Shown: piece after piece, positions 1 through 64,000 of the stretch
Layout: the number at the start of each line of letters is the position of its first letter
How positions within the stretch are numbered: position 1 is the first letter of the stretch
Origin: Micromonospora craterilacus
GTDB taxonomy: Bacteria; Actinomycetota; Actinomycetes; Mycobacteriales; Micromonosporaceae
Reading direction: 5' to 3'
Assembly (NCBI RefSeq): GCF_003236315.1
Contig: NZ_POTY01000004.1
Location: 1-64,000, forward strand
Length of the DNA stretch: 64,000 nucleotides
Notes under the pieces: generated by a model
Told to the model about the DNA's origin: nothing
The model's database searches: none
The model's input: only the letters and a program-made list of their open reading frames with translations
Translations under genes and position numbers: made by a program

Positions 1-835
1 CGCCCACCCCGCCCATCCAGCCGCGTTTCGGGACGTTGCAGTTGATGACCGGCCCCCAGCAGCCGATCTTCACCTGGCACTTGGGCGAGTTGTAGTCCTT
101 GGCGAAGTCGGCCTGCTCGTAGTAGGCGGCCCGGTCGCAGCCCTCGTGCACGGTCTTGCCGAACAGCCACTGCGGCCGCAGCATCTGGTCCAGCGGCGGC
201 GGTGGTGCGGAGCCCGCGGCGTGGTAGAGCACCCAGGTCAGCGTCTCCATGAAGTTCTCCGGCTGGATCGGGCAGCCGGGCACGTTGACGATCGGCAGGC
301 CGCCCTGGGAGCGGTAGTCCCACCCGAGGTAGTCGGCCAGGCCCATGCACCCGGTCGGGTTGCCCGCCATGGCGTGGATGCCGCCGTACGTCGCGCAGGT
401 GCCGGCCGCGACGACCGCCCACGCCTTCGGCGCCAGCTGGTCGATCCACCAGTTCACGGTCAGCGGTTCGCCGGTCTTCTCGTCGTTGCCGAACGAGGTC
501 CAGTACCCGTCGCCGTTGATGTTCTCGTTCGGGATCGATCCCTCGATCACCAGGATGAACGGCTCGGTCATCTCCCCACGGGCGGCCTTCCGGTACGGCG
601 CCAGGAACTCCTCGCCGCCAGCCGTCGGCGACAACACCTTGTTGTGCAGGTTGACCTTTGGCAGGCCGGGAACGAGCCCGAGGACGACGTCCTCGATGGC
701 CGGCTGAGCGGAGGCGGTCATCGACACGGAGTCGCCGTCACAACTCATGCCCTCGGAGATCCAGAGGATGGTGACCTCGTCGTACCCGTTCTCCTGCGGC
801 AGCACCGCGGCGGGTTTCCGCACGCCCTGGCTCAT
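1..835 (-). CDS. [NiFe] hydrogenase small subunit, group 1h-like (partial, C-terminus off the window)
   Basis: Electron-transfer subunit of a [NiFe] hydrogenase; it carries the Fe-S clusters that take electrons from the large-subunit active site. The N-terminus is MSQGVRKPAA, followed by WISEGMSCDGDSVSMT, which resembles the proximal-cluster region of the actinobacterial high-affinity group (group 1h, formerly 5). Further on are AGTCATYGGIHAMAGNPTGC and VNVPGCPIQPENFMETL, both classic small-subunit cluster motifs. No twin-arginine leader is visible, as in group 1h. The ATG at 835 overlaps the stop of the last repeat-borne mini-ORF (ATGA), so its ribosome site GGAGCGAGG lies inside the repeat. 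The large subunit would lie beyond position 1. Uptake of atmospheric H2 is inferred from family. Confidence 0.93.
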   Translation of the reverse strand, partial: MSQGVRKPAAVLPQENGYDEVTILWISEGMSCDGDSVSMTASAQPAIEDVVLGLVPGLPKVNLHNKVLSPTAGGEEFLAPYRKAARGEMTEPFILVIEGSIPNENINGDGYWTSFGNDEKTGEPLTVNWWIDQLAPKAWAVVAAGTCATYGGIHAMAGNPTGCMGLADYLGWDYRSQGGLPIVNVPGCPIQPENFMETLTWVLYHAAGSAPPPPLDQMLRPQWLFGKTVHEGCDRAAYYEQADFAKDYNSPKCQVKIGCWGPVINCNVPKRGWMGGVG

Positions 836-915
836 GCTGCCACCTCGCTCCGCTCGGCGTCGACCTGAGCATTTTCTGCGCTGCGTTGCCGATTCACTCG
901 CTGGCGCTCGCTCAT
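832..915 (-). CDS. Mini-ORF copy 3 of tandem repeat (27 aa), next to the hydrogenase gene
   Basis: The third, most downstream unit of the repeat, read leftward, encodes a 27-residue charged peptide starting MSERQRVNRQRSAENAQ and ending SEVAA. Its ATG overlaps the stop of the preceding copy, and its TGA overlaps the ATG of the hydrogenase small subunit. It differs from the other two copies by two bases, both synonymous in this frame (Ala GCG to GCA). No known domain is recognised. It may act only as a coupling spacer rather than a functional peptide. Confidence 0.5.
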   Translation of the reverse strand: MSERQRVNRQRSAENAQVDAERSEVAA

Positions 916-1073
916 GCCGCCACCTCGCTCCGCTCGGCGTCGACCTGAGCATTTTCCGCGCTGCGTTGCCGATTCACTCGCTGGCGCTCGCTCATGCCGC
1001 CACCTCGCTCCGCTCGGCGTCGACCTGAGCATTTTCCGCGCTGCGTTGCCGATTCACTCGCTGGCGCTCGCTC
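834..1073. repeat. Three tandem copies of an 80-bp repeat between hypA and the hydrogenase gene
   Basis: Units run 834-913, 914-993 and 994-1073. Units two and three are identical; the first differs at two positions (T for C after ATGC, and in TTTTCTGCG versus TTTTCCGCG). Read leftward, each unit supplies a complete 27-codon ORF, a terminal ribosome site and an ATGA junction, so any number of units can sit between two coupled genes without breaking translation. I have a vague memory of similar peptide tails in Micromonospora and Salinispora annotation but cannot verify it here. Confidence 0.95.
912..995 (-). CDS. Mini-ORF copy 2 of tandem repeat (27 aa)
   Basis: Identical in sequence to copy 1. 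It is linked to its neighbours on both sides by four-base ATGA stop/start overlaps and lies in a different reading frame from either, because the 80-bp period is not a multiple of three. The end of each unit carries a GAGG-type ribosome site about seven bases before the next ATG. Confidence 0.5.
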   Translation of the reverse strand: MSERQRVNRQRSAENAQVDAERSEVAA

Positions 1074-1075
1074 AT
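992..1075 (-). CDS. Mini-ORF copy 1 of tandem repeat (27 aa), coupled to hypA
   Basis: First unit in the direction of transcription. Its ATG at 1075 overlaps the hypA stop (ATGA), and the GGGGAG at the end of hypA serves as its likely ribosome site. The product is a hydrophilic peptide rich in Arg, Glu and Gln, with no family recognised. Confidence 0.5.
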   Translation of the reverse strand: MSERQRVNRQRSAENAQVDAERSEVAA

Positions 1076-1470
1076 GCGTCCGCGCTCCCCGGGTCGTGGC
1101 TGGCCGCCGCCGGCACCAGCGCGGGCGGCTCGACGACGTCCACGGTGATCGACTCCAGGACCACGTCGTCGGTGCCGGTGACCTCGATGTCGACGCCACC
1201 GCACTGCGGGCAGGCCACCATCGCGAGGTGGTCGTCGACCGGCCCGCGGCGACCGCAGTCGTGGCAGGCCACCGTCATCGGTTCGAGCACCAGGTCGACG
1301 GCGGCGTCCGCGGCGACCGTGCCGGCCGCGGCCAGCTGGATGCCCTGCGTGACGACGCCCGGATCGACCGGATGGCCACCGATCCGGACCCGCAGCCCGG
1401 TGACCCGGCGCCCGGCCGCCCGGCGTACCGCCGCGTCCACGATCGCCTGGGACAGACCTGTCTCATGCAT
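1072..1470 (-). CDS. hypA: Hydrogenase nickel-incorporation protein HypA
   Basis: HypA delivers Ni to the hydrogenase large subunit together with HypB. The protein is 132 residues, close to the usual 110-135. The N-terminal Met-His-Glu (MHETGLSQAIVDAAVRRA) is the conserved nickel site. The zinc site is present as CHDC and CPQC near residues 72-92. The C-terminal tail is longer than usual and Ala/Pro rich. It overlaps the upstream protease gene by eight bases and is joined to the first mini-ORF by ATGA, so it belongs to the same leftward operon. Confidence 0.95.
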   Translation of the reverse strand: MHETGLSQAIVDAAVRRAAGRRVTGLRVRIGGHPVDPGVVTQGIQLAAAGTVAADAAVDLVLEPMTVACHDCGRRGPVDDHLAMVACPQCGGVDIEVTGTDDVVLESITVDVVEPPALVPAAASHDPGSADA

Positions 1471-2092
1471 GCGTGCTCACCCCCCGTTCGTTGCCACCTG
1501 CGGGCGTGCCCGGTGCCGCTCCCGCGCCGCGGGCCAACCGGGCGGCTTCCTCGCGGACGATCCCGACCACCGTCCGGACCGCCTCGTCGACCGCGGCGGC
1601 CACCGGAGCCGACAGCTTCATGCACTCGTCGAGGAGGGCGGGCTGGCAACCCACCACGAGCACCCGGTCGACGCTCCCACCCAGGCCGCGCAGCAGGCGC
1701 AGCACCGACTCGGGATCCATGCCGTGCGCGTCGGCGGCCGGCGCCTCCAGCACGTCGGCCGGCCGCAGCGTCCAGCCCGGGTCGTCGAGGTCCACCCGGA
1801 GCACGGCCAACGTCCCGGGCGGCTCGTCCATCGGTAACGCGTCCACCAGGACCAGCACGTCGTGCCGGCCGTCCAGCAGATCGTAGGCCAGATGCATTCC
1901 CCGGATCCCGTAATCGGACACGTCCACCCCCGGTGGGAGGACGACATCCCGCAGGCGCCGGACCACCTCGACGCCGAACGCGTCGTCGCCGAGGAAGATG
2001 TTGCCGATCCCGGCGACCAGGATCCGCCCGCTGCCTGCGCTGCTCACGCTGCTCACGCTGCTCACGCTGCTCACGCTGCCGGGGCCGGTCAC
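1463..2092 (-). CDS. Hydrogenase maturation endopeptidase (HyaD/HybD family)
   Basis: Peptidase that trims the C-terminus of the hydrogenase large subunit after metal insertion. The fold signature ILVAGIGNIFLGDDAFGVEV carries the nickel-binding acidic residue, and HDVLVLVDAL and VVGCQP follow as expected. GTG at 2092 overlaps the stop of the upstream gene (GTGA), giving 209 residues. The N-terminus before the fold is a low-complexity stretch from four 9-bp repeats (VSS repeated), and every repeat contains an in-frame GTG, so the true start is ambiguous. Confidence 0.9.
   Translation of the reverse strand: MTGPGSVSSVSSVSSVSSAGSGRILVAGIGNIFLGDDAFGVEVVRRLRDVVLPPGVDVSDYGIRGMHLAYDLLDGRHDVLVLVDALPMDEPPGTLAVLRVDLDDPGWTLRPADVLEAPAADAHGMDPESVLRLLRGLGGSVDRVLVVGCQPALLDECMKLSAPVAAAVDEAVRTVVGIVREEAARLARGAGAAPGTPAGGNERGVSTHA
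2039..2074. repeat. Four tandem 9-bp repeats at the 5' end of the hydrogenase protease gene
   Basis: GCTGCTCAC on the plus strand is repeated exactly four times. On the coding strand it reads GTGAGCAGC, coding Val-Ser-Ser. Copy number can change without a frameshift, and each copy offers a GTG start codon. Confidence 0.9.
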
Positions 2093-3501
2093 GGTGCCGC
2101 CACCTCTCCGGTCAACGGCTCGACCTCTTCGGGCCGGAAGTGGCGCAGCCGTCCGTACCACTGGTGCAGCTCCGCGCCCGGGTCGTCGTCCACCGTCACG
2201 GCCAGGAACCGGGACCCGTCCACGTCGAGCAGCACCTGCTCCACCCGGGCGGTACGGCCGTCCAGGAACATGTCGTGCGCGTCCGTGCCGCGCCGGCGGG
2301 GCCGTAACCGGACCCGGCTGCCCCGCGCCAGCAAAGTCCCCGCGACCAGCACGGTCCCGGTCTCCGGCGTGATTCCCGCGTCGGCGCCCGGCTCCCACCA
2401 CGGCCGGTCCGGTCCGGTGTCGGCCTCGGTGTTCCGGCGTACCGGCGCCAGGGACCGGATGGCGCCGTGTAGCCGTTCGAGCACCTCGGGCGGCATGTTG
2501 TCGACCCGGTCGACGATCGCGGCCGCCCGGGGATCGGTGGCCCGCGCCTCCCGCTTCTCCGCGTCGGAGAGTGTGAGCGTACGCAGCGAGAGGATCTCGT
2601 CGATCTCGGTCGCGTCGTGTAGGTCGCCGGGGCTTTCCGGCGCGATCTGCGGGTGGTCGTAGAGGATGATGGGTGACGAGAGCAGCACGTCGACGGTGCC
2701 CGGCTCGCCGGCCAGCACCGGGAACGTGTGCACGTTGCGGCACTCCCGCGCCGCGCTCGCCGCCCACTCTGGCGGGTCGAGCAGGGACAGGAACCGCCCC
2801 CGGCTGACACCGACCACGGTGTGCGCCGCCAGCAGGCAGCAGCGCAACGCCTCGTCCCGCGGACTGTCCGGTGGGGTGGTCGGGTCCGTGTTCTCCACCC
2901 GGATCCGCAGCCGCAGCAGGCGGAACGGCGCCTCGGTCGGGGCGGCCGAGACGGTGACCGACGCGGACAACGGCCAGCGCCGGCGCACCACCCGCCCGAC
3001 CGGCTCACCCCGAGCGTCGACCAGCGGCTCGACGTCCTCCCCGCCCGGCACCCGGACGTCGATGCGGCACCCCTGCCGCAGGTCGCCGATCGACGCCTCG
3101 ACGTCGTACTCCTGCGGCACCGCCTCGTCGAAACTGAGCTCGGTGCGGCCACCGGCCTCGATCCGGTCCACCGGCCGGTACCCGCCGTCGGCCGTCCGGT
3201 TCTCGGCCACCTTCCGTTGCAACTGCAGGAACCGCAACCGGACGTGGACCGTCGCGGTATCCGGCGCCTCCACCAGGCACTCGGTCTGCTGCCACGGCGA
3301 CTCCGCCGAGCCGGCCACGCCGCTGTCGACCAGCCCGTTCGCCTCGCCCCACGCCGGCGGCACCAGCACACCGAACTGCCAGCGGACCCGGTTCTTGCCC
3401 GAGGAGCGCCGGTAGGGATAGAGCAGGTAGCCCTCGTACAGGATGGCGTCCGCGACCGCCTCGGCGCCCTCGATACGGGAGCTGGGGCGATCGGTCGGCA
3501 C
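2089..3501 (-). CDS. Hydrogenase-operon conserved protein of unknown function
   Basis: Not recognised by function. A hydrophilic protein of about 470 residues with no signal peptide or membrane segment. It begins VPTDRPSSRIEGAEAVADAI, followed by ILYEGYLLYPYR and VRWQFGVLVPP. The last 60 residues look like a small beta domain (GTLLARGSRVRLRP, DVDGSRFLAVTVDDD). It is the first gene of the hydrogenase operon and is coupled by GTGA to the maturation protease, so an assembly or partner role is inferred. I recall unnamed proteins of this kind in group 1h hydrogenase loci. GTG at 3501 is preferred over TTG at 3510 because GGGGG lies nine bases upstream. Confidence 0.8.
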   Translation of the reverse strand: MPTDRPSSRIEGAEAVADAILYEGYLLYPYRRSSGKNRVRWQFGVLVPPAWGEANGLVDSGVAGSAESPWQQTECLVEAPDTATVHVRLRFLQLQRKVAENRTADGGYRPVDRIEAGGRTELSFDEAVPQEYDVEASIGDLRQGCRIDVRVPGGEDVEPLVDARGEPVGRVVRRRWPLSASVTVSAAPTEAPFRLLRLRIRVENTDPTTPPDSPRDEALRCCLLAAHTVVGVSRGRFLSLLDPPEWAASAARECRNVHTFPVLAGEPGTVDVLLSSPIILYDHPQIAPESPGDLHDATEIDEILSLRTLTLSDAEKREARATDPRAAAIVDRVDNMPPEVLERLHGAIRSLAPVRRNTEADTGPDRPWWEPGADAGITPETGTVLVAGTLLARGSRVRLRPRRRGTDAHDMFLDGRTARVEQVLLDVDGSRFLAVTVDDDPGAELHQWYGRLRHFRPEEVEPLTGEVAAP

Positions 3502-3671
3502 GGTGCTCAACCCCCTTCAGGGCATGCTCGCAACCCCGCTCGGGCGAGCGGTCACCCTGGTCTAACGCGCTCCGCCAGGCGGCCGTAAGTGCGTGCCGCC
3601 GGTACGTGACGGGCGCACTCACCCGACCCGGTGACCCGACGGCGGGTATGCCGCCGTCGCCCTGGGCGACC

Positions 3672-4253
3672 TCAGTGGTGCCTCGACGCCCGCTCGCCTT
3701 CCGTCGGATTCTGCGGTGATGACGGGACGAGAGCCCGTTCGAGTTTGGCGAGCAGGCCGACAAGGCTCGTGTGCTCGGCGGCGGTGAGCGAACCGATGAG
3801 ATCGGCTTCGTGATCGAGAAGCTGGCGCACCGTGCTTTCGACGAGACCGTGGCCGGTTTCGGTCAGTCGGACGGAGACCGCTCGGCGCGACGCGGACGAT
3901 GGTGATCGTTCAACCAGACCGGCCTGCTCGGCGCGGGCAACGCGTTGGGAGACCGCGCCGGCAGTGATCAGTGTCCGGCGGGTGATCTCGCGGGTGGTGA
4001 GCTCGTATGGCGGCCCCGAACGCCGGATCACGCTGAGCAGATCGAGGGTGGAGGGGTCGATTCCAAGTTTGGCCAGGGTGCGTCGTCGCTCGTCGGCGAG
4101 GACCTTCGCGATCCGCCAGATCGGCGTGATGATCTCGATGGACTCGGTGCGCACCTCGGGCAGTTCACGCCGCCAGGATGCGGCGATATCGGCTGCCGGC
4201 CACCGCGAGGGCGTTCCCGCCGGGTAGTCCTCGCCGTCGAGGTCGTTGCCCAT
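3672..4253 (-). CDS. MarR-family transcriptional regulator
   Basis: A 193-residue winged-helix regulator. The HTH core is ELTTREITRRTLITAGAVSQ, followed by RVARAEQAGLVERSPSSASRRAVSVRLTE, the MarR recognition helix and wing. The N-terminal 35 residues are extra compared with a typical MarR. It has a good ribosome site (GGGAGGG) and starts 53 bases from the divergent SDR gene, with a 14-bp palindrome between them. It probably represses itself and the SDR gene; the ligand is unknown. Confidence 0.92.
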   Translation of the reverse strand: MGNDLDGEDYPAGTPSRWPAADIAASWRRELPEVRTESIEIITPIWRIAKVLADERRRTLAKLGIDPSTLDLLSVIRRSGPPYELTTREITRRTLITAGAVSQRVARAEQAGLVERSPSSASRRAVSVRLTETGHGLVESTVRQLLDHEADLIGSLTAAEHTSLVGLLAKLERALVPSSPQNPTEGERASRHH

Positions 4254-4272
4254 CAGACGCCCTCCCGTGTAC

Positions 4273-4286
4273 GTTTAGCGCTAAAC
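4273..4286. promoter_or_regulatory. Perfect 14-bp palindrome, likely MarR operator
   Basis: GTTTAGCGCTAAAC is its own reverse complement. It lies midway in the 53-bp gap between the divergent marR and SDR starts, about 20 bases from each, where a bound dimer would block both promoters. Operator function is inferred. Confidence 0.7.
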
Positions 4287-4306
4287 ATATCAGGGGAGGG
4301 GTACCT

Positions 4307-5032
4307 GTGCGTCGTATCGTGCTTGTCACCGGCGGCGGGAACGGCATCGGCAAGGCCGTGGCCGCCCGGTTCCGATCCGGGGGCGACACTGTGATCATTA
4401 CCGGACGCGACGCCGACCGCCTCACCAACACGGCAACCGAGATCGGTGCCCGACCGGTCCCGTGTGATGCGACCGATCCGCAGCAGGTGGCGCAGCTGGC
4501 CGACGACCTGGGCGCGGACCTCGACGTCCTGGTCAACATGGCGGGCGGCAACACGGATCTCCACCAGCCCGACGGCAAGGGCACACCGCTGGAACAGGTG
4601 CTCGCCGCCTGGCGGGCGAACCTGGACGGCAACCTGCTCAGCGCGGTGCTCACCACGACGGCAGTGCTCGACAAACTGCGGCCGGGCGGCTCCATCATCA
4701 ACATCGGGTCCATCGGCGCCGAGTACGCCTCCACCTCCTACGGTGCGGCAAAGGCGGCCCTGGCCGCATGGACCGCGGGGCTGTCATCGACGGTGGGCAC
4801 CAAGGACGTCACGGCGAACCTGATCGCTCCCGGCTACATCGCCGGAACCGGCTTCTTCCACGGACAGCTCAGCGAGCAACGGCGAACGGCCCTGATCAAC
4901 GCCACTCACAACAAACGAGTGGGGCAGCCCAGCGACATCGCCGAAACCACCTACTTCCTGGCCTCCGCCGGCGCACGCCACATCACCGGACAGACCATGC
5001 ACGTCAACGGAGGCGCTCACACCACCAGATGA
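4307..5032 (+). CDS. SDR-family NAD(P)-dependent oxidoreductase
   Basis: Classical short-chain dehydrogenase of 241 residues. The Rossmann motif TGGGNGIG is near residue 8; NMAGG replaces the usual NNAG; a catalytic Ser lies in INIGSIGAEYAS, and YGAAK supplies the Tyr/Lys pair. The C-terminus has the GQTMHVNGG signature. GTG at 4307 follows a strong AGGGGAGGGG site, favoured over the longer upstream reading. It is divergent from the MarR gene and probably under its control. The substrate cannot be deduced. Confidence 0.93.
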   Translation: MRRIVLVTGGGNGIGKAVAARFRSGGDTVIITGRDADRLTNTATEIGARPVPCDATDPQQVAQLADDLGADLDVLVNMAGGNTDLHQPDGKGTPLEQVLAAWRANLDGNLLSAVLTTTAVLDKLRPGGSIINIGSIGAEYASTSYGAAKAALAAWTAGLSSTVGTKDVTANLIAPGYIAGTGFFHGQLSEQRRTALINATHNKRVGQPSDIAETTYFLASAGARHITGQTMHVNGGAHTTR

Positions 5033-5079
5033 TCGTTCGATCCTGCCGGCTCGGCTCCGGACGGTGCGATCATTGTCCG

Positions 5080-5535
5080 ATGACGGCATGGCGGGACGTC
5101 GAACGGGCAGAGCCGGAGTTCGCGCAGCGCGTACGCGCACTGTTCGACGCTCACCGACACAAGACCATCGCCACCGTGCGAGCCGACGGATCGCCGCGCA
5201 TATCGGGGATCGAGGCGGTCTTCCAGGACGGTGAACTCGCTTTCGGCTCGATGCCGAACGCGCGCAAGGGCGCGGATCTGCGTCGGGATCCACGGTTCGC
5301 CCTGCACAGTGCCACAGTCGACCCGGTCGAGGGCGCCGAGGCACAGTGGCCGGGCGAGGCGAAGATCTCGGGTCGGGCGAGGGCTGCCGGATCAATCACC
5401 GAAGGACCAGACGCCGACCGATTCCACGCCGACATCGCCGAGGTCGTGCACACCCACCTCGACCCCGAAGCCACGATGCTCGTCGTCGAGTGGTGGACGC
5501 CTACGCAAGGGCTGCGAAGGGTCAAGCGCCAATAA
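5080..5535 (+). CDS. Pyridoxamine 5'-phosphate oxidase-like flavin/F420-binding protein
   Basis: A 151-residue split-barrel protein. HKTIATVRADGSPRISGIEA and GELAFGSMPNARKGADLRRD are typical of the PPOX-like family that includes actinobacterial F420-dependent reductases. It ends with a trp-rich strand (MLVVEWWTPTQGLRRVK). The start is the ATG at 5080. It follows the SDR gene in the same direction after 47 bases and may be co-transcribed. Enzymatic role unknown. Confidence 0.85.
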   Translation: MTAWRDVERAEPEFAQRVRALFDAHRHKTIATVRADGSPRISGIEAVFQDGELAFGSMPNARKGADLRRDPRFALHSATVDPVEGAEAQWPGEAKISGRARAAGSITEGPDADRFHADIAEVVHTHLDPEATMLVVEWWTPTQGLRRVKRQ

Positions 5536-5853
5536 CGGGTGCCCGCAGGCGCCGACACCGCCCGCGTTGGCCCTGGTGGTGGTCGGCGTGCTGCACCACG
5601 TCGCTCTCTCCTATGGAGCCAACCCGACAGCGGACACCCGGATTCGCCGCGCGATCACCGCACTGACCGGCGGCTTCCCGGCCGTCGCCCCGTCCTGACC
5701 CGACTTCTCGCCGGCCGGACGGCCACAGCCGCCGCAGGCGACGCCGCCGGAGGTGGTGTGCAGCGCACCCCGGTCGAGTGTGAAAGGCTCGCCAAGGGCG
5801 GTTCACCCGTCTTCGTTCGTGTGGCCTGACCGTGCCCGAGAAGGAGACGAACC
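5536..5853. other. Intergenic stretch with a possible gene remnant
   Basis: No complete gene is supported. One plus-strand frame (about 5560-5698) reads a short hydrophobic segment, ALALVVVGVLHHVALSYGAN, and then a polar tail to a stop, which could be the end of a decayed membrane protein. No start or ribosome site accompanies it. The last 20 bases hold the ribosome site of the next gene (GAAGGAGA). Confidence 0.3.
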
Positions 5854-6537
5854 ATGGACATCGTGCTCGTCGCTGGCCTGTGGCTCAGCGGCTCTGTATG
5901 GGACGACGTCGCCTCCGCACTCAAGGCCCTCGGCCATCGCCCGGTGCCGCTCACCCTTCCAGGTCAGGGCGACGGATCCGCCTCAGCCACCCTCGACGAC
6001 CAGGTCGCAGAGGTGCTCGCCGCCGTCGACTCAGCGTCCGAAAGGCCCATGGTGGTGGGGCACTCCGCCGCCTGCACCCTGGCCTGGCTGGCCGCCGACG
6101 CGCGACCGGAGCAGGTCGCCAAGGTCGCCATGATCGGCGGCTTCCCGTCCGCCGACGGGGCGTCCTACGCCGGTTTCTTCGAGCTCAAGGACGGCGTGAT
6201 GCCCTTCCCCGGCTGGAGCCCGTTCGAAGGGCCGGACTCGGCCGACCTCGATGAGACGGCCAGACAGCGCATCGAGGCGGCGGCGATCCCTGTCCCCGAG
6301 GGCGTGGCCAAGGGCGTGGTGCGGCTGGCCGACGAGCGACGGTTCGACGTCCCGGTCGTGCTCGTGTGCCCGGAGTTCACACCCGCCCAGGCCCGGGAGT
6401 GGATCGAGGCCGGCGAAGTGCCCGAGCTCGCCAAGGCCAAACACCTCGACTTCGTCGACATCGATTCGGGTCATTGGCCCATGGTCAGCAAGCCGATCGA
6501 ACTCGCCCGACTCCTCTCGGCAGCGGCTGCCGCCTGA
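5854..6537 (+). CDS. Small alpha/beta-fold hydrolase
   Basis: A 227-residue soluble hydrolase. The nucleophile elbow GHSAA puts the Ser at residue 71. The family opening IVLVAGLWLSGSVWDDV has the loop that precedes the first helix, and the C-terminal His is in DIDSGHWPMVSKP, a common end for this EstA/HNL-like group. The GAAGGAGACGAACC leader is a strong ribosome site. It stands alone between two intergenic gaps. The substrate is unknown; esterase or lactonase is likely. Confidence 0.9.
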   Translation: MDIVLVAGLWLSGSVWDDVASALKALGHRPVPLTLPGQGDGSASATLDDQVAEVLAAVDSASERPMVVGHSAACTLAWLAADARPEQVAKVAMIGGFPSADGASYAGFFELKDGVMPFPGWSPFEGPDSADLDETARQRIEAAAIPVPEGVAKGVVRLADERRFDVPVVLVCPEFTPAQAREWIEAGEVPELAKAKHLDFVDIDSGHWPMVSKPIELARLLSAAAAA

Positions 6538-6636
6538 CCTGGCGTCGTAGCCGGGGACGCGCAAGGCGAGGGAGTGCGCCGCCACCCCCACAAGGGGAGG
6601 CACCCACCGCCTTCTGGACGAGGCCGTGGGCGTCGG

Positions 6637-8034
6637 TCACGGGGTGTGTCCTTCCGTGCTGAGCAGGACGACGACGGCGTCGTGGTCGAGGTGGAGGGCG
6701 GCGCGCCGCTGCGGGTCGGCGAGAGCGGCCCGGACGCCGGCCAGGGTGGCCGCGCCGCTCGGGCCGGAGGAGACGCCAAGCCGACCGAGGTCGTCGACGG
6801 CGCGGAGCGCCTCGTCATCGCTGACGGCCACGGCTGCGTCGCAGCCCGCCCGCAGCACCGGCCAGGCGGAGCCGGAGATGGTGGGGCAGTTGAGGCCGGC
6901 CATCACCGTCGCCGCGGTGGACACCGTCACCGGCCGGTCTGCGATCAGGCTCGCCAGCACGCATGCGGCCGTGGCGGGTTCGACCGAGAGGATGCTTGGG
7001 CGGGCGGCGTCTGGGCGTCGGTAGTGCCGCACGACCGCCTCCGCCAACGACCCGACCCCGACCGGGACCGCCACCAGGTCCGGCGGTTCCTTGAGCTGGG
7101 CGTCGACCTCCTCCAGCAGCGTCTGGTAGCCATCCACGATCCAGGCGGGCACCTGCTCGTACCCGTCCCAGGCGGTGTCCTGGACCAGGGCCCGGTCGGG
7201 CTGCTCGTCGGCGTACTCGGCGGCCCGCCGGACCGCAGCGTCGTAGTCGCCGTCCACCCACACGACCTTCGCGCCCTCCCCGGTGATGCGGGCCGCGGTC
7301 TGCGGGAGCATCACCTCAGGCACGAACACGGTCGCCTCGACACCGAAATGCGCCGCCATGCGGGCGACCGCACGGCCGTGGTTGCCGTCGGTCGCGGTCA
7401 CCAGCGTGGCGTCGGGACGCTGCGCAAGCACCTGGCGGCAGGCCCAGGAGGCACCAAGCACTTTGAACGCCGGCAGCCCCAGCCGCGACGACTCGTCCTT
7501 CACCAGCACCCGGCCGACGCCGAGTTCGGTCGCGAGTTCGGGGACAGGAACCAGCGGCGTGGGCGCATACCCGGGCAGCGACCGGTGGAACGCGTGAGCG
7601 TCACTCAGCGCGGACGGGCCGACCCAGCCCCGGGCCGTCGGCGAGCAGTACCACGACATCATGCGGATCATTCTTCCCGCCACTGCGGCCCCTGCTGCGG
7701 CGCCCAGGCCGGCAGCCGTTGGTTCGGGTTGGCAAGTGGTGCAGAACCGGGCCGATGGCCGATGCGCCAGCTGTTCGATCGGGATGTCGCAGCGACACAC
7801 CTCGCAGGTCCCGTAGCGGCCCTGTTCAAGGTAGTGCAATGCCCGGGCGATGTCGGCCAGGGCCAGCCGCGACGCGGCGGCCATGGCGGAAGCGGCCTCA
7901 AGATCTGCCCGGTCATGGGGCATCTGGTGGGCCTGCCGGGCCAGCAGCGCCAGCTGGGTGCTGTGCCGCTCGTACTGCTTCTCCAGGATGATCCGCAGCA
8001 TGCCCAGCTCGTTCTGCCTGCTCACGACGTACAC
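6637..8034 (-). CDS. Fusion: DksA/TraR-type zinc finger plus diaminopropionate ammonia-lyase-like PLP enzyme
   Basis: One uninterrupted frame of 465 codons joins two domains. Residues 1-110 form a DksA/TraR protein: a helical hairpin, then C77-E-V-C80 and C98-T-T-C101 as the zinc ligands. A linker rich in Ala/Gly leads to Met125, where a fold-type II PLP enzyme begins (MSWYCSPTARGW). The lysine is K191 in LGLPAFKVLGAS, and ATDGNHGRAVAR is the phosphate-side motif; both match diaminopropionate ammonia-lyase, which also uses D-serine. GTG at 8034 has AGGAAGG nine bases before it. A weaker GGGAAG precedes Met125, so separate internal initiation is possible. It is downstream of a D-amino-acid oxidase-like gene. 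Confidence 0.85.
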   Translation of the reverse strand: MYVVSRQNELGMLRIILEKQYERHSTQLALLARQAHQMPHDRADLEAASAMAAASRLALADIARALHYLEQGRYGTCEVCRCDIPIEQLAHRPSARFCTTCQPEPTAAGLGAAAGAAVAGRMIRMMSWYCSPTARGWVGPSALSDAHAFHRSLPGYAPTPLVPVPELATELGVGRVLVKDESSRLGLPAFKVLGASWACRQVLAQRPDATLVTATDGNHGRAVARMAAHFGVEATVFVPEVMLPQTAARITGEGAKVVWVDGDYDAAVRRAAEYADEQPDRALVQDTAWDGYEQVPAWIVDGYQTLLEEVDAQLKEPPDLVAVPVGVGSLAEAVVRHYRRPDAARPSILSVEPATAACVLASLIADRPVTVSTAATVMAGLNCPTISGSAWPVLRAGCDAAVAVSDDEALRAVDDLGRLGVSSGPSGAATLAGVRAALADPQRRAALHLDHDAVVVLLSTEGHTP

Positions 8035-8067
8035 GGTTGAGCGTCCTTCCTGTGCGGGGGATGAGAG

Positions 8068-8099
8068 AACGGGCGGAGCGCTGATGCGCTCCGCCCGTT
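8068..8099. terminator. Perfect 14-bp stem, 4-base loop hairpin between oxidase and lyase genes
   Basis: AACGGGCGGAGCGC pairs fully with GCGCTCCGCCCGTT across a TGAT loop. It lies 34 bases before the start of the DksA/ammonia-lyase gene and about 140 bases after the oxidase stop, on their common leftward transcript. No U-tract follows, so it could be a terminator, an attenuator in the leader, or an mRNA-stability element. Confidence 0.75.
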
Positions 8100-8238
8100 G
8101 GTGCCGGTCATGCGGGATGTCGGCCGTTGTGGTGGCGGTCGGTGCTGGCCGGGCTGCCGCCGGGTCGGCAAGGGCGCACGCTCGGCCCTGGCGGTGCCCC
8201 GGCGACCGCACGCACTGCGGACACGACGCGGTGGCGCG

Positions 8239-9501
8239 TCAGCGCAGCGGGTCGAAGGGCTGGAGTTCCGCAGGCTGCTGGCTGGTGGTGATCTGCTCGG
8301 CGAGCAGCTTGCCGGTGAGCGGGCCAAGCGTGATGCCCCACATGCCGTGGCCGCCAGCCGCGAAGACCCGCGGTGACCTGGTACGGCCGATCAACGGCAG
8401 CCCGTCGGGGGTACAGGGCCGCGCCCCGACCCACTCGTCGGCGCGGGCGTCCAGGTCGGCGCCCCGCAGCAGCGGCCGGGCGGCCTCGGCGATAGCCAGG
8501 ATCCGGCGACGGTCCAGCGGAGCCTCGGCGCGACGGAACTCCATCATCCCGGCGACACGCAGCCGGTCTCCGAGGGGCGTGCACGCGACCCGCTGCGCTG
8601 GGAAGTACACCGGACCGGCCGGGACGTGCTCGATCGCGACGCTGAAGCTGTACCCGCGGCCGGCCTGCACGACGGTGCGGACGCCGAAGCGCCGAGCCAG
8701 CTCGCCGAGCCACGTGCCGGTTGCCAGCACGGCCGCGTCATAGCGATCGTCCGTGCCGGCGGAGGTGATCACTCGGACCCCGGCTCCCTCGTCGCGGACG
8801 TTCACGACGTCCGCTCCGGTGACGAGCGCTGCCCCGCGCGCGCGAACGGAATCGGCGAGCGCGTGCACATAGTGCCCGGGGTCGATGAACCGCTGACCGT
8901 GCAGGCGGATGGCCGCGCCGATGTGGTCGGACAGCGAGGGTTCCACCTCACGCGCCTCGGCCCCGGTGAGGACGTCGAACTCGATCTGTTGGCCCGCGGC
9001 GTGGATGTGGCCCAGCTCGTCCAGAAGGACCGACCGTTCGGCCTCGGTCCGGTACGCCGCGACGAACGACTTCGCCTCGTTCGTCATCGAAGCGACCCCG
9101 GCGGCCGCCAATGCGTCGAACGCCTCGAACGCCCGCCGGTTCATCGGAATGTAGGCCTGCATCGCGGTCCGCCATTTCGAGGCGGTGCTGTGCCGCGCGA
9201 AGCCCGCCAAGAATCGCAGCAGCCGAGCGTCCGCGCGTGGCGGCACGTAGACCGGCGAGGACGGGCTCAGGACGGCGCGCAGCCCGTAGCGGAGCACCGC
9301 GGGCTCCGGCAGGGGAGTGGTGATGCCGGGGGTGAGCCAGCCCGCGTTGCCCCACGACGCGCCGGCGGCCACACCCGTGCGGTCGAGCACGGTGACCCGT
9401 ACGCCCCGCTCCTGTAGGAACCAGGCGGTGGCCAGTCCGACCATCCCCGCACCGATGATGGCAACGTGCGCAGGGGCAGGCACCGCCTTCATGGCAGGCA
9501 T
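8239..9501 (-). CDS. FAD-dependent D-amino-acid dehydrogenase/oxidase (DadA-like)
   Basis: A 420-residue DAO-fold flavoenzyme that oxidatively deaminates D-amino acids or glycine-type amines. The dinucleotide fold is VAIIGAGMVGLATAW near residue 13, followed by ASWGNAGWLTPG, a hallmark of the DadA group. The C-terminal FAD motif VFAAGGHGMWGITLGPLTGK is complete. No membrane anchor is seen. It lies upstream of the ammonia-lyase fusion on the same strand and is divergent from a PucR regulator, suggesting an inducible D-amino-acid or diaminopropionate breakdown unit. The substrate is inferred, not shown. Confidence 0.92.
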   Translation of the reverse strand: MPAMKAVPAPAHVAIIGAGMVGLATAWFLQERGVRVTVLDRTGVAAGASWGNAGWLTPGITTPLPEPAVLRYGLRAVLSPSSPVYVPPRADARLLRFLAGFARHSTASKWRTAMQAYIPMNRRAFEAFDALAAAGVASMTNEAKSFVAAYRTEAERSVLLDELGHIHAAGQQIEFDVLTGAEAREVEPSLSDHIGAAIRLHGQRFIDPGHYVHALADSVRARGAALVTGADVVNVRDEGAGVRVITSAGTDDRYDAAVLATGTWLGELARRFGVRTVVQAGRGYSFSVAIEHVPAGPVYFPAQRVACTPLGDRLRVAGMMEFRRAEAPLDRRRILAIAEAARPLLRGADLDARADEWVGARPCTPDGLPLIGRTRSPRVFAAGGHGMWGITLGPLTGKLLAEQITTSQQPAELQPFDPLR

Positions 9502-9563
9502 TCGCTCTCTCCTTCAAGAACAACTGGGATTGCGGCAATCTTGTCCCCGCCCGATCGGGACGT

Positions 9564-9616
9564 CATTGTTCTGGCAGGCCAATGTTCGCTCGTCCGATTG
9601 GGCGAAACGAACAATG
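9564..9616. promoter_or_regulatory. Inverted CATTGTTC/GAACAATG pair in the oxidase-pucR gap
   Basis: CATTGTTC at 9564-9571 is matched by its exact complement GAACAATG at 9609-9616, the second copy overlapping the proposed pucR start codon. A related AATGTTCG lies between them. The placement between divergent genes suggests PucR binding sites, but this is inference. Confidence 0.45.
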
Positions 9617-11197
9617 CCGAGGCACAATCTGAAGGTGATCACCGTGGCTGGCGTGGCCGACGCGGTCGGTGCCGCGTTGCTCAAGATCGTCGTCCCCGCC
9701 GCTGCGGCGGAGGTCCGCGATGTGGCCCTCGCTGACCTCGGCGATGCGACGACCGGCCAGACGGGCGACCTCGTCCTCGGCGCGGGCATCACCACACCCG
9801 ACCAGGCGCTCGCTGTCATCGAACGCTGTTCGGAGGCGGCGGCGGCCGGCCTCGTTCTCAAGCCTCCGCTGGCCGCGCTCCCTGAGGTGATGTCATCCGC
9901 CGCCGAACGCAACCTGGCCCTGGTCGAGCTGCAGAGCCACGGCTCGTGGGCCCAGCTTGTCTGGCTGCTCCGCGGGGTGATCGACAGAGCTGCCGCGCCC
10001 GGCTCACCCGAGACCGGGGAAGCCCGGGTCTACGACGAACTGTTCGCCCTTGCCGACGCGACCGCCGCCATCGTCGACGCACCGGTGACGATCGAAGATG
10101 CCCAGTCCCGGGTGCTCGCCTACTCGTCGAGGCAAGACCGCACCGACCCGGCGCGCGTCTCGACCATTGTCGGACGACGCGCCCCCGGCGATGTGGTCGC
10201 GCACTTCCGTTCCCGCGGCGTCTTCCGCAAGCTTGCCACGGGCAGTGAGCCGATCTACGTGCCGCAGGGACCGGACGGGACGTTGCCGCGACTCGTGATC
10301 CCGATCCGCGCCGGAGGTGAGCTGCTCGGCTCGATCTGGGCCGTCGTCGAGGGTCTGGTGCCACACGAGCGCCTACGCGATCTCCAGGGGACCGCCTCCG
10401 TGCTGGCGCTCCACCTGCTCCGCCTCCGCGTGCAGGCCGATGTCGCACGCCGGGTCTCGGCTGACCGCCTGAGGGCGGCCTTGCGGGCCCCCACCGGGAA
10501 GGGACGGGAGGAACTGGGCCTGCCCAAGGGTCCGTGGCAGGTCGTCGCGCTCGGTGCCCACGGCGGGACGGGGGAGATGGTGCACAACGTGGCCCTCTGG
10601 GAGTCAATCACCCGCCGTCACGGCTGGCGCCAGCCGCTGATCGCGGACGTCGGGGACGTCCTGTTCGCCGTGGTGACCCACGAGGGCGACTCGCCCGGCT
10701 CCCGGCGCTGGATGGACAGCCTCATTCACGACGTCGCCATGCATGACCCGTCGCTGCGAGCCGCGTCCGGCCGCGTCGCCAGGGACCTGACGGACCTGCC
10801 GCGATCACGCGCCGAGGCGGCGGAACTGCTCGCGCTGCACCGCTCGGCTCGACAGCCTGGGCCACTGCTGCGGTTCGCGGACGTCTGGGCCGAGGTCGTC
10901 GTACACCGCGTGGTCAACGCGATGCCGCGGGACGACCTGCTGGTCGGCGGACCGCTTCCCGACCTCGTCGCCCATGATCGGAAGCACGGCACTGACTACG
11001 TCGCCACTCTCGCCGCATGGCTTGAGCACCAGGGTGATCTGAAGAAGGCCGCCCAGCAGTTGCATGTGCACCCCAATACGCTCCGGTACCGGATGCGCCG
11101 CCTGACTGAGGTCGTCCACATCGATTTCGAGTCGCCGCGCACACGGCTCGCGCTGCAGATCCAGCTCGCGGCGCTCGTCCTGGGTCCTGACGGGTGA
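9614..11197 (+). CDS. PucR-family transcriptional regulator
   Basis: A 527-residue regulator. The N-terminus resembles the PucR purine-catabolism domain (VITVAGVAD, then GDLVLGAGI). The middle has a GAF-like region (ADATAAIVDAPVTIEDAQSR, then LVIPIRAGGELLGSIWAVVE). The C-terminal HTH is GDLKKAAQQLHVHPNTLRYR followed by MRRLTEV, the family signature. ATG at 9614 is chosen; GTG at 9635 is an alternative, since neither has a clear ribosome site. It is divergent from the oxidase gene and is the likely activator of the oxidase/ammonia-lyase genes. Confidence 0.92.
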   Translation: MPRHNLKVITVAGVADAVGAALLKIVVPAAAAEVRDVALADLGDATTGQTGDLVLGAGITTPDQALAVIERCSEAAAAGLVLKPPLAALPEVMSSAAERNLALVELQSHGSWAQLVWLLRGVIDRAAAPGSPETGEARVYDELFALADATAAIVDAPVTIEDAQSRVLAYSSRQDRTDPARVSTIVGRRAPGDVVAHFRSRGVFRKLATGSEPIYVPQGPDGTLPRLVIPIRAGGELLGSIWAVVEGLVPHERLRDLQGTASVLALHLLRLRVQADVARRVSADRLRAALRAPTGKGREELGLPKGPWQVVALGAHGGTGEMVHNVALWESITRRHGWRQPLIADVGDVLFAVVTHEGDSPGSRRWMDSLIHDVAMHDPSLRAASGRVARDLTDLPRSRAEAAELLALHRSARQPGPLLRFADVWAEVVVHRVVNAMPRDDLLVGGPLPDLVAHDRKHGTDYVATLAAWLEHQGDLKKAAQQLHVHPNTLRYRMRRLTEVVHIDFESPRTRLALQIQLAALVLGPDG

Positions 11198-11264
11198 CTC
11201 TGGGATCCGAAAGCTCTGCTGCCGCCCACGAACCTGACTCCACTGGACCCGGAGGAGAACCGTC

Positions 11265-11360
11265 ATGGAGACGACCCGGGCGACCCGTCGCGAGTGGCGG
11301 GGGCTGGGGACCGTCCGCCCCGGCACACCCGGTGCGGACGGTCCGACGACCGTCAGGTGA
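11265..11360 (+). CDS. Possible 31-codon leader-like ORF
   Basis: An ATG preceded by GGAGGAGAACC opens a short frame starting METTRATRREWRGLG and ending at 11360. The ribosome site is good, but the frame runs through the hairpin at 11308-11344 and resembles no known protein. It may be only the tail region of the pucR transcript. Confidence 0.25.
   Translation: METTRATRREWRGLGTVRPGTPGADGPTTVR
11308..11344. terminator. Hairpin after pucR (11-bp stem)
   Basis: GGACCGTCCGC and GCGGACGGTCC are exact inverted repeats with a 15-base loop. It lies between two convergent genes (pucR and the DUF11 protein) and could end transcription from the pucR side; no U-run follows. Confidence 0.6.
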
Positions 11361-11420
11361 GGTCAGCGGCGGTTGCCGCTGCGGCCCAGGCGGCGCGGGC
11401 CGGCTGAGGGCGGGGAGCCG

Positions 11421-13100
11421 TCAGGACTCCGGCAGGATGCCGACGTCGACGAAGGTCTCCGCGCCGTCGTGGATCTCGATCAGTGCGCTGAGTCCGTAGG
11501 GGTAGTAGCCGCCGACCATCGTGATGATGTCCGAGTCGGTGGCGTCGTCGCCTTGGTCGGGAGTGGTGAACTGGGTGCTGCTGCCCTGCGGGAGGCGGAC
11601 CTCAACGGTGTACCGGCCCGGCTTCAGTCGTCCCCGGTAGGTCCCCGTCACCGAGTTGGTGTTGATGATTCCCCAGCCCGGCGGCAGCTGGCCGGTTTCC
11701 GGCACGGCCCGGTAGGAGGCGACCTTGTTCAGGGCCATCGGCTCGTCGGCGTCGCGCTGGCCGTCCCGGTCAAGGTCGAGCCAGACGTGACCGGTGATGA
11801 CGCCCTCGGCGACATAGTTAACGCTGCCGGTGGCGGTGTTGTTCTCTAGCGACGACTCTGGCGAGGACGCGGACGCGGTCGCGGTGAAGGTCAGCGGACC
11901 GTCGGGGGTGCCGGGGTTCACCTTGAGCTTCAGAAGCAGGCCGGCGTTGCCCGTGGCGATGTCCCAGAAGGCGCGGGTGCACTCGACGAAGCGGCCGTCC
12001 GCCGCGTCGTCGAGTCGGCAGGTCCAGTTGGCGTCACCGGGGTCGAGGGAGGTCGGCTCGACCGTGGGCGGGAGCGGTACCCGAACGGCCACGTTCTCCG
12101 AGGGGCTGCCGCCTCGGACGCCGAGGTGGACAGACAGGTCGAACTCGTCGCCGGCGCGTACGTCGACGCGTCCCACCACGTTGGCCCCGAAAAGCTCCAC
12201 GTCGCCGACGGGCGGCACGACATAGGTGAAGGTGGTGGTGCCGCTGTTGTTCGTCAGCGACCGCTCGGTGGCCGAGGTCGACACCGAGGCGGTCACGGTC
12301 CTGGTGTCGCCCACAGTTCCGGCCGGGAAGTAGGGGTAGAGGTTCAGGTAGGCGGCCCCGCCCGGTGGGATCTCCCGGTCGTTGTCGCAGACCCAGGTGG
12401 AGGTGGAGAGGTCGCAGTTCCAACCCGGGTCCGGCGTCCACGCGCCGACGAAGGCATCCGGCGGCAGCTGGATGGTGAAGCGGGCGTCGGGCGCCGGGGT
12501 GGTGCCGATGTTGGTCGCCCGGGCCTGGACAAAGCCGCGTGCGCCGTTGCCGCCCAGGTAGGAGATCTCGCCGCTGCTGTACTCGAACGAGAAGGCGAGG
12601 TCTGGCATGGCGACGTACTCGATGTCCGCCGAGGCCGTGTTGTTCGTGGTCGATGATTCGCGGCTCTGCGTGGTGGCCGTCGCCGTCACCGTCCCCTTCT
12701 GGCCGCCCGTCCCAGGCGGCAGGATGAGGCTCAGGACGAAGCTGGCGTCGGTGCCCGCAGGGAGAGTGCCGTACGTGCATTTCAGCTTGGCGGCGTCACA
12801 GGTCCAGCCGCCGAGGTAGTCGCCGAAGCTGAGGGTGGACCCGGGCGGCAGCGTGAGCTTGATGGTGCTGTCGGTGGCCTCGGCGCTCCCGGCGTTGCGC
12901 ACCGAAACGCCGAGGCGGACCCGGCCACCATCCGGGCCCACCTCGCCCGGCTCGGCGGTGAGGCCCAGGACGACATCGGCGCGATCCGGGGCGGCGGTGG
13001 CAGTGCCGGGCAAAGCGGTGAGCAGTGACGCGACTACAGCGGTCGCGAGGGCCCCCGCCAGCGTGCGCAGGGTTGCGGCACGCAGGTTGTGGTTGACCAT
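11421..13100 (-). CDS. Secreted DUF11/CARDB-repeat protein with SdrD B-like end
   Basis: A 559-residue extracellular protein. A Sec signal peptide (ATLRTLAGALATAVVASLLT, cleaved near TATA-APD) is followed by three or more Ig-like DUF11 repeats, each ending in a pattern such as SSTTNNTASADIEY or SLTNNSGTTTFTYV. The last domain (ITGHVWLDLDRDGQRDADEP) is an SdrD B-like repeat of the calcium-binding surface type. There is no LPXTG or transmembrane anchor, so it is released or held non-covalently. Adhesive or structural surface function is inferred. It stands alone between two hairpins. Confidence 0.9.
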   Translation of the reverse strand: MVNHNLRAATLRTLAGALATAVVASLLTALPGTATAAPDRADVVLGLTAEPGEVGPDGGRVRLGVSVRNAGSAEATDSTIKLTLPPGSTLSFGDYLGGWTCDAAKLKCTYGTLPAGTDASFVLSLILPPGTGGQKGTVTATATTQSRESSTTNNTASADIEYVAMPDLAFSFEYSSGEISYLGGNGARGFVQARATNIGTTPAPDARFTIQLPPDAFVGAWTPDPGWNCDLSTSTWVCDNDREIPPGGAAYLNLYPYFPAGTVGDTRTVTASVSTSATERSLTNNSGTTTFTYVVPPVGDVELFGANVVGRVDVRAGDEFDLSVHLGVRGGSPSENVAVRVPLPPTVEPTSLDPGDANWTCRLDDAADGRFVECTRAFWDIATGNAGLLLKLKVNPGTPDGPLTFTATASASSPESSLENNTATGSVNYVAEGVITGHVWLDLDRDGQRDADEPMALNKVASYRAVPETGQLPPGWGIINTNSVTGTYRGRLKPGRYTVEVRLPQGSSTQFTTPDQGDDATDSDIITMVGGYYPYGLSALIEIHDGAETFVDVGILPES

Positions 13101-13244
13101 AAATCCCCCGTCTGGTCGTCATGGCACGACGGCCTCCGGCGCACCAGGAAACGCCCACAGGCCCGATCGGGATCTTGTCCCCATCGATCAATAAGGCGTT
13201 CCGGCATCGAAAAGCGTTACAGTCGTGGGCCATCCGACGGGCTG

Positions 13245-13288
13245 TCACCCGGCGACACCGCCGCCCTCGCGGCTATGTCGCCGGGTGA
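13245..13288. terminator. Perfect 13-bp inverted repeat downstream of the carboxylase gene
   Basis: TCACCCGGCGACA and TGTCGCCGGGTGA flank an 18-base loop that can itself form a small CCGC/GCGG stem. It begins about 20 bases after the stop of the leftward carboxylase gene, a normal terminator position. Confidence 0.75.
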
Positions 13289-13308
13289 TGGTCACACCCC
13301 GGCGCCGG

Positions 13309-16300
13309 TCAACGCAGTCGTGACTCGATGGCTTCGATGACGCGCGGACGGAGTTCGGCGGCACGGATGACGGCGTCGACGGAGCCGACCTCGACCGCGC
13401 GCTGGATGTTGTGCACCCGGTCGAACTCCGTGGCCACCTCGCCGAGCTTCTCCGCGCGGACCGACGAGCGGAGCTCGTCGACCTCCGCGGTCAGCGCGGC
13501 GCGGTCGGCGCCGGAGGCGGACGCCGCGCGGGCCTCCAGGTCCCGTACCCGGGGATCGGCCGCGGTGCGGGCGGCGACCTCGCCGGAGAACACCACGGCA
13601 GCGGCCGGAGCGCCACCGAGCACCGAAGCGAACGAGCCTTCCAGCGCCAGCACGGTCATGTTCGGGTTCAGCGCCTTCGAGAACACCACGAACGCGCCAC
13701 CGTGGTACCGCGAGATCACGCAGAACACGATGGGTCCGCGGAAGTTCACGATCGCCCGGCCGATCTCGGCGCCGTACTCCAGTTGCAGCTTCCGCATCGA
13801 CTCGGGCGAGCCGTCGAAGCCCGACAGGTTCGCCAATACCACCAGCGGACGGTTGCCGCTGGCCGCGTTGATCGCCCGCGCCGCCTTCTTCGACGACCGC
13901 GGGAACAGCGTGCCCGCGGTGTAGGTGTCCGGGCCGTCGGTGGGCGGGAAGCCGCGCCGCGGTACCGTCCGCGACTCGATGCCGAGCAGGCACACCGGCA
14001 TGCCGCCGAGGTGCGCGTCCTGCACCACCGCGGTCTCCGCGTCGGCCATGCCCGCCCAGCGTTCCAGCACCGGGTGGTCCTGGTCGGAGAGCGCCCGCAT
14101 CACCGTACGGATGTCGAACGGCTTCTTGCGGTCCGGGTTGGCCGCGACGGAGAAGATCTCGCCGACGGTGGTGAAGTCACTGCCGGCCACCACGTGCGGG
14201 AAGTCGGAGATGTCGCGGTCGGTGGGGTCGGTGCTGGTCGCCCGCCGCGGCGTCTCCTCGCCCGGTGCGACGTACGTGTGCTCGTAGTGCGACATCAGCA
14301 CGTCCCGGGCGGCGGCCAGGTTCGGCGCCCAGTACTGCGCCTGCCCGTTCGGGCCCATCACCCGGTCGTAGCCGCCGATGCCGAAGTTGTCCTCGGCGGA
14401 CACTCCACCGGAGAAGTCGAGCGACTGCTTGCCAGTGAGCACCATCGCCGAGTCCGGCGTCATCACCAGGACGCCCTTGGTGTGCATGAGCATCGTCGCC
14501 TCGGCGTTCCAGTACGGCTGCGCGCCGACGTTGATGCCCGCGACCACGATGTTGATCTCACCGCCGTCCTGGGTGAACTCGACGATCCGCTTGAGCGCCG
14601 CCGCCACCCAGTCCATGTTCTCGGTGCCCGACTTCATGGAGATCCGGGCGCCGGCGGACAGCGCGTACCACTCCAGTGGCACCCGCATCCGCTCGGCCAG
14701 GTCCAGCGCGGCGACCACCCGGCGGCACTCCGGCTCCGACAGCGCACCCAACGACTTGGTGGGGTCGCCGAGCAGCACCACCCGGGTGACACCCTGCGGG
14801 TGCCGCGAGGTCGGTGTGGTGACCACGCCGGCGACGATCGCCGCGCTGTTGCGCCCCTTCGGTCGGTCGACCGGCACCAGCGTGTGGTCGTCGTCGAGGT
14901 CGTGCTCGACGAAGTCGCCGAGCAGACCGGTCAGCTCGTACGGGTACACCGTGTTGCGACTGCTGGCCCGCAGCACCTTCAGCCGGTAGTCGTCGAGCGG
15001 CTCGACCGGCTCGACCGGCGGCTCGCCGACGGTCAGCTCGGCGCCGCCGGTGGCGCCGAACGAGATCCGTACGGCGATCTTGGTCAGCTCGCCGGTCTTA
15101 CGGTCGCGCTGGCGCGCGATGAACAGGATCTCCTCCAGCCCGGCGCCGGCGGTCGTCGGGCGTACCCGCCCGGCGATCGTCTCCATCTCCTCGCGGGTGA
15201 GGTCGCTCGGCGGCCAGACGTAGATCACGATCCGGTTGGTGTTGAAGCGGGTCTTCGACGGTCGCTGCGACTGCGCGCGGCGGATCGAGTCGAGGCAGGC
15301 GGCGACGGTGTCCTCGGTCGTCGGCAGCGCGACCAGCCGGCCGTCGTGCTCACGCAGCTCGGTCAGGTCGCGCACCTGCGCGAACGCGACGAGGCGCCCG
15401 TCGGAAGGGTTCTCCCGCGCCACGCACTGGAAGAGGTAGACCTCCTCGTCCGACGACGGCAGCCGGGTCAGGTCGAACTTGTGCAGCCGCTCCAACTGCA
15501 TCCGCTGCGCGATGTACGGGTGCAGGCCGCGGATCAGCCGCTCCTCGGTCATCCCCGTGCCCGACGGGCGGAACGTGAAGTGGTGGTGCATCACCGCTCC
15601 GCCGCGACCGGCGACGGTGGTGGTGAGCCGGCGGACCTGCGGGGGCAGCGGGTGCGCGTTGATCACCTCCAGCAGCGCCGCCGCCGTGGCGTCGTGGTCC
15701 TCCGGCTGGTTCTCCCAGACGAGGTAGATGTCGGCGTCGACGGCCTGCTCGCCGCCGACCAACTCGGCGAGCCCGCGCAGCGCGCCGCCCAGCGCGTCGA
15801 AGCGCACCGCGGCGGAGACCACGCTCGAGTCCGCCCGCTCGGCGACCACGAACGTGCCGCCCCCGACCGCGTGGGTACGGACGCCGGCGAGCGCCTTGTT
15901 GCCGTAGTACCGCCGGGTCAGCACCTCCAGCATGACCGCGTTGTCGAGGTGGTCGCGGACCAAACGCTGACCGAGCAGCCGGACCAGCGGCTCGGTGCTG
16001 CGTACCATCTCGGCGACGCGCTCGGCGCGGTCCGGCGAGTCCGGCTGCGCGTCCAGGTGGCGCAGGTGCTTGCGGACCTCGGCGTAGACCCGGGCGCGGT
16101 TGCGGCGCAGCAGCGGCTGGGCGAACCAGGCGAACACCACGCCGCGGGCGAGGTCGGCGACCACCGGGAAGCGGACCTGGGTGGCGGCCACCAGCCGCTC
16201 CAGGGCGAGACCGGCCGGCTCGCGCAGGGTCTCGTCCGGCGGAGGCTCCCGCAGCCAGCCGCGCAGCAGCGCCGCGACGACGGTGGCGTCGGCGGACGCG

Positions 16301-18774
16301 CGTTGCTGGGCGAGGAAGATCCGGAACACGGCGGCTTCCAGCTCGGGGGAGCGCTCCAGGTCGTTCACCCCGTAATGCCCGAGCGCCCGGGCGAGCCGGG
16401 CCTGGAACGCGTCCGGCAGCCCGGCCCGCTCGACGTCGAGGCTCTGTAGGTAGGTGTGGAAGTACTCGCGGGCGCTGTGCACGTGGGCGTCGCCGCCGCC
16501 GTCCTCGCCGGTGGGCCGGTTGCGGCTCAGTTCGGCGAGGTTGGCGAACACGTTGAGGAGGTCGAGTTCCTCGGCCAGCGGCCGGTGACCCTGCTCGGTG
16601 ACCGCCCGCCGGGCGGCGAGGTAGTCGTCGAGCACCCGGCGGTCGTCGTGCGGGTCGACGTCGAAGCCGAGCAGCAGGCCGCGCAGGTCCTCCTGGCCGC
16701 GGCGGGTGCGCTGGCGCGCCGGGATCTCCTCGGGCGCGGCGGGCAGGTCCAGCTCGACGGTTGGGGCGGCCGGGCCGTCGGCGGTCTCGTCGGCGTCGTC
16801 GGCCAGCGGCTCCAGCCGCAGCAGCGGTGCGCCGGCTTCCACCTGGCTGCCCACCGAGACGGCGCATTCCTTCAGCCGCGCCTTGAACGGCGCCCGCAGC
16901 ACCGTCTCCATCTTCATGGCTTCCAGCACCAGCACCGGCGCGCCCGCCTCGACCTCGGCGCCGACCTCCAGCGGCGTGGCGACGACCAGCGCGGGCATCG
17001 GTGAGCGGAGGACACCGCCCTCGTCCCGGCTGACCCGGTGCGTCACGCCGTCCACCTCGACCAGGTGGATCGGCCCGTGCGTCCCGGTGAGCAGGTGGTA
17101 CCGGGCGCCGTTGACGACGATCTGCCCGGTGTGCCGGTCGAAGCGATCGAGTTCGACGTCGGCGGTGCGGACGGCGTCGCCGGCCTCGATGCCGACGCGG
17201 AACCGGTGCGCGCCGATCCGTGCCACCCGCAGCCGGTAGCCGACCCCACGCAGCTTGAGGTCCAGCGGTCGGCCGCTGGCGTGCTGCACCTGCGGGCGCC
17301 CGCCGGACGCCGTCGCCAGCAGCCGCTGCCGCTCGACGCGTTCCTCCTCCTCGTACGCCTCGATGGCGGCGGCGGCCAGCGCGACGGCGGAGTGCCGGTG
17401 CGCGACGAGCCGGCCCTCGCCGCGGACCCGGTCGATCCAGCCGGTGTCCGCGCTGGCGTCGATCACCTCGGGCTGGTCGAGCAGGTCGAGCACGAAGCTC
17501 TTGTTCGTCGCGCCACCCTCGATGATCACCGTGGTGTCGGCCATCGCCCGACGCAGCCGGCCGAGCGCCTCGTCGCGGTCCCGACCGTAGGCGATGATCT
17601 TCGCGATCATCGAGTCGAAGTCGGCGGGGATGGTGTCACCCTCGCTGACGCCGGTGTCCACCCGGATGCCCGGCCCGGCGGGCAGGTCCAGCCGGGCGAT
17701 CCGGCCCGGGGACGGCGCGAAGTCGCGGTCGGGGTCCTCGGCGTTCAAGCGGGCCTCGATGGCGTGCCCGCGCTCCACCGGCGGCTCACCGTCGAGCCGG
17801 CCGCCCGAGGCCACATGCAGCTGCGCCTTGACCAGGTCGAAACCGGTGGTGGACTCGGTGATCGGGTGCTCGACCTGCAGCCGGGTGTTGACCTCGAGGA
17901 ACGCGAACAGTCGGTCGCCCGGGTGGTAGAGGAACTCGACGGTTGCCGCACCCCGGTAACCGACCGCGACGGCCAGCCGCTCGGCCGACGCCTTGAGCTC
18001 GGCGGCCTGCACCGGGCTGAGCACCGGCGACGCCGATTCCTCGATCACCTTCTGGTTGCGCCGCTGCACCGAACAGTCGCGGACCCCGAGCGCCCACGCG
18101 GTGCCCTGACCGTCGGCGATCACCTGGACCTCGACATGCCGGGCGCCGGTGACCAGGCGCTCCAGGAACACGACGCCGCTGCCGAACGCCCGCGCCGCCT
18201 CCTGGCTGGTGCGCTCGAACGCGTCGGCCAGCTCGGACTCGTTGGTGATCACGCGGATGCCGCGTCCGCCGCCGCCCGCGGTCGCCTTGAGCATCAGCGG
18301 GTAGCCGATCTCGGTCGCCGCCGCCAGCGCGGCGTCCAGGGTGTCGACCGCGCCGCGGCTCCACGGCGCGACCGGTACGCCGACCTCCTCGGCGATCAGC
18401 TTCGCGCCGATCTTGTCGCCGAGCTGGCGCATCGCCTCCGGGCTCGGCCCGACGAAGGTGACGCCGATCTTCTCGCACAACTCCGCGAACGCCGGGTCCT
18501 CGGCGACGAAACCCCAACCGACCCACGCGGCGTCGGCCCCGGTCTCCACCAGCGCGCGCTCCAGCACCGCCATGTTCAGGTACGGACGCGTGGACGCGGC
18601 ACCGAGCTCGTAGGCGATGTCCGCCTCGCGCACGAATGTGGCGGTACGGTCCACGTCGGTGTACAGGGCGACGGTCTCGATCCTGGTGCCGGTCTCCGCA
18701 GCCAGCTCTCGGACCGCGTGGATGAGCCGCATCGCGGCTTCTCCACGGTTGACGATGGCGATACGGCTGAACAC
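13309..18774 (-). CDS. Single-chain biotin-dependent carboxylase (acetyl-CoA carboxylase type)
   Basis: An 1,821-residue protein containing all three activities that bacteria usually split. Residues 1-450 are biotin carboxylase (ATP-grasp loop TAGGGGRGIRVI, then VQVIADGQG, and VNTRLQVEHPITE). A biotinyl domain has EAMKMETV with Lys621. A middle region of about 600 residues (roughly 680-1280) matches the central part of eukaryotic-type ACC in layout. The carboxyltransferase halves follow, with SGARISMKSGTENMDW and LANLSGFDGSPESMRKLQLE. The product is presumably malonyl-CoA or a related acyl-malonyl unit; substrate specificity cannot be read. It is monocistronic. Confidence 0.92.
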   Translation of the reverse strand: MFSRIAIVNRGEAAMRLIHAVRELAAETGTRIETVALYTDVDRTATFVREADIAYELGAASTRPYLNMAVLERALVETGADAAWVGWGFVAEDPAFAELCEKIGVTFVGPSPEAMRQLGDKIGAKLIAEEVGVPVAPWSRGAVDTLDAALAAATEIGYPLMLKATAGGGGRGIRVITNESELADAFERTSQEAARAFGSGVVFLERLVTGARHVEVQVIADGQGTAWALGVRDCSVQRRNQKVIEESASPVLSPVQAAELKASAERLAVAVGYRGAATVEFLYHPGDRLFAFLEVNTRLQVEHPITESTTGFDLVKAQLHVASGGRLDGEPPVERGHAIEARLNAEDPDRDFAPSPGRIARLDLPAGPGIRVDTGVSEGDTIPADFDSMIAKIIAYGRDRDEALGRLRRAMADTTVIIEGGATNKSFVLDLLDQPEVIDASADTGWIDRVRGEGRLVAHRHSAVALAAAAIEAYEEEERVERQRLLATASGGRPQVQHASGRPLDLKLRGVGYRLRVARIGAHRFRVGIEAGDAVRTADVELDRFDRHTGQIVVNGARYHLLTGTHGPIHLVEVDGVTHRVSRDEGGVLRSPMPALVVATPLEVGAEVEAGAPVLVLEAMKMETVLRAPFKARLKECAVSVGSQVEAGAPLLRLEPLADDADETADGPAAPTVELDLPAAPEEIPARQRTRRGQEDLRGLLLGFDVDPHDDRRVLDDYLAARRAVTEQGHRPLAEELDLLNVFANLAELSRNRPTGEDGGGDAHVHSAREYFHTYLQSLDVERAGLPDAFQARLARALGHYGVNDLERSPELEAAVFRIFLAQQRASADATVVAALLRGWLREPPPDETLREPAGLALERLVAATQVRFPVVADLARGVVFAWFAQPLLRRNRARVYAEVRKHLRHLDAQPDSPDRAERVAEMVRSTEPLVRLLGQRLVRDHLDNAVMLEVLTRRYYGNKALAGVRTHAVGGGTFVVAERADSSVVSAAVRFDALGGALRGLAELVGGEQAVDADIYLVWENQPEDHDATAAALLEVINAHPLPPQVRRLTTTVAGRGGAVMHHHFTFRPSGTGMTEERLIRGLHPYIAQRMQLERLHKFDLTRLPSSDEEVYLFQCVARENPSDGRLVAFAQVRDLTELREHDGRLVALPTTEDTVAACLDSIRRAQSQRPSKTRFNTNRIVIYVWPPSDLTREEMETIAGRVRPTTAGAGLEEILFIARQRDRKTGELTKIAVRISFGATGGAELTVGEPPVEPVEPLDDYRLKVLRASSRNTVYPYELTGLLGDFVEHDLDDDHTLVPVDRPKGRNSAAIVAGVVTTPTSRHPQGVTRVVLLGDPTKSLGALSEPECRRVVAALDLAERMRVPLEWYALSAGARISMKSGTENMDWVAAALKRIVEFTQDGGEINIVVAGINVGAQPYWNAEATMLMHTKGVLVMTPDSAMVLTGKQSLDFSGGVSAEDNFGIGGYDRVMGPNGQAQYWAPNLAAARDVLMSHYEHTYVAPGEETPRRATSTDPTDRDISDFPHVVAGSDFTTVGEIFSVAANPDRKKPFDIRTVMRALSDQDHPVLERWAGMADAETAVVQDAHLGGMPVCLLGIESRTVPRRGFPPTDGPDTYTAGTLFPRSSKKAARAINAASGNRPLVVLANLSGFDGSPESMRKLQLEYGAEIGRAIVNFRGPIVFCVISRYHGGAFVVFSKALNPNMTVLALEGSFASVLGGAPAAAVVFSGEVAARTAADPRVRDLEARAASASGADRAALTAEVDELRSSVRAEKLGEVATEFDRVHNIQRAVEVGSVDAVIRAAELRPRVIEAIESRLR

Positions 18775-19099
18775 CCGATCGACCCCTCCGGTAGACCTAC
18801 GAGGAACGCGCCGCGGGACGACAGCCCTCGGCAGTGATCACCCTTCTGCCTACGGGCGAGCAGCGCCATGCCGTAAGCACCGAACCCTACGCAGCCCCGC
18901 TTGTGGGAACCCTACAAAACCTTTTGGCTGTCGCCGCCTCGGGCGAGGTCGTCGCCGGCAGAGACAACCACGGTGGTACGACGCACCGAACGCGCGCAAC
19001 CCGGGTGGTAGGCCCATCGGCAACTCCGGCATGACGACCCGTGACCACACCGCTACATACGCTGCCGCAGGTACTCGTCCTGCGAGCGAAGGGATCCTC
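18775..19099. other. Divergent promoter region with a repeated GAACCCTAC motif
   Basis: No gene is supported in these 325 bases, which separate the leftward carboxylase from the rightward DUF6223 gene. GAACCCTAC occurs twice, at 18882-18890 and 18907-18915, 25 bases apart, next to the locally AT-rich ACAAAACCTTTTGG. This could be a regulator site for the carboxylase promoter; no regulator gene is adjacent. Confidence 0.4.
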
Positions 19100-19501
19100 A
19101 TGTACGTCCGTCACCTGCTTGCCCCCGCCCTGCTCGGGGGAGCACCGGCAGCCACGTACCTCTCGGCCGAGCCGATCGCCGCCAGTGTCTACACCATGAG
19201 CGCCGGGCGACTCGGGGCCAGCCTCGCCGCCGTCCTGGGGCTGGCCGGCGTGGTCATCGGCGGGCTGGCACTGGCCCGCCCCGCCAGTCGGGTCGGCACC
19301 GGCTCCGGACGGCGCGGAGCCACCATGGCCCTGCTGGCGGGGCTGATCGGCATGGCCCTCGGCGGGCTGGTCGTGGCCACCTCCGACAGCGGTATCGGCA
19401 CCGGCAACGGGCGAGGCGGGGCCTACGTGGCCCTGGCGGTGGGGCTGATCGCCGTCGTCCTCGGTGGGCTGGCTCTGGCTCGTTCCCGACCCACCATCTG
19501 A
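19100..19501 (+). CDS. DUF6223-type small membrane protein
   Basis: A 133-residue protein with a weak N-terminal signal-like segment and three hydrophobic helices (LGASLAAVLGLAGVVIGGLA, MALLAGLIGMALGGLVVA, VALAVGLIAVVLGGLALA), separated by Gly-rich polar loops (GTGSGRRG, GTGNGRGG) that look like an internal duplication. I assign it to DUF6223 by its pattern. Function unknown. The ATG at 19100 follows GCGAAGGGA. It is transcribed toward the convergent response-regulator gene. Confidence 0.8.
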   Translation: MYVRHLLAPALLGGAPAATYLSAEPIAASVYTMSAGRLGASLAAVLGLAGVVIGGLALARPASRVGTGSGRRGATMALLAGLIGMALGGLVVATSDSGIGTGNGRGGAYVALAVGLIAVVLGGLALARSRPTI

Positions 19502-19541
19502 CTACCGCCCCGCTCCTGACGGCGTACCCCGCGGGTCGCGG

Positions 19542-20204
19542 TCAGGAGCGGGCGAGCCAACCGGGAACGGTCAGGCCGGACTCGTAGGCGAGGATCACCA
19601 ACTGGGCCCGGTCCCGGACCTGGGTCTTGGTCATGATCCGGCTGACGTGCGTCTTCGCGGTGGCCGGGCTCAGCACCAGCCGCGCGGCGATCTCGTCGTT
19701 GGACAGGCCGGCGGCGACCAGCCCCATCACCTCACGCTCCCGCTCGGTGAGCGCGCTGAGCCGCGGCCCGGGATCGGGATGCGCGACCCGGGCGGAGAAC
19801 TCGGAGATCAGCCGGCGGGTGATCGACGGCGCGATCAGCGCGTCACCGCGAGCCACCACCCGCACCGCGTGGATCAGCTCCGCCGGCTCGGTGTCCTTGA
19901 CCAGAAAGCCGCTCGCGCCCGCTCGCAGCGCGCCGTAGACGTAGTCGTCCAGGTCGAACGTGGTCAGGATGATCACGCGGACGTCGGAACTGGTGGCGAT
20001 CTCCCGAGTGGCGGCCAGGCCGTCCAGTCCAGGCATCCGGATGTCCATCAGGACGACGTCCGGCCGCAGCTGCCGAGCGAGCCGCACCGCCTCGGCACCG
20101 TCCGCGGCCTCACCGACCACCTCGATGCCGTCCTCACCGTCCAGGATGGACCGGAACCCGGCGCGGACCAGGGTCTGGTCGTCGGCGAGCAGCAACCGGA
20201 TCAC
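19542..20204 (-). CDS. NarL/FixJ-type response regulator
   Basis: A 220-residue receiver-LuxR regulator. The acidic pair is in [14 protein letters not shown], the phospho-acceptor is Asp54 in [10 protein letters not shown], and the conserved Lys is in GFLVKDTEP. The C-terminal HTH is [20 protein letters not shown], then [23 protein letters not shown] at 20204 overlaps the kinase stop (GTGA) and has GGGAG upstream, so the longer frame into the kinase gene is rejected. It forms a two-component pair with the upstream kinase; targets unknown. Confidence 0.95.
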
Positions 20205-21343
20205 GCTGACGCTCCCGCCGGTACCGGGCCGAGCCGCAGCGGTAGGCGGGCACATACCCGGAAGCCACCGTCCGGGCCGGCGCCCGTGGTCAGCGAACCG
20301 CCCAGCGCCCGGGCCCGCTCGCCCATGCCGAGGATCCCGTTACCGGGCGGGCCGGGTGCGCCGGTGCCGTCGTCTTCGACCTCCACCAGCACGTCGTCGA
20401 GGTCGGGCCGGACCCGGATCACCGCGCGGGTCGCGCCGGCGTGCCGAGTCACGTTGGTCAGCGCCTCCTGCAGGATCCGGTACGCCGCCAGGTCGACCTC
20501 CGGCGGCATCGGCCGGGTTTCGGTCAGCTCGGTGTGGATCTCCAACCCGGACCGCCCGGCCATCGTGACCAGCTCGCCGAGACGGCTCAGGCCGGGCGGG
20601 GGAGCGGTCGGCGCCTCGCCCTCCTGCCGCAGGACGCCCAGCGTCGTGCGCAACTCACGCAACGTCTCCTTGCTCGTCTGCTTGATCGCGACCAGCGCCT
20701 GCTCGGAGCGGGTGGGATCCGGGCGGTGCAGCGCGGCACTGGCCTGCACGTTGATCAGCGAGAGGTGGTGGCCGAGCACATCGTGCAGCTCGCGGGCGAT
20801 GCGCAGCCGCTCCTCGGTGGCCCGGCGCCGGGCCTCCTCCTCCGCGCGTTGCTCCGCGGCGAGCACCCGGGCCTGCGCCTCGGCGAGGTAGGCCCGGCGA
20901 TTGCGGGTCACACCGACGATGACGGCGACGAGCCAGCCGGCGTGCAACAGGGTCGCCCCGTTCGCGGTGTGCTCAGTTCTGTTGTAGCTGTCCGCGACGG
21001 CGAAGGCGACCACCGAGGCGAGACCGAGCCCGACCGCGATGGCGAGATGTCCCTCGTCGACGACGGTGTAGAGCGCCACGACGAACACCAGCATGATCGG
21101 CCCCGGCCGGTGCAGCAACGCTCCGTAGGTGCCGACGGCGGCCAGCGCCACGGCGCCCACCAGCACGGGATGGCGGCGGCGCAGGAACAGCGCACCGGAG
21201 GAGACGAGCACGACCAGCAGCGCAGCCCAGTCAGCGGAGGTGTCGATGCCACCCGACTGCACCACGAGACCGACGAGGGCGACCAGGCCGACCACGAGCA
21301 CCAGGGCCGCGTTCGCGGCCCGGCCGTGCCACCGCCACGTCAT
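20201..21343 (-). CDS. Sensor histidine kinase (HisKA_3, NarL-partner type)
   Basis: A 380-residue membrane kinase. Four to five hydrophobic helices in the first 140 residues ([57 protein letters not shown]) make an intramembrane sensor with no extracellular domain. An Arg/Glu-rich coiled segment leads to the phospho-acceptor His187 in [17 protein letters not shown]. The ATPase part has [14 protein letters not shown] and [21 protein letters not shown] at 21343 starts a typical [11 protein letters not shown]-terminus. It is co-translated with the response regulator; the signal is unknown. Confidence 0.95.
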
Positions 21344-21484
21344 GCGCCGAAGCCTAACCCCCGGCGACCAGCTGGCGAGGAATCGGCCGCCGGCGAAGGC
21401 CCATGCCGCCGCCGGCCACGCCGTTTCGATGCCCAGCGGGCGGGTACCGGCCTGGCGGCATCCGGGACGAGGGCGGTGGCAATC

Positions 21485-21661
21485 GTGAAGCTGGACAGAT
21501 TCGGTGACGTGATGGTGGGCGCGGTGGGCAATGCCGCCGGCACGGTCGTCGACCCCGGTACGGGGCTCGGCAGACTCCGCGCCGCGCTGTCCGGCCGGGC
21601 GGTGGTCAGCCTGGCCGCGGGCATGCTCCTCGGTTACCTGGTGGCCCGCTACTGGCGTTGA
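21485..21661 (+). CDS. Small membrane protein (58 aa)
   Basis: A GTG start with GAGGGCGG upstream opens a 58-residue frame beginning MKLDRFGDVMVGAVGNAAGT and ending in a helix RAVVSLAAGMLLGYLVARYW. This looks like a single-pass, C-terminally anchored peptide. It is divergent from the kinase gene and upstream of the TPP-enzyme operon. Not recognised. Confidence 0.5.
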   Translation: MKLDRFGDVMVGAVGNAAGTVVDPGTGLGRLRAALSGRAVVSLAAGMLLGYLVARYWR

Positions 21662-21872
21662 CCCGGGTGGACCCGCCGGCCCCCGGGCGGGTCCGCACCG
21701 GGCTGCCGGCGCGGGCGAGGAACCTCCCGGGCGGTTGGTTTGCCGCCCGCGTTGCCGGGTAGCCGGCGGACCCGTCCGTCCTCGCCTGCGGTGTCCGGCC
21801 CGGCGCCGCTGACCTGGAGCAGCGCGACACGGACGACGACGGACGCAGCTCCGGGTACGCGAGGAGGACGAC

Positions 21873-23642
21873 GTGCAGGAGATCGTGGGCGAGAGCCTGG
21901 CTCGGAGACTGGTGGAGTGGGGGGTCGACACCGTGTTCGGCCTGCCCGGCGACGGCATCAACGGCTTGATGGAGGGCTTCCGCCGGCAGCGGGAGAAGCT
22001 TCGCTTCGTGCTGGTGCACCACGAGGAGGCGGCGGCCTTCATGGCCACCGGGTACGCCAAGGCGACCGGGCGGCTGGGGGTCTGCGCCGCCACCTCCGGG
22101 CCCGGCGCCATTCACCTGCTCAACGGGCTGTACGACGCCAAGCTCGACCACGTGCCCGTGCTGGCCATCACCGGCATGCAGGAGACGTCGGTGCTCGGCG
22201 CGCACTACCAGCAGGAGGTGCACACCCCGCTGCTCTACCAGGACGTCGCGGAGGCGTACAACCTGATGGTGACCAACCCGCGGCAGTTGCCCGGGGTGGT
22301 CGACATCGCCATCCGCCACGCCCTGGCGAAGCGGACGGTGGCCCACCTGTCCTTCCCCAACGACGTGCAGGTCGCCCCCGCCGGCGAGGACCCGTACCGG
22401 AGCGTCAGCCCGGGAGCGCCGCCGACCAGCAGTGCGGTGCTGTCGCAGCCGCCGGTGCCGGCGGCGCAAGCCGACCTGGCCCGCGCCGCGGAGGTGCTCA
22501 ACGCCGGCCGGAAGGTCGCCATGCTGGTCGGGATCGGCGCCCGCCGGGCCCGGGACGAGGTGATCGCGGTGGCCGACGCCCTGGCCAGCCCGATCGTCAA
22601 GACCCTCTCCGGCAAGCTGGTGGTGCCGGACGACCACCCGCTCACCACCGGCGGCCTCGGCCTGCTCGGCACCAAGCCGAGCGAAGAGCTGATGGAGGAG
22701 TGCGACACCCTGCTGATGGTCGGCACCTCCTTCCCGTACGGGAAGTACCTGCCCGCGCCGGGGCAGGCGCGGGTGGTCCAGATCGACATCGACGCCAGCC
22801 TGATCGGCATGCGGCTGCCGGTGGACGCGGCGGTCACCGCCGACGCCCGGCTCGCGTTGCAGCAACTGCTGCCGATGCTGCAGACCCGCACCGACCGGTC
22901 CTTCCTGACCAAGTACCAGCGCGAGCGGGACGCCTGGCGTGCGGACATGACCGCCCTGCAGGATCCGAGCCGCGACCCGATCGCCCCGCAGTACCTGATG
23001 AGCTGCGTGGACGAGGCGGCCACCTCGGACGCCATCCTGACCTGCGACTCCGGCACCGTCGCCACCTGGGCGGCCCGGCACTGGACCATCCGCGGCAACC
23101 GGGAGTTCTACCTCTCCGGCAACCTGGCCACCATGGCGCCCGGACTGCCGTACGCGGTCGCCATGCAGCACGCGTACCCGGGCCGGCAGGTCATCGCCTT
23201 CGTCGGTGACGGCGGGTTCGCCATGCTGATGGCGGAGTTCCTCACCGCCGTGCGGCACGACCTGCCGGTCAAGGTGATCGTCAACAACAACAACTCGTAC
23301 GGGCAGATCCTCTGGGAGCAGATCGTCCTCGGCTATCCGGAGTACGCGGTGCGGCACCGGCAGCCGGAGGCCGACTTCGCCGCCTGGGCGCGGGCCTGCG
23401 GCGGGTACGGCGCGAAGATCAGCGACCCGAAGTCACTGCCCGGGGCGATTCGTGAGGCCCTCGCCCACCCCGGCCCGGCGCTGGTGGACTGCGACGTCAA
23501 CCCGAACGAGCCGCCGATGCCCGGCAAGGTCGGTTACGACCAGGCCAAACACTTCACCGAGGCGTTTCTGCGCGGCCAGCCGCACAAGGCCGCCACGCTT
23601 GCCACCGTGGCCCGCGACAAGATCAACGAGCTGCGCTCGTGA
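21873..23642 (+). CDS. TPP-dependent enzyme, pyruvate oxidase/acetolactate synthase-like
   Basis: A 589-residue ThDP enzyme. N-terminal VDTVFGLPGDGINGLMEGF and the catalytic Glu in HHEEAAAFMATGYAK; a central domain; then the ThDP-binding motif VGDGGFAMLMAEFLTAVRH with NNNNSYGQ. The overall pattern (TSGPGAIHLLNGLYDAKLD) is closest to the pyruvate oxidase PoxB group. No C-terminal membrane helix is evident. GTG at 21873 follows GAGGACGAC. Its stop overlaps the next gene by four bases, making it the first gene of a three-gene operon. Confidence 0.9.
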   Translation: MQEIVGESLARRLVEWGVDTVFGLPGDGINGLMEGFRRQREKLRFVLVHHEEAAAFMATGYAKATGRLGVCAATSGPGAIHLLNGLYDAKLDHVPVLAITGMQETSVLGAHYQQEVHTPLLYQDVAEAYNLMVTNPRQLPGVVDIAIRHALAKRTVAHLSFPNDVQVAPAGEDPYRSVSPGAPPTSSAVLSQPPVPAAQADLARAAEVLNAGRKVAMLVGIGARRARDEVIAVADALASPIVKTLSGKLVVPDDHPLTTGGLGLLGTKPSEELMEECDTLLMVGTSFPYGKYLPAPGQARVVQIDIDASLIGMRLPVDAAVTADARLALQQLLPMLQTRTDRSFLTKYQRERDAWRADMTALQDPSRDPIAPQYLMSCVDEAATSDAILTCDSGTVATWAARHWTIRGNREFYLSGNLATMAPGLPYAVAMQHAYPGRQVIAFVGDGGFAMLMAEFLTAVRHDLPVKVIVNNNNSYGQILWEQIVLGYPEYAVRHRQPEADFAAWARACGGYGAKISDPKSLPGAIREALAHPGPALVDCDVNPNEPPMPGKVGYDQAKHFTEAFLRGQPHKAATLATVARDKINELRS

Positions 23643-26600
23643 CCCGGGCTCCCGCTCGCCCCGTCGCGCTGCCCGACCCGGTGACCCGGGCGCCCGCACC
23701 CGCCACCGCCGTGGACCTGACCGCCCTGGCCGCCCGGCTGCGGCCGGTGGTCGACGGCGAGGTCCGGTTCGACGCCGGTTCACGCGCAGCGTACTCGACG
23801 GACGGCTCCAACTACCGGCAGGTCCCGCTCGGCGTGGTGGTGCCGCGTACCGTCGACGCCGCCGTCGCCACCATCGAGGTGTGTCGCCAGCTCGGCGTGC
23901 CGATGCTGTCCCGGGGCGGCGGCACCAGCCTGGCCGGCGAGTGCACGAACACCGCCGTCGTGATCGACTGGTCGAAGTACTGCAACCGGCTGATCGAGGT
24001 GGACGCCGAGGCGAAGACCTGCCTGGTGGAGCCGGGCATCGTGCTGGACACGCTCAACGAGCTGCTGGCCCCGTACCGGCTGGAGTTCGGTCCGCTGCCG
24101 TCCACCCATGACCACTGCACCATCGGTGGGATGATCGGCAACAACTCCTGCGGGTCGACGGCGCAGAGCACCGGCAAGACGGTCGACAACCTCGCCGAGA
24201 TGGAGGTGTTGCTCTACGACGGCACCCGGATGTGGGTCGGCGAGACCAGCGACGAGCAGTACGCCGAAATCCAGCGCCGGGGCGGCCGACCGGCCGAGAT
24301 CTACCGCCAGCTGCGGGCCCTGCGCGACGAGTACCTGAGCGACATCCGCACCCGCTACCCGGACATCCCGCGGCGGGTGTCCGGCTACAACCTGGACAGC
24401 CTGCTGCCGGAGCGGAACTTCCACCTGGCGCAGGCGCTGGTCGGATCCGAGAGCACGTTGGTCACCGTGCTGCGGGCCCGGCTGAAGCTGGTCCCGGTGG
24501 TGCCGGCCAAGGCGATGGTGTTCCTCGGCTACCCGGACATCGCCGCCGCGGCCGACGACGTGCCGCGCGTCCTGCCGCACCGTCCGATCGCGCTCGAGGG
24601 TCTCGACGACAAACTGATCAACTTCGAGAAGCGCAAGCAGCTGCACCCCGCCGCCCTGCACCTGCTGCCGCAGGGTGGCGGCTGGCTGATGGTCCAGCTG
24701 GGCGGCGACACGCCGGAGCAGGCGGAGGCGGCCGTCGCGCGGATGCTGGACGCGTTGCGGCGCGACGGCGGGCCGACCGTGCACCGCTTCGACGACGAGG
24801 CCCACGAGCAGCAGATGTGGGGGGTCCGCGAGTCCGGCCTCGGTGCCACGGCCCGGGTGCCCGGCGAGGCCGACACCTGGGAGGGCTGGGAGGACTCGGC
24901 GGTCGCGCCGGAACGGCTCGGCGACTACCTGCGGGATCTCGACGCGCTGTTCCGGGAGTACGGCTTCGAACAGGCGTCGCTGTACGGGCACTTCGGGCAG
25001 GGGTGCGTACACACCCGGATCCCGTTCCGGCTGACCAGCGCCGACGGCGTTCGGCAGTACCGCTCGTTCGTCGAGCGCGCCGCCGACCTGGTCGTCTCGT
25101 ACGGCGGCTCCTTCTCCGGTGAGCACGGCGACGGGCAGTCCCGGGGCGAACTGCTGCCGAAGATGTTCGGCGACCGGCTGATCCGCGCGTTCGGGCAGTT
25201 CAAAGCCATCTTCGACGCGGACAACCGGATGAATCCCGGCAAGCTGGTCGCGCCCTACCCGCTGGACAGTCACCTCCGACTGGGCGTCGACTACAACCAC
25301 GGCGGTTGGCAGACGAACTTCCACTACCCCGAGGACTCCGGCAGCTTCGGTCGGGCGGTGCGGCGCTGCGTCGGCGTCGGCAACTGCCGGCGACCGCACG
25401 GCGGGGTGATGTGCCCGTCGTACATGGTCACCCGGGAGGAGGAGCACTCCACCCGGGGCCGGGCCCGGCTGCTGTTCGAGATGCTCGACGGCACCGCCCG
25501 GGGCGGCACCATCGGCGACGGCTGGCGCTCCGAGGCGGTGCGCGACGCGCTGGACCTCTGCCTGGCCTGCAAGGGCTGCAAGGCGGACTGCCCGGTCAAC
25601 GTGGACATGGCCACCTACAAGGCGGAGTTCCTGTCGCACCACTACGCCGGCCGGCTCCGCCCCCGGTCGCACTACTCGATGGGCTGGCTGCCGGCGGCGG
25701 CCGCCGCCGCCGCGATCGCGCCCCGGGTGGTGAACGCGCTGGCGCAGGCACCCGGGCTGGGCCGGATCGCGAAGGCGGTCGGCGGCATCGACCAGCACCG
25801 CGACATTCCGCTGTTCGCCCCGGAGTCGTTCCAACGCTGGTTCGCCCGCCGGACCCCCCAGGGCGACGGCTCCCGCGGCGAGGTGCTGCTCTGGCCGGAC
25901 ACCTTCACCAACCACCTCCACCCGGGGATCGGCCGGGCCGCCGTGGAGGTGCTGGAGGCCGCCGGATGGCGGGTACGGGTGCCGGACCAGCCCGTCTGCT
26001 GCGGCCTGACCTGGATCTCCACCGGACAGCTCGGCATCGCGAAACGGGTCCTGCAACGCACGGTGCAGGTGCTCCGCCCGCACCTGCGGGCCGGCACCCG
26101 GGTGGTGGGGCTGGAGCCGTCCTGCACCGCGGTCTTCCGCAGCGACGCCCACGACCTGTTCCCCGGCGACGACGACGTCACCCGGCTGCGCGAGCAGACC
26201 GTCACCCTCGCCGAGCTGCTGCACGACCACAGCCCGGGCTGGCAGCCGCCGCGGATCCCGGCGCACGCACTGATCCAGACCCACTGCCATCAGCACGCCA
26301 TCCTCGGCACCGCCGCCGACCAGGCGGTGCTCGCGGCGGCCGGGGTACGGGCCGACTTCCTCGACTCCGGATGCTGCGGCCTGGCCGGCAACTTCGGCTT
26401 CGAGCAGGGGCACTACGAGGTCTCCACGGCCTGTGCCGAACGGGTGCTGCTGCCCGCCGTCCGGGACGCCGCCGACACCGACGTCATCCTCGCCGACGGG
26501 TTCAGCTGCCGTACCCAGGTCGAGCAGAGCGCCGCCGGCGGCCGGTCGGCGATCCACCTCGCCGAACTGCTCCGGGCCGGGCTGACGGGCGCCCCGGTGC

Positions 26601-26734
26601 CGCCGCGTCCCGAGGCGGTGTTCGCGGACCGCCCCGGACCGCCGTCACCGGCGGCCAGGTGGATCGCCGCCGCCCTGGTGGGGCTCGCCGCCCTCGCCCC
26701 GGTGGTGGCGCTCGCCCGCCGGATGACCCGGTGA
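23639..26734 (+). CDS. FAD-linked oxidase/Fe-S dehydrogenase fusion (YdiJ-like)
   Basis: A 1,031-residue flavin/iron-sulfur dehydrogenase for a D-2-hydroxyacid such as D-lactate, glycolate or 2-hydroxyglutarate. The first 500 residues are an FAD_binding_4 oxidase (LSRGGGTSLAGECTN, then HDHCTIGGMIGNNSCG), with SGEHGDGQSRGELLPKMFG at the C-terminal end. An Fe-S part follows: RCVGVGNCRRPHGGVMCPSY and LCLACKGCKADCPVNVD. Two CCG domains follow (PVCCGLTWISTGQ, SGCCGLAGNFGFEQG). A final helix, AALVGLAALAPVVALA, may anchor it to the membrane, an addition I do not expect in YdiJ. Coupled by overlaps at both ends. Confidence 0.9.
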   Translation: MTRAPARPVALPDPVTRAPAPATAVDLTALAARLRPVVDGEVRFDAGSRAAYSTDGSNYRQVPLGVVVPRTVDAAVATIEVCRQLGVPMLSRGGGTSLAGECTNTAVVIDWSKYCNRLIEVDAEAKTCLVEPGIVLDTLNELLAPYRLEFGPLPSTHDHCTIGGMIGNNSCGSTAQSTGKTVDNLAEMEVLLYDGTRMWVGETSDEQYAEIQRRGGRPAEIYRQLRALRDEYLSDIRTRYPDIPRRVSGYNLDSLLPERNFHLAQALVGSESTLVTVLRARLKLVPVVPAKAMVFLGYPDIAAAADDVPRVLPHRPIALEGLDDKLINFEKRKQLHPAALHLLPQGGGWLMVQLGGDTPEQAEAAVARMLDALRRDGGPTVHRFDDEAHEQQMWGVRESGLGATARVPGEADTWEGWEDSAVAPERLGDYLRDLDALFREYGFEQASLYGHFGQGCVHTRIPFRLTSADGVRQYRSFVERAADLVVSYGGSFSGEHGDGQSRGELLPKMFGDRLIRAFGQFKAIFDADNRMNPGKLVAPYPLDSHLRLGVDYNHGGWQTNFHYPEDSGSFGRAVRRCVGVGNCRRPHGGVMCPSYMVTREEEHSTRGRARLLFEMLDGTARGGTIGDGWRSEAVRDALDLCLACKGCKADCPVNVDMATYKAEFLSHHYAGRLRPRSHYSMGWLPAAAAAAAIAPRVVNALAQAPGLGRIAKAVGGIDQHRDIPLFAPESFQRWFARRTPQGDGSRGEVLLWPDTFTNHLHPGIGRAAVEVLEAAGWRVRVPDQPVCCGLTWISTGQLGIAKRVLQRTVQVLRPHLRAGTRVVGLEPSCTAVFRSDAHDLFPGDDDVTRLREQTVTLAELLHDHSPGWQPPRIPAHALIQTHCHQHAILGTAADQAVLAAAGVRADFLDSGCCGLAGNFGFEQGHYEVSTACAERVLLPAVRDAADTDVILADGFSCRTQVEQSAAGGRSAIHLAELLRAGLTGAPVPPRPEAVFADRPGPPSPAARWIAAALVGLAALAPVVALARRMTR

Positions 26735-27819
26735 CCGGCCTACGGCTGACCGCCGAGGCGTACCGGATACCGACCGACGGCCCCGAGGGGGACGGCACGC
26801 TGGCCTGGACGGCCACGACCCTGGTGCTGGTCCGGGCCGAGGCGGACGGCCGCACCGGGATCGGCTGGACCTACGGCCCGGCGGCGGCCGCGGCGGTGGT
26901 CCCCGACCTGCTCGCCCCGGTCGTCGGCGACCTGGACCCGGACGACGTGCCGGCCGTCTGGACGGCGATGCAACGACAGGTACGCAACGCCGGCCGCCCC
27001 GGCATCGCCGGGCTCGCCCTCTCCGCCGCCGACTGCGCGCTCTGGGACCTCAAGGCTCGCCGGCACGACCTGCCACTGGCCCGACTGCTCGGCACCGCCC
27101 GCCGGCACGTGCCGGTCTACGGCAGCGGCGGATTCACCACCTACGACGACGAGCGCCAGCATCGGCAACTCGCCGGCTGGGTGCACGAGCAGGGCATCCC
27201 CCGGGTCAAAATCAAGATCGGTGAGTCCTGCGGCACCGAGGTGACGCGGGACCTGGCGCGGATGGCCGCCGCCCGGCGCACCATCGGCGACGACGCCGAG
27301 CTGTACGTCGACGCCAACGGCGCCTACCAGCGCAAGCAGGCGATCAGGGTCGCCCACGCCGCGGCCGAGCTGAACGTGCGCTGGTACGAGGAACCGGTCA
27401 GCTCCGACGACCTGGACGGGCTCGGCCTGGTCCGCGACCGAGTGCTGCCCGACGTGGCAGCGGGGGAGTACGGCTTCGACCTGGTCTACTTCCACCGGAT
27501 GGCCCCGCACGTCGACTGCCTCCAGATCGACGTCACCCGCTGCGGCGGAATCAGCGAGTTCCTCCGGATCGCCGCGGTGGCCGACGCCACCGGGTTGCAG
27601 GTCTCCGGTCACTGCGCCCCGCACCAGCATCTCCCCGTCGCCGCCGCCACGCCCAACCTGCGGCACCTGGAATGGTTCCACGACCACGTACGGATCGAGT
27701 CGATGCTCTTCGACGGTGTGCAGCCGGCCACGGGCGGCGCCGTTCCGGTGCCGATGGACCGACCCGGCACCGGCGTGGAGTTCCGCGCGGACCGCGCCCA
27801 GCGGTACCGGGTGGCCTGA
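26731..27819 (+). CDS. Enolase-superfamily enzyme (mandelate racemase/muconate cycloisomerase type)
   Basis: A 362-residue TIM-barrel enzyme acting on a carboxylate alpha-proton, usually a sugar-acid dehydratase or racemase. The base motif K-I-K is in RVKIKIGESCG. Metal ligands are in YVDANGAYQ, WYEEPV and AAGEYGFD, and the catalytic His is in VSGHCAPHQHLPVAAA. GTG at 26731 overlaps the previous stop (GTGA). Its operon with a TPP enzyme and a hydroxyacid dehydrogenase suggests sugar-acid breakdown to pyruvate and acetate; the substrate is not known. Confidence 0.9.
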   Translation: MTGLRLTAEAYRIPTDGPEGDGTLAWTATTLVLVRAEADGRTGIGWTYGPAAAAAVVPDLLAPVVGDLDPDDVPAVWTAMQRQVRNAGRPGIAGLALSAADCALWDLKARRHDLPLARLLGTARRHVPVYGSGGFTTYDDERQHRQLAGWVHEQGIPRVKIKIGESCGTEVTRDLARMAAARRTIGDDAELYVDANGAYQRKQAIRVAHAAAELNVRWYEEPVSSDDLDGLGLVRDRVLPDVAAGEYGFDLVYFHRMAPHVDCLQIDVTRCGGISEFLRIAAVADATGLQVSGHCAPHQHLPVAAATPNLRHLEWFHDHVRIESMLFDGVQPATGGAVPVPMDRPGTGVEFRADRAQRYRVA

Positions 27820-27856
27820 CCTGGGCGACGAGCGGCCGGCGATGGTGGGCCGGACC

Positions 27857-28417
27857 TCAGCGGACGACGTCGTAGACCGCCAGCTGGACGCCGTTGGCGT
27901 ACGTGGTGTGCTCGACCAGCGTCAGTTTCTGCTTGTCGGCGTCCTCCGTGGCAAAGAGCCGCTTCCCGCCGCCGAGGAGAATCGGAAAGATCAACAGGTG
28001 GTACCGGTCGACCAGGCCGGCGGCGGCGAGACCCTGCGCGAGGGTGGCGCTGCCGTGCACCAGGATCGCGCCGCCGTCGCCCTGCTTGAGCTCGGCGACC
28101 TCGTCGAGCGAGCGCAGCACGGTGGTGTTTTGCCACTGCGGGTCGCGGAGGGTGGAGGACACGACATACTTCGGCATCGCGTTGTACTCCGCGAACTCCG
28201 CCATCGTCGGCCAGACCGGTGCGAACGCGTCGTAGCTGACCCGGCCGATCAGCATCGCGCCGGCTTCCTCCTGCTCGCGACCCTTGATCTCGGACGCGGC
28301 TTCGTCCAGTTGGACGTCCTTGACGGTCCAGCCGGCGTGCGGGTATTCGTCCCCGCCGCCGGGGGAGTCGATGACGCCGTCGAGGGACATGAACTCGGTG
28401 ACGATCAGCGAGCGCAT
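27857..28417 (-). CDS. Dihydrofolate reductase-fold (RibD C-terminal) protein
   Basis: A 186-residue NADPH-binding reductase-like protein. It opens with SLIVTEFMSLDGVIDSPGG and continues with AGAMLIGRVSYDAF, PKYVVSSTLRDPQW and ILLGGGKRLF, all signatures of the actinobacterial 'dihydrofolate reductase family' group. These are not true DHFRs, and their substrates are mostly unknown. The ATG at 28417 has GGAGG about seven bases before it. It is divergent from the TetR gene. Confidence 0.9.
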   Translation of the reverse strand: MRSLIVTEFMSLDGVIDSPGGGDEYPHAGWTVKDVQLDEAASEIKGREQEEAGAMLIGRVSYDAFAPVWPTMAEFAEYNAMPKYVVSSTLRDPQWQNTTVLRSLDEVAELKQGDGGAILVHGSATLAQGLAAAGLVDRYHLLIFPILLGGGKRLFATEDADKQKLTLVEHTTYANGVQLAVYDVVR

Positions 28418-28542
28418 GGTGGGTCTCCTCCGTAAGTCGTCGATGGTGCTCTCGCCAGAACGTCGAACGAAGTCGGTCGGATTCGACAGGGTATCGAAAG
28501 GATCTTGAATCGGCTGACCGCCCACTTCGGCCGTCCGGGCCA

Positions 28543-28571
28543 ATTTCGTGTAAATGCTATTGACATGAAAT
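28543..28571. promoter_or_regulatory. Long near-perfect palindrome upstream of tetR, likely operator
   Basis: The 29-base segment starting ATTTCGTGTAAAT and ending ATTGACATGAAAT pairs in 11 of 14 positions around a central base, with outer arms ATTTC/GAAAT, TGT/ACA and AAT/ATT. It ends 18 bases before the tetR start and includes TTGACA, so binding would cover a promoter. This is typical of TetR autorepression. Confidence 0.7.
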
Positions 28572-28589
28572 CGGCCGGGGGACTTCACT

Positions 28590-29186
28590 GTGCGCATGGA
28601 AAGCCCTCGCACCTACGTGCAGACCGCACGGGCGACAGCGACCGCCGGCACCCGACGACGCATCCTCGACGAGACGGTGGCGCTGGTCCTACGGCAGGCG
28701 TCCGTCGACATCGTGCTCGCCGACATCGCCGGGGCGGCCGGGGTGAGCGTGCAGACCGTGCTGCGCCACTTCGGCAGCCGGGAGGGGCTGTTCGAGGCGG
28801 CGGTCGCGCACGCCCGCCAGCAGGTTGCCGCCGAACGGGCGGCGCCGGCCGGCGACGTGAACGCCGCCGTGTCGGCGCTGTTCGACCATTACGACCGCTG
28901 GGGCGAGACCATGCTGCGCCTGCTGGCGCAGGAGGGCGGCAGCGCCAAGACGGACGCCGTCACCGAGCACGGCCGCCAGTTCCACGACAACTGGGTGCGC
29001 GAGGTCTTCGCACCCGACCTGGCCATCCGGCCGGCCGACCAGCACGAGGCGATCATCGATCTGCTGATGATCGCCACCGACCTCTACACCTGGAAGCTGC
29101 TGACCCGCGATCGCCGCCTGCCCCGGCAGCAGGCCGAGCAACGAATGCTGCGGCTGATCGCGTCGATCTTGGGAGAAGGACGATGA
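28590..29186 (+). CDS. TetR-family transcriptional regulator
   Basis: A 198-residue repressor. The N-terminal HTH is ADIAGAAGVSVQTVLRHFGS with REGLFEAAVA after it; the remainder is a helical ligand-binding domain. The GTG at 28590 has GGGGGA seven bases upstream; ATG at 28596 is an alternative. The stop overlaps the start of the glycosyltransferase gene (ATGA), so regulator and enzyme form one transcript, probably controlled by the palindrome just upstream. Confidence 0.92.
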   Translation: MRMESPRTYVQTARATATAGTRRRILDETVALVLRQASVDIVLADIAGAAGVSVQTVLRHFGSREGLFEAAVAHARQQVAAERAAPAGDVNAAVSALFDHYDRWGETMLRLLAQEGGSAKTDAVTEHGRQFHDNWVREVFAPDLAIRPADQHEAIIDLLMIATDLYTWKLLTRDRRLPRQQAEQRMLRLIASILGEGR

Positions 29187-30283
29187 CCTCATATCTGTTC
29201 GTCACCTGGGACGGTGGCGGCAACGTGCCACCGGCGCTCGGGATCGCCGCCGAGCTGCGCCGGCGTGGACACACCGTCCGGGTGCTGGGCCACCCGCAAC
29301 AGCGCGACGCCGTGACGGCTGTCGGGCTGCCGTTCGAGCCTTATCGGCAGACGCGCCCGTGGTCCGCGACCGCGCCGGTCGGCAACGCCCGGTGGGCGTG
29401 GAACTACCTGCGGCTGTGCACCGACCGGGCCGCCGGCACGGATGTGACCGCGAGCCTGCGCCGGGAACCGGCCGACGTCGCCGTGGTGGACTGCATGATG
29501 CTCGGCGCCATCAGAGCCGCCCAGGATCTGGGCGTCCGGCAGGTCACCCTCACCCATACGCTGTACGCCTTCCTGCGAAACGGGCTGGACCGTGGTGCCG
29601 TCGGCCTCGCCGGGCGGGTGAAAGGGCTGGCGCCGAGCCGCCTCTGGGACCGGTCCGACCTGAACCTGATCGTGACCTTGCGCGAGCTGGAACTGGCCGA
29701 GTCGGTGCCGGCGAACGCCGCGTTCACCGGTCCGGTCTGGCCACCCGGTGCGCCCACACCGGTTCCGCATGACGCCGACGAGCCGCACATCCTGATCAGC
29801 CTCAGCTCGATCTACTACGTCGGGCAGTCGAAGGTGCTCACCGCACTCCTCCAGGCCGTCGCCGACCTGCCCGTCCGGGTGACCCTCACCACCGGGCACG
29901 GCGTCGACCCGCGGCAGCTCCCGGCCCCCGCCAATGTGGAGGTGCACCGGTTCGTGCCGCACTCGCAGATCCTGCCCCGGGTACGCATGGTCGTCGGCCA
30001 CGCCGGCCACGCCACCACCATGCAGGCCCTGGCACATGACCTGCCCATGGTCCTGATCCCCATGTCGTCGCTGGCCGACCAGCCGCTGGTCGCCAAAGCC
30101 GTCGCCCGCGCCGGCGCGGCCACGGTCGTGAAACGGTCGTCGTCGCCAACTGTTCTGCGGGCCGCCATCGAGCGCATGCTCGCCGACGGCCCCCACCGCA
30201 CCGCCGCCGCCACCATCGGCAGTCAGCTACGGGCCGCAGACGGCGCGTCCACCGCCGCCAAGCTGATCGAACAGATCAGCTGA
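29183..30283 (+). CDS. MGT/UGT-like glycosyltransferase (GT1)
   Basis: A 366-residue GT-B glycosyltransferase. The N-terminal acceptor half opens LFVTWDGGGNVPPALGIAAE; the C-terminal half has VEVHRFVPHSQILPRVRMVV and GHAGHATTMQALAHDLPMVL, the nucleotide-sugar binding region of the macrolide glycosyltransferase family, in which inactivating macrolides is one known role. The usual HGG in this motif is replaced by HAG. It is translationally coupled to TetR, suggesting inducible detoxification of a small molecule. Confidence 0.88.
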   Translation: MTSYLFVTWDGGGNVPPALGIAAELRRRGHTVRVLGHPQQRDAVTAVGLPFEPYRQTRPWSATAPVGNARWAWNYLRLCTDRAAGTDVTASLRREPADVAVVDCMMLGAIRAAQDLGVRQVTLTHTLYAFLRNGLDRGAVGLAGRVKGLAPSRLWDRSDLNLIVTLRELELAESVPANAAFTGPVWPPGAPTPVPHDADEPHILISLSSIYYVGQSKVLTALLQAVADLPVRVTLTTGHGVDPRQLPAPANVEVHRFVPHSQILPRVRMVVGHAGHATTMQALAHDLPMVLIPMSSLADQPLVAKAVARAGAATVVKRSSSPTVLRAAIERMLADGPHRTAAATIGSQLRAADGASTAAKLIEQIS

Positions 30284-30323
30284 CCTCCCTCGGGGTCCTG
30301 CCCGCAACGGAGCGAAAGGACGT

Positions 30324-30983
30324 TCACTTCGCGGGTGGCCTGGAGAGTCGGGCGGTGAGGATCTGCACCAGCGGCAGGAAGATGAGTACCAGCAGCCCGG
30401 CGGTCGCCGAGGCGAGCGCGGTCAGCGTTGCCACGGCAAAGATCACCGACAGCGTGACCGGCGGCGCCAGCGTCCGTGCCCTCCCCGGACTTGGGGAGGC
30501 CCGCAGCGCGGAACGGCGGTCGACCCACCAGACCTGGGCGAGCGCAAGGAGACTGATGACCAGCATGTTGCTGAGGTAGAGAACCGCGGAGTCGGTGCGC
30601 AGGCGCGTCTCGACGAAGAGCCGCGCGGTGGGAAACGGCAGGAAGACCACCGCCATCAGCCATGCCGTGTTGAGCACGAGGAGGAACTCGTCGTAATCGA
30701 CGATCTGTTCGTAGAGGTGCCGGTGTGTTCGCCAGAACAACGCGATGACCAGGAACGACACCACGAAGGAGAGAATGTCTCCGAGGTGTTGGGAGAACAG
30801 TTGCGCCACCGATTGCCGAGCCGTGCTCTGATCGGCGAAGTCGACGAGCGGGAGGACGAGCAGGGTCAGGGCGATCGCCACGCCCCCGTCGGTGAACGCG
30901 GTGATCCGCTGCAGCGTCCGCTGACGGCGCTGGTGGACGTCGGGGCGCTGCCGTGCGCTAGCGGCTGCGGAATCCTCACTCAT
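30324..30983 (-). CDS. TMEM175-family potassium channel (DUF1211)
   Basis: A 219-residue integral membrane protein with about six helices. RITAFTDG at residues 26-33 is the family's R-x3-F-S/T-D motif that starts helix 1. Other hydrophobic stretches include VAIALTLLVLPLV, ILSFVVSFLVIALFW and VLNTAWLMAVVFLPF. Prokaryotic members are single-repeat proteins forming tetrameric leak-type K+ channels. It is convergent with the glycosyltransferase gene, with no partner gene. Confidence 0.9.
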   Translation of the reverse strand: MSEDSAAASARQRPDVHQRRQRTLQRITAFTDGGVAIALTLLVLPLVDFADQSTARQSVAQLFSQHLGDILSFVVSFLVIALFWRTHRHLYEQIVDYDEFLLVLNTAWLMAVVFLPFPTARLFVETRLRTDSAVLYLSNMLVISLLALAQVWWVDRRSALRASPSPGRARTLAPPVTLSVIFAVATLTALASATAGLLVLIFLPLVQILTARLSRPPAK

Positions 30984-31043
30984 GCCCTGATTCTGGCGAA
31001 CCGGACACCCTCCGGTGCTGTCGTTCGCGTACGCCAGCCGTTC

Positions 31044-31735
31044 TCAGACCCGGCCGGTGACCAGGAACTGCATCTGGTGCTCGTGATTCGGCGCCACACC
31101 GTACTGGCGGTCCAGCTCGAAGATCGATGTCAGGGGCGTCACGGTGACCTCCGCCAGGCCCGCTCGCGCCAGCACCGCCACGGTGTGGTCGATGGACTTC
31201 GCGGTGGCCAGCGGCAGCGCGGACTGCACCTGAGCGTCGTAGAAGCCGACGAAGTTCTCCGAGGCGTTGTCCAGGCCGTTCGGGAACCAGGTGCTGTCGA
31301 CCACCGCGACCGTGCCGCCCGGGCGCAGCAGGCGTGCCCAGTTCGCCACCGCGGTCTCCGGTTCGCGCAGGGTCCACATCAGGTATCGGCTGGTCACCGC
31401 GTCGAAGCTGGCGGCCGGAAAGTCCGGGCACACGGCGTCGCCGCGCCGGATCGCCGGACCATTGGCCATGGCGGCGGCGTGCTGGCGGGCGCGGTCCAGC
31501 ATGCCGTCGGCGAGGTCGATGCCGGTGACGCGGTGGCCGAGTCCGGCGAGGACAATGGCGACCTGCCCGGTGCCGGTACCGACGTCGAGCACGTTCAGGG
31601 GCGCGGGAGGTAGGGCCTGGGCCCAGATCGCCGACCAGGCCTGCTGGTCGGCGGCGAGACGGTCGGAGCGCTGCTGGTATTCGTCGTAGCCCGGCGCGCG
31701 GCCGGTCCAGTACGCGTTGATGCGGTCCTGCGTGG

Positions 31736-31739
<4 letters not shown>
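31044..31739 (-). CDS. Class I SAM-dependent methyltransferase coupled to a metal-chelate importer
   Basis: A 231-residue soluble methyltransferase. SAM site: LNVLDVGTGTGQVAIVLAGL, with the acidic loop GHRVTGIDLADGMLDRARQH and post-II motif FDAVTSRYLMWTLREPE. No substrate-specific domain can be identified. The ATG at 31739 overlaps the stop of the ABC ATPase (ATGA), so it is the last gene of the importer operon and is made in step with it. It may modify the imported chelator or cofactor, but that is inference. Confidence 0.9.
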
Positions 31740-32517
<778 letters not shown>

Positions 32518-32521
<4 letters not shown>

Positions 32522-33504
32522 GCGCCGGCCTTGAACCGCTGCACGATCCGATCGAGACCGTCGATCGACAGCGGAGTCGGCGGCTCGGTGAAGTTGAACA
32601 GCTGGGTCATGACGTCGCCGGAGCGGACGGCGTTGAGTTTCTCGGCGCCGGGAAGACCGGTCAGCCCCTGCTCGACGGCCTTGGGGTCGCCGTCGCCGTA
32701 CAGCAGGATCAGTACGTCCGGGTTGCGGCCGAGCAGTTCCTCGACGGTGACCTCGAAGACCCGCTCCGGTACGTCGCCGAAGACGTTGCGGAAGCCGGCG
32801 GCCGTCAGTTGCGGGTGGGCCATGCTGGCCGTGCCGTAGGCGTACGTGGTGCCCCCGCCGACGGTCGGGTAGAGCACCGCCGCCGTGCGTCCGGACGACG
32901 GACCTGCCTCGGTCTGGATTCTGGTCATCCGCTCCTTGAGCGCGGTGACCGCCGTGGCGGCCTCGGCCTCGCGGCCGAACACCCTGCCGTACGTCTGCAA
33001 CTGGGCGTAGATGTCGTCGAAGGTCGGCACGTCGGTGCTGTCGGGGCACATCGCGGGCTCTTCGAGCAGCGGGATGTGCACCGCCGAGAGCGTGTCGCGG
33101 GAGAGGTTGTCGACCTCGCCGAGCACCAGGTCCGGCTGCTGACTGATCACCACCTCCTTGGAGATCTGCAGGTGGCCACTGGTGTCGGTCTTGTCGGTCA
33201 GCAGCGGGATCCGGTCCAGCTCGGTGCGGGTCGCGGCGTCGTAGTACTCCGTGGGGTACTGCCCGGCCCGCGCGGTGACCCGGTCCAGCACGCCCAGTGC
33301 GTGCAGGTACGGCACGGCCGCGCTCTTGAGCAGGACGACCCGCTGCGGCGCGGCGTCGAAGGTCACGTCCACGCCGCAGTTGGTGACGGTGACCGGGTTG
33401 CCCCGGCCGGGCGCCGCCGGCTCGTCACCGGCGCCGCCGCACGCGGCGACGAGCAGCACGAGGGCGGAGGTGGTGGCGGTGACGGCGAGACGGGTTGCCT
33501 TCAT
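32518..33504 (-). CDS. Metal-chelate ABC transporter substrate-binding lipoprotein
   Basis: A 328-residue FepB/BtuF-fold lipoprotein. Signal peptide TRLAVTATTSALVLLVAACG has a lipobox with Cys at residue 22. The mature part has PQRVVLLKSAAVPYLHALGV and PDLVLGEVDNLSRDTLSAVH, the class III solute-binding pattern. It captures a ferric-siderophore, haem, corrinoid or similar chelate outside the cell. Ligand specificity is not readable. Confidence 0.93.
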
Positions 33505-33530
33505 CGATTCTCCTCGACGGAATGGGGGGT

Positions 33531-34616
33531 TCATGCGCCGGCGCCGTGCAGTCGGCGGATCAGGACGAGCAGGAAGGGCGCGCCGAGCAGGGCGGTGATG
33601 ATGCCGATCGGGATCTCCTGCGGGGCCAGCAGGACCCGGGCGACCACGTCGGCCCAGACCAGGAGGATGGCGCCGAGCAGGGCGGCCACCGGCACCACGC
33701 GTACGTGTGGCGCCCCGACGATGCGCCGGGCCAGGTGCGGCACGACGAGCCCGACGAACCCGATGCTGCCGGCGGCGGAGACGAGCACGCCGACGCTGAG
33801 CGAGACCACCACGAGCAGGCGCATCCGGAACCGGTCGGGTGACACGCCCAGGGTCTGCGCGGTCTCGTCACCGATGGCCAGCACGTCGAGCCGCCGCCCG
33901 ACGACGGTCAGATAGATGATCGTGCCGCCCAGCACGACCGCGGCCACCACCAGCAGTGCGTTCCACCGGGCCAACCCCAGGGACCCGAGGAGCCAGAACA
34001 TCACCGACCGCGCACCTTCGGCGGACCCGGAGGCGAAGATCAGGAAGCTGGTGGTGGCATACAGCGCGTAGCCGACGGCCACCCCGGACAACAGCAGCCT
34101 GATCGAGGTCACCCGGCCGCCGCTGCGGGCGATCAGGAAGACCAGCAGCGACGCCGCGAGCGCGCCGAGGAAGGCGCTGGTGGACAGGGCGTACTGCCCG
34201 AATCCCGCGCCGGCCCCGAACAGGATCGCCGCCGCGGCGCCGCTGGCGGCTCCCGAGTTGATGCCCAGCAGGTACGGGTCGGCCAGCACGTTGCGCACCA
34301 TGGCCTGTAGGGCCACCCCGCACACCGCCAGGCCGGCGCCGACCAGCATGCCCAGCAGCACCCGGGGCAGCCGGACCTGCCAGACGATCGCCTCCTGCGG
34401 CGGTGTCCAGGTCACCTCGCCCGGCAGGCCGACGAGCTGGTGCCCGATGATCCGGGCCACGGTCAGCGGGGGAATGGCGATCGCTCCGGAGCCGACCGCG
34501 ACCACCCCGGTCAGGATCAGTCCGACCGTCAGCGCGACTAGCCAGACCCCGGTGCGGCGTCGCTGCGCGGCGACACCGAGCAGGTCTGCCTGACCCTTCG
34601 GCAGGGTGGCCGTCAC
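33531..34616 (-). CDS. FecCD-type ABC transporter permease
   Basis: A 361-residue integral membrane permease with about ten helices. Family motifs: RLPRVLLGMLVGAGLAVCGV, NVLADPYLLGINSGAASGAA and GSIGFVGLVVPHLARRIVG. Only one permease gene is present, so a homodimer is expected. GTG at 34616 is chosen because GGGGG lies just upstream; ATG at 34661 would add 15 unlikely residues. It is the first gene of the importer operon. Confidence 0.94.
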   Translation of the reverse strand: MTATLPKGQADLLGVAAQRRRTGVWLVALTVGLILTGVVAVGSGAIAIPPLTVARIIGHQLVGLPGEVTWTPPQEAIVWQVRLPRVLLGMLVGAGLAVCGVALQAMVRNVLADPYLLGINSGAASGAAAAILFGAGAGFGQYALSTSAFLGALAASLLVFLIARSGGRVTSIRLLLSGVAVGYALYATTSFLIFASGSAEGARSVMFWLLGSLGLARWNALLVVAAVVLGGTIIYLTVVGRRLDVLAIGDETAQTLGVSPDRFRMRLLVVVSLSVGVLVSAAGSIGFVGLVVPHLARRIVGAPHVRVVPVAALLGAILLVWADVVARVLLAPQEIPIGIITALLGAPFLLVLIRRLHGAGA

Positions 34617-34644
34617 CGTACCCCCACATGCAATCCCATGGCTC

Positions 34645-34661
34645 TTGCAAATACTTGGCAA
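34645..34661. promoter_or_regulatory. Imperfect 17-bp palindrome at the importer promoter
   Basis: TTGCAAATACTTGGCAA pairs in six of eight positions around its centre and lies in an AT-rich island about 30 bases before the permease start. It does not match the iron-box consensus I know for IdeR/DtxR. Another metal regulator or a promoter element is possible. Confidence 0.4.
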
Positions 34662-34786
34662 AAGCTAACAGCAAGATCAAGGGAGTGGAAGCCGAGTGAG
34701 GTGTTGTTCACCCGGGGTTGTCCGGCGGGCCCGCCCTGGTATCGACCGGCCGACCTACGGTGACGACCTGAGCAATGCGTCGGCCT

Positions 34787-35767
34787 CTACCAGGCCCACG
34801 CCTCGGGTCCGGGGCCCCCGTTGCCCACCGGCGGGAACAGTTCGTTCAGCCGGGCCAGGGCGTCGTCGTCGAGCTTCGTCTCCAGCGCCTCGAGCGCCAC
34901 GTCGAGCTGGTCCGGGGTGCGCGGTCCGACGATCGGCGCGGTCACACCGGGGCGTGACAACAGCCAGGCGAGCGCCACCGTGGCCGGGTGCAGGTCCAGT
35001 TCGGCGCAGAACTCCTCGTACGACTCCAGGAGCTGACGATGTTCGTGTACCCGGGCTGCGGCGTGCGTGGTCGTCCGGCCGGCAGCGCCGTCGCGGTGCT
35101 TGCGCAGGGCTCCCGACAGCAACCCCTGGGCCAGCGGTGACCAGGGCAGCAGGCCGATCCCGAGCGCCTGCGCGGCCGGTGCCACCTCCAGTTCGACGTG
35201 TCGGGTCAGCAGGCTGTACTTGCACTGCTCCGACACCAGGCCGAGCGAGCGCCGCTGATCCGCGGCCGCCTGCGCGGCCACCAGGTGCCAGCCGGCGAAG
35301 TTGGAGCTCCCGACGTAGAGCACCTTGCCCTGCGCGACGAGCAGGTCCATCGCCTGCCAGATCTCCTCCCAGGGCGTGGCGCGGTCGACGTGATGCATCT
35401 GGTAGAGGTCGATGCGGTCGGTGTCGAGCCGGCGCAGTGAGGCTTCACACGCCGCGACGATGCGCCGCGCCGACAGCCCACGATCGTTCGGGCCGTCCCC
35501 CATCGGCTGGTAGACCTTGGTGGCGAGCACCACCTCGTCCCGTCGGCCCGACTTGGCGAACCAGGAACCGATGTACGTCTCGCTGGTGCCCTCGTAGTCC
35601 CGGGCCCCGTACATGTCGGCGGTGTCCACGAAGTTGATGCCGCCTCCGACCGCCCGGTCGAGGATGGCGTGGCTGTCGCCCTCCCCGAGCTGCCACCCGA
35701 AGTTCATCGTTCCCACACATATCCGGCTGACAGTGAGTCCCGTCCGCCCCAGTTTCGTGTATTGCAT
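34787..35767 (-). CDS. Aldo/keto reductase
   Basis: A 326-residue NADPH-dependent reductase. It opens MQYTKLGRTGLTVSRICVGT; the catalytic Asp and Tyr are in FVDTADMYG, Lys in VLATKVYQPMG and His in YQMHHVDRATPW. The C-terminus has ALAWLLSRPGVTAPIVGPRT. It resembles the YghZ/Kv-beta-type AKR branch. It is divergent from the ArsR-type regulator with a 63-bp gap, so it is probably regulated by it. Natural substrate unknown. Confidence 0.94.
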   Translation of the reverse strand: MQYTKLGRTGLTVSRICVGTMNFGWQLGEGDSHAILDRAVGGGINFVDTADMYGARDYEGTSETYIGSWFAKSGRRDEVVLATKVYQPMGDGPNDRGLSARRIVAACEASLRRLDTDRIDLYQMHHVDRATPWEEIWQAMDLLVAQGKVLYVGSSNFAGWHLVAAQAAADQRRSLGLVSEQCKYSLLTRHVELEVAPAAQALGIGLLPWSPLAQGLLSGALRKHRDGAAGRTTTHAAARVHEHRQLLESYEEFCAELDLHPATVALAWLLSRPGVTAPIVGPRTPDQLDVALEALETKLDDDALARLNELFPPVGNGGPGPEAWAW

Positions 35768-35807
35768 GCCGGCGAAGCTATGCGCTGCGCGCGTTTGGGC
35801 CGAGCCG

Positions 35808-35823
35808 TTCGACCGTGCTCGAA
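35808..35823. promoter_or_regulatory. TTCGA-N6-TCGAA inverted repeat before the ArsR-type gene
   Basis: Five-base arms TTCGA and TCGAA separated by six bases, ending seven bases before the regulator's GTG in the short divergent gap. Placement suits an operator or could reflect chance in a GC-rich region. Confidence 0.35.
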
Positions 35824-35830
35824 TGGAAGC

Positions 35831-36769
35831 GTGAAGCGCCTCTCGTTGACCCCTGACGACCTGCTCCGGCTGCGCTTCGCCCACTCTCCGATGGCCGAGG
35901 TGGTGACCAGCGCCCTCGCGCTGCGCTCGACGTCCTGGGAGCACGCCCGTTGGCGGTCCCGGGTGGCGCCGCGGGTGTCCCCGGCGGTGCTGCCCACCCT
36001 CTGGCGCGTTCTGGCCACCCCGAACGGCCAGATTCCGGATTTCCTGACCCCGCCGCCCCAGACCGCCCGTCCGACACTCGAGGCGGAACTCTCCGCGATC
36101 GCCGCGACCCCACCGGACCGGGTGGCGGCGGAGCTCTGGGCGGCCGGCATCCCCTGTGCGGACCCGGCAGCCGTGCTGCCCGCGCTCATCACGCAGATCC
36201 GCCGCTACTTCCAGGTCGCGCTCGCCCCGCTGTGGCCCCGTCTGCGCGCGGCGGCCGAGGCCGAGATCGCCCACCGGACGTCCATGGCGGCCTTTCCCGG
36301 CCCGCGGACACTGCTGGCCGATCTGCATCCTCGACTGCGCTGGGATCCGGACGCGCTGCAACTCGACTACCTGAAGGACACCGACCATCCGCCGTGGTCC
36401 CTGGACGGCCACCCGTTGGCTCTGCTGCCGACGGCCTTCACGGGCGCGCACGCCTGGATCATGGAGTCCCCGTCCGGCCGGTCCTTGTGGTATCCGCCGC
36501 GGACGTTGGGCCTCCTGTTCGCGGCTCCCGCACCTCCACCCGCGCCGTTGGCGGCCCTGCTGGGTGCCACCCGGGCGGCGGTCCTGATGCTGCTGACCAT
36601 GCCGTCCAGCACGGGGGACGTGGCCGCGCAACTGGGCCTGGCCCCGGCGACGGCGTCGCACCACCTGACGGCGCTGCGTGACGCGGGGTTGATCGTGGCA
36701 CTGCGGTCGGGGCGGAGGCTCAACTACCGCCGCACCGACCTCGGCGACCGCCTGTCGGCGCTGGGCTGA
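35831..36769 (+). CDS. ArsR-type winged-helix regulator with long N-terminal domain (DUF5937-like)
   Basis: A 312-residue protein. Residues 1-235 form the long domain seen in a family of actinobacterial ArsR-like proteins (LRFAHSPMAEVVTSALALRS and then WPRLRAAAEAEIAHRT). The C-terminal HTH is MPSSTGDVAAQLGLAPATAS followed by HHLTALRDAGLIVALRSGRR. The GTG at 35831 has GAATGGAAG upstream. No metal-binding Cys motif is present, so sensing of an organic ligand is more likely. It probably controls the divergent aldo/keto reductase. Confidence 0.88.
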   Translation: MKRLSLTPDDLLRLRFAHSPMAEVVTSALALRSTSWEHARWRSRVAPRVSPAVLPTLWRVLATPNGQIPDFLTPPPQTARPTLEAELSAIAATPPDRVAAELWAAGIPCADPAAVLPALITQIRRYFQVALAPLWPRLRAAAEAEIAHRTSMAAFPGPRTLLADLHPRLRWDPDALQLDYLKDTDHPPWSLDGHPLALLPTAFTGAHAWIMESPSGRSLWYPPRTLGLLFAAPAPPPAPLAALLGATRAAVLMLLTMPSSTGDVAAQLGLAPATASHHLTALRDAGLIVALRSGRRLNYRRTDLGDRLSALG

Positions 36770-36872
36770 CGCGGGTGCCGCCTGCGCGCGGCGCAGGTAG
36801 CGGGTCTGGCCCCGGCCCCCAGGTGGCCGGATCCGGCAACGCGCGAAGTCTTTACGCATCGAGTGGACGGTC

Positions 36873-36896
36873 GTAACCTCCCTGAAACGATTCATC
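36873..36896. promoter_or_regulatory. Shared 24-bp box upstream of rhamnosidase 1 (LacI-like core)
   Basis: Contains CCTGAAACGATTCATC, whose core TGAAACGATTCA is a near-palindrome of the LacI/GalR operator type. The same 24 bases, with one mismatch, occur at 40225-40248 before the second rhamnosidase. It lies 15 bases before the GTG start, a position suited to repression. Confidence 0.7.
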
Positions 36897-36910
36897 TCAG
36901 GGGGTCGCTC

Positions 36911-39900
36911 GTGCGCGAGTTCATTACCGGAGCCGGCCTTTCCCGGCGACGTCTCATTCAGGCGGGCGGTGCCGTCGTGCTCGGCGCCGCGACCGCCGGC
37001 ACCGGCCTGCCGGCCGGTGCCGCCCCGGCCGGCGCGGCGCCGGCGTCCCGCCCCGTGCCCACCGGACTGCTGACCAACCTGCTGGACGCGCCGCTCGGCG
37101 TGACGCCCGACCGGCCGCGGCTGAGCTGGATCGTGCCGGCGCTGCGTCCGGCCGCCCGGCAGGTCGCCTACCAGGTGCAGGTCGCGCACACCCGCGACGA
37201 ACTGCTCACCAGCGGCGGAGTCGTCTGGGACAGCGGTCGGGTGGGTAGCGCCGACTCGACGGCCGTCGAGTACGCCGGTCCGCCACTGCTGCCCGGCTCG
37301 CTCTACCACTGGCGGGTCCGCACCTGGGCCACCCCGGGTCTCGTCTCGGCCTGGTCCGAGCCGCAGGCCGTGGTCACCGCGGCCGGCGACACCTGGACCG
37401 CCGAGCCGATCTGGGCGCCCGACGGCGAGGTGGCGCTGCGGGACGGGGTCCTCGACGTGTCGGTCACCATCACCGCCGTCGCCGCCAGCCTGTGGTTCCG
37501 GGCGCAGAACGCCAGCAACAACTACCTGTGGCAGCTACGCGCCGGTTCGCCGGGCGTGCTGAAGACCCACGTCCAGCGCAACGGCACGTACACCGTGCTG
37601 AGTGAGCGGTCGATCGGGCTGCCGGTGGCGACGGGCACGCCGCACCGGTTCCGGGTCGAGCTCGCCGGCTCCACCATCCGGACCTACCTCGGCGACGTGC
37701 TGGTCGACACCACCGTGGACAGCACGTACGCCTCGGGTGGCATCGGGTTCCGTAACGGCAGCACCGAGTCGCAACGCTTCCACTCGGTGTCCTTCACCGA
37801 CACCACCGGCAAGGTGGTGGTGAACGAGGACTTCACCGCGGGGCCCGGCGTGTTCGTCGGCGGCACGGTCGCTGGTGGTGACCTCGTCCTCGACCGCAGC
37901 CAGTCGCTGCTGGCGACGCTCGGCGAGAGCAACGACTGGGCGCTGCTGCGTACCGAGTTCGTGCTGCCCGACAAGCCGATCGCCGCCGCGTACGTCTACG
38001 CGACGGGGCAGTCACCCGAGCCGACCCGGCAGTACGTGTACAAGCTGTGGGTCAACGACACCGTCGCGGGCGTCGGCCCGGTCCGGGCGATGGCCGGTGA
38101 AGCCCGCTACCAGACCCACGACGTGACCGCCCAGCTCGTACCGGGACGCAACGCGATCGCCGCGCTGTGCTACTCGCCACGCGAGCGCGCCTTCCTCGCC
38201 GAACTGGCCGTCGTCTTCGCCGACGGGACCCGCCAGGTGGTCGCGACCGGCGACGGCTGGCGCACCCGGCGGGCGGGCCGGTGGCGGCCGGCGGCGGGCT
38301 TCACCGGCGGCGGCTTCTACCAGGCGCCGCAGGAGTATCTCGACGCCCGGCAGGAGCCCGTCGGCTGGACCGCGCGCGGCTTCGACGACCGGGGTTGGGA
38401 GGCACCCGCCGCCGCGCCGCTCAGCCGCCGGCTGGAACCGGCCTGGGTGTCGAACATGGCCTACACCTACCGGCGACCCGCCGCGGTCGAGCGGCTCGAA
38501 CCGGGCCGGTGGCTGCTCGACCTCGGCCAGGCGGTGGTCGGCGGCATCCGGCTGTCGGTGCTCGGCACGTCCGGCCAGACGGTGGAGATCCGGCTGGGGG
38601 AGGAGCGCACCGCCACCGGCGCCCGCTACAACCTGCGGGCCGGGCAGACCTACCGCGAGGTGTGGACCCTGCGGGACGGCCGGCAGCAGCTCGAACACTG
38701 GGGTTACCGGGCGTTCCGGTGGGTCGAACTGGTCGCCGACCCGGCGCTGGACCTGACCGACGCCGTCGAGGCGGCCGTGCTCAAGCTGCCGTGGTCCGAC
38801 GACGACGCGGCGTTCGAGAGCTCCGATCCCGACCTGGACCGGGTCTGGCAGATGTGCCGCTACTCGATCGAGGCGACCCGGCAGGACGTCTACCAGGACA
38901 CACCCACCCGGGAGCGGGGCCCGTACGAGGGCGACGCGATCATCAACCAGCTCTCCGAGTACGCCACGCAGCGGTCCTTCGCGCTGGCTCGGTACTCCAC
39001 GTCGTACCTGGTCCGCCGCCCCACCTGGCCGGCCGAGTACCGGTTGCAGACGGTGATCACCGCTTGGGAGGACTATCTCGCCACCGGCGACCCGTCCAAC
39101 CTCGCGGCCGACTACGACCTGTTCGTGGAGCGTCAGCTCGACGAGTCGCTCAACGCCTCCGGGCTGGTGGAGAAGAATCCGGGCAGCTCCAGCCAGAGCA
39201 ACGCCGACCTGGTCGACTGGCCGACGACCAACCGCGACGGGTACGTCTTCACCCGGGTCAACACCGTCATCAACGCCTGGCAGTACGCGGCGTTCGAGGC
39301 GTTGTCGCGCATCGCCGGGGTGCTCGGCCGGGCCGCCGACGCGCAGCGGTACACGGAGCTGGCCGCCCGACTTCGGGCGGCCGTCAACGACCAGCTGCTC
39401 GACCGGTCCGCCGGGGCGTACCGCGACGGGGTGGGCACCGCGCACCAGGCCCAGCACGCGACCGCGTTCCCGCTCGCGCTCGGCGTGCCCGAGGACGGCG
39501 ACGTGCGGGCCCTGGGTGACTGGCTGGCCACCCGGGGCATGCGGGTCAGCGTCTACGGCGCGCAGTTCCTGCTGGAGGCGCTCTACCGGGCGGGGTTGGG
39601 GCACGCGGCCCATGGCCTGCTGACCAGCCGCGAGCAGTTCTCGTGGCTGCACATGATGGACGACCTCGGCGCCACCATCGTGATGGAGGCGTGGGACCCG
39701 TCGATCAAGTCGAACACCACGTTCTCGCACGCCTGGGGGTCGGCGCCGGCCAACATCGTGCCCCGGTTCGTCGCCGGGGTCCGGCCGCTCGCGCCCGGCG
39801 CCCGTGAGGTGCTGATCGCCCCGCAGCCGGGTCCGCTGGACTGGTTGCGGGCGAAGGTGCCGACGATCCGCGGGCCGATCGAGGTGGCGCTCGACCGCCG

Positions 39901-40108
39901 CGACGGGTTCCGGCTGGTCGTCGACCTGCCGGCCAACGTGACCGGTCGCATCGAGCTGGATCTGGCTCAGCTCGGTGTCGCGGACGCCCGTGCGCTGCAC
40001 GTACGGTCCGAGGGCCGCGCGCCGCGCGACTGGATCGCCGACGGGCGGCTCGTGGTCGACCAGGTCGAGCCGGGCCGGACGACCGTCGCCTCCGACCGCC
40101 GCGGTTGA
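36911..40108 (+). CDS. Alpha-L-rhamnosidase GH78, Tat-exported
   Basis: A 1,065-residue secreted enzyme that removes terminal L-rhamnose from plant glycosides or polysaccharides. The N-terminus has a twin-arginine signal (GLSRRRLIQAGGAVVLGAA). An N-terminal GH78 domain with YQVQVAHTRDELLTSGGVVW follows, then an inserted beta-sandwich (LWFRAQNASNNYLWQLRA). The catalytic (alpha/alpha)6 barrel has DTPTRERGPYEGDAIINQLS near residue 661, a variant of the family's D-x-P-x-R-D-E-R-x-G-W-x-G-D motif. GTG at 36911 follows AGGGGG; the frame extends upstream but lacks a better start. Confidence 0.9.
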   Translation: MREFITGAGLSRRRLIQAGGAVVLGAATAGTGLPAGAAPAGAAPASRPVPTGLLTNLLDAPLGVTPDRPRLSWIVPALRPAARQVAYQVQVAHTRDELLTSGGVVWDSGRVGSADSTAVEYAGPPLLPGSLYHWRVRTWATPGLVSAWSEPQAVVTAAGDTWTAEPIWAPDGEVALRDGVLDVSVTITAVAASLWFRAQNASNNYLWQLRAGSPGVLKTHVQRNGTYTVLSERSIGLPVATGTPHRFRVELAGSTIRTYLGDVLVDTTVDSTYASGGIGFRNGSTESQRFHSVSFTDTTGKVVVNEDFTAGPGVFVGGTVAGGDLVLDRSQSLLATLGESNDWALLRTEFVLPDKPIAAAYVYATGQSPEPTRQYVYKLWVNDTVAGVGPVRAMAGEARYQTHDVTAQLVPGRNAIAALCYSPRERAFLAELAVVFADGTRQVVATGDGWRTRRAGRWRPAAGFTGGGFYQAPQEYLDARQEPVGWTARGFDDRGWEAPAAAPLSRRLEPAWVSNMAYTYRRPAAVERLEPGRWLLDLGQAVVGGIRLSVLGTSGQTVEIRLGEERTATGARYNLRAGQTYREVWTLRDGRQQLEHWGYRAFRWVELVADPALDLTDAVEAAVLKLPWSDDDAAFESSDPDLDRVWQMCRYSIEATRQDVYQDTPTRERGPYEGDAIINQLSEYATQRSFALARYSTSYLVRRPTWPAEYRLQTVITAWEDYLATGDPSNLAADYDLFVERQLDESLNASGLVEKNPGSSSQSNADLVDWPTTNRDGYVFTRVNTVINAWQYAAFEALSRIAGVLGRAADAQRYTELAARLRAAVNDQLLDRSAGAYRDGVGTAHQAQHATAFPLALGVPEDGDVRALGDWLATRGMRVSVYGAQFLLEALYRAGLGHAAHGLLTSREQFSWLHMMDDLGATIVMEAWDPSIKSNTTFSHAWGSAPANIVPRFVAGVRPLAPGAREVLIAPQPGPLDWLRAKVPTIRGPIEVALDRRDGFRLVVDLPANVTGRIELDLAQLGVADARALHVRSEGRAPRDWIADGRLVVDQVEPGRTTVASDRRG

Positions 40109-40125
40109 CGGGCGGGCTTTGAACA

Positions 40126-40163
40126 GACAGCGGGCGGTCACCCGGGGGTGATCGTCCGCTGTC
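40126..40163. terminator. 17-bp stem hairpin after rhamnosidase 1
   Basis: GACAGCGGGCGGTCACC pairs with GGTGATCGTCCGCTGTC at 15 Watson-Crick positions plus two G-U pairs around a four-base loop. It begins 18 bases after the stop codon. There is no U-tract. Confidence 0.75.
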
Positions 40164-40224
40164 CTGTCTGGAATCTTGGCCGGATCCGGCCACCACGACG
40201 CCTTCATCTCCGTGGTTTCGCGCG

Positions 40225-40248
40225 GTAACTTCCCTGAAACGATTCATC
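40225..40248. promoter_or_regulatory. Shared 24-bp box upstream of rhamnosidase 2 (LacI-like core)
   Basis: Nearly identical to the box at 36873-36896 (one T for C), including TGAAACGATTCA. It is about 130 bases before the rhamnosidase 2 start, so here the site may overlap a promoter farther upstream of a longer leader. Confidence 0.7.
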
Positions 40249-40379
40249 AGAGTGGATCACCTGTCTGGCCAATGAGGAGAGTCAGGTGTCCCGGCGTTCC
40301 GAAGCATCGGCTGACGGCACGTCGGGCCCGGTCACGCGGCGAGATACGGCACATCACAGCAGAGAGCGGGATCAGGCTG

Positions 40380-43300
40380 ATGAGGAGAACACGAGGGATC
40401 CGGACCGTGCTGGCGGCGGTCACCGCGCTGGTCGTCGGCTTCTCGTCGCCGGCGGTCACGGCCGACCGGGCGGGCGCCGCGGAACCGTCGCCCGACCGGT
40501 TGACGGTCGAGGCGCTGACGACCGAGCGGGCCACCGACCCGATCGGGCTGGACGTGGCGCGGCCACGGTTGGGCTGGACGATCCGGGCCGACGTACGCGC
40601 CGTGGTGCAGCAGGCGTACCAGATCCGGGTGGCCACCAACCCCGACGGCCTGGCCGCCGCCGACGTCTGGGACAGCGGCCGGGTCACCTCGCGGGACAGT
40701 TCCTTCGTCGAGTACGGCGGGCCGGCGCTGCGCCCCCGTACCCGCTACCACTGGCAGGTGCGGGTCTGGGACACCGCGGGCCGGACGTCCGGGTGGAGCG
40801 CGCCCGCCTCCTGGGAGACCGGGGTCAACGGGCCGCAGGGATGGCAGGCCGACTGGATCGGACTGCCCTCGCCCACCGAGTCGTGGACCGACTACACCGT
40901 CCAGACGCGGATCCGCCTGGAGCGGGACGCGGCCGGGATCTTCTTCCGGGCCCGCGGCGCGGGCAACGCCTACATGTGGCAGTTCTCCATCACCAACGGG
41001 GCCGCCAAGCTGCGCCCGCACGTGCGGGTCAACGGCACCTGGACGCTGCTCAAGGAGGTGCCGCTCGGCGCGGTCGTACCGGCCGACAAGCTGACCGCCC
41101 CGCACACCCTGCGCATCACCGCGGCCGGCGACACGGTCACCACCTGGGTCGACGGCACCCAGGTCGACGTCACCCGCCACGGCACCCATCGGGCCGGCGG
41201 GATCGGCCTGCGCACCAGCGGAGTGGAGGCCGGCGTCTTCAGCGACCTCACGGTTAGCAGCGGTGACCAGACGCTGTTCGCCGCCTCGCTCACCGACGGC
41301 GAGAACCCGTTCGGCGGCGGCACCGCGAGCGCGGCCGGGCTGCGGGTCAGCGGCGGCACCGAGGCGATGCTGACCGCACTGGACGCCAACCCGTTGCTGC
41401 GCCGCGGATTCCAGGTCGACGGGCAGATCGCCCGGGCCCGGGTGTACGCGTCGGCGCTCGGCGTCTACGAACTGTCCCTCAACGGGCAGCGCGTCGGCGA
41501 CCACGAACTGGCACCCGGCTGGACCGACTACCACACCCGCGTGCAGTACCAGACGTACGACGTGACCGGCCAGCTCCGGCCGGGGGACAACGCCCTCGGC
41601 GCGATGCTCGGCGATGGCTGGTACTCCGGCAGCATCGCCTGGTTCGGCACCGACATCTACGGTTCCCGCCCGCACCTGAGCGCCCAACTGGTGATCGACT
41701 ACGCCGACGGCCGGACCGAGACCGTACGCACCGACGGCTCCTGGCGGGCCACCCCGGGCCCGTTCCGGCAGACCGACCTGATCCACGGCGAGACCTACGA
41801 CGCCCGCAAGCTCCCGGCCGGCTGGGACCGGCCCGGGTTCGACGACTCCGGCTGGTCCACCGCCAGCGTCGACGACACCGGCGCCACCCCCAAGCTGGTC
41901 GCCCAGGTCGACCCGCCCGTCCGGGTCACCCAGGAGCTGCCCGCCAAGACGCTCACCCAGCCCACCCCGGGCACCTGGATCTTCGACCTGGGCCAGAACA
42001 TGGTCGGCAAGGTCCGGCTCACCGTCGACGGCCCGGCCGGCACCACCGTACGACTCCGGCACGCCGAGGTGCTCAACCCCGACGGCACCGCCTACACCGC
42101 CAACCTGCGCACCGCGCAGGCCACCGACCACGTCACCCTGGCCGGCGGCGGCCGGGAGGTCTACGAACCCACCTTCACCTTCCACGGCTTCCGGTACGTC
42201 GAGCTGACCAACTTCCCCGGCACCCCGGACCTCGGCACCGTGACCGGCCTGGTGATGCACACCGACGGCGAACTCACCAGCGAGTTCGAGACCTCCAACA
42301 CCATGGTCAACAAGCTGCACAGCAACATCACCTGGGGTCAGCGGGGCAACTTCCTGTCCATCCCCACCGACACCCCCGCCCGCGACGAGCGGCTCGGCTG
42401 GACCGGCGACATCAACGTCTTCGCCGCGACCGCGACGTTCAACATGGACAGCCTCACCTTCCTCAGCAAATGGCTCCAGGACCTGCGCGACGCGCAGTCG
42501 GCCAACGGCGCGTACCCCGACGTGGCACCCCGGGCCTGCTGCGGCGACGGGGCCACCGGCTGGGCCGAGGCCGGCATCACCGTGCCCCACACGCTCTGGC
42601 AGCGCTACGGCGACACCCGGATCATCCGGGAGCACTACGACTCGATGGTGCGCTTCGCCTCCTGGCTGCAGAGCACGAGCTCGGGCAACCGGCGCACCAA
42701 CGCCGGCCCGTACCTGGACTGGCTCAACCTCAACGACCCGACCCCCGGCCCGGTCATCGCCACCGCCTACTACGCGTACAGTCTCCGGCTGCTCGGCGAG
42801 ATGGCCGCCGCCATCGGCAAGGACGCCGACGCCGCCCGGTACGCGGCGCTGTCGAAGGACGTCGCCCGGGCCTTCGTCGACTCGTACGTCACCGCCGACG
42901 GCACCGTCCAGGGCGACAGCCAGACCGCGTACGTGCTGGCCATCGGCCTGGGCCTGCTCCCCGACGAGCTACGCACCAAGGCCGCCGACAAACTGGTCGC
43001 CAACGTCCGGCGACACGACTGGCACCTGTCCACCGGCTTCCTCGGCACCCCCGACCTGCTGCCGGCGCTCAGCGACACCGGGCACCTCGACGTGGCCTAC
43101 CGGCTGCTGCTCAACGACACCTACCCGTCGTGGGGATACGAGATCGGCAAGGGCGCGACCACCATCTGGGAGCGGTGGGACTCGATCAAACCGGACGGCA
43201 GCTTCGGCGACGTGGGCATGAACTCGTTCAACCACTACGCGTACGGTGCCGTGGGCGACTGGATGTACCGCACCATCGCCGGCATCCAACCCGACCCGGC

Positions 43301-45035
43301 CCACCCGGGCTACGGCCACCTCACCATCGCCCCCCAGCCGGGCGGCGACCTGACCTCGGCCCGGGCCACGTACCGGTCGGTGCGCGGCACCATCAGCACC
43401 GCCTGGCGCCTCGACGACCACGGCGACCTGCGGCTGGACCTGAGCCTGCCGGGCAACAGCACGGCCACCGTACGCATCCCGGCACCCAACCGGTACGCGC
43501 TCACCGAGAGCGGCCGTCCCGCCGCGCAGGCCGACGGGGTGCGGTTCGTGAAGATGGACGGCGACGTGGCGGTCCTCGAGGTCGGCTCCGGTGCCTACTC
43601 CTTCGCCGTCGACCGGGTGCTCGGCGACCTGGGCGGGGCACTCGCCGCGGTCGCGGCGACGACCACGCTGGTGGACGAGCTCGCCGCCGACCTGGACCGG
43701 TCGGTGGTCGCCCACCTGCGCGCCCAGCTCGGCAAACTGGACCGGGAGACGGCAACCGCGCAGCGGACCTACGCCGGCGGCGACCAGCGGGCCACCGCCG
43801 CCGACGTGCACCGGGCCCTGGCCACCGCTGCCGGCCTGGACCGCTGGCTCGACACGCAGGTCAAGGTGGGCCGGGTGCCGGCCAGCATCGCCGGCCGCCT
43901 CGCCACCCCGCTCACCCAGGTCGACCAGCGACTGTCCGCCGCCTCGTCGGCCCTGATCGGCGTGGTGGCCCGGCTCGACCTGCCGGTCGGGGAGTGGCTG
44001 CCCGGCGACCTGGTGCCGGCCACGGTCATCGTCCAGAACACCGGCGCCAGCAAACTGAACGGCCTGACCTCGACACTGCGCGCGCCGGACGGCTGGACGG
44101 TGACCCCGGTCGCCGGCCAGGACACCAGCGTCGCGCCCGGCGCGACCGTACGCCACGGCTACCGGGTGCGGATCCCGGCCGGCCAGTCGCCGACCACCGC
44201 CGACCTGAGCGGCGAGGTGAGCTACCGCTACCAGGCGGGCAGCGCGACCCTGCCGGTCGCCGGCCCGCTGGGCGTCGCCCCGGCGGTGGAGATCGTCTCG
44301 GCCACCGCGCAGCCCGCCGACGTCACGCCCGGCGCCACCGCGACGGTACGCACCGTGCTGCGCAACCGGGCAGCGGCGCCGGTCACCGGCCGGCTCACCA
44401 CCACCGGGCCGGACGGCTGGCGGGTCGAGCCGGCCACGGCGGACTACCACCTGGCTCCCGGCGCCGAGACGACTCTGGAGACCAGGGTCACCGCGCCCCT
44501 GTCGGTGACCGAGGGGCCGGCCACCCTCACCGTCGCCAGCGGGACCACGGCCGCCGAAAGCCGGACCCTCGGGCTGCCGGTACGCATCCCCAACCCTCCG
44601 GCGGTCGCCCATGACCACATCGACCTCGGCGAGCCGACCTCCGAACGAGCGCACAACCTCGCCGCGTCGACCCACTCGGGCACCAGCACGGAGGCCGGCC
44701 TCACCCGTCGCTACACCAACGTCACCTACCCCGGTGGCTGGTTCGAGTTCGACCTGACCGTCGAGGCCGGCAAGCCGTTCATCCTGCGCGCGGTCGAGAC
44801 CTACGACCAGGCGCAGTTGAAGGACTACGACGTCCTGGTCGACGGGGTGGTGGTGCACGCCCGGGCGTACCGGCGCACCGCCGGCGGCGCGGGCACGGTG
44901 ACGTACCAGTTCGTCGTGGACCGGCCGGACCTGACGGCGGACGGCAAGGTGCGGGTGCGGTTCCTGGACACCGGCGAGGGCTACGACCCATCGATCGCCG
45001 ACGTCTGGGCCATCCCGGTGGACCCGAACTCCTGA
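40380..45035 (+). CDS. Large modular alpha-L-rhamnosidase GH78 with NEW3-like and DUF6805-like C-terminus
   Basis: A 1,551-residue secreted enzyme. Sec-type signal peptide (RTVLAAVTALVVGFSSPAVT). The domain order mirrors rhamnosidase 1: N-terminal sandwich (YQIRVATNPDGL), an inserted LamG-like domain (IFFRARGAGNAYMWQFSI), a second sandwich, and the catalytic barrel with TDTPARDERLGWTGD near residue 662, the canonical acidic motif. After residue 1070 come a helical linker, two NEW3-like repeats (GRLTTTGPDGWRVEPATADY) and a terminal DUF6805-like carbohydrate-binding domain (DYDVLVDGVVVHARAYRR). ATG at 40380 is chosen because the signal peptide starts there. Confidence 0.9.
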   Translation: MRRTRGIRTVLAAVTALVVGFSSPAVTADRAGAAEPSPDRLTVEALTTERATDPIGLDVARPRLGWTIRADVRAVVQQAYQIRVATNPDGLAAADVWDSGRVTSRDSSFVEYGGPALRPRTRYHWQVRVWDTAGRTSGWSAPASWETGVNGPQGWQADWIGLPSPTESWTDYTVQTRIRLERDAAGIFFRARGAGNAYMWQFSITNGAAKLRPHVRVNGTWTLLKEVPLGAVVPADKLTAPHTLRITAAGDTVTTWVDGTQVDVTRHGTHRAGGIGLRTSGVEAGVFSDLTVSSGDQTLFAASLTDGENPFGGGTASAAGLRVSGGTEAMLTALDANPLLRRGFQVDGQIARARVYASALGVYELSLNGQRVGDHELAPGWTDYHTRVQYQTYDVTGQLRPGDNALGAMLGDGWYSGSIAWFGTDIYGSRPHLSAQLVIDYADGRTETVRTDGSWRATPGPFRQTDLIHGETYDARKLPAGWDRPGFDDSGWSTASVDDTGATPKLVAQVDPPVRVTQELPAKTLTQPTPGTWIFDLGQNMVGKVRLTVDGPAGTTVRLRHAEVLNPDGTAYTANLRTAQATDHVTLAGGGREVYEPTFTFHGFRYVELTNFPGTPDLGTVTGLVMHTDGELTSEFETSNTMVNKLHSNITWGQRGNFLSIPTDTPARDERLGWTGDINVFAATATFNMDSLTFLSKWLQDLRDAQSANGAYPDVAPRACCGDGATGWAEAGITVPHTLWQRYGDTRIIREHYDSMVRFASWLQSTSSGNRRTNAGPYLDWLNLNDPTPGPVIATAYYAYSLRLLGEMAAAIGKDADAARYAALSKDVARAFVDSYVTADGTVQGDSQTAYVLAIGLGLLPDELRTKAADKLVANVRRHDWHLSTGFLGTPDLLPALSDTGHLDVAYRLLLNDTYPSWGYEIGKGATTIWERWDSIKPDGSFGDVGMNSFNHYAYGAVGDWMYRTIAGIQPDPAHPGYGHLTIAPQPGGDLTSARATYRSVRGTISTAWRLDDHGDLRLDLSLPGNSTATVRIPAPNRYALTESGRPAAQADGVRFVKMDGDVAVLEVGSGAYSFAVDRVLGDLGGALAAVAATTTLVDELAADLDRSVVAHLRAQLGKLDRETATAQRTYAGGDQRATAADVHRALATAAGLDRWLDTQVKVGRVPASIAGRLATPLTQVDQRLSAASSALIGVVARLDLPVGEWLPGDLVPATVIVQNTGASKLNGLTSTLRAPDGWTVTPVAGQDTSVAPGATVRHGYRVRIPAGQSPTTADLSGEVSYRYQAGSATLPVAGPLGVAPAVEIVSATAQPADVTPGATATVRTVLRNRAAAPVTGRLTTTGPDGWRVEPATADYHLAPGAETTLETRVTAPLSVTEGPATLTVASGTTAAESRTLGLPVRIPNPPAVAHDHIDLGEPTSERAHNLAASTHSGTSTEAGLTRRYTNVTYPGGWFEFDLTVEAGKPFILRAVETYDQAQLKDYDVLVDGVVVHARAYRRTAGGAGTVTYQFVVDRPDLTADGKVRVRFLDTGEGYDPSIADVWAIPVDPNS

Positions 45036-45060
45036 TCTCCTCGACAACCAGGCCCCGAAC

Positions 45061-45090
45061 GCGCCGGCCGCGCATCCGCGCGGCCGGCGC
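45061..45090. terminator. Perfect 13-bp stem, 4-base loop terminator after rhamnosidase 2
   Basis: GCGCCGGCCGCGC and GCGCGGCCGGCGC around ATCC, 26 bases after the stop codon. Confidence 0.85.
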
Positions 45091-45144
45091 GGTGCCGGCC
45101 TCGCCCGGACGCCGGGCCTTGTGGTGGGCGGATAGCTTGTCGCC

Positions 45145-45672
45145 GTGAGGAGTGTGTCGGTGGCCGCCCCGGACGGCACGCGATGGACCGTACGCGTGGC
45201 GTGGGAGCCGCGCTGGCGAGCGCTCGCCCGACGTTTCGGCGGCTGGCGCCGGAAGAAGCGGAACGGGGACGGCGGTTCCGGCGACGTCGTCGACCCGGCG
45301 GTGCAGGTGGGTGACGCGGCAACGTCGGGTTCCAGCGGCGGTGGGGGAGGCGGGTTCGACCTGGGCGACGCGGTCTTCGTCCTGGTGGTCGTCTTCATCG
45401 CGGTCATCGCCGCCGCAGCCCTGTTCTGGTGGGTGTTGCTCCCGTTGCTGCTGATCCTCGTCGACCTCGTCGTCGCGGTCGTGCTGCTGGTCCTGGCGGT
45501 CCTGGGGCGGGTGCTGCTCCGCCGACCATGGACGGTGGTGGCGGCCGCCGGCAACGGCGAGCGGATCACCGCTGAGGTCGTGGGATGGCGTGCCGCGCTG
45601 CGTCGCCGTGACGAGATGGCTGACCTGCTGGGCCGCGGGGAAGCCGTCGACGCGGTCAGCCCGGCGAAGTAG
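45145..45672 (+). CDS. Membrane protein of unknown function
   Basis: A 175-residue protein starting at GTG 45145. A basic cytoplasmic N-terminus (RWRALARRFGGWRRKKR) is followed by a Gly/Ser-rich linker (SGSSGGGGGG), two long hydrophobic helices (AVFVLVVVFIAVIAAAALFW and LLPLLLILVDLVVAVVLLVL), and a C-terminal beta-rich tail (TVVAAAGNGERITAEVVGWR). Unrecognised. It stands alone between two strong hairpins. Confidence 0.75.
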   Translation: MRSVSVAAPDGTRWTVRVAWEPRWRALARRFGGWRRKKRNGDGGSGDVVDPAVQVGDAATSGSSGGGGGGFDLGDAVFVLVVVFIAVIAAAALFWWVLLPLLLILVDLVVAVVLLVLAVLGRVLLRRPWTVVAAAGNGERITAEVVGWRAALRRRDEMADLLGRGEAVDAVSPAK

Positions 45673-45677
45673 CTACC

Positions 45678-45704
45678 CCGGACGTCCGGCTGTCGGACGT
45701 CCGG
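45678..45704. terminator. 11-bp stem hairpin built from two CGGACGTCCG palindromes
   Basis: CCGGACGTCCG and CGGACGTCCGG with the loop GCTGT, six bases after the stop of the membrane protein. Each arm is itself a palindrome, so alternative structures are possible. Confidence 0.7.
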
Positions 45705-45910
45705 TGAGCCGGGCTACTCCGGTTGCGGGCCAGTGACGAGGAACACGCGACGGGTCCATCTGCTGGAGGCTAATCCGGCGGCGGAGTGTCGGTTACGGGG
45801 GCTAATGTGCGCTGCGGGCTAACCCCCGACCGGCACGTCTGCCCTGGGCAGGCGCGGTGCCGCCACCACCGCTCACCGTTCACCCGGCCAAATTCAGTTC
45901 AGGAGATTTC

Positions 45911-47524
45911 GTGACACAGCAACCTGTCGCGACACCACAGCCTGTCGCGACATCCGACAAGCTCGACGCCGCGGTTCTCAAGGTGGCGGGCGTCGTCGTG
46001 CTCGGCGCGATCATGTCGATCCTCGACGTGACGGTTGTCAGCGTCGCGCTGCCGACCTTCCAGAACGAGTTCGACGCGTCCTACGCCCGCGTCGCGTGGA
46101 CGATGACCGCGTACACGCTCGCGCTGGCCACGGTCATCCCGCTCAGCGGGTGGGCCGCCGACCGGTTCGGCACCAAACGCCTCTACATGATCGCCCTGGC
46201 GCTGTTCACGATCGGGTCCGCCCTGTGCGCCACCGCCGACACCATCGGGCAGCTGATCGCGTACCGCGTGTTGCAGGGCCTCGGCGGCGGCATGCTCATG
46301 CCGCTCGGCATGACGATCATGACGCGGGCGGCCGGGCCGCACCGGATCGGCCGGCTGATGGCCGTCCTCGGCATCCCGATGCTGCTCGGCCCGATCGGCG
46401 GCCCGATCCTCGGCGGCTGGCTGATCGACGTGGCGAGCTGGCACTGGATCTTCCTGATCAACCTGCCGATCGGCGTCATCGCGCTCGTCTACGCGCAGCT
46501 CGCGCTGCCGAAGGACAACCCCGAGCCCTCGGAGTCGTTCGACTTCGTCGGCATGCTGATGCTCTCGCCGGGGCTCGCCCTGTTCCTGTACGGCGTCTCC
46601 TCGCTACCGGAGGCCGGCACCTTCGCCGACTCCGGGGTGTGGCTGCCCATGCTGATCGGCGCCGCGCTGGTGGTGGCGTTCGTCCTCTACTCCTTCCGGC
46701 CGCAGCACCCGCTGCTGGACCTGCGGCTGTTCCGCAACCGCCGGCTGACCATCGCGGCGGTGACGATGTTCGTCTTCATCATCGCCTTCATGGGTGCCGG
46801 CCTGCTCTTCCCGAGCTACTTCCTGCAGGTGCGCGGCGAGTCGACGCTGGCCGCCGGCCTGCTGATCGCGCCGCAGGGCATCGGCGCGATGCTCACCATG
46901 CCGATCGCCGGCATGCTGGCCGACAAGGTGCCGGTCGGCCGAACGGTGCCGTTCGCGCTGCTGCTGATTGTCGCCGGGTTCTTCACCTTCACCCAGGTCG
47001 ACGCGAACACCTCGTACGTGCTGCTCTGCGGCTCGCTGTTCGTGATGGGCCTCGGCATGGGCGGCACGATGATGCCGATCATGACTTCGGCGTTGAGGAC
47101 GCTGACCGGCCACGAGGTGGCCCGCGGCTCCACGCTGGTGAACATCCTCCAGCAGATCGGCGGCTCCGTCGGTGCCGCGGTGATGTCGGTGATCCTCACC
47201 AAGGAGCTGAACACGTCCCAGCCGATCCCCGGCGTGACCGATCCGAGTGGTAAGCCGCTCAGCGAGGCCGGGCTGGCCATCGCCGCGCAGCAGCGGCCGG
47301 AGCTGCTCCAACAGTTCCCGGTCGACCCGTCGCTCATCGAGCGCGGGCTCGACTTCGCCGCCGACGCGTTCGCCAAGACCTTCTGGGTGGCGTTCGCGCT
47401 GGTGCTGCTGACGCTCATCCCGGCCGCGCTGCTGCCCCGCCGGCGGGAGCGGTCGCACCTGCTGGACGATCAGCCCGGCGATCAGCCGGGTGACCAGCCG
47501 AGGACGCCGGTCGTCGTTCACTGA
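45911..47524 (+). CDS. MFS multidrug exporter, DHA2 (14-helix) family
   Basis: A 537-residue proton-driven exporter. Conserved motif LDVTVVSVALPTFQNEF in helix 1 and WAADRFGTKRLYMIALALFT in loop 2-3; motif C follows in GRLMAVLGIPMLLGPIGGPI. The cytoplasmic tail is polar with repeated DQPGDQPGDQP. GTG at 45911 follows AGGAGA. The first residues contain a short repeat (QPVATPQPVATS). No regulator is adjacent; substrates are unknown, commonly antibiotics or dyes. Confidence 0.94.
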   Translation: MTQQPVATPQPVATSDKLDAAVLKVAGVVVLGAIMSILDVTVVSVALPTFQNEFDASYARVAWTMTAYTLALATVIPLSGWAADRFGTKRLYMIALALFTIGSALCATADTIGQLIAYRVLQGLGGGMLMPLGMTIMTRAAGPHRIGRLMAVLGIPMLLGPIGGPILGGWLIDVASWHWIFLINLPIGVIALVYAQLALPKDNPEPSESFDFVGMLMLSPGLALFLYGVSSLPEAGTFADSGVWLPMLIGAALVVAFVLYSFRPQHPLLDLRLFRNRRLTIAAVTMFVFIIAFMGAGLLFPSYFLQVRGESTLAAGLLIAPQGIGAMLTMPIAGMLADKVPVGRTVPFALLLIVAGFFTFTQVDANTSYVLLCGSLFVMGLGMGGTMMPIMTSALRTLTGHEVARGSTLVNILQQIGGSVGAAVMSVILTKELNTSQPIPGVTDPSGKPLSEAGLAIAAQQRPELLQQFPVDPSLIERGLDFAADAFAKTFWVAFALVLLTLIPAALLPRRRERSHLLDDQPGDQPGDQPRTPVVVH

Positions 47525-48492
47525 TTTCGAGCGCCGGGGGCCGTCGGACACCTTCCGGCGGCCCCATCGGTGTCGTTGCGGCTGTCACCCGAGCCGGACG
47601 GTGCGCCGTCATCCCGGGGACTGTCGGCCGTCGGCGGCTGCGGCGGTGAGATCCAGGTGACCATCACGACAGAGATGATCATCAGGAGGAACCACGACGC
47701 GAGTTTCGACAGCGAAACCGGGTGCCAACCGTCCAACTGGCTGGGGTAGAGCCAAGCGTTCGACCAGGTGGCGATGTTCTCCGCCAGCCAGATGAAGAAG
47801 GCGACGAGGAGAAAGGCCAGCAGGAGCGGCATCCGCAAGCGGAGCCGGAATATGCGGAACTGCATGACGCAGCGCCCGAACACGAGCGCGACGACGGCGA
47901 TGAGCAGCCATCGAACGTCCCAGACGTAGTGGTTGGTGAAGAAGTTGACATAGATCGCCACTGCCACGGCCGCCGTCGCCCAGTGCTTCGGATAGCGGGC
48001 GAAACGCAGGTCGAACAGCCGGTTGACCCGGACCAGGTACGAGCCGACCGCGGCGTACATGAAGCCGGTGAAGAGAGGCACCGCACCGAGCCGCAGCACG
48101 CCGTCGCCCGGGTAGGACCACGAGCCGATGTGGGTCTTGAACAACTCCATCGCCGTGCCGACGAGGTGGAACAGGATCACCACCCGCAGTTCGCGCAGGC
48201 TTTCCAGGCGTCCGGCCACCATCGCGATCTGAATGGCGACCGCGGCGAGCGTCAGGAAGTCGTTGCGGGTGAGCGCGGCGTCCGGCGGGTACCAGAGATG
48301 CGCGGCGAGGATGATCGCCAGCATCGCCCCGCCGAACACGCAGGCCCAGGCCTGTTTGAGCCCGAAGACCGCGAACTCGGTCAGCCAGCCGGCCGGTCCC
48401 CGCTGGGGCAACCGGGCCAGAATCGCACGGAACCGGGCATCGATCGCGCGTTCGGCCGTGGTCAGGGTGGCTGGTCCGGAAGGGGTACGCAC
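47518..48492 (-). CDS. DUF817 family integral membrane protein
   Basis: A 324-residue membrane protein with about eight helices. Family features include FGLKQAWACVFGGAMLAIIL, ELFKTHIGSWSYPGDG, LFTGFMYAAVGSYLVRVNRL and FIWLAENIATWSNAWLYPSQ. Function unknown. The stop overlaps the convergent exporter gene by seven bases, so both transcripts must read into each other. Confidence 0.9.
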   Translation of the reverse strand: MRTPSGPATLTTAERAIDARFRAILARLPQRGPAGWLTEFAVFGLKQAWACVFGGAMLAIILAAHLWYPPDAALTRNDFLTLAAVAIQIAMVAGRLESLRELRVVILFHLVGTAMELFKTHIGSWSYPGDGVLRLGAVPLFTGFMYAAVGSYLVRVNRLFDLRFARYPKHWATAAVAVAIYVNFFTNHYVWDVRWLLIAVVALVFGRCVMQFRIFRLRLRMPLLLAFLLVAFFIWLAENIATWSNAWLYPSQLDGWHPVSLSKLASWFLLMIISVVMVTWISPPQPPTADSPRDDGAPSGSGDSRNDTDGAAGRCPTAPGARNQ

Positions 48493-48621
48493 CGCCCCGA
48501 CCCTAGCCTGCCCTCAACGGCACCTACCGCGATGCCTTGCCGCGGCAATCAAGGTCGTATCGTGGCCGGCCGCCCCGCTCACCGACCTCCGGTGGACCGG
48601 GTAAAGCAGGCGGGGCCGGTG

Positions 48622-49221
48622 TCAGACGGACGACCCGCGAGCGGGCAACCTGCGCGACGTGCCGTAGGTGGTGCCGGCCCGGTCGCGCTCCAGCCAGCCG
48701 GTGTCGACCAGCATCCGTCGGACGCCGGCCACGTCGTCGGTGACTGCGGACAGCCGCCGGTTGATCTCGTCCTCGTCGCACGGGCCGTCGAGGTCGAGGA
48801 AGCGGGTGAGCATCTCGGACAGCAGCTCCCACCGCTCCGACAGGGTCGGCGGGAACGTGGTCAGCCGGCCATGCGAGAAGAAGTTGCGCAGCTCCGGATA
48901 CACCACAAGCAGGCGGCTGACGGGCTGTTGACGGTCCAGGTCCGCGGCGGCCTCGCGTAGGGCGTCGAGCCGGGCCCGGTAGACGCCGGTACCGGTACCG
49001 GTGGCCACGCCGATCGCCTTAAGCCGGGCGAGCGCCTTCCCGGCCCTCGGCACTGGAACGCCGAGGGCGTCCGCCAGCTCGGCGACGGTGGCGCCGTCCT
49101 TGCCCCGGCCGGCGAGTTCGGCCAGTGCCCGCAGGCGCTCGGGGTCGGACAGCTGGGCGAGGACCTCCGCGGCGTGCGCGGCTTCGGCGGACATCCGGTC
49201 ATTCTGCTCGGCGTCACACAC
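48622..49221 (-). CDS. ArsR-like HTH protein with DUF2087 domain
   Basis: A 199-residue protein. An N-terminal winged helix (LSDPERLRALAELAGRGKDG, then TVAELADALGVPVPRAGKAL) is followed by a DUF2087 module: LRNFFSHGRLTTFPPTLSER, then FLDLDGPCDEDEINRRLSAV and DDVAGVRRMLVDTGWLERDR. This is a common fusion in Gram-positive bacteria, thought to be regulatory. The start is uncertain: GTG at 49221 or ATG at 49194, neither with a strong ribosome site. Confidence 0.88.
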   Translation of the reverse strand: MCDAEQNDRMSAEAAHAAEVLAQLSDPERLRALAELAGRGKDGATVAELADALGVPVPRAGKALARLKAIGVATGTGTGVYRARLDALREAAADLDRQQPVSRLLVVYPELRNFFSHGRLTTFPPTLSERWELLSEMLTRFLDLDGPCDEDEINRRLSAVTDDVAGVRRMLVDTGWLERDRAGTTYGTSRRLPARGSSV

Positions 49222-49330
49222 GACCAGCGACCACGTTTCCGGCCGAGCGGGGCAGCGCGACCGTCTGCTGAGCCGGTGCCCGTCCTGCTGCCACCAACAA
49301 CGGCGCTTCCACTCCGTGCCTCACAGGCGA

Positions 49331-49915
49331 TCAGTCGCCCATGTCATACGCGGATTCGTCGACGAGGCCGGCCACGAAGCTCTCGAAGTCGGGGGCGAGG
49401 ACGGTGATCCGGTAGTTCCACTCCTGGTCGACGTGCACGACGGCCGGCTCCCCAGGCGAGCGGTAGTCCAGGGCGACCATGTCGTGGCCCGCCGATGGGC
49501 AGTCGGCGATGTAGATGCCGATGTCGGGGTAGCCCCATTCCGCTACCCAGAAGGCACCGCCGAACTCGCCGCAAAGGCTGAAACGAGCAGTTCGGCCGAT
49601 CGCCGCCAGGTTGCACACGCCAACGTGGTTCTCAGCCCAGGAGGTTCGGCTGGGTGCCGGGTGGGCGTCACGGGCGAACGAGCCGCCGTTGTGTCGACGG
49701 GCCAGGTCGACGTACGCGGTGGGCAGCTTGTGCCCGAGCTGCGCCTCCACCGCGCGCAGAGCCTCATCGGTGAGCGGAACCTCCAGTGGGCCGGAGCTGT
49801 CGAAGACAGTTGCGGGATCGAGCACGGGCTGACGGTAGTCGCTCGGCGTCAGTTCCAGGAACAGCCCACCCCCCAGGATGGCGGGTCGATGGCAGACAGA
49901 TCGCGTACGGATCAT
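49331..49915 (-). CDS. SMI1/KNR4 family protein (immunity-like)
   Basis: A 194-residue SUKH-fold protein: ALRAVEAQLGHKLPTAYVDL, ARRHNGGSF and GYPDIGIYIADCPSAGHDMV. SUKH proteins often neutralise toxins of contact-dependent or polymorphic systems. No toxin gene is next to it, so it may be an orphan immunity protein left at the edge of the accessory region. Confidence 0.88.
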   Translation of the reverse strand: MIRTRSVCHRPAILGGGLFLELTPSDYRQPVLDPATVFDSSGPLEVPLTDEALRAVEAQLGHKLPTAYVDLARRHNGGSFARDAHPAPSRTSWAENHVGVCNLAAIGRTARFSLCGEFGGAFWVAEWGYPDIGIYIADCPSAGHDMVALDYRSPGEPAVVHVDQEWNYRITVLAPDFESFVAGLVDESAYDMGD

Positions 49916-49956
49916 GCAAGATCGTCCTCGGCGCGCCGAGACGTGGAGGTATTGCT

Positions 49957-50094
49957 ATGACGCCAGACGGGCGGAGCGGGTGTCTGCCCCAGGTTGTGGT
50001 GCGTGGCCGAGCGAGCGACCGGCCATCGACCACCCCGGGTAGCGGTGGGGTGGCGTCAATCGTATGTCTGGAGATGTCATGTTCGCGGAAATAG
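49957..50094 (+). CDS. Doubtful 45-codon ORF
   Basis: An ATG with GGAGG eight bases upstream begins MTPDGRSGCLPQVVV and runs to 50094, overlapping the start of the next small gene. Composition is Ser/Arg/Gly rich with no family signal. It is listed only because the ribosome site is good. Confidence 0.2.
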   Translation: MTPDGRSGCLPQVVVRGRASDRPSTTPGSGGVASIVCLEMSCSRK

Positions 50095-50258
50095 GCAGAG
50101 TTGTTGGGACGCTCGTGCTGGCCTACATCGGATTCCACGCGTCGGTATTGATCCTGACGCTTGTTTTCGGCCGGTCGCCCGAGCTGTTGTTACCCCCGAT
50201 GGGAGTCGCTGCCTTCATCGTCTGGTGGTTCCTCCTGCGCAGGAGCGCTCGACCATAG
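50079..50258 (+). CDS. Small two-helix membrane protein
   Basis: A 59-residue protein: VVGTLVLAYIGFHASVLILT and LLLPPMGVAAFIVWWFLLRR are membrane segments. ATG at 50079 has GGAG seven bases before it, better than the ATG at 50064. Not recognised. It lies just outside the left 17-bp repeat of the accessory region. Confidence 0.6.
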   Translation: MFAEIGRVVGTLVLAYIGFHASVLILTLVFGRSPELLLPPMGVAAFIVWWFLLRRSARP

Positions 50259-50610
50259 GGCGACCATGACCGGAGTGGTGTGCCGGTACCAGGAGTGCCA
50301 GCGGCGTACCTGCGGCTCGTCCAGACCGATCATCTTCCGGTTGATACAGGTTTCGATGCGCCAGTCGGTGTATGCCAACTCGACCAGCTTCCGCAGCGAG
50401 ACCCACCCGCACCGGCCGACGGGCCCACGTGGCGTGGTTAGTTAGTTGCGCGGCAGAGGTGAGGAAGCAAAGCCGTGCACGGCATCTGAGCGACTAACTG
50501 GGTGACGATCGGGCCGGACGCTCACGGACGAGCGTGGACCCGCAGGACCCTTCCGACGGGTCAACCAGGGTGCAGCCGCAGGTCAGCGCCCCATGTTGGT
50601 TGCCTGGGGG
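50259..50610. other. Gap at the left edge of the accessory region
   Basis: No gene is supported. It holds the left 17-bp repeat (50425-50441), and near its end TGTTGGTTGCCTGGGGGTC followed by AAGGGGT (50594-50619), which reminds me of sequences next to tRNA genes used as attachment sites by actinomycete integrative elements. No complete tRNA or T-arm is present. The resemblance is from memory. Confidence 0.35.
50425..50441 (+). repeat. Left copy of a 17-bp direct repeat flanking the accessory region
   Basis: CCACGTGGCGTGGTTAG occurs here and again at 53596-53612 in the same orientation, about 3.2 kb apart. The bases beyond it differ on both sides. Confidence 0.6.
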
Positions 50611-51030
50611 TCAAGGGGTACTAAGCCTACCCCCAAGTTCGACTCTGAGTCGCTTGACCAGATCCCGAAACATCTCTTGGGTTCGGTCGAACTCTTCGCT
50701 AGCCGTCGCCGGTGTCGTCTCATGTAGTCGGCTTACAAGTTCTTCCATTAGTTGTACGACAGGCGGGCTGTAAAGAAGATGAACTGCGGTACGGGCATTC
50801 TGCATGCGGCCGCGCCGTTCGTGCCGGTCATCTTGGTTCATTCCCTCCTCGCCCAGCCAGCGGTAATGGTTGAGTAGATAGCGGGTCGGCGTGATGAAGT
50901 CGACGGCCGCTCGCAGCATTTGATCTCTACGCCACTGGCGTCGTTCGCGCACGCCATGTAGCCATGCGCCAAGGATCACCGCCGCCATGCTGACGAGTGC
51001 GCCAAGCGATCCAGCTATGAGCTTGTCCAT
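50611..51030 (-). CDS. Hypothetical N-terminally anchored protein
   Basis: A 139-residue protein: LIAGSLGALVSMAAVILGAW is a membrane helix, followed by a basic helical region (RERRQWRRDQMLRAAVDF) and a cytoplasmic helical domain. Not recognised. Base composition is clearly less GC-rich than neighbouring genes, a sign of transfer. It is followed closely by a similar gene on the same strand. Confidence 0.7.
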   Translation of the reverse strand: MDKLIAGSLGALVSMAAVILGAWLHGVRERRQWRRDQMLRAAVDFITPTRYLLNHYRWLGEEGMNQDDRHERRGRMQNARTAVHLLYSPPVVQLMEELVSRLHETTPATASEEFDRTQEMFRDLVKRLRVELGGRLSTP

Positions 51031-51041
51031 GCGGGCCGTCG

Positions 51042-51575
51042 CTAGGTCGCCAAAGATGAACCAGGGATGACCGACTCCTCTTCCCCGCCAGCATTTTGTT
51101 TATCCACAATCTGTCCAAACCTGCCGGTTTCTTGCCAGTGGCGAATCAGCCTAACCCACCACTCGGGGTGCTCGAAGGCGATTCTGCGGAGGATTGGGCT
51201 GTGGTCGTAGAGGAAGTTCGCGTAATTCCGCCATCCTTCGTACTCCTGGACAGGCGGCATGAAATCTACGGTCATAAGCCCGTAGTCCAGTATGTCGCCG
51301 AGCATTTCCGCCACCAAGAGGAGCTGGATTCCCTCCTCGGTTCTATCGTCCGGTGGCTGCTCATTTGAGTAGAAGTATGGGCGAAGGTGAGGGCTTTCGA
51401 TCAGCATGGTCTGAAGTGCATGCAGGCGCTCGATGCCGTTATACATTGCACTCAGAGCAGATATGCCATTACTAATTCTCGTCTGCTTGACTAGGTGGCG
51501 GGTCTGGAATGCCAAGAAACCGAGAGAAGCGATTACGCCAACCGATGCAACTATTTCCGCTGTGGCGGCAGCCAT
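51042..51575 (-). CDS. Hypothetical N-terminally anchored helical protein
   Basis: A 177-residue protein: IVASVGVIASLGFLAFQTRH anchors it, then an all-helical cytoplasmic part with HLRPYFYSNEQPPDDRTEEG and YEGWRNYANFLYDHSPILRR. Resembles a widespread group of DUF-type proteins with one helix and a helical tail whose function is unknown. Low GC as in its neighbour, 11 bases away; the pair is probably one operon and may work together. Confidence 0.7.
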   Translation of the reverse strand: MAAATAEIVASVGVIASLGFLAFQTRHLVKQTRISNGISALSAMYNGIERLHALQTMLIESPHLRPYFYSNEQPPDDRTEEGIQLLLVAEMLGDILDYGLMTVDFMPPVQEYEGWRNYANFLYDHSPILRRIAFEHPEWWVRLIRHWQETGRFGQIVDKQNAGGEEESVIPGSSLAT

Positions 51576-51847
51576 GTAGCCCTCCTCTGGAGCCTTCTGC
51601 CTCCAGGCTAGGGCTTGCGCGCCATATGGAGCCTGGGCGACAGCGCGCGGGCTGCCAAGGTGCCCCTGGAGGCCGGGCCCACCGAAGCGGCTGGGCCGTC
51701 CGGGCGGTTACAGGGCCGTCAAACGCCGACCAAAGATGACCAACTGCGACCAATAGTGCCGGGAGAAACCGCAGGTCTGCCGCCACATAGTGGCAGCTGA
51801 CCTAGTGGACGACGGACGGGTCGACCTGTACGCCGGATCCTGCGACG

Positions 51848-52141
51848 ATGCGGACCATGTCTCGGCCGCGCCTCGCCCTCATCGCCGGCACCTTGATGCT
51901 CGTCTCAGCTGCCGTGGTCGGGTGCTGTGCTCCTGTTCCCGCACTCCTGGAGCCCCAACCACACTGGGGTGACCCGGCCGCCGACCGGACAGAGTGGGAC
52001 CGGATCCTGCCGTGGCTCATCGCTGCGAGCTGTGGTTATCTCCTGATCGCGTTTCCGCTCCTGGCCTACGGGCTTGTTGGGTGGCGAATGGAGCGGCGTG
52101 CCCGGGTCGCGGCGAAAGGTGGCTGTCGACAGCAATGGTGA
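51848..52141 (+). CDS. Small two-helix membrane protein or lipoprotein-like
   Basis: A 97-residue protein with RLALIAGTLMLVSAAVVGCC at the N-terminus and LPWLIAASCGYLLIAFPLLA further on. The first segment ends in VGCC, resembling a lipobox loosely. ATG at 51848 or 51857. Not recognised. Confidence 0.5.
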   Translation: MRTMSRPRLALIAGTLMLVSAAVVGCCAPVPALLEPQPHWGDPAADRTEWDRILPWLIAASCGYLLIAFPLLAYGLVGWRMERRARVAAKGGCRQQW

Positions 52142-52294
52142 CAGCAACAGGGCCGAACGGTGAGAGCCGAAGCCAGCCGGCGACGGATCAACGCCCGGCG
52201 TCAGAGACGTGCGTGGACGGAGCCGGCTGGAGCGCCCAGAACTTTCGAACGAGGGGTCACGGTCCTGCCCGCGGGCACTTGGCTTCCGTAGGAT

Positions 52295-52510
52295 CTACTC
52301 AGCGACGAATACGCCCACGCCGGGCAGCGTCTCGGTCATGCCTTTGATCCGTAGCACCTGCATGGCGCGGTCGATCACTGGCTCGGTGACCCCGTAGTGC
52401 TCGATCAACTCTCGCCGGCTGGGCAGCTTGGAGCCCGGTGGGAACTCGCCGGATGCGATGCGTTCGGCGAGGTCGTCGGCGATCTGCTCGTAGCGGTAAC
52501 GCGGTGGCAC
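52295..52510 (-). CDS. Minimal GntR-type winged-helix regulator (71 aa)
   Basis: Contains only the DNA-binding domain: YEQIADDLAERIASGEFPPG, KLPSRRELIEHYGVTEPVID and a final wing GMTETLPGVGVFV. The effector domain of GntR proteins is absent. GTG at 52510 has GAGGGG upstream. It is divergent from the three-gene Cys-rich cassette and probably controls it. Confidence 0.85.
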   Translation of the reverse strand: MPPRYRYEQIADDLAERIASGEFPPGSKLPSRRELIEHYGVTEPVIDRAMQVLRIKGMTETLPGVGVFVAE

Positions 52511-52767
52511 GGTGTTTCCCCTCGGTTGGCAACACGAGTAGACCACCTACGTCAGCCCTTGACTACCCAACGGTACCTATGGGAGGTTGCCGAGGAGGTC
52601 GATTCCCTCGGTTGGCGCTGTGGGCCGTCCTCGCTGGCGTGGATGTCCGGCGCTTCCCCTGCGATCGGGCATCCACGCCTCCGATAGCTGCGGCACGAGG
52701 AGGCGGCGGTGCTCCTTTCACCTTGGCCGGTACGACAGTTCATGGCTCAGGGGGCGGTGATGCGTCG

Positions 52768-52959
52768 ATGAGGCGGGTCTCGTACGACGAGTACGTCCTG
52801 GCGGTCGCGCTGACCCTCGCGCGTCGGCATCGGCCGGCGTGGTGTTGGCGGCGGTGGCGGTGGGTCTGCCGGTGTGGAGGTGAGTTGCCGTGTCGCGCCC
52901 GGCATCGGATTCCGATCAGTCGTGGCCACTGGCCGTGGGAGGGGGCGGGGGAGCAGTGA
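52768..52959 (+). CDS. Cys/Trp-rich mini-protein 1 of coupled cassette
   Basis: 63 residues: MRRVSYDEYVLAVALTLARR, then a basic, Trp-rich part with CRCGGELPCRARHRIPISRG. I recall similar small genes beside integrative elements and GntR genes in actinomycetes but cannot confirm it. GTG of the next gene overlaps its stop. Confidence 0.6.
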   Translation: MRRVSYDEYVLAVALTLARRHRPAWCWRRWRWVCRCGGELPCRARHRIPISRGHWPWEGAGEQ

Positions 52960-53135
52960 ACGACGGGCAGGAGCGGGCCATCCTTGCGGTTCACGTCCGT
53001 GGGGTCGACGGCATGTGCGTCGGCTGCCACGCGTGGTGGTCGCGGCTGGCGCCGTACCCGTGCTGGCAGGTGGAGTGGGCGACCAGTCGGCAGGCCCGGA
53101 CGATCACTGATCGGTTCCTCGGTGGTGTGCGGTGA
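52956..53135 (+). CDS. Cys-rich mini-protein 2 of coupled cassette
   Basis: 59 residues starting VNDGQERAILAVHVRGVDGM, with CVGCHAWWSRLAPYPC, a possible metal-binding cluster, and ending ARTITDRFLGGVR. GTGA overlaps connect it to both neighbours, so the three are translated together. Confidence 0.65.
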   Translation: MNDGQERAILAVHVRGVDGMCVGCHAWWSRLAPYPCWQVEWATSRQARTITDRFLGGVR

Positions 53136-53416
53136 CCACCCACGGCCCGGTCATGCCGATCTGGAGCTGCGGAGGCTGCGACCTGCCCTGGCCCTGCCCG
53201 ACGCGGAAACGGGAGCTGCGGGCGGAGTATGCCGATGCTCCGGTGTCGTTGACCCTCTACCTCGGCAGCTATCTCGTCCAGGCCACCGAGGACATGCCCT
53301 GGACACCGGCCGGCGTGCTGCACCGCCGCTTCCTCGGATGGGCCAGGAAGTCCGACCGGTCCACGCCAGCAGTACAGCAGTGGCGAACAGCAACCGTGCC
53401 AGCCGAACCGGGCTGA
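53132..53416 (+). CDS. Cys-rich mini-protein 3 of coupled cassette
   Basis: 94 residues: MPIWSCGGCDLPWPCPTRKR has three Cys in a finger-like arrangement, followed by a helical part (PWTPAGVLHRRFLGWARKSD). Unknown function; the set may act as small DNA- or metal-binding factors. Confidence 0.65.
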   Translation: MTTHGPVMPIWSCGGCDLPWPCPTRKRELRAEYADAPVSLTLYLGSYLVQATEDMPWTPAGVLHRRFLGWARKSDRSTPAVQQWRTATVPAEPG

Positions 53417-53595
53417 GAAGCGCGCCAGCAGGCCGTTTGACCTCGCATCATGCCCGACGACCGCCTTGCCGACATTTCACACCGAAGAGGTCGCCTCTCA
53501 GCCAGGAGATGACGTTCAAGCCGCGCGAACGCTCAACCTGTGGGTGGCTAACGAGACCTGCCCGCTGACGGCCACCGACCGCCCGGCGGTGGTGA

Positions 53596-53612
53596 CCACG
53601 TGGCGTGGTTAG
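53596..53612 (+). repeat. Right copy of a 17-bp direct repeat flanking the accessory region
   Basis: Exact same-orientation copy of the sequence at 50425-50441, in the gene-free stretch between the Cys-rich cassette and the RibD-like gene. Confidence 0.6.
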
Positions 53613-53681
53613 GGACAAGGTGAGAATGGCGCCGACAGTAGTCTGAGTACGGACCGGTGAAAACCAAGGGAGAGCAACGAG

Positions 53682-54251
53682 ATGAGACCACTTCGATACT
53701 CGATCAACGTCACACTCGATGGCTGCTGCCATCACGAGGCGGGGCTCCCCCCTGACGAGGAGTCGATGCGCTACTGGACTGCTGAGATGGAGCGAGCCGA
53801 CGCCCTGCTGTTCGGCCGGGTGACCTACGAGATGATGGAGTCGGCGTGGCGGCGGCCGGCCACGGGCACGTGGCCTGACTGGATGGATGAGTGGAGGATC
53901 CCGTTCGCCGAGACCATCGACCGGGCGAAGAAGTACGTCGTGTCGAGCACGCTGAGCGGGGTCGATTGGAATGCCGAGCTGGTGCGAGGCGACTTGGGGC
54001 AAACGGTTCAGCGGCTCAAGCAGGAGCCAGGCGAGGGCCTGTTCGTGGGTGGCGTGACGCTCCCCCTGGCGTTGGCAGATCTGGGCCTGATCGACGAGTA
54101 CGTGTTCGTTGTGCAGCCGGTCCTTGCCGGACACGGGCCGACGTTGCTCGCCGGTCTGCGCGAGCGCATCCAGCTCGAGCTCGTGGATCGCCATGAGTTC
54201 CGGTCGGGGGTGGTCGCCCTGCGGTTCCGGCCCACGCGAGTAACGGCTTGA
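53682..54251 (+). CDS. Dihydrofolate reductase-fold (RibD C-terminal) protein
   Basis: A 189-residue member of the same broad family as the gene at 27857. It opens LRYSINVTLDGCCHHEAGLP and has ADALLFGRVTYEMMESAW, KKYVVSSTLSGVDWN, GLFVGGVTLPLALADLGLID and a C-terminal strand VVALRFRP. NADPH binding is likely; substrate unknown. GGGAGAG is a good ribosome site before the ATG. Confidence 0.9.
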   Translation: MRPLRYSINVTLDGCCHHEAGLPPDEESMRYWTAEMERADALLFGRVTYEMMESAWRRPATGTWPDWMDEWRIPFAETIDRAKKYVVSSTLSGVDWNAELVRGDLGQTVQRLKQEPGEGLFVGGVTLPLALADLGLIDEYVFVVQPVLAGHGPTLLAGLRERIQLELVDRHEFRSGVVALRFRPTRVTA

Positions 54252-54298
54252 CGTGATGGGTCCTGGCACGTTGGTCGCTGCCTCGCGACGGAACGACG

Positions 54299-54805
54299 TT
54301 GCCCGCCGAGGCCCGCGCCGCTCGGTTGCCGGGATCTCCGCTCATCGTGGCGGGGGCGTCGGCCGGTGCCCATCTCGCCCTGCACGTCGGCTTGCGCGGG
54401 GTCGATCGTCCCGGCGATGTCGACGCGGTGCTGGCCTTCGAACCTCCGGTTGACCCGCTCGCACCGGACTGGCCCCGCGCTCGCGTCGAAGGAAACCCGT
54501 GGCAGCGCCTCCTGGGGCACGTCCCGGCGCCCGGCGACGCAGCCACGCTTGACTGCACGGTGACGACGCACGTCGGCACCGGAACACCGGTGCTGCTCAT
54601 GCACGGGATGAGCGACGACGCCGTGCCGCCGACACAGACGCTCGTACTTGCCGCAGCTCTGCTTGCCGCCGGCCATCCGGTGCATGTGGCGGTGGCCGAC
54701 GGAGCGCACGGCGAGCTGGATCTGCGCCGCCCCGATGTTGACGCCTTCGTCAGACGCTTCCTCGTCGCACAGACCGCAGCCGTGATCCCGAACGTGGACG
54801 GGTAG
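54299..54805 (+). pseudogene. N-terminally truncated alpha/beta hydrolase
   Basis: About 168 residues are readable. The nucleophile elbow GASAG lies at residues 19-23 of the open frame, far too close to the N-terminus; the oxyanion-hole HGG part and about 80 residues are missing. Asp is in MHGMSDDAVPP and the His in DGAHGELDL. No ribosome site or ATG supports the frame. It lies just after the right 17-bp repeat and gene 53682, consistent with a gene broken by rearrangement. Confidence 0.7.
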
Positions 54806-55032
54806 GTGGCAGGGGCAGCAGGAAGGCCGCCTTCCACGCTCCGAGGTGGTTCACGTATTCGCCTTGCCGGTATATAACATGTGCAATGGCACAGCCGCAC
54901 GGCGGCGACCGTCGTCGTGCCCAGGCTCACCGTGCGCGAACTCAGCACCACCGTCCTGGATGGACCGGCTCAACCCCCGAACCATGGCCGGCCATCAACT
55001 CAACCACTTGCCACAAGCAGAAGGAGGGGAGT

Positions 55033-57495
55033 GTGCGACGCACACAACTGCGCATCGCGCTTCTCGCGCTACCCGTCGTCCTGGTGGGCGGCGTCCTCAT
55101 GGCGCCCGCGGGCGCGGAACCCGCAACGCCGGCGTCCACGCACGACGCCGGGCCGTCGAACGCAGACAACCCGGAGCTGGTACGCATCCAGCTGACCGGC
55201 GCTGACATGCTGGACGAGGTCGTCGCCGCCGGCTTCGACATCGAGCACGGCCTCAAGCGCGTGCCGAACGGCATCGAAGGCGAGGCGGTGGTGACCGCCG
55301 AGCAGGTCGCCGAACTCGAAGCGATGGGCGTCGAGATCCTCGGCGACGACGAGAGTTTCGCCTGGAGCGACGAGGCCGACGGCGGCATCGAAGCTCTCGG
55401 CGCGCAGGCTGCCCAGTCGTTCAGCCACGAGCAGACGGTACGGATCGCCCGCGCCGACTGGTTCACCACCAAGGGCCAGGGATTCCTCTACGTCGAGGCT
55501 CGGACCACCTCGGGGCAGCAGACGAACCCGATCGTCACGATGCAACTCGAGAACGACCTGGGCGCGGGTACCTCGTTCGGCTCCACTCGGACGATGAGCC
55601 GGTTCGTCGACTCCGGGCAGTACATGTTCCACCGGAACCTGTTCAAGCTCGACACCCGTCCGAACCAGATCCGGGTCACCAGCTCGACCGGCGGCGTCGC
55701 CACCGGCTTCGTCTCCAACTGGCTTGAGGACGCCGCGCCGCCGCTGACCGCGAACCCGGCCTACAAGTGGGACTTCGTCGACGGCTACAAGCACCCGCAG
55801 CAGCTCTACAGCCGCGCCGAGGAGATCGCCCGCCAGTACCCGGGCATCGCCCAGATCGTCTACCTGCCGTACGAGACGAACGGCTACCAGCGTAAGGCGC
55901 AGGCCACCATCGGCGGCACCGGGCAGGCCGCGGTCGTGGTCAGCTCGGCGGCGTGGGGCCACGAGGGTGGCAACGACATCACCGTCGAGTTCGTGAACCG
56001 GCCGGGGGCGGACCTCCCGCTCGCGGTCGAGGTCAACGGCACCGCCGTTCGGGTCCTGCTCGCGAAGAACGCCTCCGGCGCGCTCGCGAGCACCGCGGCG
56101 CAGGTCGCGGCGGCACTCAAGACGCAGTCCGGCGGCCTGATCGACCGCGCACACCCGTACCGCACCAACGCGGGTACCGGCGTCGTCCAGGCATCGGCGC
56201 CCGTGGCGCTGACCGACTTCCTCGACCAGAAGCGCGTGGGCGCGCCGGACGGTGAGGTGCCGCGCGGCCCGGCCACGATCCCGGTCCTGCGGATCGGTAA
56301 GCACCGCGACGGCCGGAACCCGGGTGTGCTGATCCAGGCGCAGGACCACGCCCGCGAGTGGGTGCCGGCGACGACCACGCTGGAGACGGCCGAGCGTCTG
56401 GTGCACAACTACAAGTCCGACAAGGAGACGAAGAAGATCGTCGACAACACCGACATCTTCCTCGTCCTGTCCAACAACCCCGACGGGGCGAACTACAGCT
56501 TCTACAACTTCGCCTCGCAGCGCCGGAACCTGACGAACCACTGCGCGGACGACAACGCCGATCCGGCCCGGCGCAACTCCTGGGGCGTCGACCTGAACCG
56601 CAACTACCGGGTCGGGTCGGGCCACGACGGCTACTCGGGTGGCTCGACCAGCTGCATCAGCGACACCTTCCAGGGGCCGGAGAAGTTGTCCGAGCCTGAG
56701 TCGAAGAACATCGTCTGGCTGGTCGAGAAGTACCGGAACATCAAGTTCATGATGTCGGTGCACTCCAACGGCGGCCAGCTGTTCTGGCAGCCCGGCGCCT
56801 ACATCGCGAACGGGCGGATCACCACGCCGCGTCCGCCGCTGCGGGACGAGTTGTTCTACTGGCAGTCGGCCGCCCGGATCCTGTCGCAGGTCAAGGCGCA
56901 CCGGGAGACCGTCGTCACGCCGGAGAACGTCGGCGGCTCCTCGGACGTCCTCTACTCCTCGGCGGGCAACGTGCGCGAGGACATGTACCACACCTACGGG
57001 ATCTACGCCTTCGGCTGGGAGGTCGGCGGGTCGATCTACAACCCGGCCACCGGCAACTGGCAGGGTGGCTCGTTCCAGCCGGCCTGGGTCGGCAACCCCG
57101 AGCTCGTCAGCGGCCACGCCGAGACGATGGAGTACGCCAACGGGATCATGGAGATGTTCCGAATCGCGGCGGAGTGGGGCAAGGACAACAAGAAGCCGAC
57201 GTCCCAGCTGGTGCCGGGCGGTGGGAAGTACTCCGGGCCGGTCGACGTGCGCTTCGAGTCGAGCGAGCCGGCCACCATCTACTACACGACGGACGGTAGC
57301 CGGCCCACGTTCGACTCGCCGCGCTACGCGGCGACCGAGTTCCGGGAGCCGGGCCAGGTGTTCCACGTGACCGAGACGACGACGTTCCACTGGTTCTCGG
57401 TCGACACGGCGGGCAACATCGAGCAGAACTACGACCCGTCGAAGAACGACACCCGCAACAACTACCGGAAGGCGACGATCACGATCGCCAAGTAG
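55033..57495 (+). CDS. Secreted M14 zinc carboxypeptidase with chitobiase-type C-terminal domain
   Basis: An 820-residue exported peptidase. Signal peptide (RIALLALPVVLVGGVLMAPA). The zinc ligands are His439 and Glu442 in QDHAREWVP and His577 in MSVHSNGGQLFW; the catalytic Glu is Glu663 in FGWEVGG. Between residues about 295 and 415 an extra segment of beta-sandwich type (ITVEFVNRPGADLPLAVEVN) interrupts the peptidase domain before the zinc site. The last 85 residues are a chitobiase/beta-hexosaminidase C-terminal-like domain (SSEPATIYYTTDGSRPTF). GTG at 55033 follows AGGAGGGG; upstream frame extension has no signal. Confidence 0.92.
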   Translation: MRRTQLRIALLALPVVLVGGVLMAPAGAEPATPASTHDAGPSNADNPELVRIQLTGADMLDEVVAAGFDIEHGLKRVPNGIEGEAVVTAEQVAELEAMGVEILGDDESFAWSDEADGGIEALGAQAAQSFSHEQTVRIARADWFTTKGQGFLYVEARTTSGQQTNPIVTMQLENDLGAGTSFGSTRTMSRFVDSGQYMFHRNLFKLDTRPNQIRVTSSTGGVATGFVSNWLEDAAPPLTANPAYKWDFVDGYKHPQQLYSRAEEIARQYPGIAQIVYLPYETNGYQRKAQATIGGTGQAAVVVSSAAWGHEGGNDITVEFVNRPGADLPLAVEVNGTAVRVLLAKNASGALASTAAQVAAALKTQSGGLIDRAHPYRTNAGTGVVQASAPVALTDFLDQKRVGAPDGEVPRGPATIPVLRIGKHRDGRNPGVLIQAQDHAREWVPATTTLETAERLVHNYKSDKETKKIVDNTDIFLVLSNNPDGANYSFYNFASQRRNLTNHCADDNADPARRNSWGVDLNRNYRVGSGHDGYSGGSTSCISDTFQGPEKLSEPESKNIVWLVEKYRNIKFMMSVHSNGGQLFWQPGAYIANGRITTPRPPLRDELFYWQSAARILSQVKAHRETVVTPENVGGSSDVLYSSAGNVREDMYHTYGIYAFGWEVGGSIYNPATGNWQGGSFQPAWVGNPELVSGHAETMEYANGIMEMFRIAAEWGKDNKKPTSQLVPGGGKYSGPVDVRFESSEPATIYYTTDGSRPTFDSPRYAATEFREPGQVFHVTETTTFHWFSVDTAGNIEQNYDPSKNDTRNNYRKATITIAK

Positions 57496-57683
57496 TCCGG
57501 TAATCCGATGACCGTTGCCTCGTCAGTGCCGGGTTCCGCCCACACTGGCGGGGCAACGGTCGCGGATGCCCGACCCGGTGGGTGCGATGGCCCGCGCCGA
57601 AGCAGGAACGGTGGCTGACGCCTGTTCGCCGCCGGCCGTGCTCAAGATCGCGTCCGGCGGGGTCCCGGCAATAGGATGCGTTC

Positions 57684-59051
57684 ATGGAGGGAATCAGTCG
57701 TCTGTTCCGGCTGGCCGCTGACCACGCAGCCGCCTTCCGGCGGTCTCTGCCGGACCGGCCCGTCGGCACGCCGATCGACCCGGGCGTGTTGGCCGAGGCG
57801 TTCGGCGGCCCGTTGGCCTCCTCGCCCACCCCACCAGAGCAGGTGCTCGCGGACCTGGTCCGGTCAGCCGAGCCCGGCCTGGTCGCGAACGCCGGGCCGC
57901 GATACTTCGGGTTCGTGGTTGGCGGCGCATTGCCGGCGGCAACCGCGGCTGACATGCTCGCCGCCGGTTGGGACCAGATCGGGCACAACGCCGTCACGTC
58001 GCCGGCTGCCATCGCCGCGGAGGCCGCCGCTGGCAGCTGGCTGAAGGAACTGCTGGGGATCCCAGCCTCGGCATCGGTCGGTTTCGTCACCGGCTGCCAG
58101 GCGGCCAACACCGTCGGGCTCGCCGCCGCCCGGCACCAGGTGCTGGCGGAGGCGGGTTGGGACGTGGAACGGCGGGGGCTGCTCGGTGCGCCGCCGATCC
58201 GGGTGATCGGCGGAGACGAACGGCATGCGACCATCGACCGGTCGCTACGGCTGCTCGGCCTGGGGACCGACGTGGTGGAACCGGTGCCCGCCGGGCCGAA
58301 CGGCGCCATCGACCTCGGGGCGCTGCGGGACGTGCTGCGAGCCGGCAGCGCCGGCCCCACCATCGTGTGCCTTCAAGCCGGCAACGTGAACACGGGTGCC
58401 TGCGATCAGCTGCGGGAGGCGTGCGAACTGGTCCACCGGCACGGTGGGTGGGCGCATGTGGACGGAGCATTCGGTCTGTGGGCGGCGGCCAGCCCCGCCA
58501 CCCGGCACCTGGTGGACGGAGTGGAGCTGGCGGACTCGTGGGCCTGTGACGGCCACAAATGGCTGAACCTTCCATACGACTCGGCCTTCGCGTTCTGTTC
58601 CCGGCCCGACGTGCACGGGGCGGCGATGTCCTACGCTGCCGCGTACCTGGTCGGCTCGGGCGGCGCACCGGTGGGGTCCGACCTGACTGCCGAGTCGTCC
58701 CGCCGGGCCCGTGGGTTCGCCGCCTGGGCCGGGTTGCGGGAGCTGGGCCGCGACGGGGTGGCGGCGCTGGTGGACCGCTGCTGTGCGCTGGCCGGCCGGT
58801 TCGCCGACGGGCTGACCTCGGCCGGGTTCGAGGTGGTGAACGAGGTGGTTCTCAACCAGGTGCTGGTGGGCTTCGGTGACGACGCGCACACCGACCGGGT
58901 GGTGGCAGCGGTGCAGGCGGACGGCACCTGCTGGGTGGGCGGCACGACCTGGCGTGGACGTCGACTCATGCGGATCTCGGTGTCGAACGCCACCACGACC
59001 GAGGCGGACGTGGACCGGTCGGTCGCCGCGATCACCCGCCTCGCCGCCTGA
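57684..59051 (+). CDS. Group II PLP-dependent decarboxylase (aromatic/aspartate type)
   Basis: A 455-residue decarboxylase. FVTGCQAANTVGLAAARHQV and GWAHVDGAFGLWAAASPATR mark the fold; the PLP lysine is Lys292 in SWACDGHKWLNLPYDSAF. The pattern fits the DOPA/histidine/glutamate-type family, with substrate specificity unreadable. It probably makes an amine such as a biogenic amine or beta-alanine. ATG at 57684 is preceded by GGATGCG, a weak ribosome site. Confidence 0.92.
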   Translation: MEGISRLFRLAADHAAAFRRSLPDRPVGTPIDPGVLAEAFGGPLASSPTPPEQVLADLVRSAEPGLVANAGPRYFGFVVGGALPAATAADMLAAGWDQIGHNAVTSPAAIAAEAAAGSWLKELLGIPASASVGFVTGCQAANTVGLAAARHQVLAEAGWDVERRGLLGAPPIRVIGGDERHATIDRSLRLLGLGTDVVEPVPAGPNGAIDLGALRDVLRAGSAGPTIVCLQAGNVNTGACDQLREACELVHRHGGWAHVDGAFGLWAAASPATRHLVDGVELADSWACDGHKWLNLPYDSAFAFCSRPDVHGAAMSYAAAYLVGSGGAPVGSDLTAESSRRARGFAAWAGLRELGRDGVAALVDRCCALAGRFADGLTSAGFEVVNEVVLNQVLVGFGDDAHTDRVVAAVQADGTCWVGGTTWRGRRLMRISVSNATTTEADVDRSVAAITRLAA

Positions 59052-59073
59052 GGCCAAACACGTTGGCCCGGCG

Positions 59074-60048
59074 TCACTGGTCGAAGAGCAGGGATGTCAG
59101 TCTGGCCGTACCCTGCCGCAGGGCGCTCGGGCCGGTGCCGGCTTCGACCAGCGCCCGCCGGCAGCCGTCGGCCTCCACGTAGACGAACCCGATGGGCAGG
59201 TGCAACACGGCGAAGCGGCTGGCCGGCGTGGGGCAGGCGGCGGCCGGGCCGGCGGCGGTCAGTTCCCGCTTGACCGCCGTCCACTTCCCGGCGGCGAGTT
59301 CGCCGCCCGACTGGAAATCGCCGGCGGGCTTTCCGCCACCCTGCTCGCTCTCGGGAACCTGATAGACGCAGACGCGTACGTCCGCGTCGTCGGCGGGCAG
59401 GACGCCTGGCGTGGTGTCCTGGCCACCGCCGAACTGGCCCGTGACCCACACCATGTCCGCCCACTGCTGGCTGCACCCGCTGGCGACGGCCTCGTCCGAC
59501 TCGATTTCCCGCAGCACCCGGGTGGTGACCCGCTCGGCCGGCAGTTGGTCGTACGCGGTGCGGAACTCCTGGCGTGGCTTCCCGCAGACGTCGGTCGGCA
59601 CCCCCGGGCGGACCCAACGGCCCTGCGCATCCAGCAGCGCCAACCAGGGTACGAACGGCAACTCCAGCGTGCAGGCGCTCTCCGTCGATTTCTGGTCCGG
59701 CAGCCGCAGGGACAGGACCAGCGCGGCCACGTCGTCGGCCCGCTCCTCCACCGCGACCAGATCCTCGCCGCCGTTGGGTCGCCGCTGCGGTACGACCCGG
59801 CAGACGACCGCCGCCACCGGCTGGAATCCCTCATCCAGCGACGGCAGCAAGAGCGCTTCCTGACTGCCGCTGAGGTAGACCTCCGTCTCCGACGTGGCGG
59901 CGCCGCACGATTCCCAGCTCGGGTGCACCTCGGGCGACCCGGAGGAACGTCGCGGCTCCGTCAAACCGTCGCCGGCCGGTGCGGTACCCGCGCAGCCGCC
60001 CACCGCCAACGCAAGGCCGACCACCACCGCCGCTGCCCGACCCCGCAT
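59074..60048 (-). CDS. Secreted lipoprotein of unknown function
   Basis: A 324-residue lipoprotein: RGRAAAVVVGLALAVGGCAG ends in a lipobox with Cys at residue 19. The mature part is polar with several Cys (WESCGAATSETEVYLSGSQE, VAAVVCRVVPQR). No domain recognised; the profile resembles actinobacterial surface proteins with scattered disulfides. It is divergent from the DUF2332 gene with a 99-base gap. Confidence 0.8.
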   Translation of the reverse strand: MRGRAAAVVVGLALAVGGCAGTAPAGDGLTEPRRSSGSPEVHPSWESCGAATSETEVYLSGSQEALLLPSLDEGFQPVAAVVCRVVPQRRPNGGEDLVAVEERADDVAALVLSLRLPDQKSTESACTLELPFVPWLALLDAQGRWVRPGVPTDVCGKPRQEFRTAYDQLPAERVTTRVLREIESDEAVASGCSQQWADMVWVTGQFGGGQDTTPGVLPADDADVRVCVYQVPESEQGGGKPAGDFQSGGELAAGKWTAVKRELTAAGPAAACPTPASRFAVLHLPIGFVYVEADGCRRALVEAGTGPSALRQGTARLTSLLFDQ

Positions 60049-60147
60049 GGCAAACCCCCAACATCGCCGGTCACGTCATTGGCTGAGACTACGGCCGGTC
60101 CTGTCGGGTTCCCTCGCGCAACTCGGCGGTCCCGCTACTGTCGGATC

Positions 60148-61239
60148 GTGCGTGACATCGAGACCGTGGCAGAGACGTTCCGCACGGCGCGTGGTTTCGA
60201 CAGCTCGCCGCTGTACCGCCAGCTGCTCACGGTCGTCGCGAACGACGAGGCGTTGCTTGGACTGGCGGCCCGCACCCGGCATGGCCAGCAGCCGACGTTC
60301 GCGCTCTTCGGCGCCGTCCACTACCTGCTGTTGCGCGGCGCGCCCGACGCACTGGCCGAGTACTACCCGTCGGTCGTCGGTGACTCCGCGCGCCCGTTCG
60401 ACCGCAACACCGGCCGCGCCTTCATGCGATTCTGCGACGCGTACTCGGCGCAGATCACGTCGATACTCGGCACGCGGCTGGTGCAGACCAACCACGTACA
60501 GCGCGCTGTGGTGCTACGGCTCGGTCTCGCGTTGCTGCGCCAGGTGACGTCGGCACCCGTCTGCGTGGTCGAGGTGGGCTGTAGCGCGGGCCTGAATCTG
60601 CGTGCCGACCGGTACGCCTTCACGGTGGGCAGCGCCGCCTTCGGCGACCCGACCTCACCGGTCCACATCCAGGTCGAGGTTCCGGACGCGGGCCTCCTGC
60701 CCGACCTGGACCAGCTGCCGGACGTTGCCGACGTGGTCGGCATCGACCTCGCCCCTCCCGACATCGCTGATGATGACGATCGGGCGTGGCTGCGCGCGCT
60801 GGTATGGCCGGAGAACTCGCACCAGGCGGCGCAGTTGCAAGCGGCGATGGAGGTCGTGGCGGCTGACCCGCCGCGGGTGCGGGGTGGCAATGCCATCGAG
60901 GTCGGCCCCAAGGTCGCGGCAACCCTCCCACCAGGGCTACCGCGACTCGTCGTACACACCGCCACCCGGATCCACGTGCCCGCTGAGGACCGCCCAGCCT
61001 TCGACGCCGCCGTCGCCTCCTTCGGGGTGCACGGTCCGATGCTGCATCTCGCGCTGGAGGACGATCAGCGCACCGCGCCCTCGGGTCGCCCCGGTGTCGG
61101 ACTGACCGCGACCGACGCGGCGGGAAGTCGGACCATCGCCGTCGCCGACGGGCATCTGGCCTGGCTGGAACCACTTCCCGAGATGAACGACATGGTCACT
61201 GGGCGAGGAAGGCGGCCAGGCCGTCGAGGACGCGGGTGA
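60148..61239 (+). CDS. DUF2332 family protein
   Basis: A 363-residue protein: LYRQLLTVVANDEALLGLAA, LFGAVHYLLLRGAPDALAEY, then a region with VVEVGCSAGLNLRADRYAF, which resembles a SAM-binding glycine loop, and GIDLAPPDIADDDDRAWLRA. DUF2332 has no assigned role; a methyltransferase-like fold is possible. The GTG start at 60148 has no strong ribosome site. The end overlaps the convergent gene by 44 bases. Confidence 0.85.
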   Translation: MRDIETVAETFRTARGFDSSPLYRQLLTVVANDEALLGLAARTRHGQQPTFALFGAVHYLLLRGAPDALAEYYPSVVGDSARPFDRNTGRAFMRFCDAYSAQITSILGTRLVQTNHVQRAVVLRLGLALLRQVTSAPVCVVEVGCSAGLNLRADRYAFTVGSAAFGDPTSPVHIQVEVPDAGLLPDLDQLPDVADVVGIDLAPPDIADDDDRAWLRALVWPENSHQAAQLQAAMEVVAADPPRVRGGNAIEVGPKVAATLPPGLPRLVVHTATRIHVPAEDRPAFDAAVASFGVHGPMLHLALEDDQRTAPSGRPGVGLTATDAAGSRTIAVADGHLAWLEPLPEMNDMVTGRGRRPGRRGRG

Positions 61240-62455
61240 TGTCGGTGTCGTCGCTGTAGGGGGCCAGACCGAGCCGGAGCGCGTGCTCGTCGTCCAGACC
61301 GAGGCGGCGGAACGGCTCGTACGCGTAGAAGGATCCGGCGGGGGCGAGGACGTCACGGCCGAGGAGGAACTGGTAGGCGTCCCATGTCTTGCGGCCGGGC
61401 AGAGTGATCAGCAGGGTCGGGGTGCGGTCGGCGGCGCGGGAGTGGACCACGACGTCGGCGCCCAGCGCCGCGAGTCCGTCTTCGAGCCGGCGACGAAGGC
61501 GCGTCTCGTGCTCGTCGACGGCGTGCAGGGAGGTGCGCAGCCGCTCCCGCCGCGAGGTACCGCCGTCCGTGGTTCCGCCGGGCCCGGGGGCGATGCCGGC
61601 GAGGAAGTCGACGGCGGCGGTGGCGCCGGCGAGGGTCTCGTAGGGCAGGGTGCCCAGTTCGAAGCGTTCGGGGACGGCGTTGGTGGAGGGCAGCAGCTTG
61701 TCCGGCTGCAGGGTTTCGAGTAGGTCGGGGTCGGCGGCCAGGACGCCGCAGTGTGGGCCGAGGAACTTGTACGGGGAACAGACGTACAGGTCCGCGCCGA
61801 GGGCGGGGACGTCGACGAACTGGTGCGCGGTGTAGTGCACCCCGTCGACGTGGACAAGCGCGCCGACGGCGTGCGCGGCGTCGGCGATCGCCCGCAGCGC
61901 GGGCTTGGTGCCGAGCAGGTTGGACGCGGCGGTGACGGCGACCAGCCGGGTCCGCTCGGTGACGGCGGCCTCGACGGAGGCGGGGGCGAGTTCGGCGGTG
62001 GCGGGATCGAGGTCGATCCAGCGTACGACCGCACCGGTGTGCTCGGCGGCGATCACCCAGGGCCGGATGTTGGCGTCGTGGTCGAGCCGGGTCACGACGA
62101 CCTCGTCACCCGGGCGCCACTGCCGGGAGATCGCCCGGGAGAAGTCGAAGGTCAGTTGCGTGGCGCTGCGGCCGTGCACGATCCCACGGGCGGGAACGCC
62201 GAGCAGGTCGGCGTAGGCCTGCCGGAACGCGGTGACCGCGGTGTCGGCGTTGGCCTCGGACACCGCGCCCGTGCCACGGTTGGACAGCGGGCTGGTGATC
62301 ATGGCGGCGATCGCGTCGGCGACCGGCTGCGGCGTCTGCGTGCCGCCCGGACCGTCGAAGTGCGCAATGCCCGAGGCCAGGGACGGGAAGTGCGCCCTCA
62401 GCGCGGCGACGTCGAACCCGGCTGATGCGCTGGCGGCGGATGCGATGGAGGTCAA
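61196..62455 (-). CDS. Class-V PLP enzyme, cysteine-desulfurase-like
   Basis: A 419-residue aminotransferase-V protein. It opens FDVAALRAHFPSLASGIAHF and has TAASNLLGTKPALRAIADAA; the PLP Lys is Lys230 in VCSPYKFLGPHCGVLA. The desulfurase catalytic Cys loop is not recognisable where it is expected, so the true reaction may be a lyase or racemase rather than desulfuration. The TTG at 62455 with AGGAG six bases upstream is preferred to distant Met codons. It is divergent from the cupin-XRE regulator, which probably controls it. Confidence 0.88.
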   Translation of the reverse strand: MTSIASAASASAGFDVAALRAHFPSLASGIAHFDGPGGTQTPQPVADAIAAMITSPLSNRGTGAVSEANADTAVTAFRQAYADLLGVPARGIVHGRSATQLTFDFSRAISRQWRPGDEVVVTRLDHDANIRPWVIAAEHTGAVVRWIDLDPATAELAPASVEAAVTERTRLVAVTAASNLLGTKPALRAIADAAHAVGALVHVDGVHYTAHQFVDVPALGADLYVCSPYKFLGPHCGVLAADPDLLETLQPDKLLPSTNAVPERFELGTLPYETLAGATAAVDFLAGIAPGPGGTTDGGTSRRERLRTSLHAVDEHETRLRRRLEDGLAALGADVVVHSRAADRTPTLLITLPGRKTWDAYQFLLGRDVLAPAGSFYAYEPFRRLGLDDEHALRLGLAPYSDDTDITRVLDGLAAFLAQ

Positions 62456-62486
62456 GTCGGTCTCCTGACGGTCGAGCCTGTGCGTA

Positions 62487-62528
62487 TGCAACATAGTGCA
62501 GATCCTTGGCCGTGTGCAATATGCTGCA
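62487..62528. promoter_or_regulatory. Two TGCA-N6-TGCA boxes, likely XRE operators
   Basis: TGCAACATAGTGCA at 62487-62500 and TGCAATATGCTGCA at 62515-62528 have TGCA ends separated by six bases, and their starts are 28 bases apart. They lie in the gap between the divergent class-V enzyme and the regulator. A related TGCATGTGCA occurs near 63250, before the gamma-glutamyltransferase gene. Confidence 0.65.
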
Positions 62529-62590
62529 TGTCGCGGCCGGGCTCCTGGTGGACGGGTCGCGTGCCACCAGGGCCGAGTGCGGAGGTGCCG

Positions 62591-63172
62591 ATGGAGAGCA
62601 GGGCCGGCTGGAGCGACCCGTTCGTTGAGCGGGTCGGCCAGGAGGTGCGCCGGCGCCGTCAGGCGGCCGGCATGACGATGCAGCAACTGGCCGACGCCTC
62701 CGGGGTGAGCGTGCGGATGCTCAGCCACATCGAGCTCGGCGAGGCCAACCCCAGCCTGGTCACCGTCGCGAAGGTCGCCCACGCCCTCGGCACCGACTTC
62801 GCATCCCTGGCCCGGCAGACCCGGCCCGGCACGCTGGTGGTCGACGCCCCCGGCACCGCTACCGGCATCTGGTCCTCCACGGCCGGGAGTCACGCGGTGC
62901 TGTCCGCCGCGAGCACGCTGCGCCCCTCCGCCGCCCTGTGGGACTGGACCCTCGTACCCGGGGATTCCTACCAGGCCGAGCCGGACCCACCCGGCAGCGA
63001 AGAGTTGTTCCTGGTCATCAGCGGCGTGCTGACCCTGATCGCCGACGGCCACGACGACACCGTCCTCGACGCCGGTGCGTCGGCGCGGCTGGCCACCGAC
63101 CGTGGATACGGCTACCGCAACGACGGCAGTAAGCCGGTCCGCTTCGTCCGCGTCGCCCACGTCACCGCCTAG
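62591..63172 (+). CDS. XRE-family regulator with C-terminal cupin domain
   Basis: A 193-residue regulator. N-terminal HTH: TMQQLADASGVSVRMLSHIE and LGEANPSLVTVAKVAHALGT. C-terminal cupin: GSEELFLVISGVLTLIADGH with LATDRGYGYRNDGSKPVRFV. Such proteins sense a small molecule and often regulate neighbouring amino-acid or amine metabolism. ATG at 62591 follows GGAGG. Divergent from the class-V PLP enzyme. Confidence 0.93.
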   Translation: MESRAGWSDPFVERVGQEVRRRRQAAGMTMQQLADASGVSVRMLSHIELGEANPSLVTVAKVAHALGTDFASLARQTRPGTLVVDAPGTATGIWSSTAGSHAVLSAASTLRPSAALWDWTLVPGDSYQAEPDPPGSEELFLVISGVLTLIADGHDDTVLDAGASARLATDRGYGYRNDGSKPVRFVRVAHVTA

Positions 63173-63288
63173 GTCGAGGCGGACCCTGCGCGTCGCGGCC
63201 AGCCTCAAGAGTTGGTCAAGTCCCGGTCCACGACGCCCGTCGATGACGATGCATGTGCATACGCTCACTCCCGGCCCAGCCGTCACAC

Positions 63289-63312
63289 ACCACCGTGGAC
63301 TCACACGGTGGT
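63289..63312. terminator. 9-bp stem hairpin before the gamma-glutamyltransferase gene
   Basis: ACCACCGTG pairs with CACGGTGGT around a six-base loop. It lies 117 bases after the XRE stop and 22 bases before the next start, so it could end the regulator transcript or act in the leader of the transferase. Confidence 0.55.
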
Positions 63313-63334
63313 TGCGGGTTTTGGAGGCAAGGAC

Positions 63335-64000
63335 ATGACTCATTCCCGGAGAGCCCTGGGATGCGTGCTGCTAGCCACACTGCTGGCGGGCACCGGCCCT
63401 GGTTCGATCGCCAACGCGCAGGCAAGCACCAACGATCAGTCGTTGGGCATTCAGTCCGGCGTGTCGCTGCCGCCGCACGCGAAGGGCAACCCGCCGCCGT
63501 GGTCGGGCAAGGCGTTCCGCCAGGGCGTCGTGGCGGTGGCCAACCCGTACGCCGCCGAAGCCGGCGCGCAGATACTCGAGAGCGGCGGCAACGCGATCGA
63601 CTCCGCGGTGGCGATCGCGTACGCCCTGAACGTGGTCGAGCCGCAATCGGCCGGCATCGGTGGCGGCGGCTTCATGATGATCCATCTGGCCGCGACCGGT
63701 GAGACCGTCGCCATCGACTCGCGGGAACGCGCCCCGGCCGCGGCGACGCCGGACATGTTCGTGGGCGTGCCGAACGCCTCGCTCCAGGGCGTGGCCGTCG
63801 GCGTACCGGGGATGGTGCGCGGTACCGAGATGGCGCTGGAGCGTTACGGCAAGCTGTCGCTCGCCCGTACGCTACAGCCGGCCATCAAGCTGGCCGACAA
63901 CGGCTTCGCCGCGACCCCGCGGTACTCGGAGGCCAGTTGCAGCAGCCGCGCGCGCAACTCGCCGGAGGCCGAGGCGTACTTCTGCCCGGGCGGCGTGGCG
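63335..64000 (+). CDS. ggt: Gamma-glutamyltransferase (partial, cut at the window end)
   Basis: Breaks down glutathione-type gamma-glutamyl bonds outside the cell. A signal peptide (RALGCVLLATLLAGTGPGSI) precedes ANPYAAEAGAQILESGGNAI and SAGIGGGGFMMIHLAATGET, both N-terminal GGT signatures, then RERAPAAATPDMF. The autoprocessing threonine lies beyond the window. ATG at 63335 follows GGAGGCAAGG. It begins 163 bases after the XRE regulator in the same direction. Confidence 0.93.
   Translation, partial: MTHSRRALGCVLLATLLAGTGPGSIANAQASTNDQSLGIQSGVSLPPHAKGNPPPWSGKAFRQGVVAVANPYAAEAGAQILESGGNAIDSAVAIAYALNVVEPQSAGIGGGGFMMIHLAATGETVAIDSRERAPAAATPDMFVGVPNASLQGVAVGVPGMVRGTEMALERYGKLSLARTLQPAIKLADNGFAATPRYSEASCSSRARNSPEAEAYFCPGGVA

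Follow-up and report, generated by a model that had tools for sequence, protein, structure and literature searches.

In Micromonospora craterilacus, a soil bacterium, three nearly identical short open reading frames (ORFs) are placed between hypA and the gene of the NiFe hydrogenase small subunit, each overlapping the next. This raises the question of what these frames are and how they came to stand inside an operon with the overlaps between neighboring genes kept. The locus is found at the beginning of the window, which is the whole 64,000-nt stretch of DNA analyzed here, and its features are as follows.

1072..1470, minus strand: hypA, with its TGA overlapping the first ATGA (ORF list; Pfam PF01155, E=1.7e-17)
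992..1075, minus strand: repeat unit 1, ATGA to ATGA, 27-codon ORF (sequence and TRF; R1 profile, 78.4 bits)
1003..1006, minus strand: GAGG, Shine-Dalgarno-like site for unit 2 (sequence)
912..995, minus strand: repeat unit 2, same as unit 1 (sequence)
923..926, minus strand: GAGG, Shine-Dalgarno-like site for unit 3 (sequence)
832..915, minus strand: repeat unit 3, differing from the other two units at two synonymous positions (sequence)
843..846, minus strand: GAGG, Shine-Dalgarno-like site for the start of the hydrogenase small subunit (sequence)
2..835, minus strand: NiFe hydrogenase small-subunit gene, with its ATG in the last ATGA (PF01058, E=9.2e-22; PF14720, E=1e-12)

The array at 832-1075 consists of three 80-bp units in tandem on the minus strand, the count of exactly three being a draft-assembly figure, and ATGA overlaps link hypA through it to the small-subunit gene. 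Every unit runs from ATGA to ATGA, has this tetranucleotide in common with its neighbor, and is composed of ATG, 26 codons and TGA, giving a 27-codon ORF with the translation MSERQRVNRQRSAENAQVDAERSEVAA. The TGA stop of hypA is contained in the first ATGA of the array, the ATG of the small subunit is contained in the last one, and GAGG is located 7 nt upstream of each following ATG. Since 80 is of the form 3n+2, the reading frame shifts from unit to unit. Units 1 and 2 are identical, while the unit at 832-915 differs at two bases, both of them synonymous (GCG/GCA). Tandem repeat analysis by TRF gave a period of 80, 3.1 copies, 98% match and a score of 482, and this score, together with the dispersed copies of the 80-bp repeat, excluded a chance origin. 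These results bore out an earlier note on this DNA, which had described three coupled 27-codon ORFs from the hypA stop to the small-subunit start, occupying all three frames, each unit with its own GAGG and ATGA. The small-subunit gene is cut by the contig start, and the large-subunit side lies beyond the sequence seen.

The hydrogenase locus had strong matches in 12 other genomes of the genus, and no repeat was found at the hypA/hydrogenase junction in those relatives among them whose junction was readable, indicating that the hydrogenase array is specific to the present lineage among those sampled. In most relatives read, a hemerythrin-like gene (named by eye) is located between hypA and the small subunit. 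This gene is missing from window 832-1470 and from one other genome (G140), whose junction has neither the hemerythrin-like gene nor the repeat.

Outside the hydrogenase locus, the repeat belongs to a large dispersed family. A single-unit search of the own genome gave 53 matches, and a sequence-only profile built from 34 copies (R1, cut-off E<=0.01) gave 96. The earlier note had proposed a search of Micromonosporaceae for junction copies of variable number, and such copies were indeed widespread: with R1 the family was found in 36 of 37 sampled genomes of the genus and in 172 of 251 Micromonosporaceae genomes, from 29 of 44 genera, and the number of units per array differed between loci and between genomes (one genome per species). 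Under a stricter filter, R1 matches per genome ranged from 0 to 76 and were strongly different between species. The exact repeat core was also present in the named genomes Micromonospora sonchi, M. qiuiae and M. lutea. Unit lengths were 69-84 nt, single copies and tandem arrays both occurred, and the repeat periods of 80, 77, 74 and 71 bp were all 3n+2. Family units from other genera showed the same anatomy as those of the own genome, and 29 of 30 such units were intact. Across the phylum very few of 396 genomes matched R1. With a wider profile (R2), 18 of 201 genomes of another family (f8) matched, chiefly from a genus (g20) which is probably Nocardia, and one genome of genus g309 had 17 matches. 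The search of phage and plasmid collections showed nothing similar to the 84-nt unit. In one locus of genus g20 (L161), the complementary strand of a tandem unit likewise had an open frame between ATGA and ATGA.

The position of copies relative to genes was surveyed in 62 arrays (80 units) of the own genome, with flanking ORFs counted if they had at least 100 codons, and the copies were found at gene starts in sense orientation. DTGA was present at the right end of 61 of the 62 arrays; 57 led directly into such an ORF (or into one running past the examined stretch), and 47 started on the TGA of such an ORF upstream, whereas of all DTGAs occurring in these loci 39% precede an ORF, 20% lie on an upstream stop and 7% do both. 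As DTGA occurs at about 13 per kb (both strands counted), the confinement of copies to gene starts is strong. The earlier note had named copies lying mostly outside genes or interrupting them as evidence against its reading, and only about five of the 62 arrays had no gene directly after them. Ahead of their left DTGA, 41 of 62 arrays have a Shine-Dalgarno (SD) core, versus 14% of background DTGAs, and of the 15 arrays that lack a coupled ORF upstream, 10 have one too, indicating that the target was a start codon and that the stop/start overlap is usual but optional. The ATGA junction, which had been proposed as the target, is thus retained as the DTGA of a start codon, but the coupled upstream stop, seen in 47 of 62 arrays, is dropped as a requirement. 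The confinement to gene starts may come from targeted insertion or from purging of other insertions, the two being inseparable here.

The joined flanks of ten junctions of the own genome (G000) were searched in relatives. At one of them (C108), whose downstream gene has a siroheme-synthase-like start by eye, four species have the uninterrupted sequence GAGAAGTGA, while G000 has a full unit flanked by GTGA left and right. Further clean empty sites in relatives were found for the gpsA, C94, C58 and C325 junctions. The left and right D bases of arrays were A/A in 43 cases, G/G in 7, G/A in 6 and A/G in 4 (Fisher p=0.001), a correlation that is expected if insertion duplicates the target tetranucleotide. 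The comparison showed a precise insertion at a DTGA start, with DTGA left on both sides, and from the empty sites we infer that the repeat is mobile. Unit differences within arrays were 0-9 bases (17 in one pair), compared with a median of 23 between arrays; units being alike within arrays and far less so between them, arrays grow by local duplication. Among 23 occupied orthologous junctions in relatives, about 15 keep a mini-ORF that stays open and ends at the start codon and about 8 have inserted DNA without a coupled mini-ORF, and decayed inserts at such junctions were 26-80 nt long. The mobile repeat of the earlier note, which invades junctions without breaking coupling, is supported by the dispersal of the family, its placement at DTGA starts in sense orientation, the variable number of units per array and the empty sites in relatives.

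The frame might be kept for its product, in which case the 27-residue peptide would be a functional small protein or a regulatory leader. Such a role would agree with an ORF that is open in nearly all copies: 76 of 78 units were open and a multiple of three in length, the exceptions being two 76-nt units, one of which (C87) continues in frame into its gene, and these two were also the only frame-breaking differences, which the earlier note had listed as contrary to its reading. Among 84-nt units, 51 of 51 were open, whereas neutral substitution following the observed spectrum predicts 77% per unit, a comparison that is indicative as the copies are not independent. Both changes in the window array are synonymous, as the earlier note had said, but the weight placed on them was not borne out, as no synonymous bias was found across 41 independent copies. 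The synonymous fraction was 0.30 in the coding frame versus 0.34 in another frame, and entropy was equal across codon positions (0.71, 0.77 and 0.77). The cross-genus alignment showed one-base insertions and deletions that compensate each other inside single units, and outside the genus the internal frame used for this DNA changes, so that the encoded peptides are unrelated. Similarly, 58 units have the GCGAGCGAA motif in one frame and 29 in another, the unit end being always in frame, in a set selected for in-frame length, of which only the internal shift is informative. The 27-mer had no Pfam match. A functional peptide is very unlikely in our judgment. The SD core was present at 98 of 102 family unit ends, compared with 42% of shuffled ends. 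Taken together, conservation extends to the open frame, to the DTGA termini and to the ribosome site, but not to the peptide sequence. In two cases, a truncated unit (C110, from about 5835 downwards, L014) and a 76-nt unit (C87, 6074, L031) were seen fused in frame downstream, and each may provide a repeat-derived N-terminal extension of the downstream gene.

It is highly improbable that the repeat acts as a regulatory element at the nucleic-acid level (hairpin, attenuator, terminator, promoter or REP/BIME-like) and is open in one frame by coincidence. The unit is GC-rich, its alignment fold has short local inverted motifs, and an array of mycobacterial interspersed repetitive units (MIRU) in senX3-regX3 was reported to drive senX3-independent regX3 expression (PMC4213456). 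However, RNA folding was no better than that of shuffles (z -0.55 to 0.72), covariation was weak, and the search for Rfam matches, for inverted repeats of 8 or more and for a sigma-70-like promoter or terminator on the operon strand gave none; moreover, a purely nucleic-acid function has no need of a 3n length. More weight, though still on the unlikely side, is given to an adaptive dosage device, in which copies would be retained for tuning downstream expression by their number, and not as passengers. The variation of array copy number between loci and genomes fits this, as does the tandem repeat upstream of M. tuberculosis fpg1, which was linked to expression level (PMC2734929). On the other side, the genes downstream of arrays are functionally unrelated (gpsA-, panC-, hemC-, cytochrome oxidase subunit III- and ABC transporter-like, names assigned by eye from translations), arrays are missing at orthologous junctions in relatives, and the copy number per genome goes from 0 to 76 across species. 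An assembly artefact or a merely local tandem duplication could be suspected, as the draft genome has 609 contigs and the array is close to a contig end, but tandem arrays of the family with the same spacing were present in three single-contig genomes (G035, G179 and G145), and such an origin is scarcely credible.

We hold with high confidence that the array is a MIRU-like mobile repeat in three tandem copies, one that preserves coupling. A unit enters the DTGA which holds the start codon of a gene, and usually the upstream stop too, with DTGA then standing on each side. The insert is 3n+2 long, has a frame that begins at the left DTG and stays open up to the right TGA, and supplies its own SD-like site. 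Ribosomes leaving hypA would reinitiate on each 27-codon mini-ORF in turn and then on the small subunit, operon coupling would be preserved, and the element could thereby persist as a nearly neutral passenger. Its mobility would presumably be provided by a trans-acting enzyme.

According to a 2025 review (PMC12548453, citing Supply 1997), MIRUs are mobile, insert at start codons, carry an ORF coupled at -4 nt and probably affect expression little. The Micromonospora family resembles them in being short (40-100 bp) and dispersed over many loci, where it stands alone or in tandem, in having a small ORF with start and stop overlapping its neighbors (-4 nt, DTGA), and in its insertion at a start-codon DTGA with the tetranucleotide on both sides. 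The 77-bp and 53-bp MIRU units of senX3-regX3 (PMC4213456) are both 3n+2 long as well. The family differs in its host, which is Micromonosporaceae and not mycobacteria, and is termed MIRU-like, not MIRU, for this reason. The main unit is 80 bp, and there are 96 matches here versus 41 locations in H37Rv, 12 of them polymorphic (PMC2734929). The Micromonosporaceae family appears to be the counterpart of the mycobacterial MIRU, a likeness drawn from published descriptions of the M. tuberculosis MIRU. No description of such a repeat outside mycobacteria was found in the open-access literature.

One further genus (g8), inferred to be Mycobacterium, has units of 65-bp period which run from DTGA to DTGA with a 22-codon open frame and a purine-rich SD-like end, either single or three in tandem (L174, L191, L192, L193, L197 and L198); a PBP-like/PknA-like gene pair flanks one copy. 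Relative to the 80-bp family, the middle part of these units is reduced by about 15 nt, and copies were few; they may correspond to the published MIRUs. The best g8 element matched R2 over the full length (E=9.4e-7 for 12 kb), and the alignment suggests a common origin of the g8 units and the Micromonosporaceae family. Other short, non-autonomous, dispersed repeats of bacteria include REP/BIME with RAYT, and MITEs, and some enterobacterial RU elements (MITEs) carry ORFs (PMC2759123). The 80-bp family is different from these in having neither palindrome nor terminal inverted repeats and in its sense orientation at start codons. REP/RAYT was rejected as there were no inverted repeats and the Y1 transposase PF01797 was absent from the own genome, and a MITE was rejected as inverted repeats of 8 or more were absent from the 80-bp unit.

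A broader reading, which we put forward only tentatively and regard as rather doubtful, is that of an old and still active superfamily common to Micromonosporaceae and Nocardia/Mycobacterium, coding-neutral and start-codon-targeting, with a mobilizing mechanism unlike known transposition, and with targeting possibly through translation initiation or its mRNA. If this were true, the published MIRUs would be one small branch. MIRUs are in wide use for tuberculosis strain typing, and to our knowledge their movement and the reasons for their placement are poorly understood. The present family shows how an element can reside in operons when its reading frame, and not its peptide, is preserved, which is also a caution for annotators of small ORFs at gene starts. 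It is abundant in a non-pathogenic genus that can be cultivated, and its clean empty sites and many stages of decay make MIRU-type questions testable, such as start-codon selection, mini-ORF translation and the relation of array length to expression.

A second, unrelated 59/60-bp repeat, VSARSEPVLRAPQSRT, was observed in 1-3 copies at junctions of the 80-bp family (G004, G002 and G008; L203, L204 and L209). It has the same junctions, the tandem arrangement and a frame open between a GTG and the following start in common with the 80-bp family, but its sequence is unrelated, and in the G008 array the 60-bp units form one continuous frame and are not coupled. Within the window, a 102-bp tandem repeat of 2.4 copies was located at 19237-19479, and a 9-bp repeat of 4.7 copies at 2038-2079 encodes a recurring Ser-Val-Ser near the N-terminus of the ORF adjoining hypA.

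Follow-up and report, generated by a model that had tools for sequence, protein, structure and literature searches.

An in-frame DksA-lyase join in Micromonospora craterilacus, probably a recent chance gene fusion

Two described families in one frame

The C-terminal helix of DksA/TraR proteins contacts the beta lobe of RNA polymerase. The DxxDxA motif at the tip of the coiled coil is also tied to action on RNA polymerase, and proteins of about 105-114 residues that lack DxxDxA and the C-terminal helix have no DksA-like action (PMC9239242). Diaminopropionate ammonia-lyases (DAL), represented by YgeX and the PRK08206 family (PDB 4d9i, 5ygr), are PLP enzymes of fold type II. With N-terminal tags, the activities of the E. 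coli and Salmonella enzymes fell from 80 and 190 U/mg to 3.9 and 4.0 U/mg, a 20- to 50-fold loss (PMC4000059).

We analysed a stretch of 64,000 nucleotides (the window) from Micromonospora craterilacus, family Micromonosporaceae, in which a first-pass annotation had reported both families within one stop-free frame. The assembled sequence confirms a single in-frame DksA-lyase join. The fused open reading frame (6637-8034, minus strand, 465 codons) runs from a GTG at 8034 to a stop codon at 6637-6639 with no internal stop; from stop to stop it spans 533 codons, and a nominal start is possible as far as 8211. It encodes, in order, a DksA/TraR-type C4 module, a linker of about 20 codons (105-124, the length first claimed) and a complete diaminopropionate ammonia-lyase-like enzyme. 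The identities first given to the two domains also stand, and each half has clear orthologues, which rules out a chance match or a wrong reading frame.

The N-terminal module (codons 1-104, 7723-8034, minus strand) comprises a coiled coil (residues 6-37 and 42-70) and a zinc finger that reads CEVC-x17-CTTC. It thus shares with E. coli DksA and F-plasmid TraR a C4 finger of the form CxxC-x17-CxxC behind a coiled coil. The Pfam match to zf-dskA_traR (residues 72-102, 3.9e-4) scores 20.8 bits, slightly below the curated cut-off of 24.9, and the similarity to DksA structures is weak (E = 0.0016). In the AlphaFold model, pLDDT is about 75-80 for the coil and 48-64 for the finger; the input alignment contained no relatives for the zinc-finger half, which makes this half of the model weaker.

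Small DksA-like genes orthologous to this module were detected in about 14 of 160 congener genomes (roughly one in 11; the genomes in this genus sample are of about 7 Mb), including G130, G056 and G047. Their products are 57-88% identical to the module and the genes often lie beside dadA, as in the window, where a dadA-like FAD amino-acid dehydrogenase gene (8239-9501, minus strand) is immediately upstream of dksA, a synteny common to several congeners, and a PucR-type regulator gene (9617-11197, putative start, plus strand) is divergent from dadA. Each of the orthologues has its own stop codon, at about 102 to 221 codons and after unrelated tails, whereas dksA in the window has none. The neighbour beyond dksA differs in most congener genomes, and the 3' side of the gene is generally unstable across congeners. 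In G080 (L099, L124) the dksA gene has 178 codons because its tail runs into the antisense strand of a convergent dadA, and in G070 (L096) the tail lies in a 221-codon frame with Thr/Pro repeats.

The C-terminal half (6640-7662, minus strand, ancestral start Met125) matches Pfam PALP (residues 154-458, 5.5e-62) and passes the NCBIfam threshold for PRK08206, diaminopropionate ammonia-lyase (298 vs 276 bits). Lys191, Asp216 and Asp286 are invariant in 33 sequences and align with the E. coli enzyme, where they correspond to the PLP lysine Lys77, to Asp120 (the Asp of TDGNHG) and to the Asp of QDTAW; all three are shared with YgeX. The best sequence and fold matches are the E. coli and Salmonella diaminopropionate ammonia-lyases (best Foldseek matches, 30-34% identity), and pLDDT is mostly above 90. 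Compared with YgeX, the enzyme is shorter, falls below the cut-offs of TIGR03528 (227 vs 532 bits) and TIGR01747 (218 vs 274 bits) and carries a 124-residue N-terminal extension. On this evidence it is a fold-type-II PLP enzyme of the diaminopropionate ammonia-lyase-like kind, with a predicted substrate. Lyase matches at E <= 1e-25 were found in three of the 160 congener genomes. Standalone actinobacterial lyases, as seen in the best 80 loci of a scan over about 85,000 species (up to 82% identity), are the same enzyme with the same start codon but have a single domain.

Breakpoint and linker

The closest relative found, G130, carries the same genes in the same order upstream (PucR 92%, dadA 96% and dksA 88% identical) in unfused form. 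There, dksA terminates in a TAG at codon 109 and the next gene is phosphotransferase-like (assigned by eye), with no lyase behind dksA; in the window this stop codon is lost. DNA homology to G130 ends abruptly at 7730, about three codons ahead of the linker, and likeness to the CQPEP tail of congeners ends near 7719, which places the recombination junction at 7719-7730. Homology to G130 is restored at window position 3661; the corresponding point of G130 is on the same contig, 37 kb further on and colinear. The shared flanks thus enclose 4 kb in the window but 37 kb in G130 (a difference that is unpolarised), and the 3' end of dksA marks a rearrangement boundary. The accessory segment of about 4 kb (3662-7718) that stands in place of the 37 kb of G130 holds five genes: the lyase, an alpha/beta hydrolase (5854-6537), a PNPOx-like protein (5074-5535), an SDR (about 4313-5032) and MarR (3672-4253). 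No tRNA was found in window positions 1-14000, which rules out a tRNA-marked island boundary there. Near the contig end, at about 830-1080, the window contains a member of a repeat family with many partial copies (70-97%) across related genomes.

The linker (7663-7722, minus strand) is Ala/Gly rich, uses atypical codons and is predicted to be disordered, with pLDDT below 50 across residues 100-124. Third-position G+C is 0.61 in codons 105-122, whereas the two domains have 0.86 and 0.91; the mean relative codon frequency is 0.33 versus 0.57 and 0.54. Equally low codon scores occur in 0.3-0.4% of 12,900 stretches of the same length from other genes here. Its codon use suggests that the linker derives from DNA that was once non-coding. 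A search for its origin returned only a match of 23 bases (96%) in L122, away from the dksA gene there, which we dismiss as a G+C-rich chance match. In random DNA of the same G+C content, a junction of the length of the linker would be both open and in frame in about 25% of cases (computed), so that a fusion by chance would be easy.

We consider it probable that the frame is a recent, lineage-specific chance gene fusion that arose by rearrangement at the 3' end of dksA. On this view a small accessory DksA-like gene had a rearrangement-prone 3' end, where incoming DNA with an intact standalone lyase gene would have displaced the dksA stop codon, the new junction being in frame and open by luck. 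The lyase would thereby have been captured behind the promoter and ribosome-binding site of dksA. The expected product is a chimera in which a floppy linker joins the DksA module to the lyase, perhaps accompanied by some free lyase from Met125. The DksA half would then be carried along as a passenger tag, perhaps at a cost to lyase activity, and would have no targeting role. The absence of visible decay in either half speaks against an accident of this kind. If the reading is correct, the locus offers a snapshot of the birth of a fusion, with an unfused relative, a breakpoint, a lost stop, a missing regulatory region and a non-coding-like linker all in view.

The main remaining doubt, which a single draft assembly leaves standing, concerns the linker, where one base may be wrong. 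Such an error, or a mis-join, would hide two separate genes, dksA and the lyase, perhaps translationally coupled. The genome is represented by one draft of 609 contigs, and about 50 bases of G+C-rich linker decide whether the genes are fused; in one of the shifted frames a TGA overlapping ATG122 (ATGATC) would terminate dksA, a classical coupled arrangement. A point error, however, does not account for the lost dksA tail, because the DNA beyond 7730 is all different in G130. A gross mis-assembly is made less likely by the colinearity of G130 with both flanks of the 4-kb segment, even though the contig stops 6.6 kb past the lyase. The assembly is 99.99% complete and 0.04% contaminated. We regard the absence of a true fusion as rather improbable.

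The fusion was not found elsewhere in 160 congeners, 354 genomes of the family or 394 genomes of the class. None of the best 80 lyase loci of the GTDB scan contains an in-frame fusion, nor was a DksA match found within the flanks of the lyase (up to 4 kb) at these loci. Across these scans a widespread fusion is thus ruled out, and both domains share one frame in one genome only, not from the more than one independent genome that a conserved fusion family would show. Separate orthologues with a stop codon had been named at the outset as the finding that would count against the fusion. The orthologues of each half are indeed separate genes with their own stops and starts, which also fits a linker error, but they are not neighbours. 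Within its own genome, the fused frame is the sole copy of either close family, the remaining matches being distant paralogues, and no second copy of the junction was found. The papers searched contained no account of a DksA-lyase pairing.

Functional readings of the chimera

The first-pass annotation proposed an enzyme that is recruited to the transcription machinery. In a functional two-domain enzyme, the module would bind RNA polymerase or some other partner and either bring the lyase to it or tie the breakdown of amino acids to transcription. Both halves are intact and keep all key residues: the coiled coil, the C4 finger and the active site are in place, the linker is flexible, and the coil has a DxxD, reading DRAD, near its tip. 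The full DxxDxA is not kept, however. The tip reads DRADLE here; orthologues vary at this place, and in G146 and G079 it is shortened. No conserved sequence follows the last Cys among the orthologues, and the sole helix modelled past this residue (115-123) has a pLDDT below 50. The module therefore differs from E. coli DksA and TraR in having neither an intact DxxDxA nor the C-terminal helix. These two differences, together with the similar published proteins that are not DksA-like, lower the odds of action on RNA polymerase. In addition, the gene is found in about one in 11 congeners, which is not the distribution of a core RNA polymerase factor; the fusion occurs once, and its linker is non-coding-like. 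The proposal of recruitment to RNA polymerase is thus not borne out, and we consider a functional two-domain enzyme very unlikely.

A pseudogene is ruled out by the lack of signs of decay. The omega of the dksA half against G130 is 0.53, inside the family range and near its median of 0.38; one fused strain is known, so any statement on selection for the fused form has a single sequence behind it. That a working chimera places the PLP lyase at RNA polymerase or at another partner of the zinc finger, and that selection has kept this chimera since it recently arose, seems to us extremely unlikely. Were it true, amino-acid breakdown would be physically linked with transcription and, to our knowledge, the chimera would be the first enzyme with a DksA-type module. 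A single fused frame is poor ground for inferring a regulatory link. Given that N-terminal tags lower the activity of the E. coli and Salmonella enzymes, the chimera may work poorly as an enzyme unless cleavage occurs or translation begins at Met125; this extrapolates from enzymes that are only about one third identical.

Start of the lyase and leader of dksA

Met125 had been suggested as an internal start, preceded by a ribosome-binding site, for the lyase alone. The start itself holds up: the nearest standalone lyases begin at the residue aligned with Met125 (ATGACCTCCTGG in L013 vs ATGATGTCGTGG in the window), and no part of the lyase half is missing. The ribosome-binding site does not, since no strong site was found upstream of Met125; the duplex energy there (-5.3 kcal/mol) is equalled by about one third of random positions in the window. 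The dksA start is a GTG with AGGAAGG upstream and a duplex energy of -6.5 kcal/mol.

Standalone lyases are preceded by signals of their own. A search for CGCTGGACCT within 110 bases upstream of these genes detected it with at most one mismatch in 40 of the 80 best loci, compared with 1.7% of random stretches; the same figures hold for the motif written as CGCTGGACC(T). It is likely a regulator or promoter site. About half of the standalone lyase genes are divergent from a LysR gene with CGCTGGACC (a divergent LysR gene lies beside the lyase in 44 of the 80 loci). In the window, neither the motif nor a LysR gene is present upstream of the lyase. In L013-L092 the motif is located 30-110 bases upstream of the lyase, between it and the divergent LysR-type gene.

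The lyase might mainly be made alone from Met125 by internal initiation, in which case the continuity with dksA would be of little consequence. Although standalone relatives begin at the residue homologous to Met125, the ribosome-binding site is at background level, the upstream motif and LysR gene are missing, and ribosomes that start at GTG 8034 reach the lyase without meeting any stop; we consider this possible but unlikely. With the motif and LysR gene absent and the site before Met125 at background, the lyase is now likely expressed from the promoter and ribosome-binding site of dksA.

The leader of dksA contains a strong G+C-rich hairpin of 14 bp (8068-8099, core 8071-8096, minus strand), which is shared by most of the orthologous genes. 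Orthologues with another upstream gene, or with a divergent one, still have it, so the hairpin belongs to the dksA leader and not to a gene upstream; it is a possible attenuator. Finally, a tandem pair of DksA-like genes, 36% and 62% identical to the window module, is found at positions 1126-1821 of L120 (G330).
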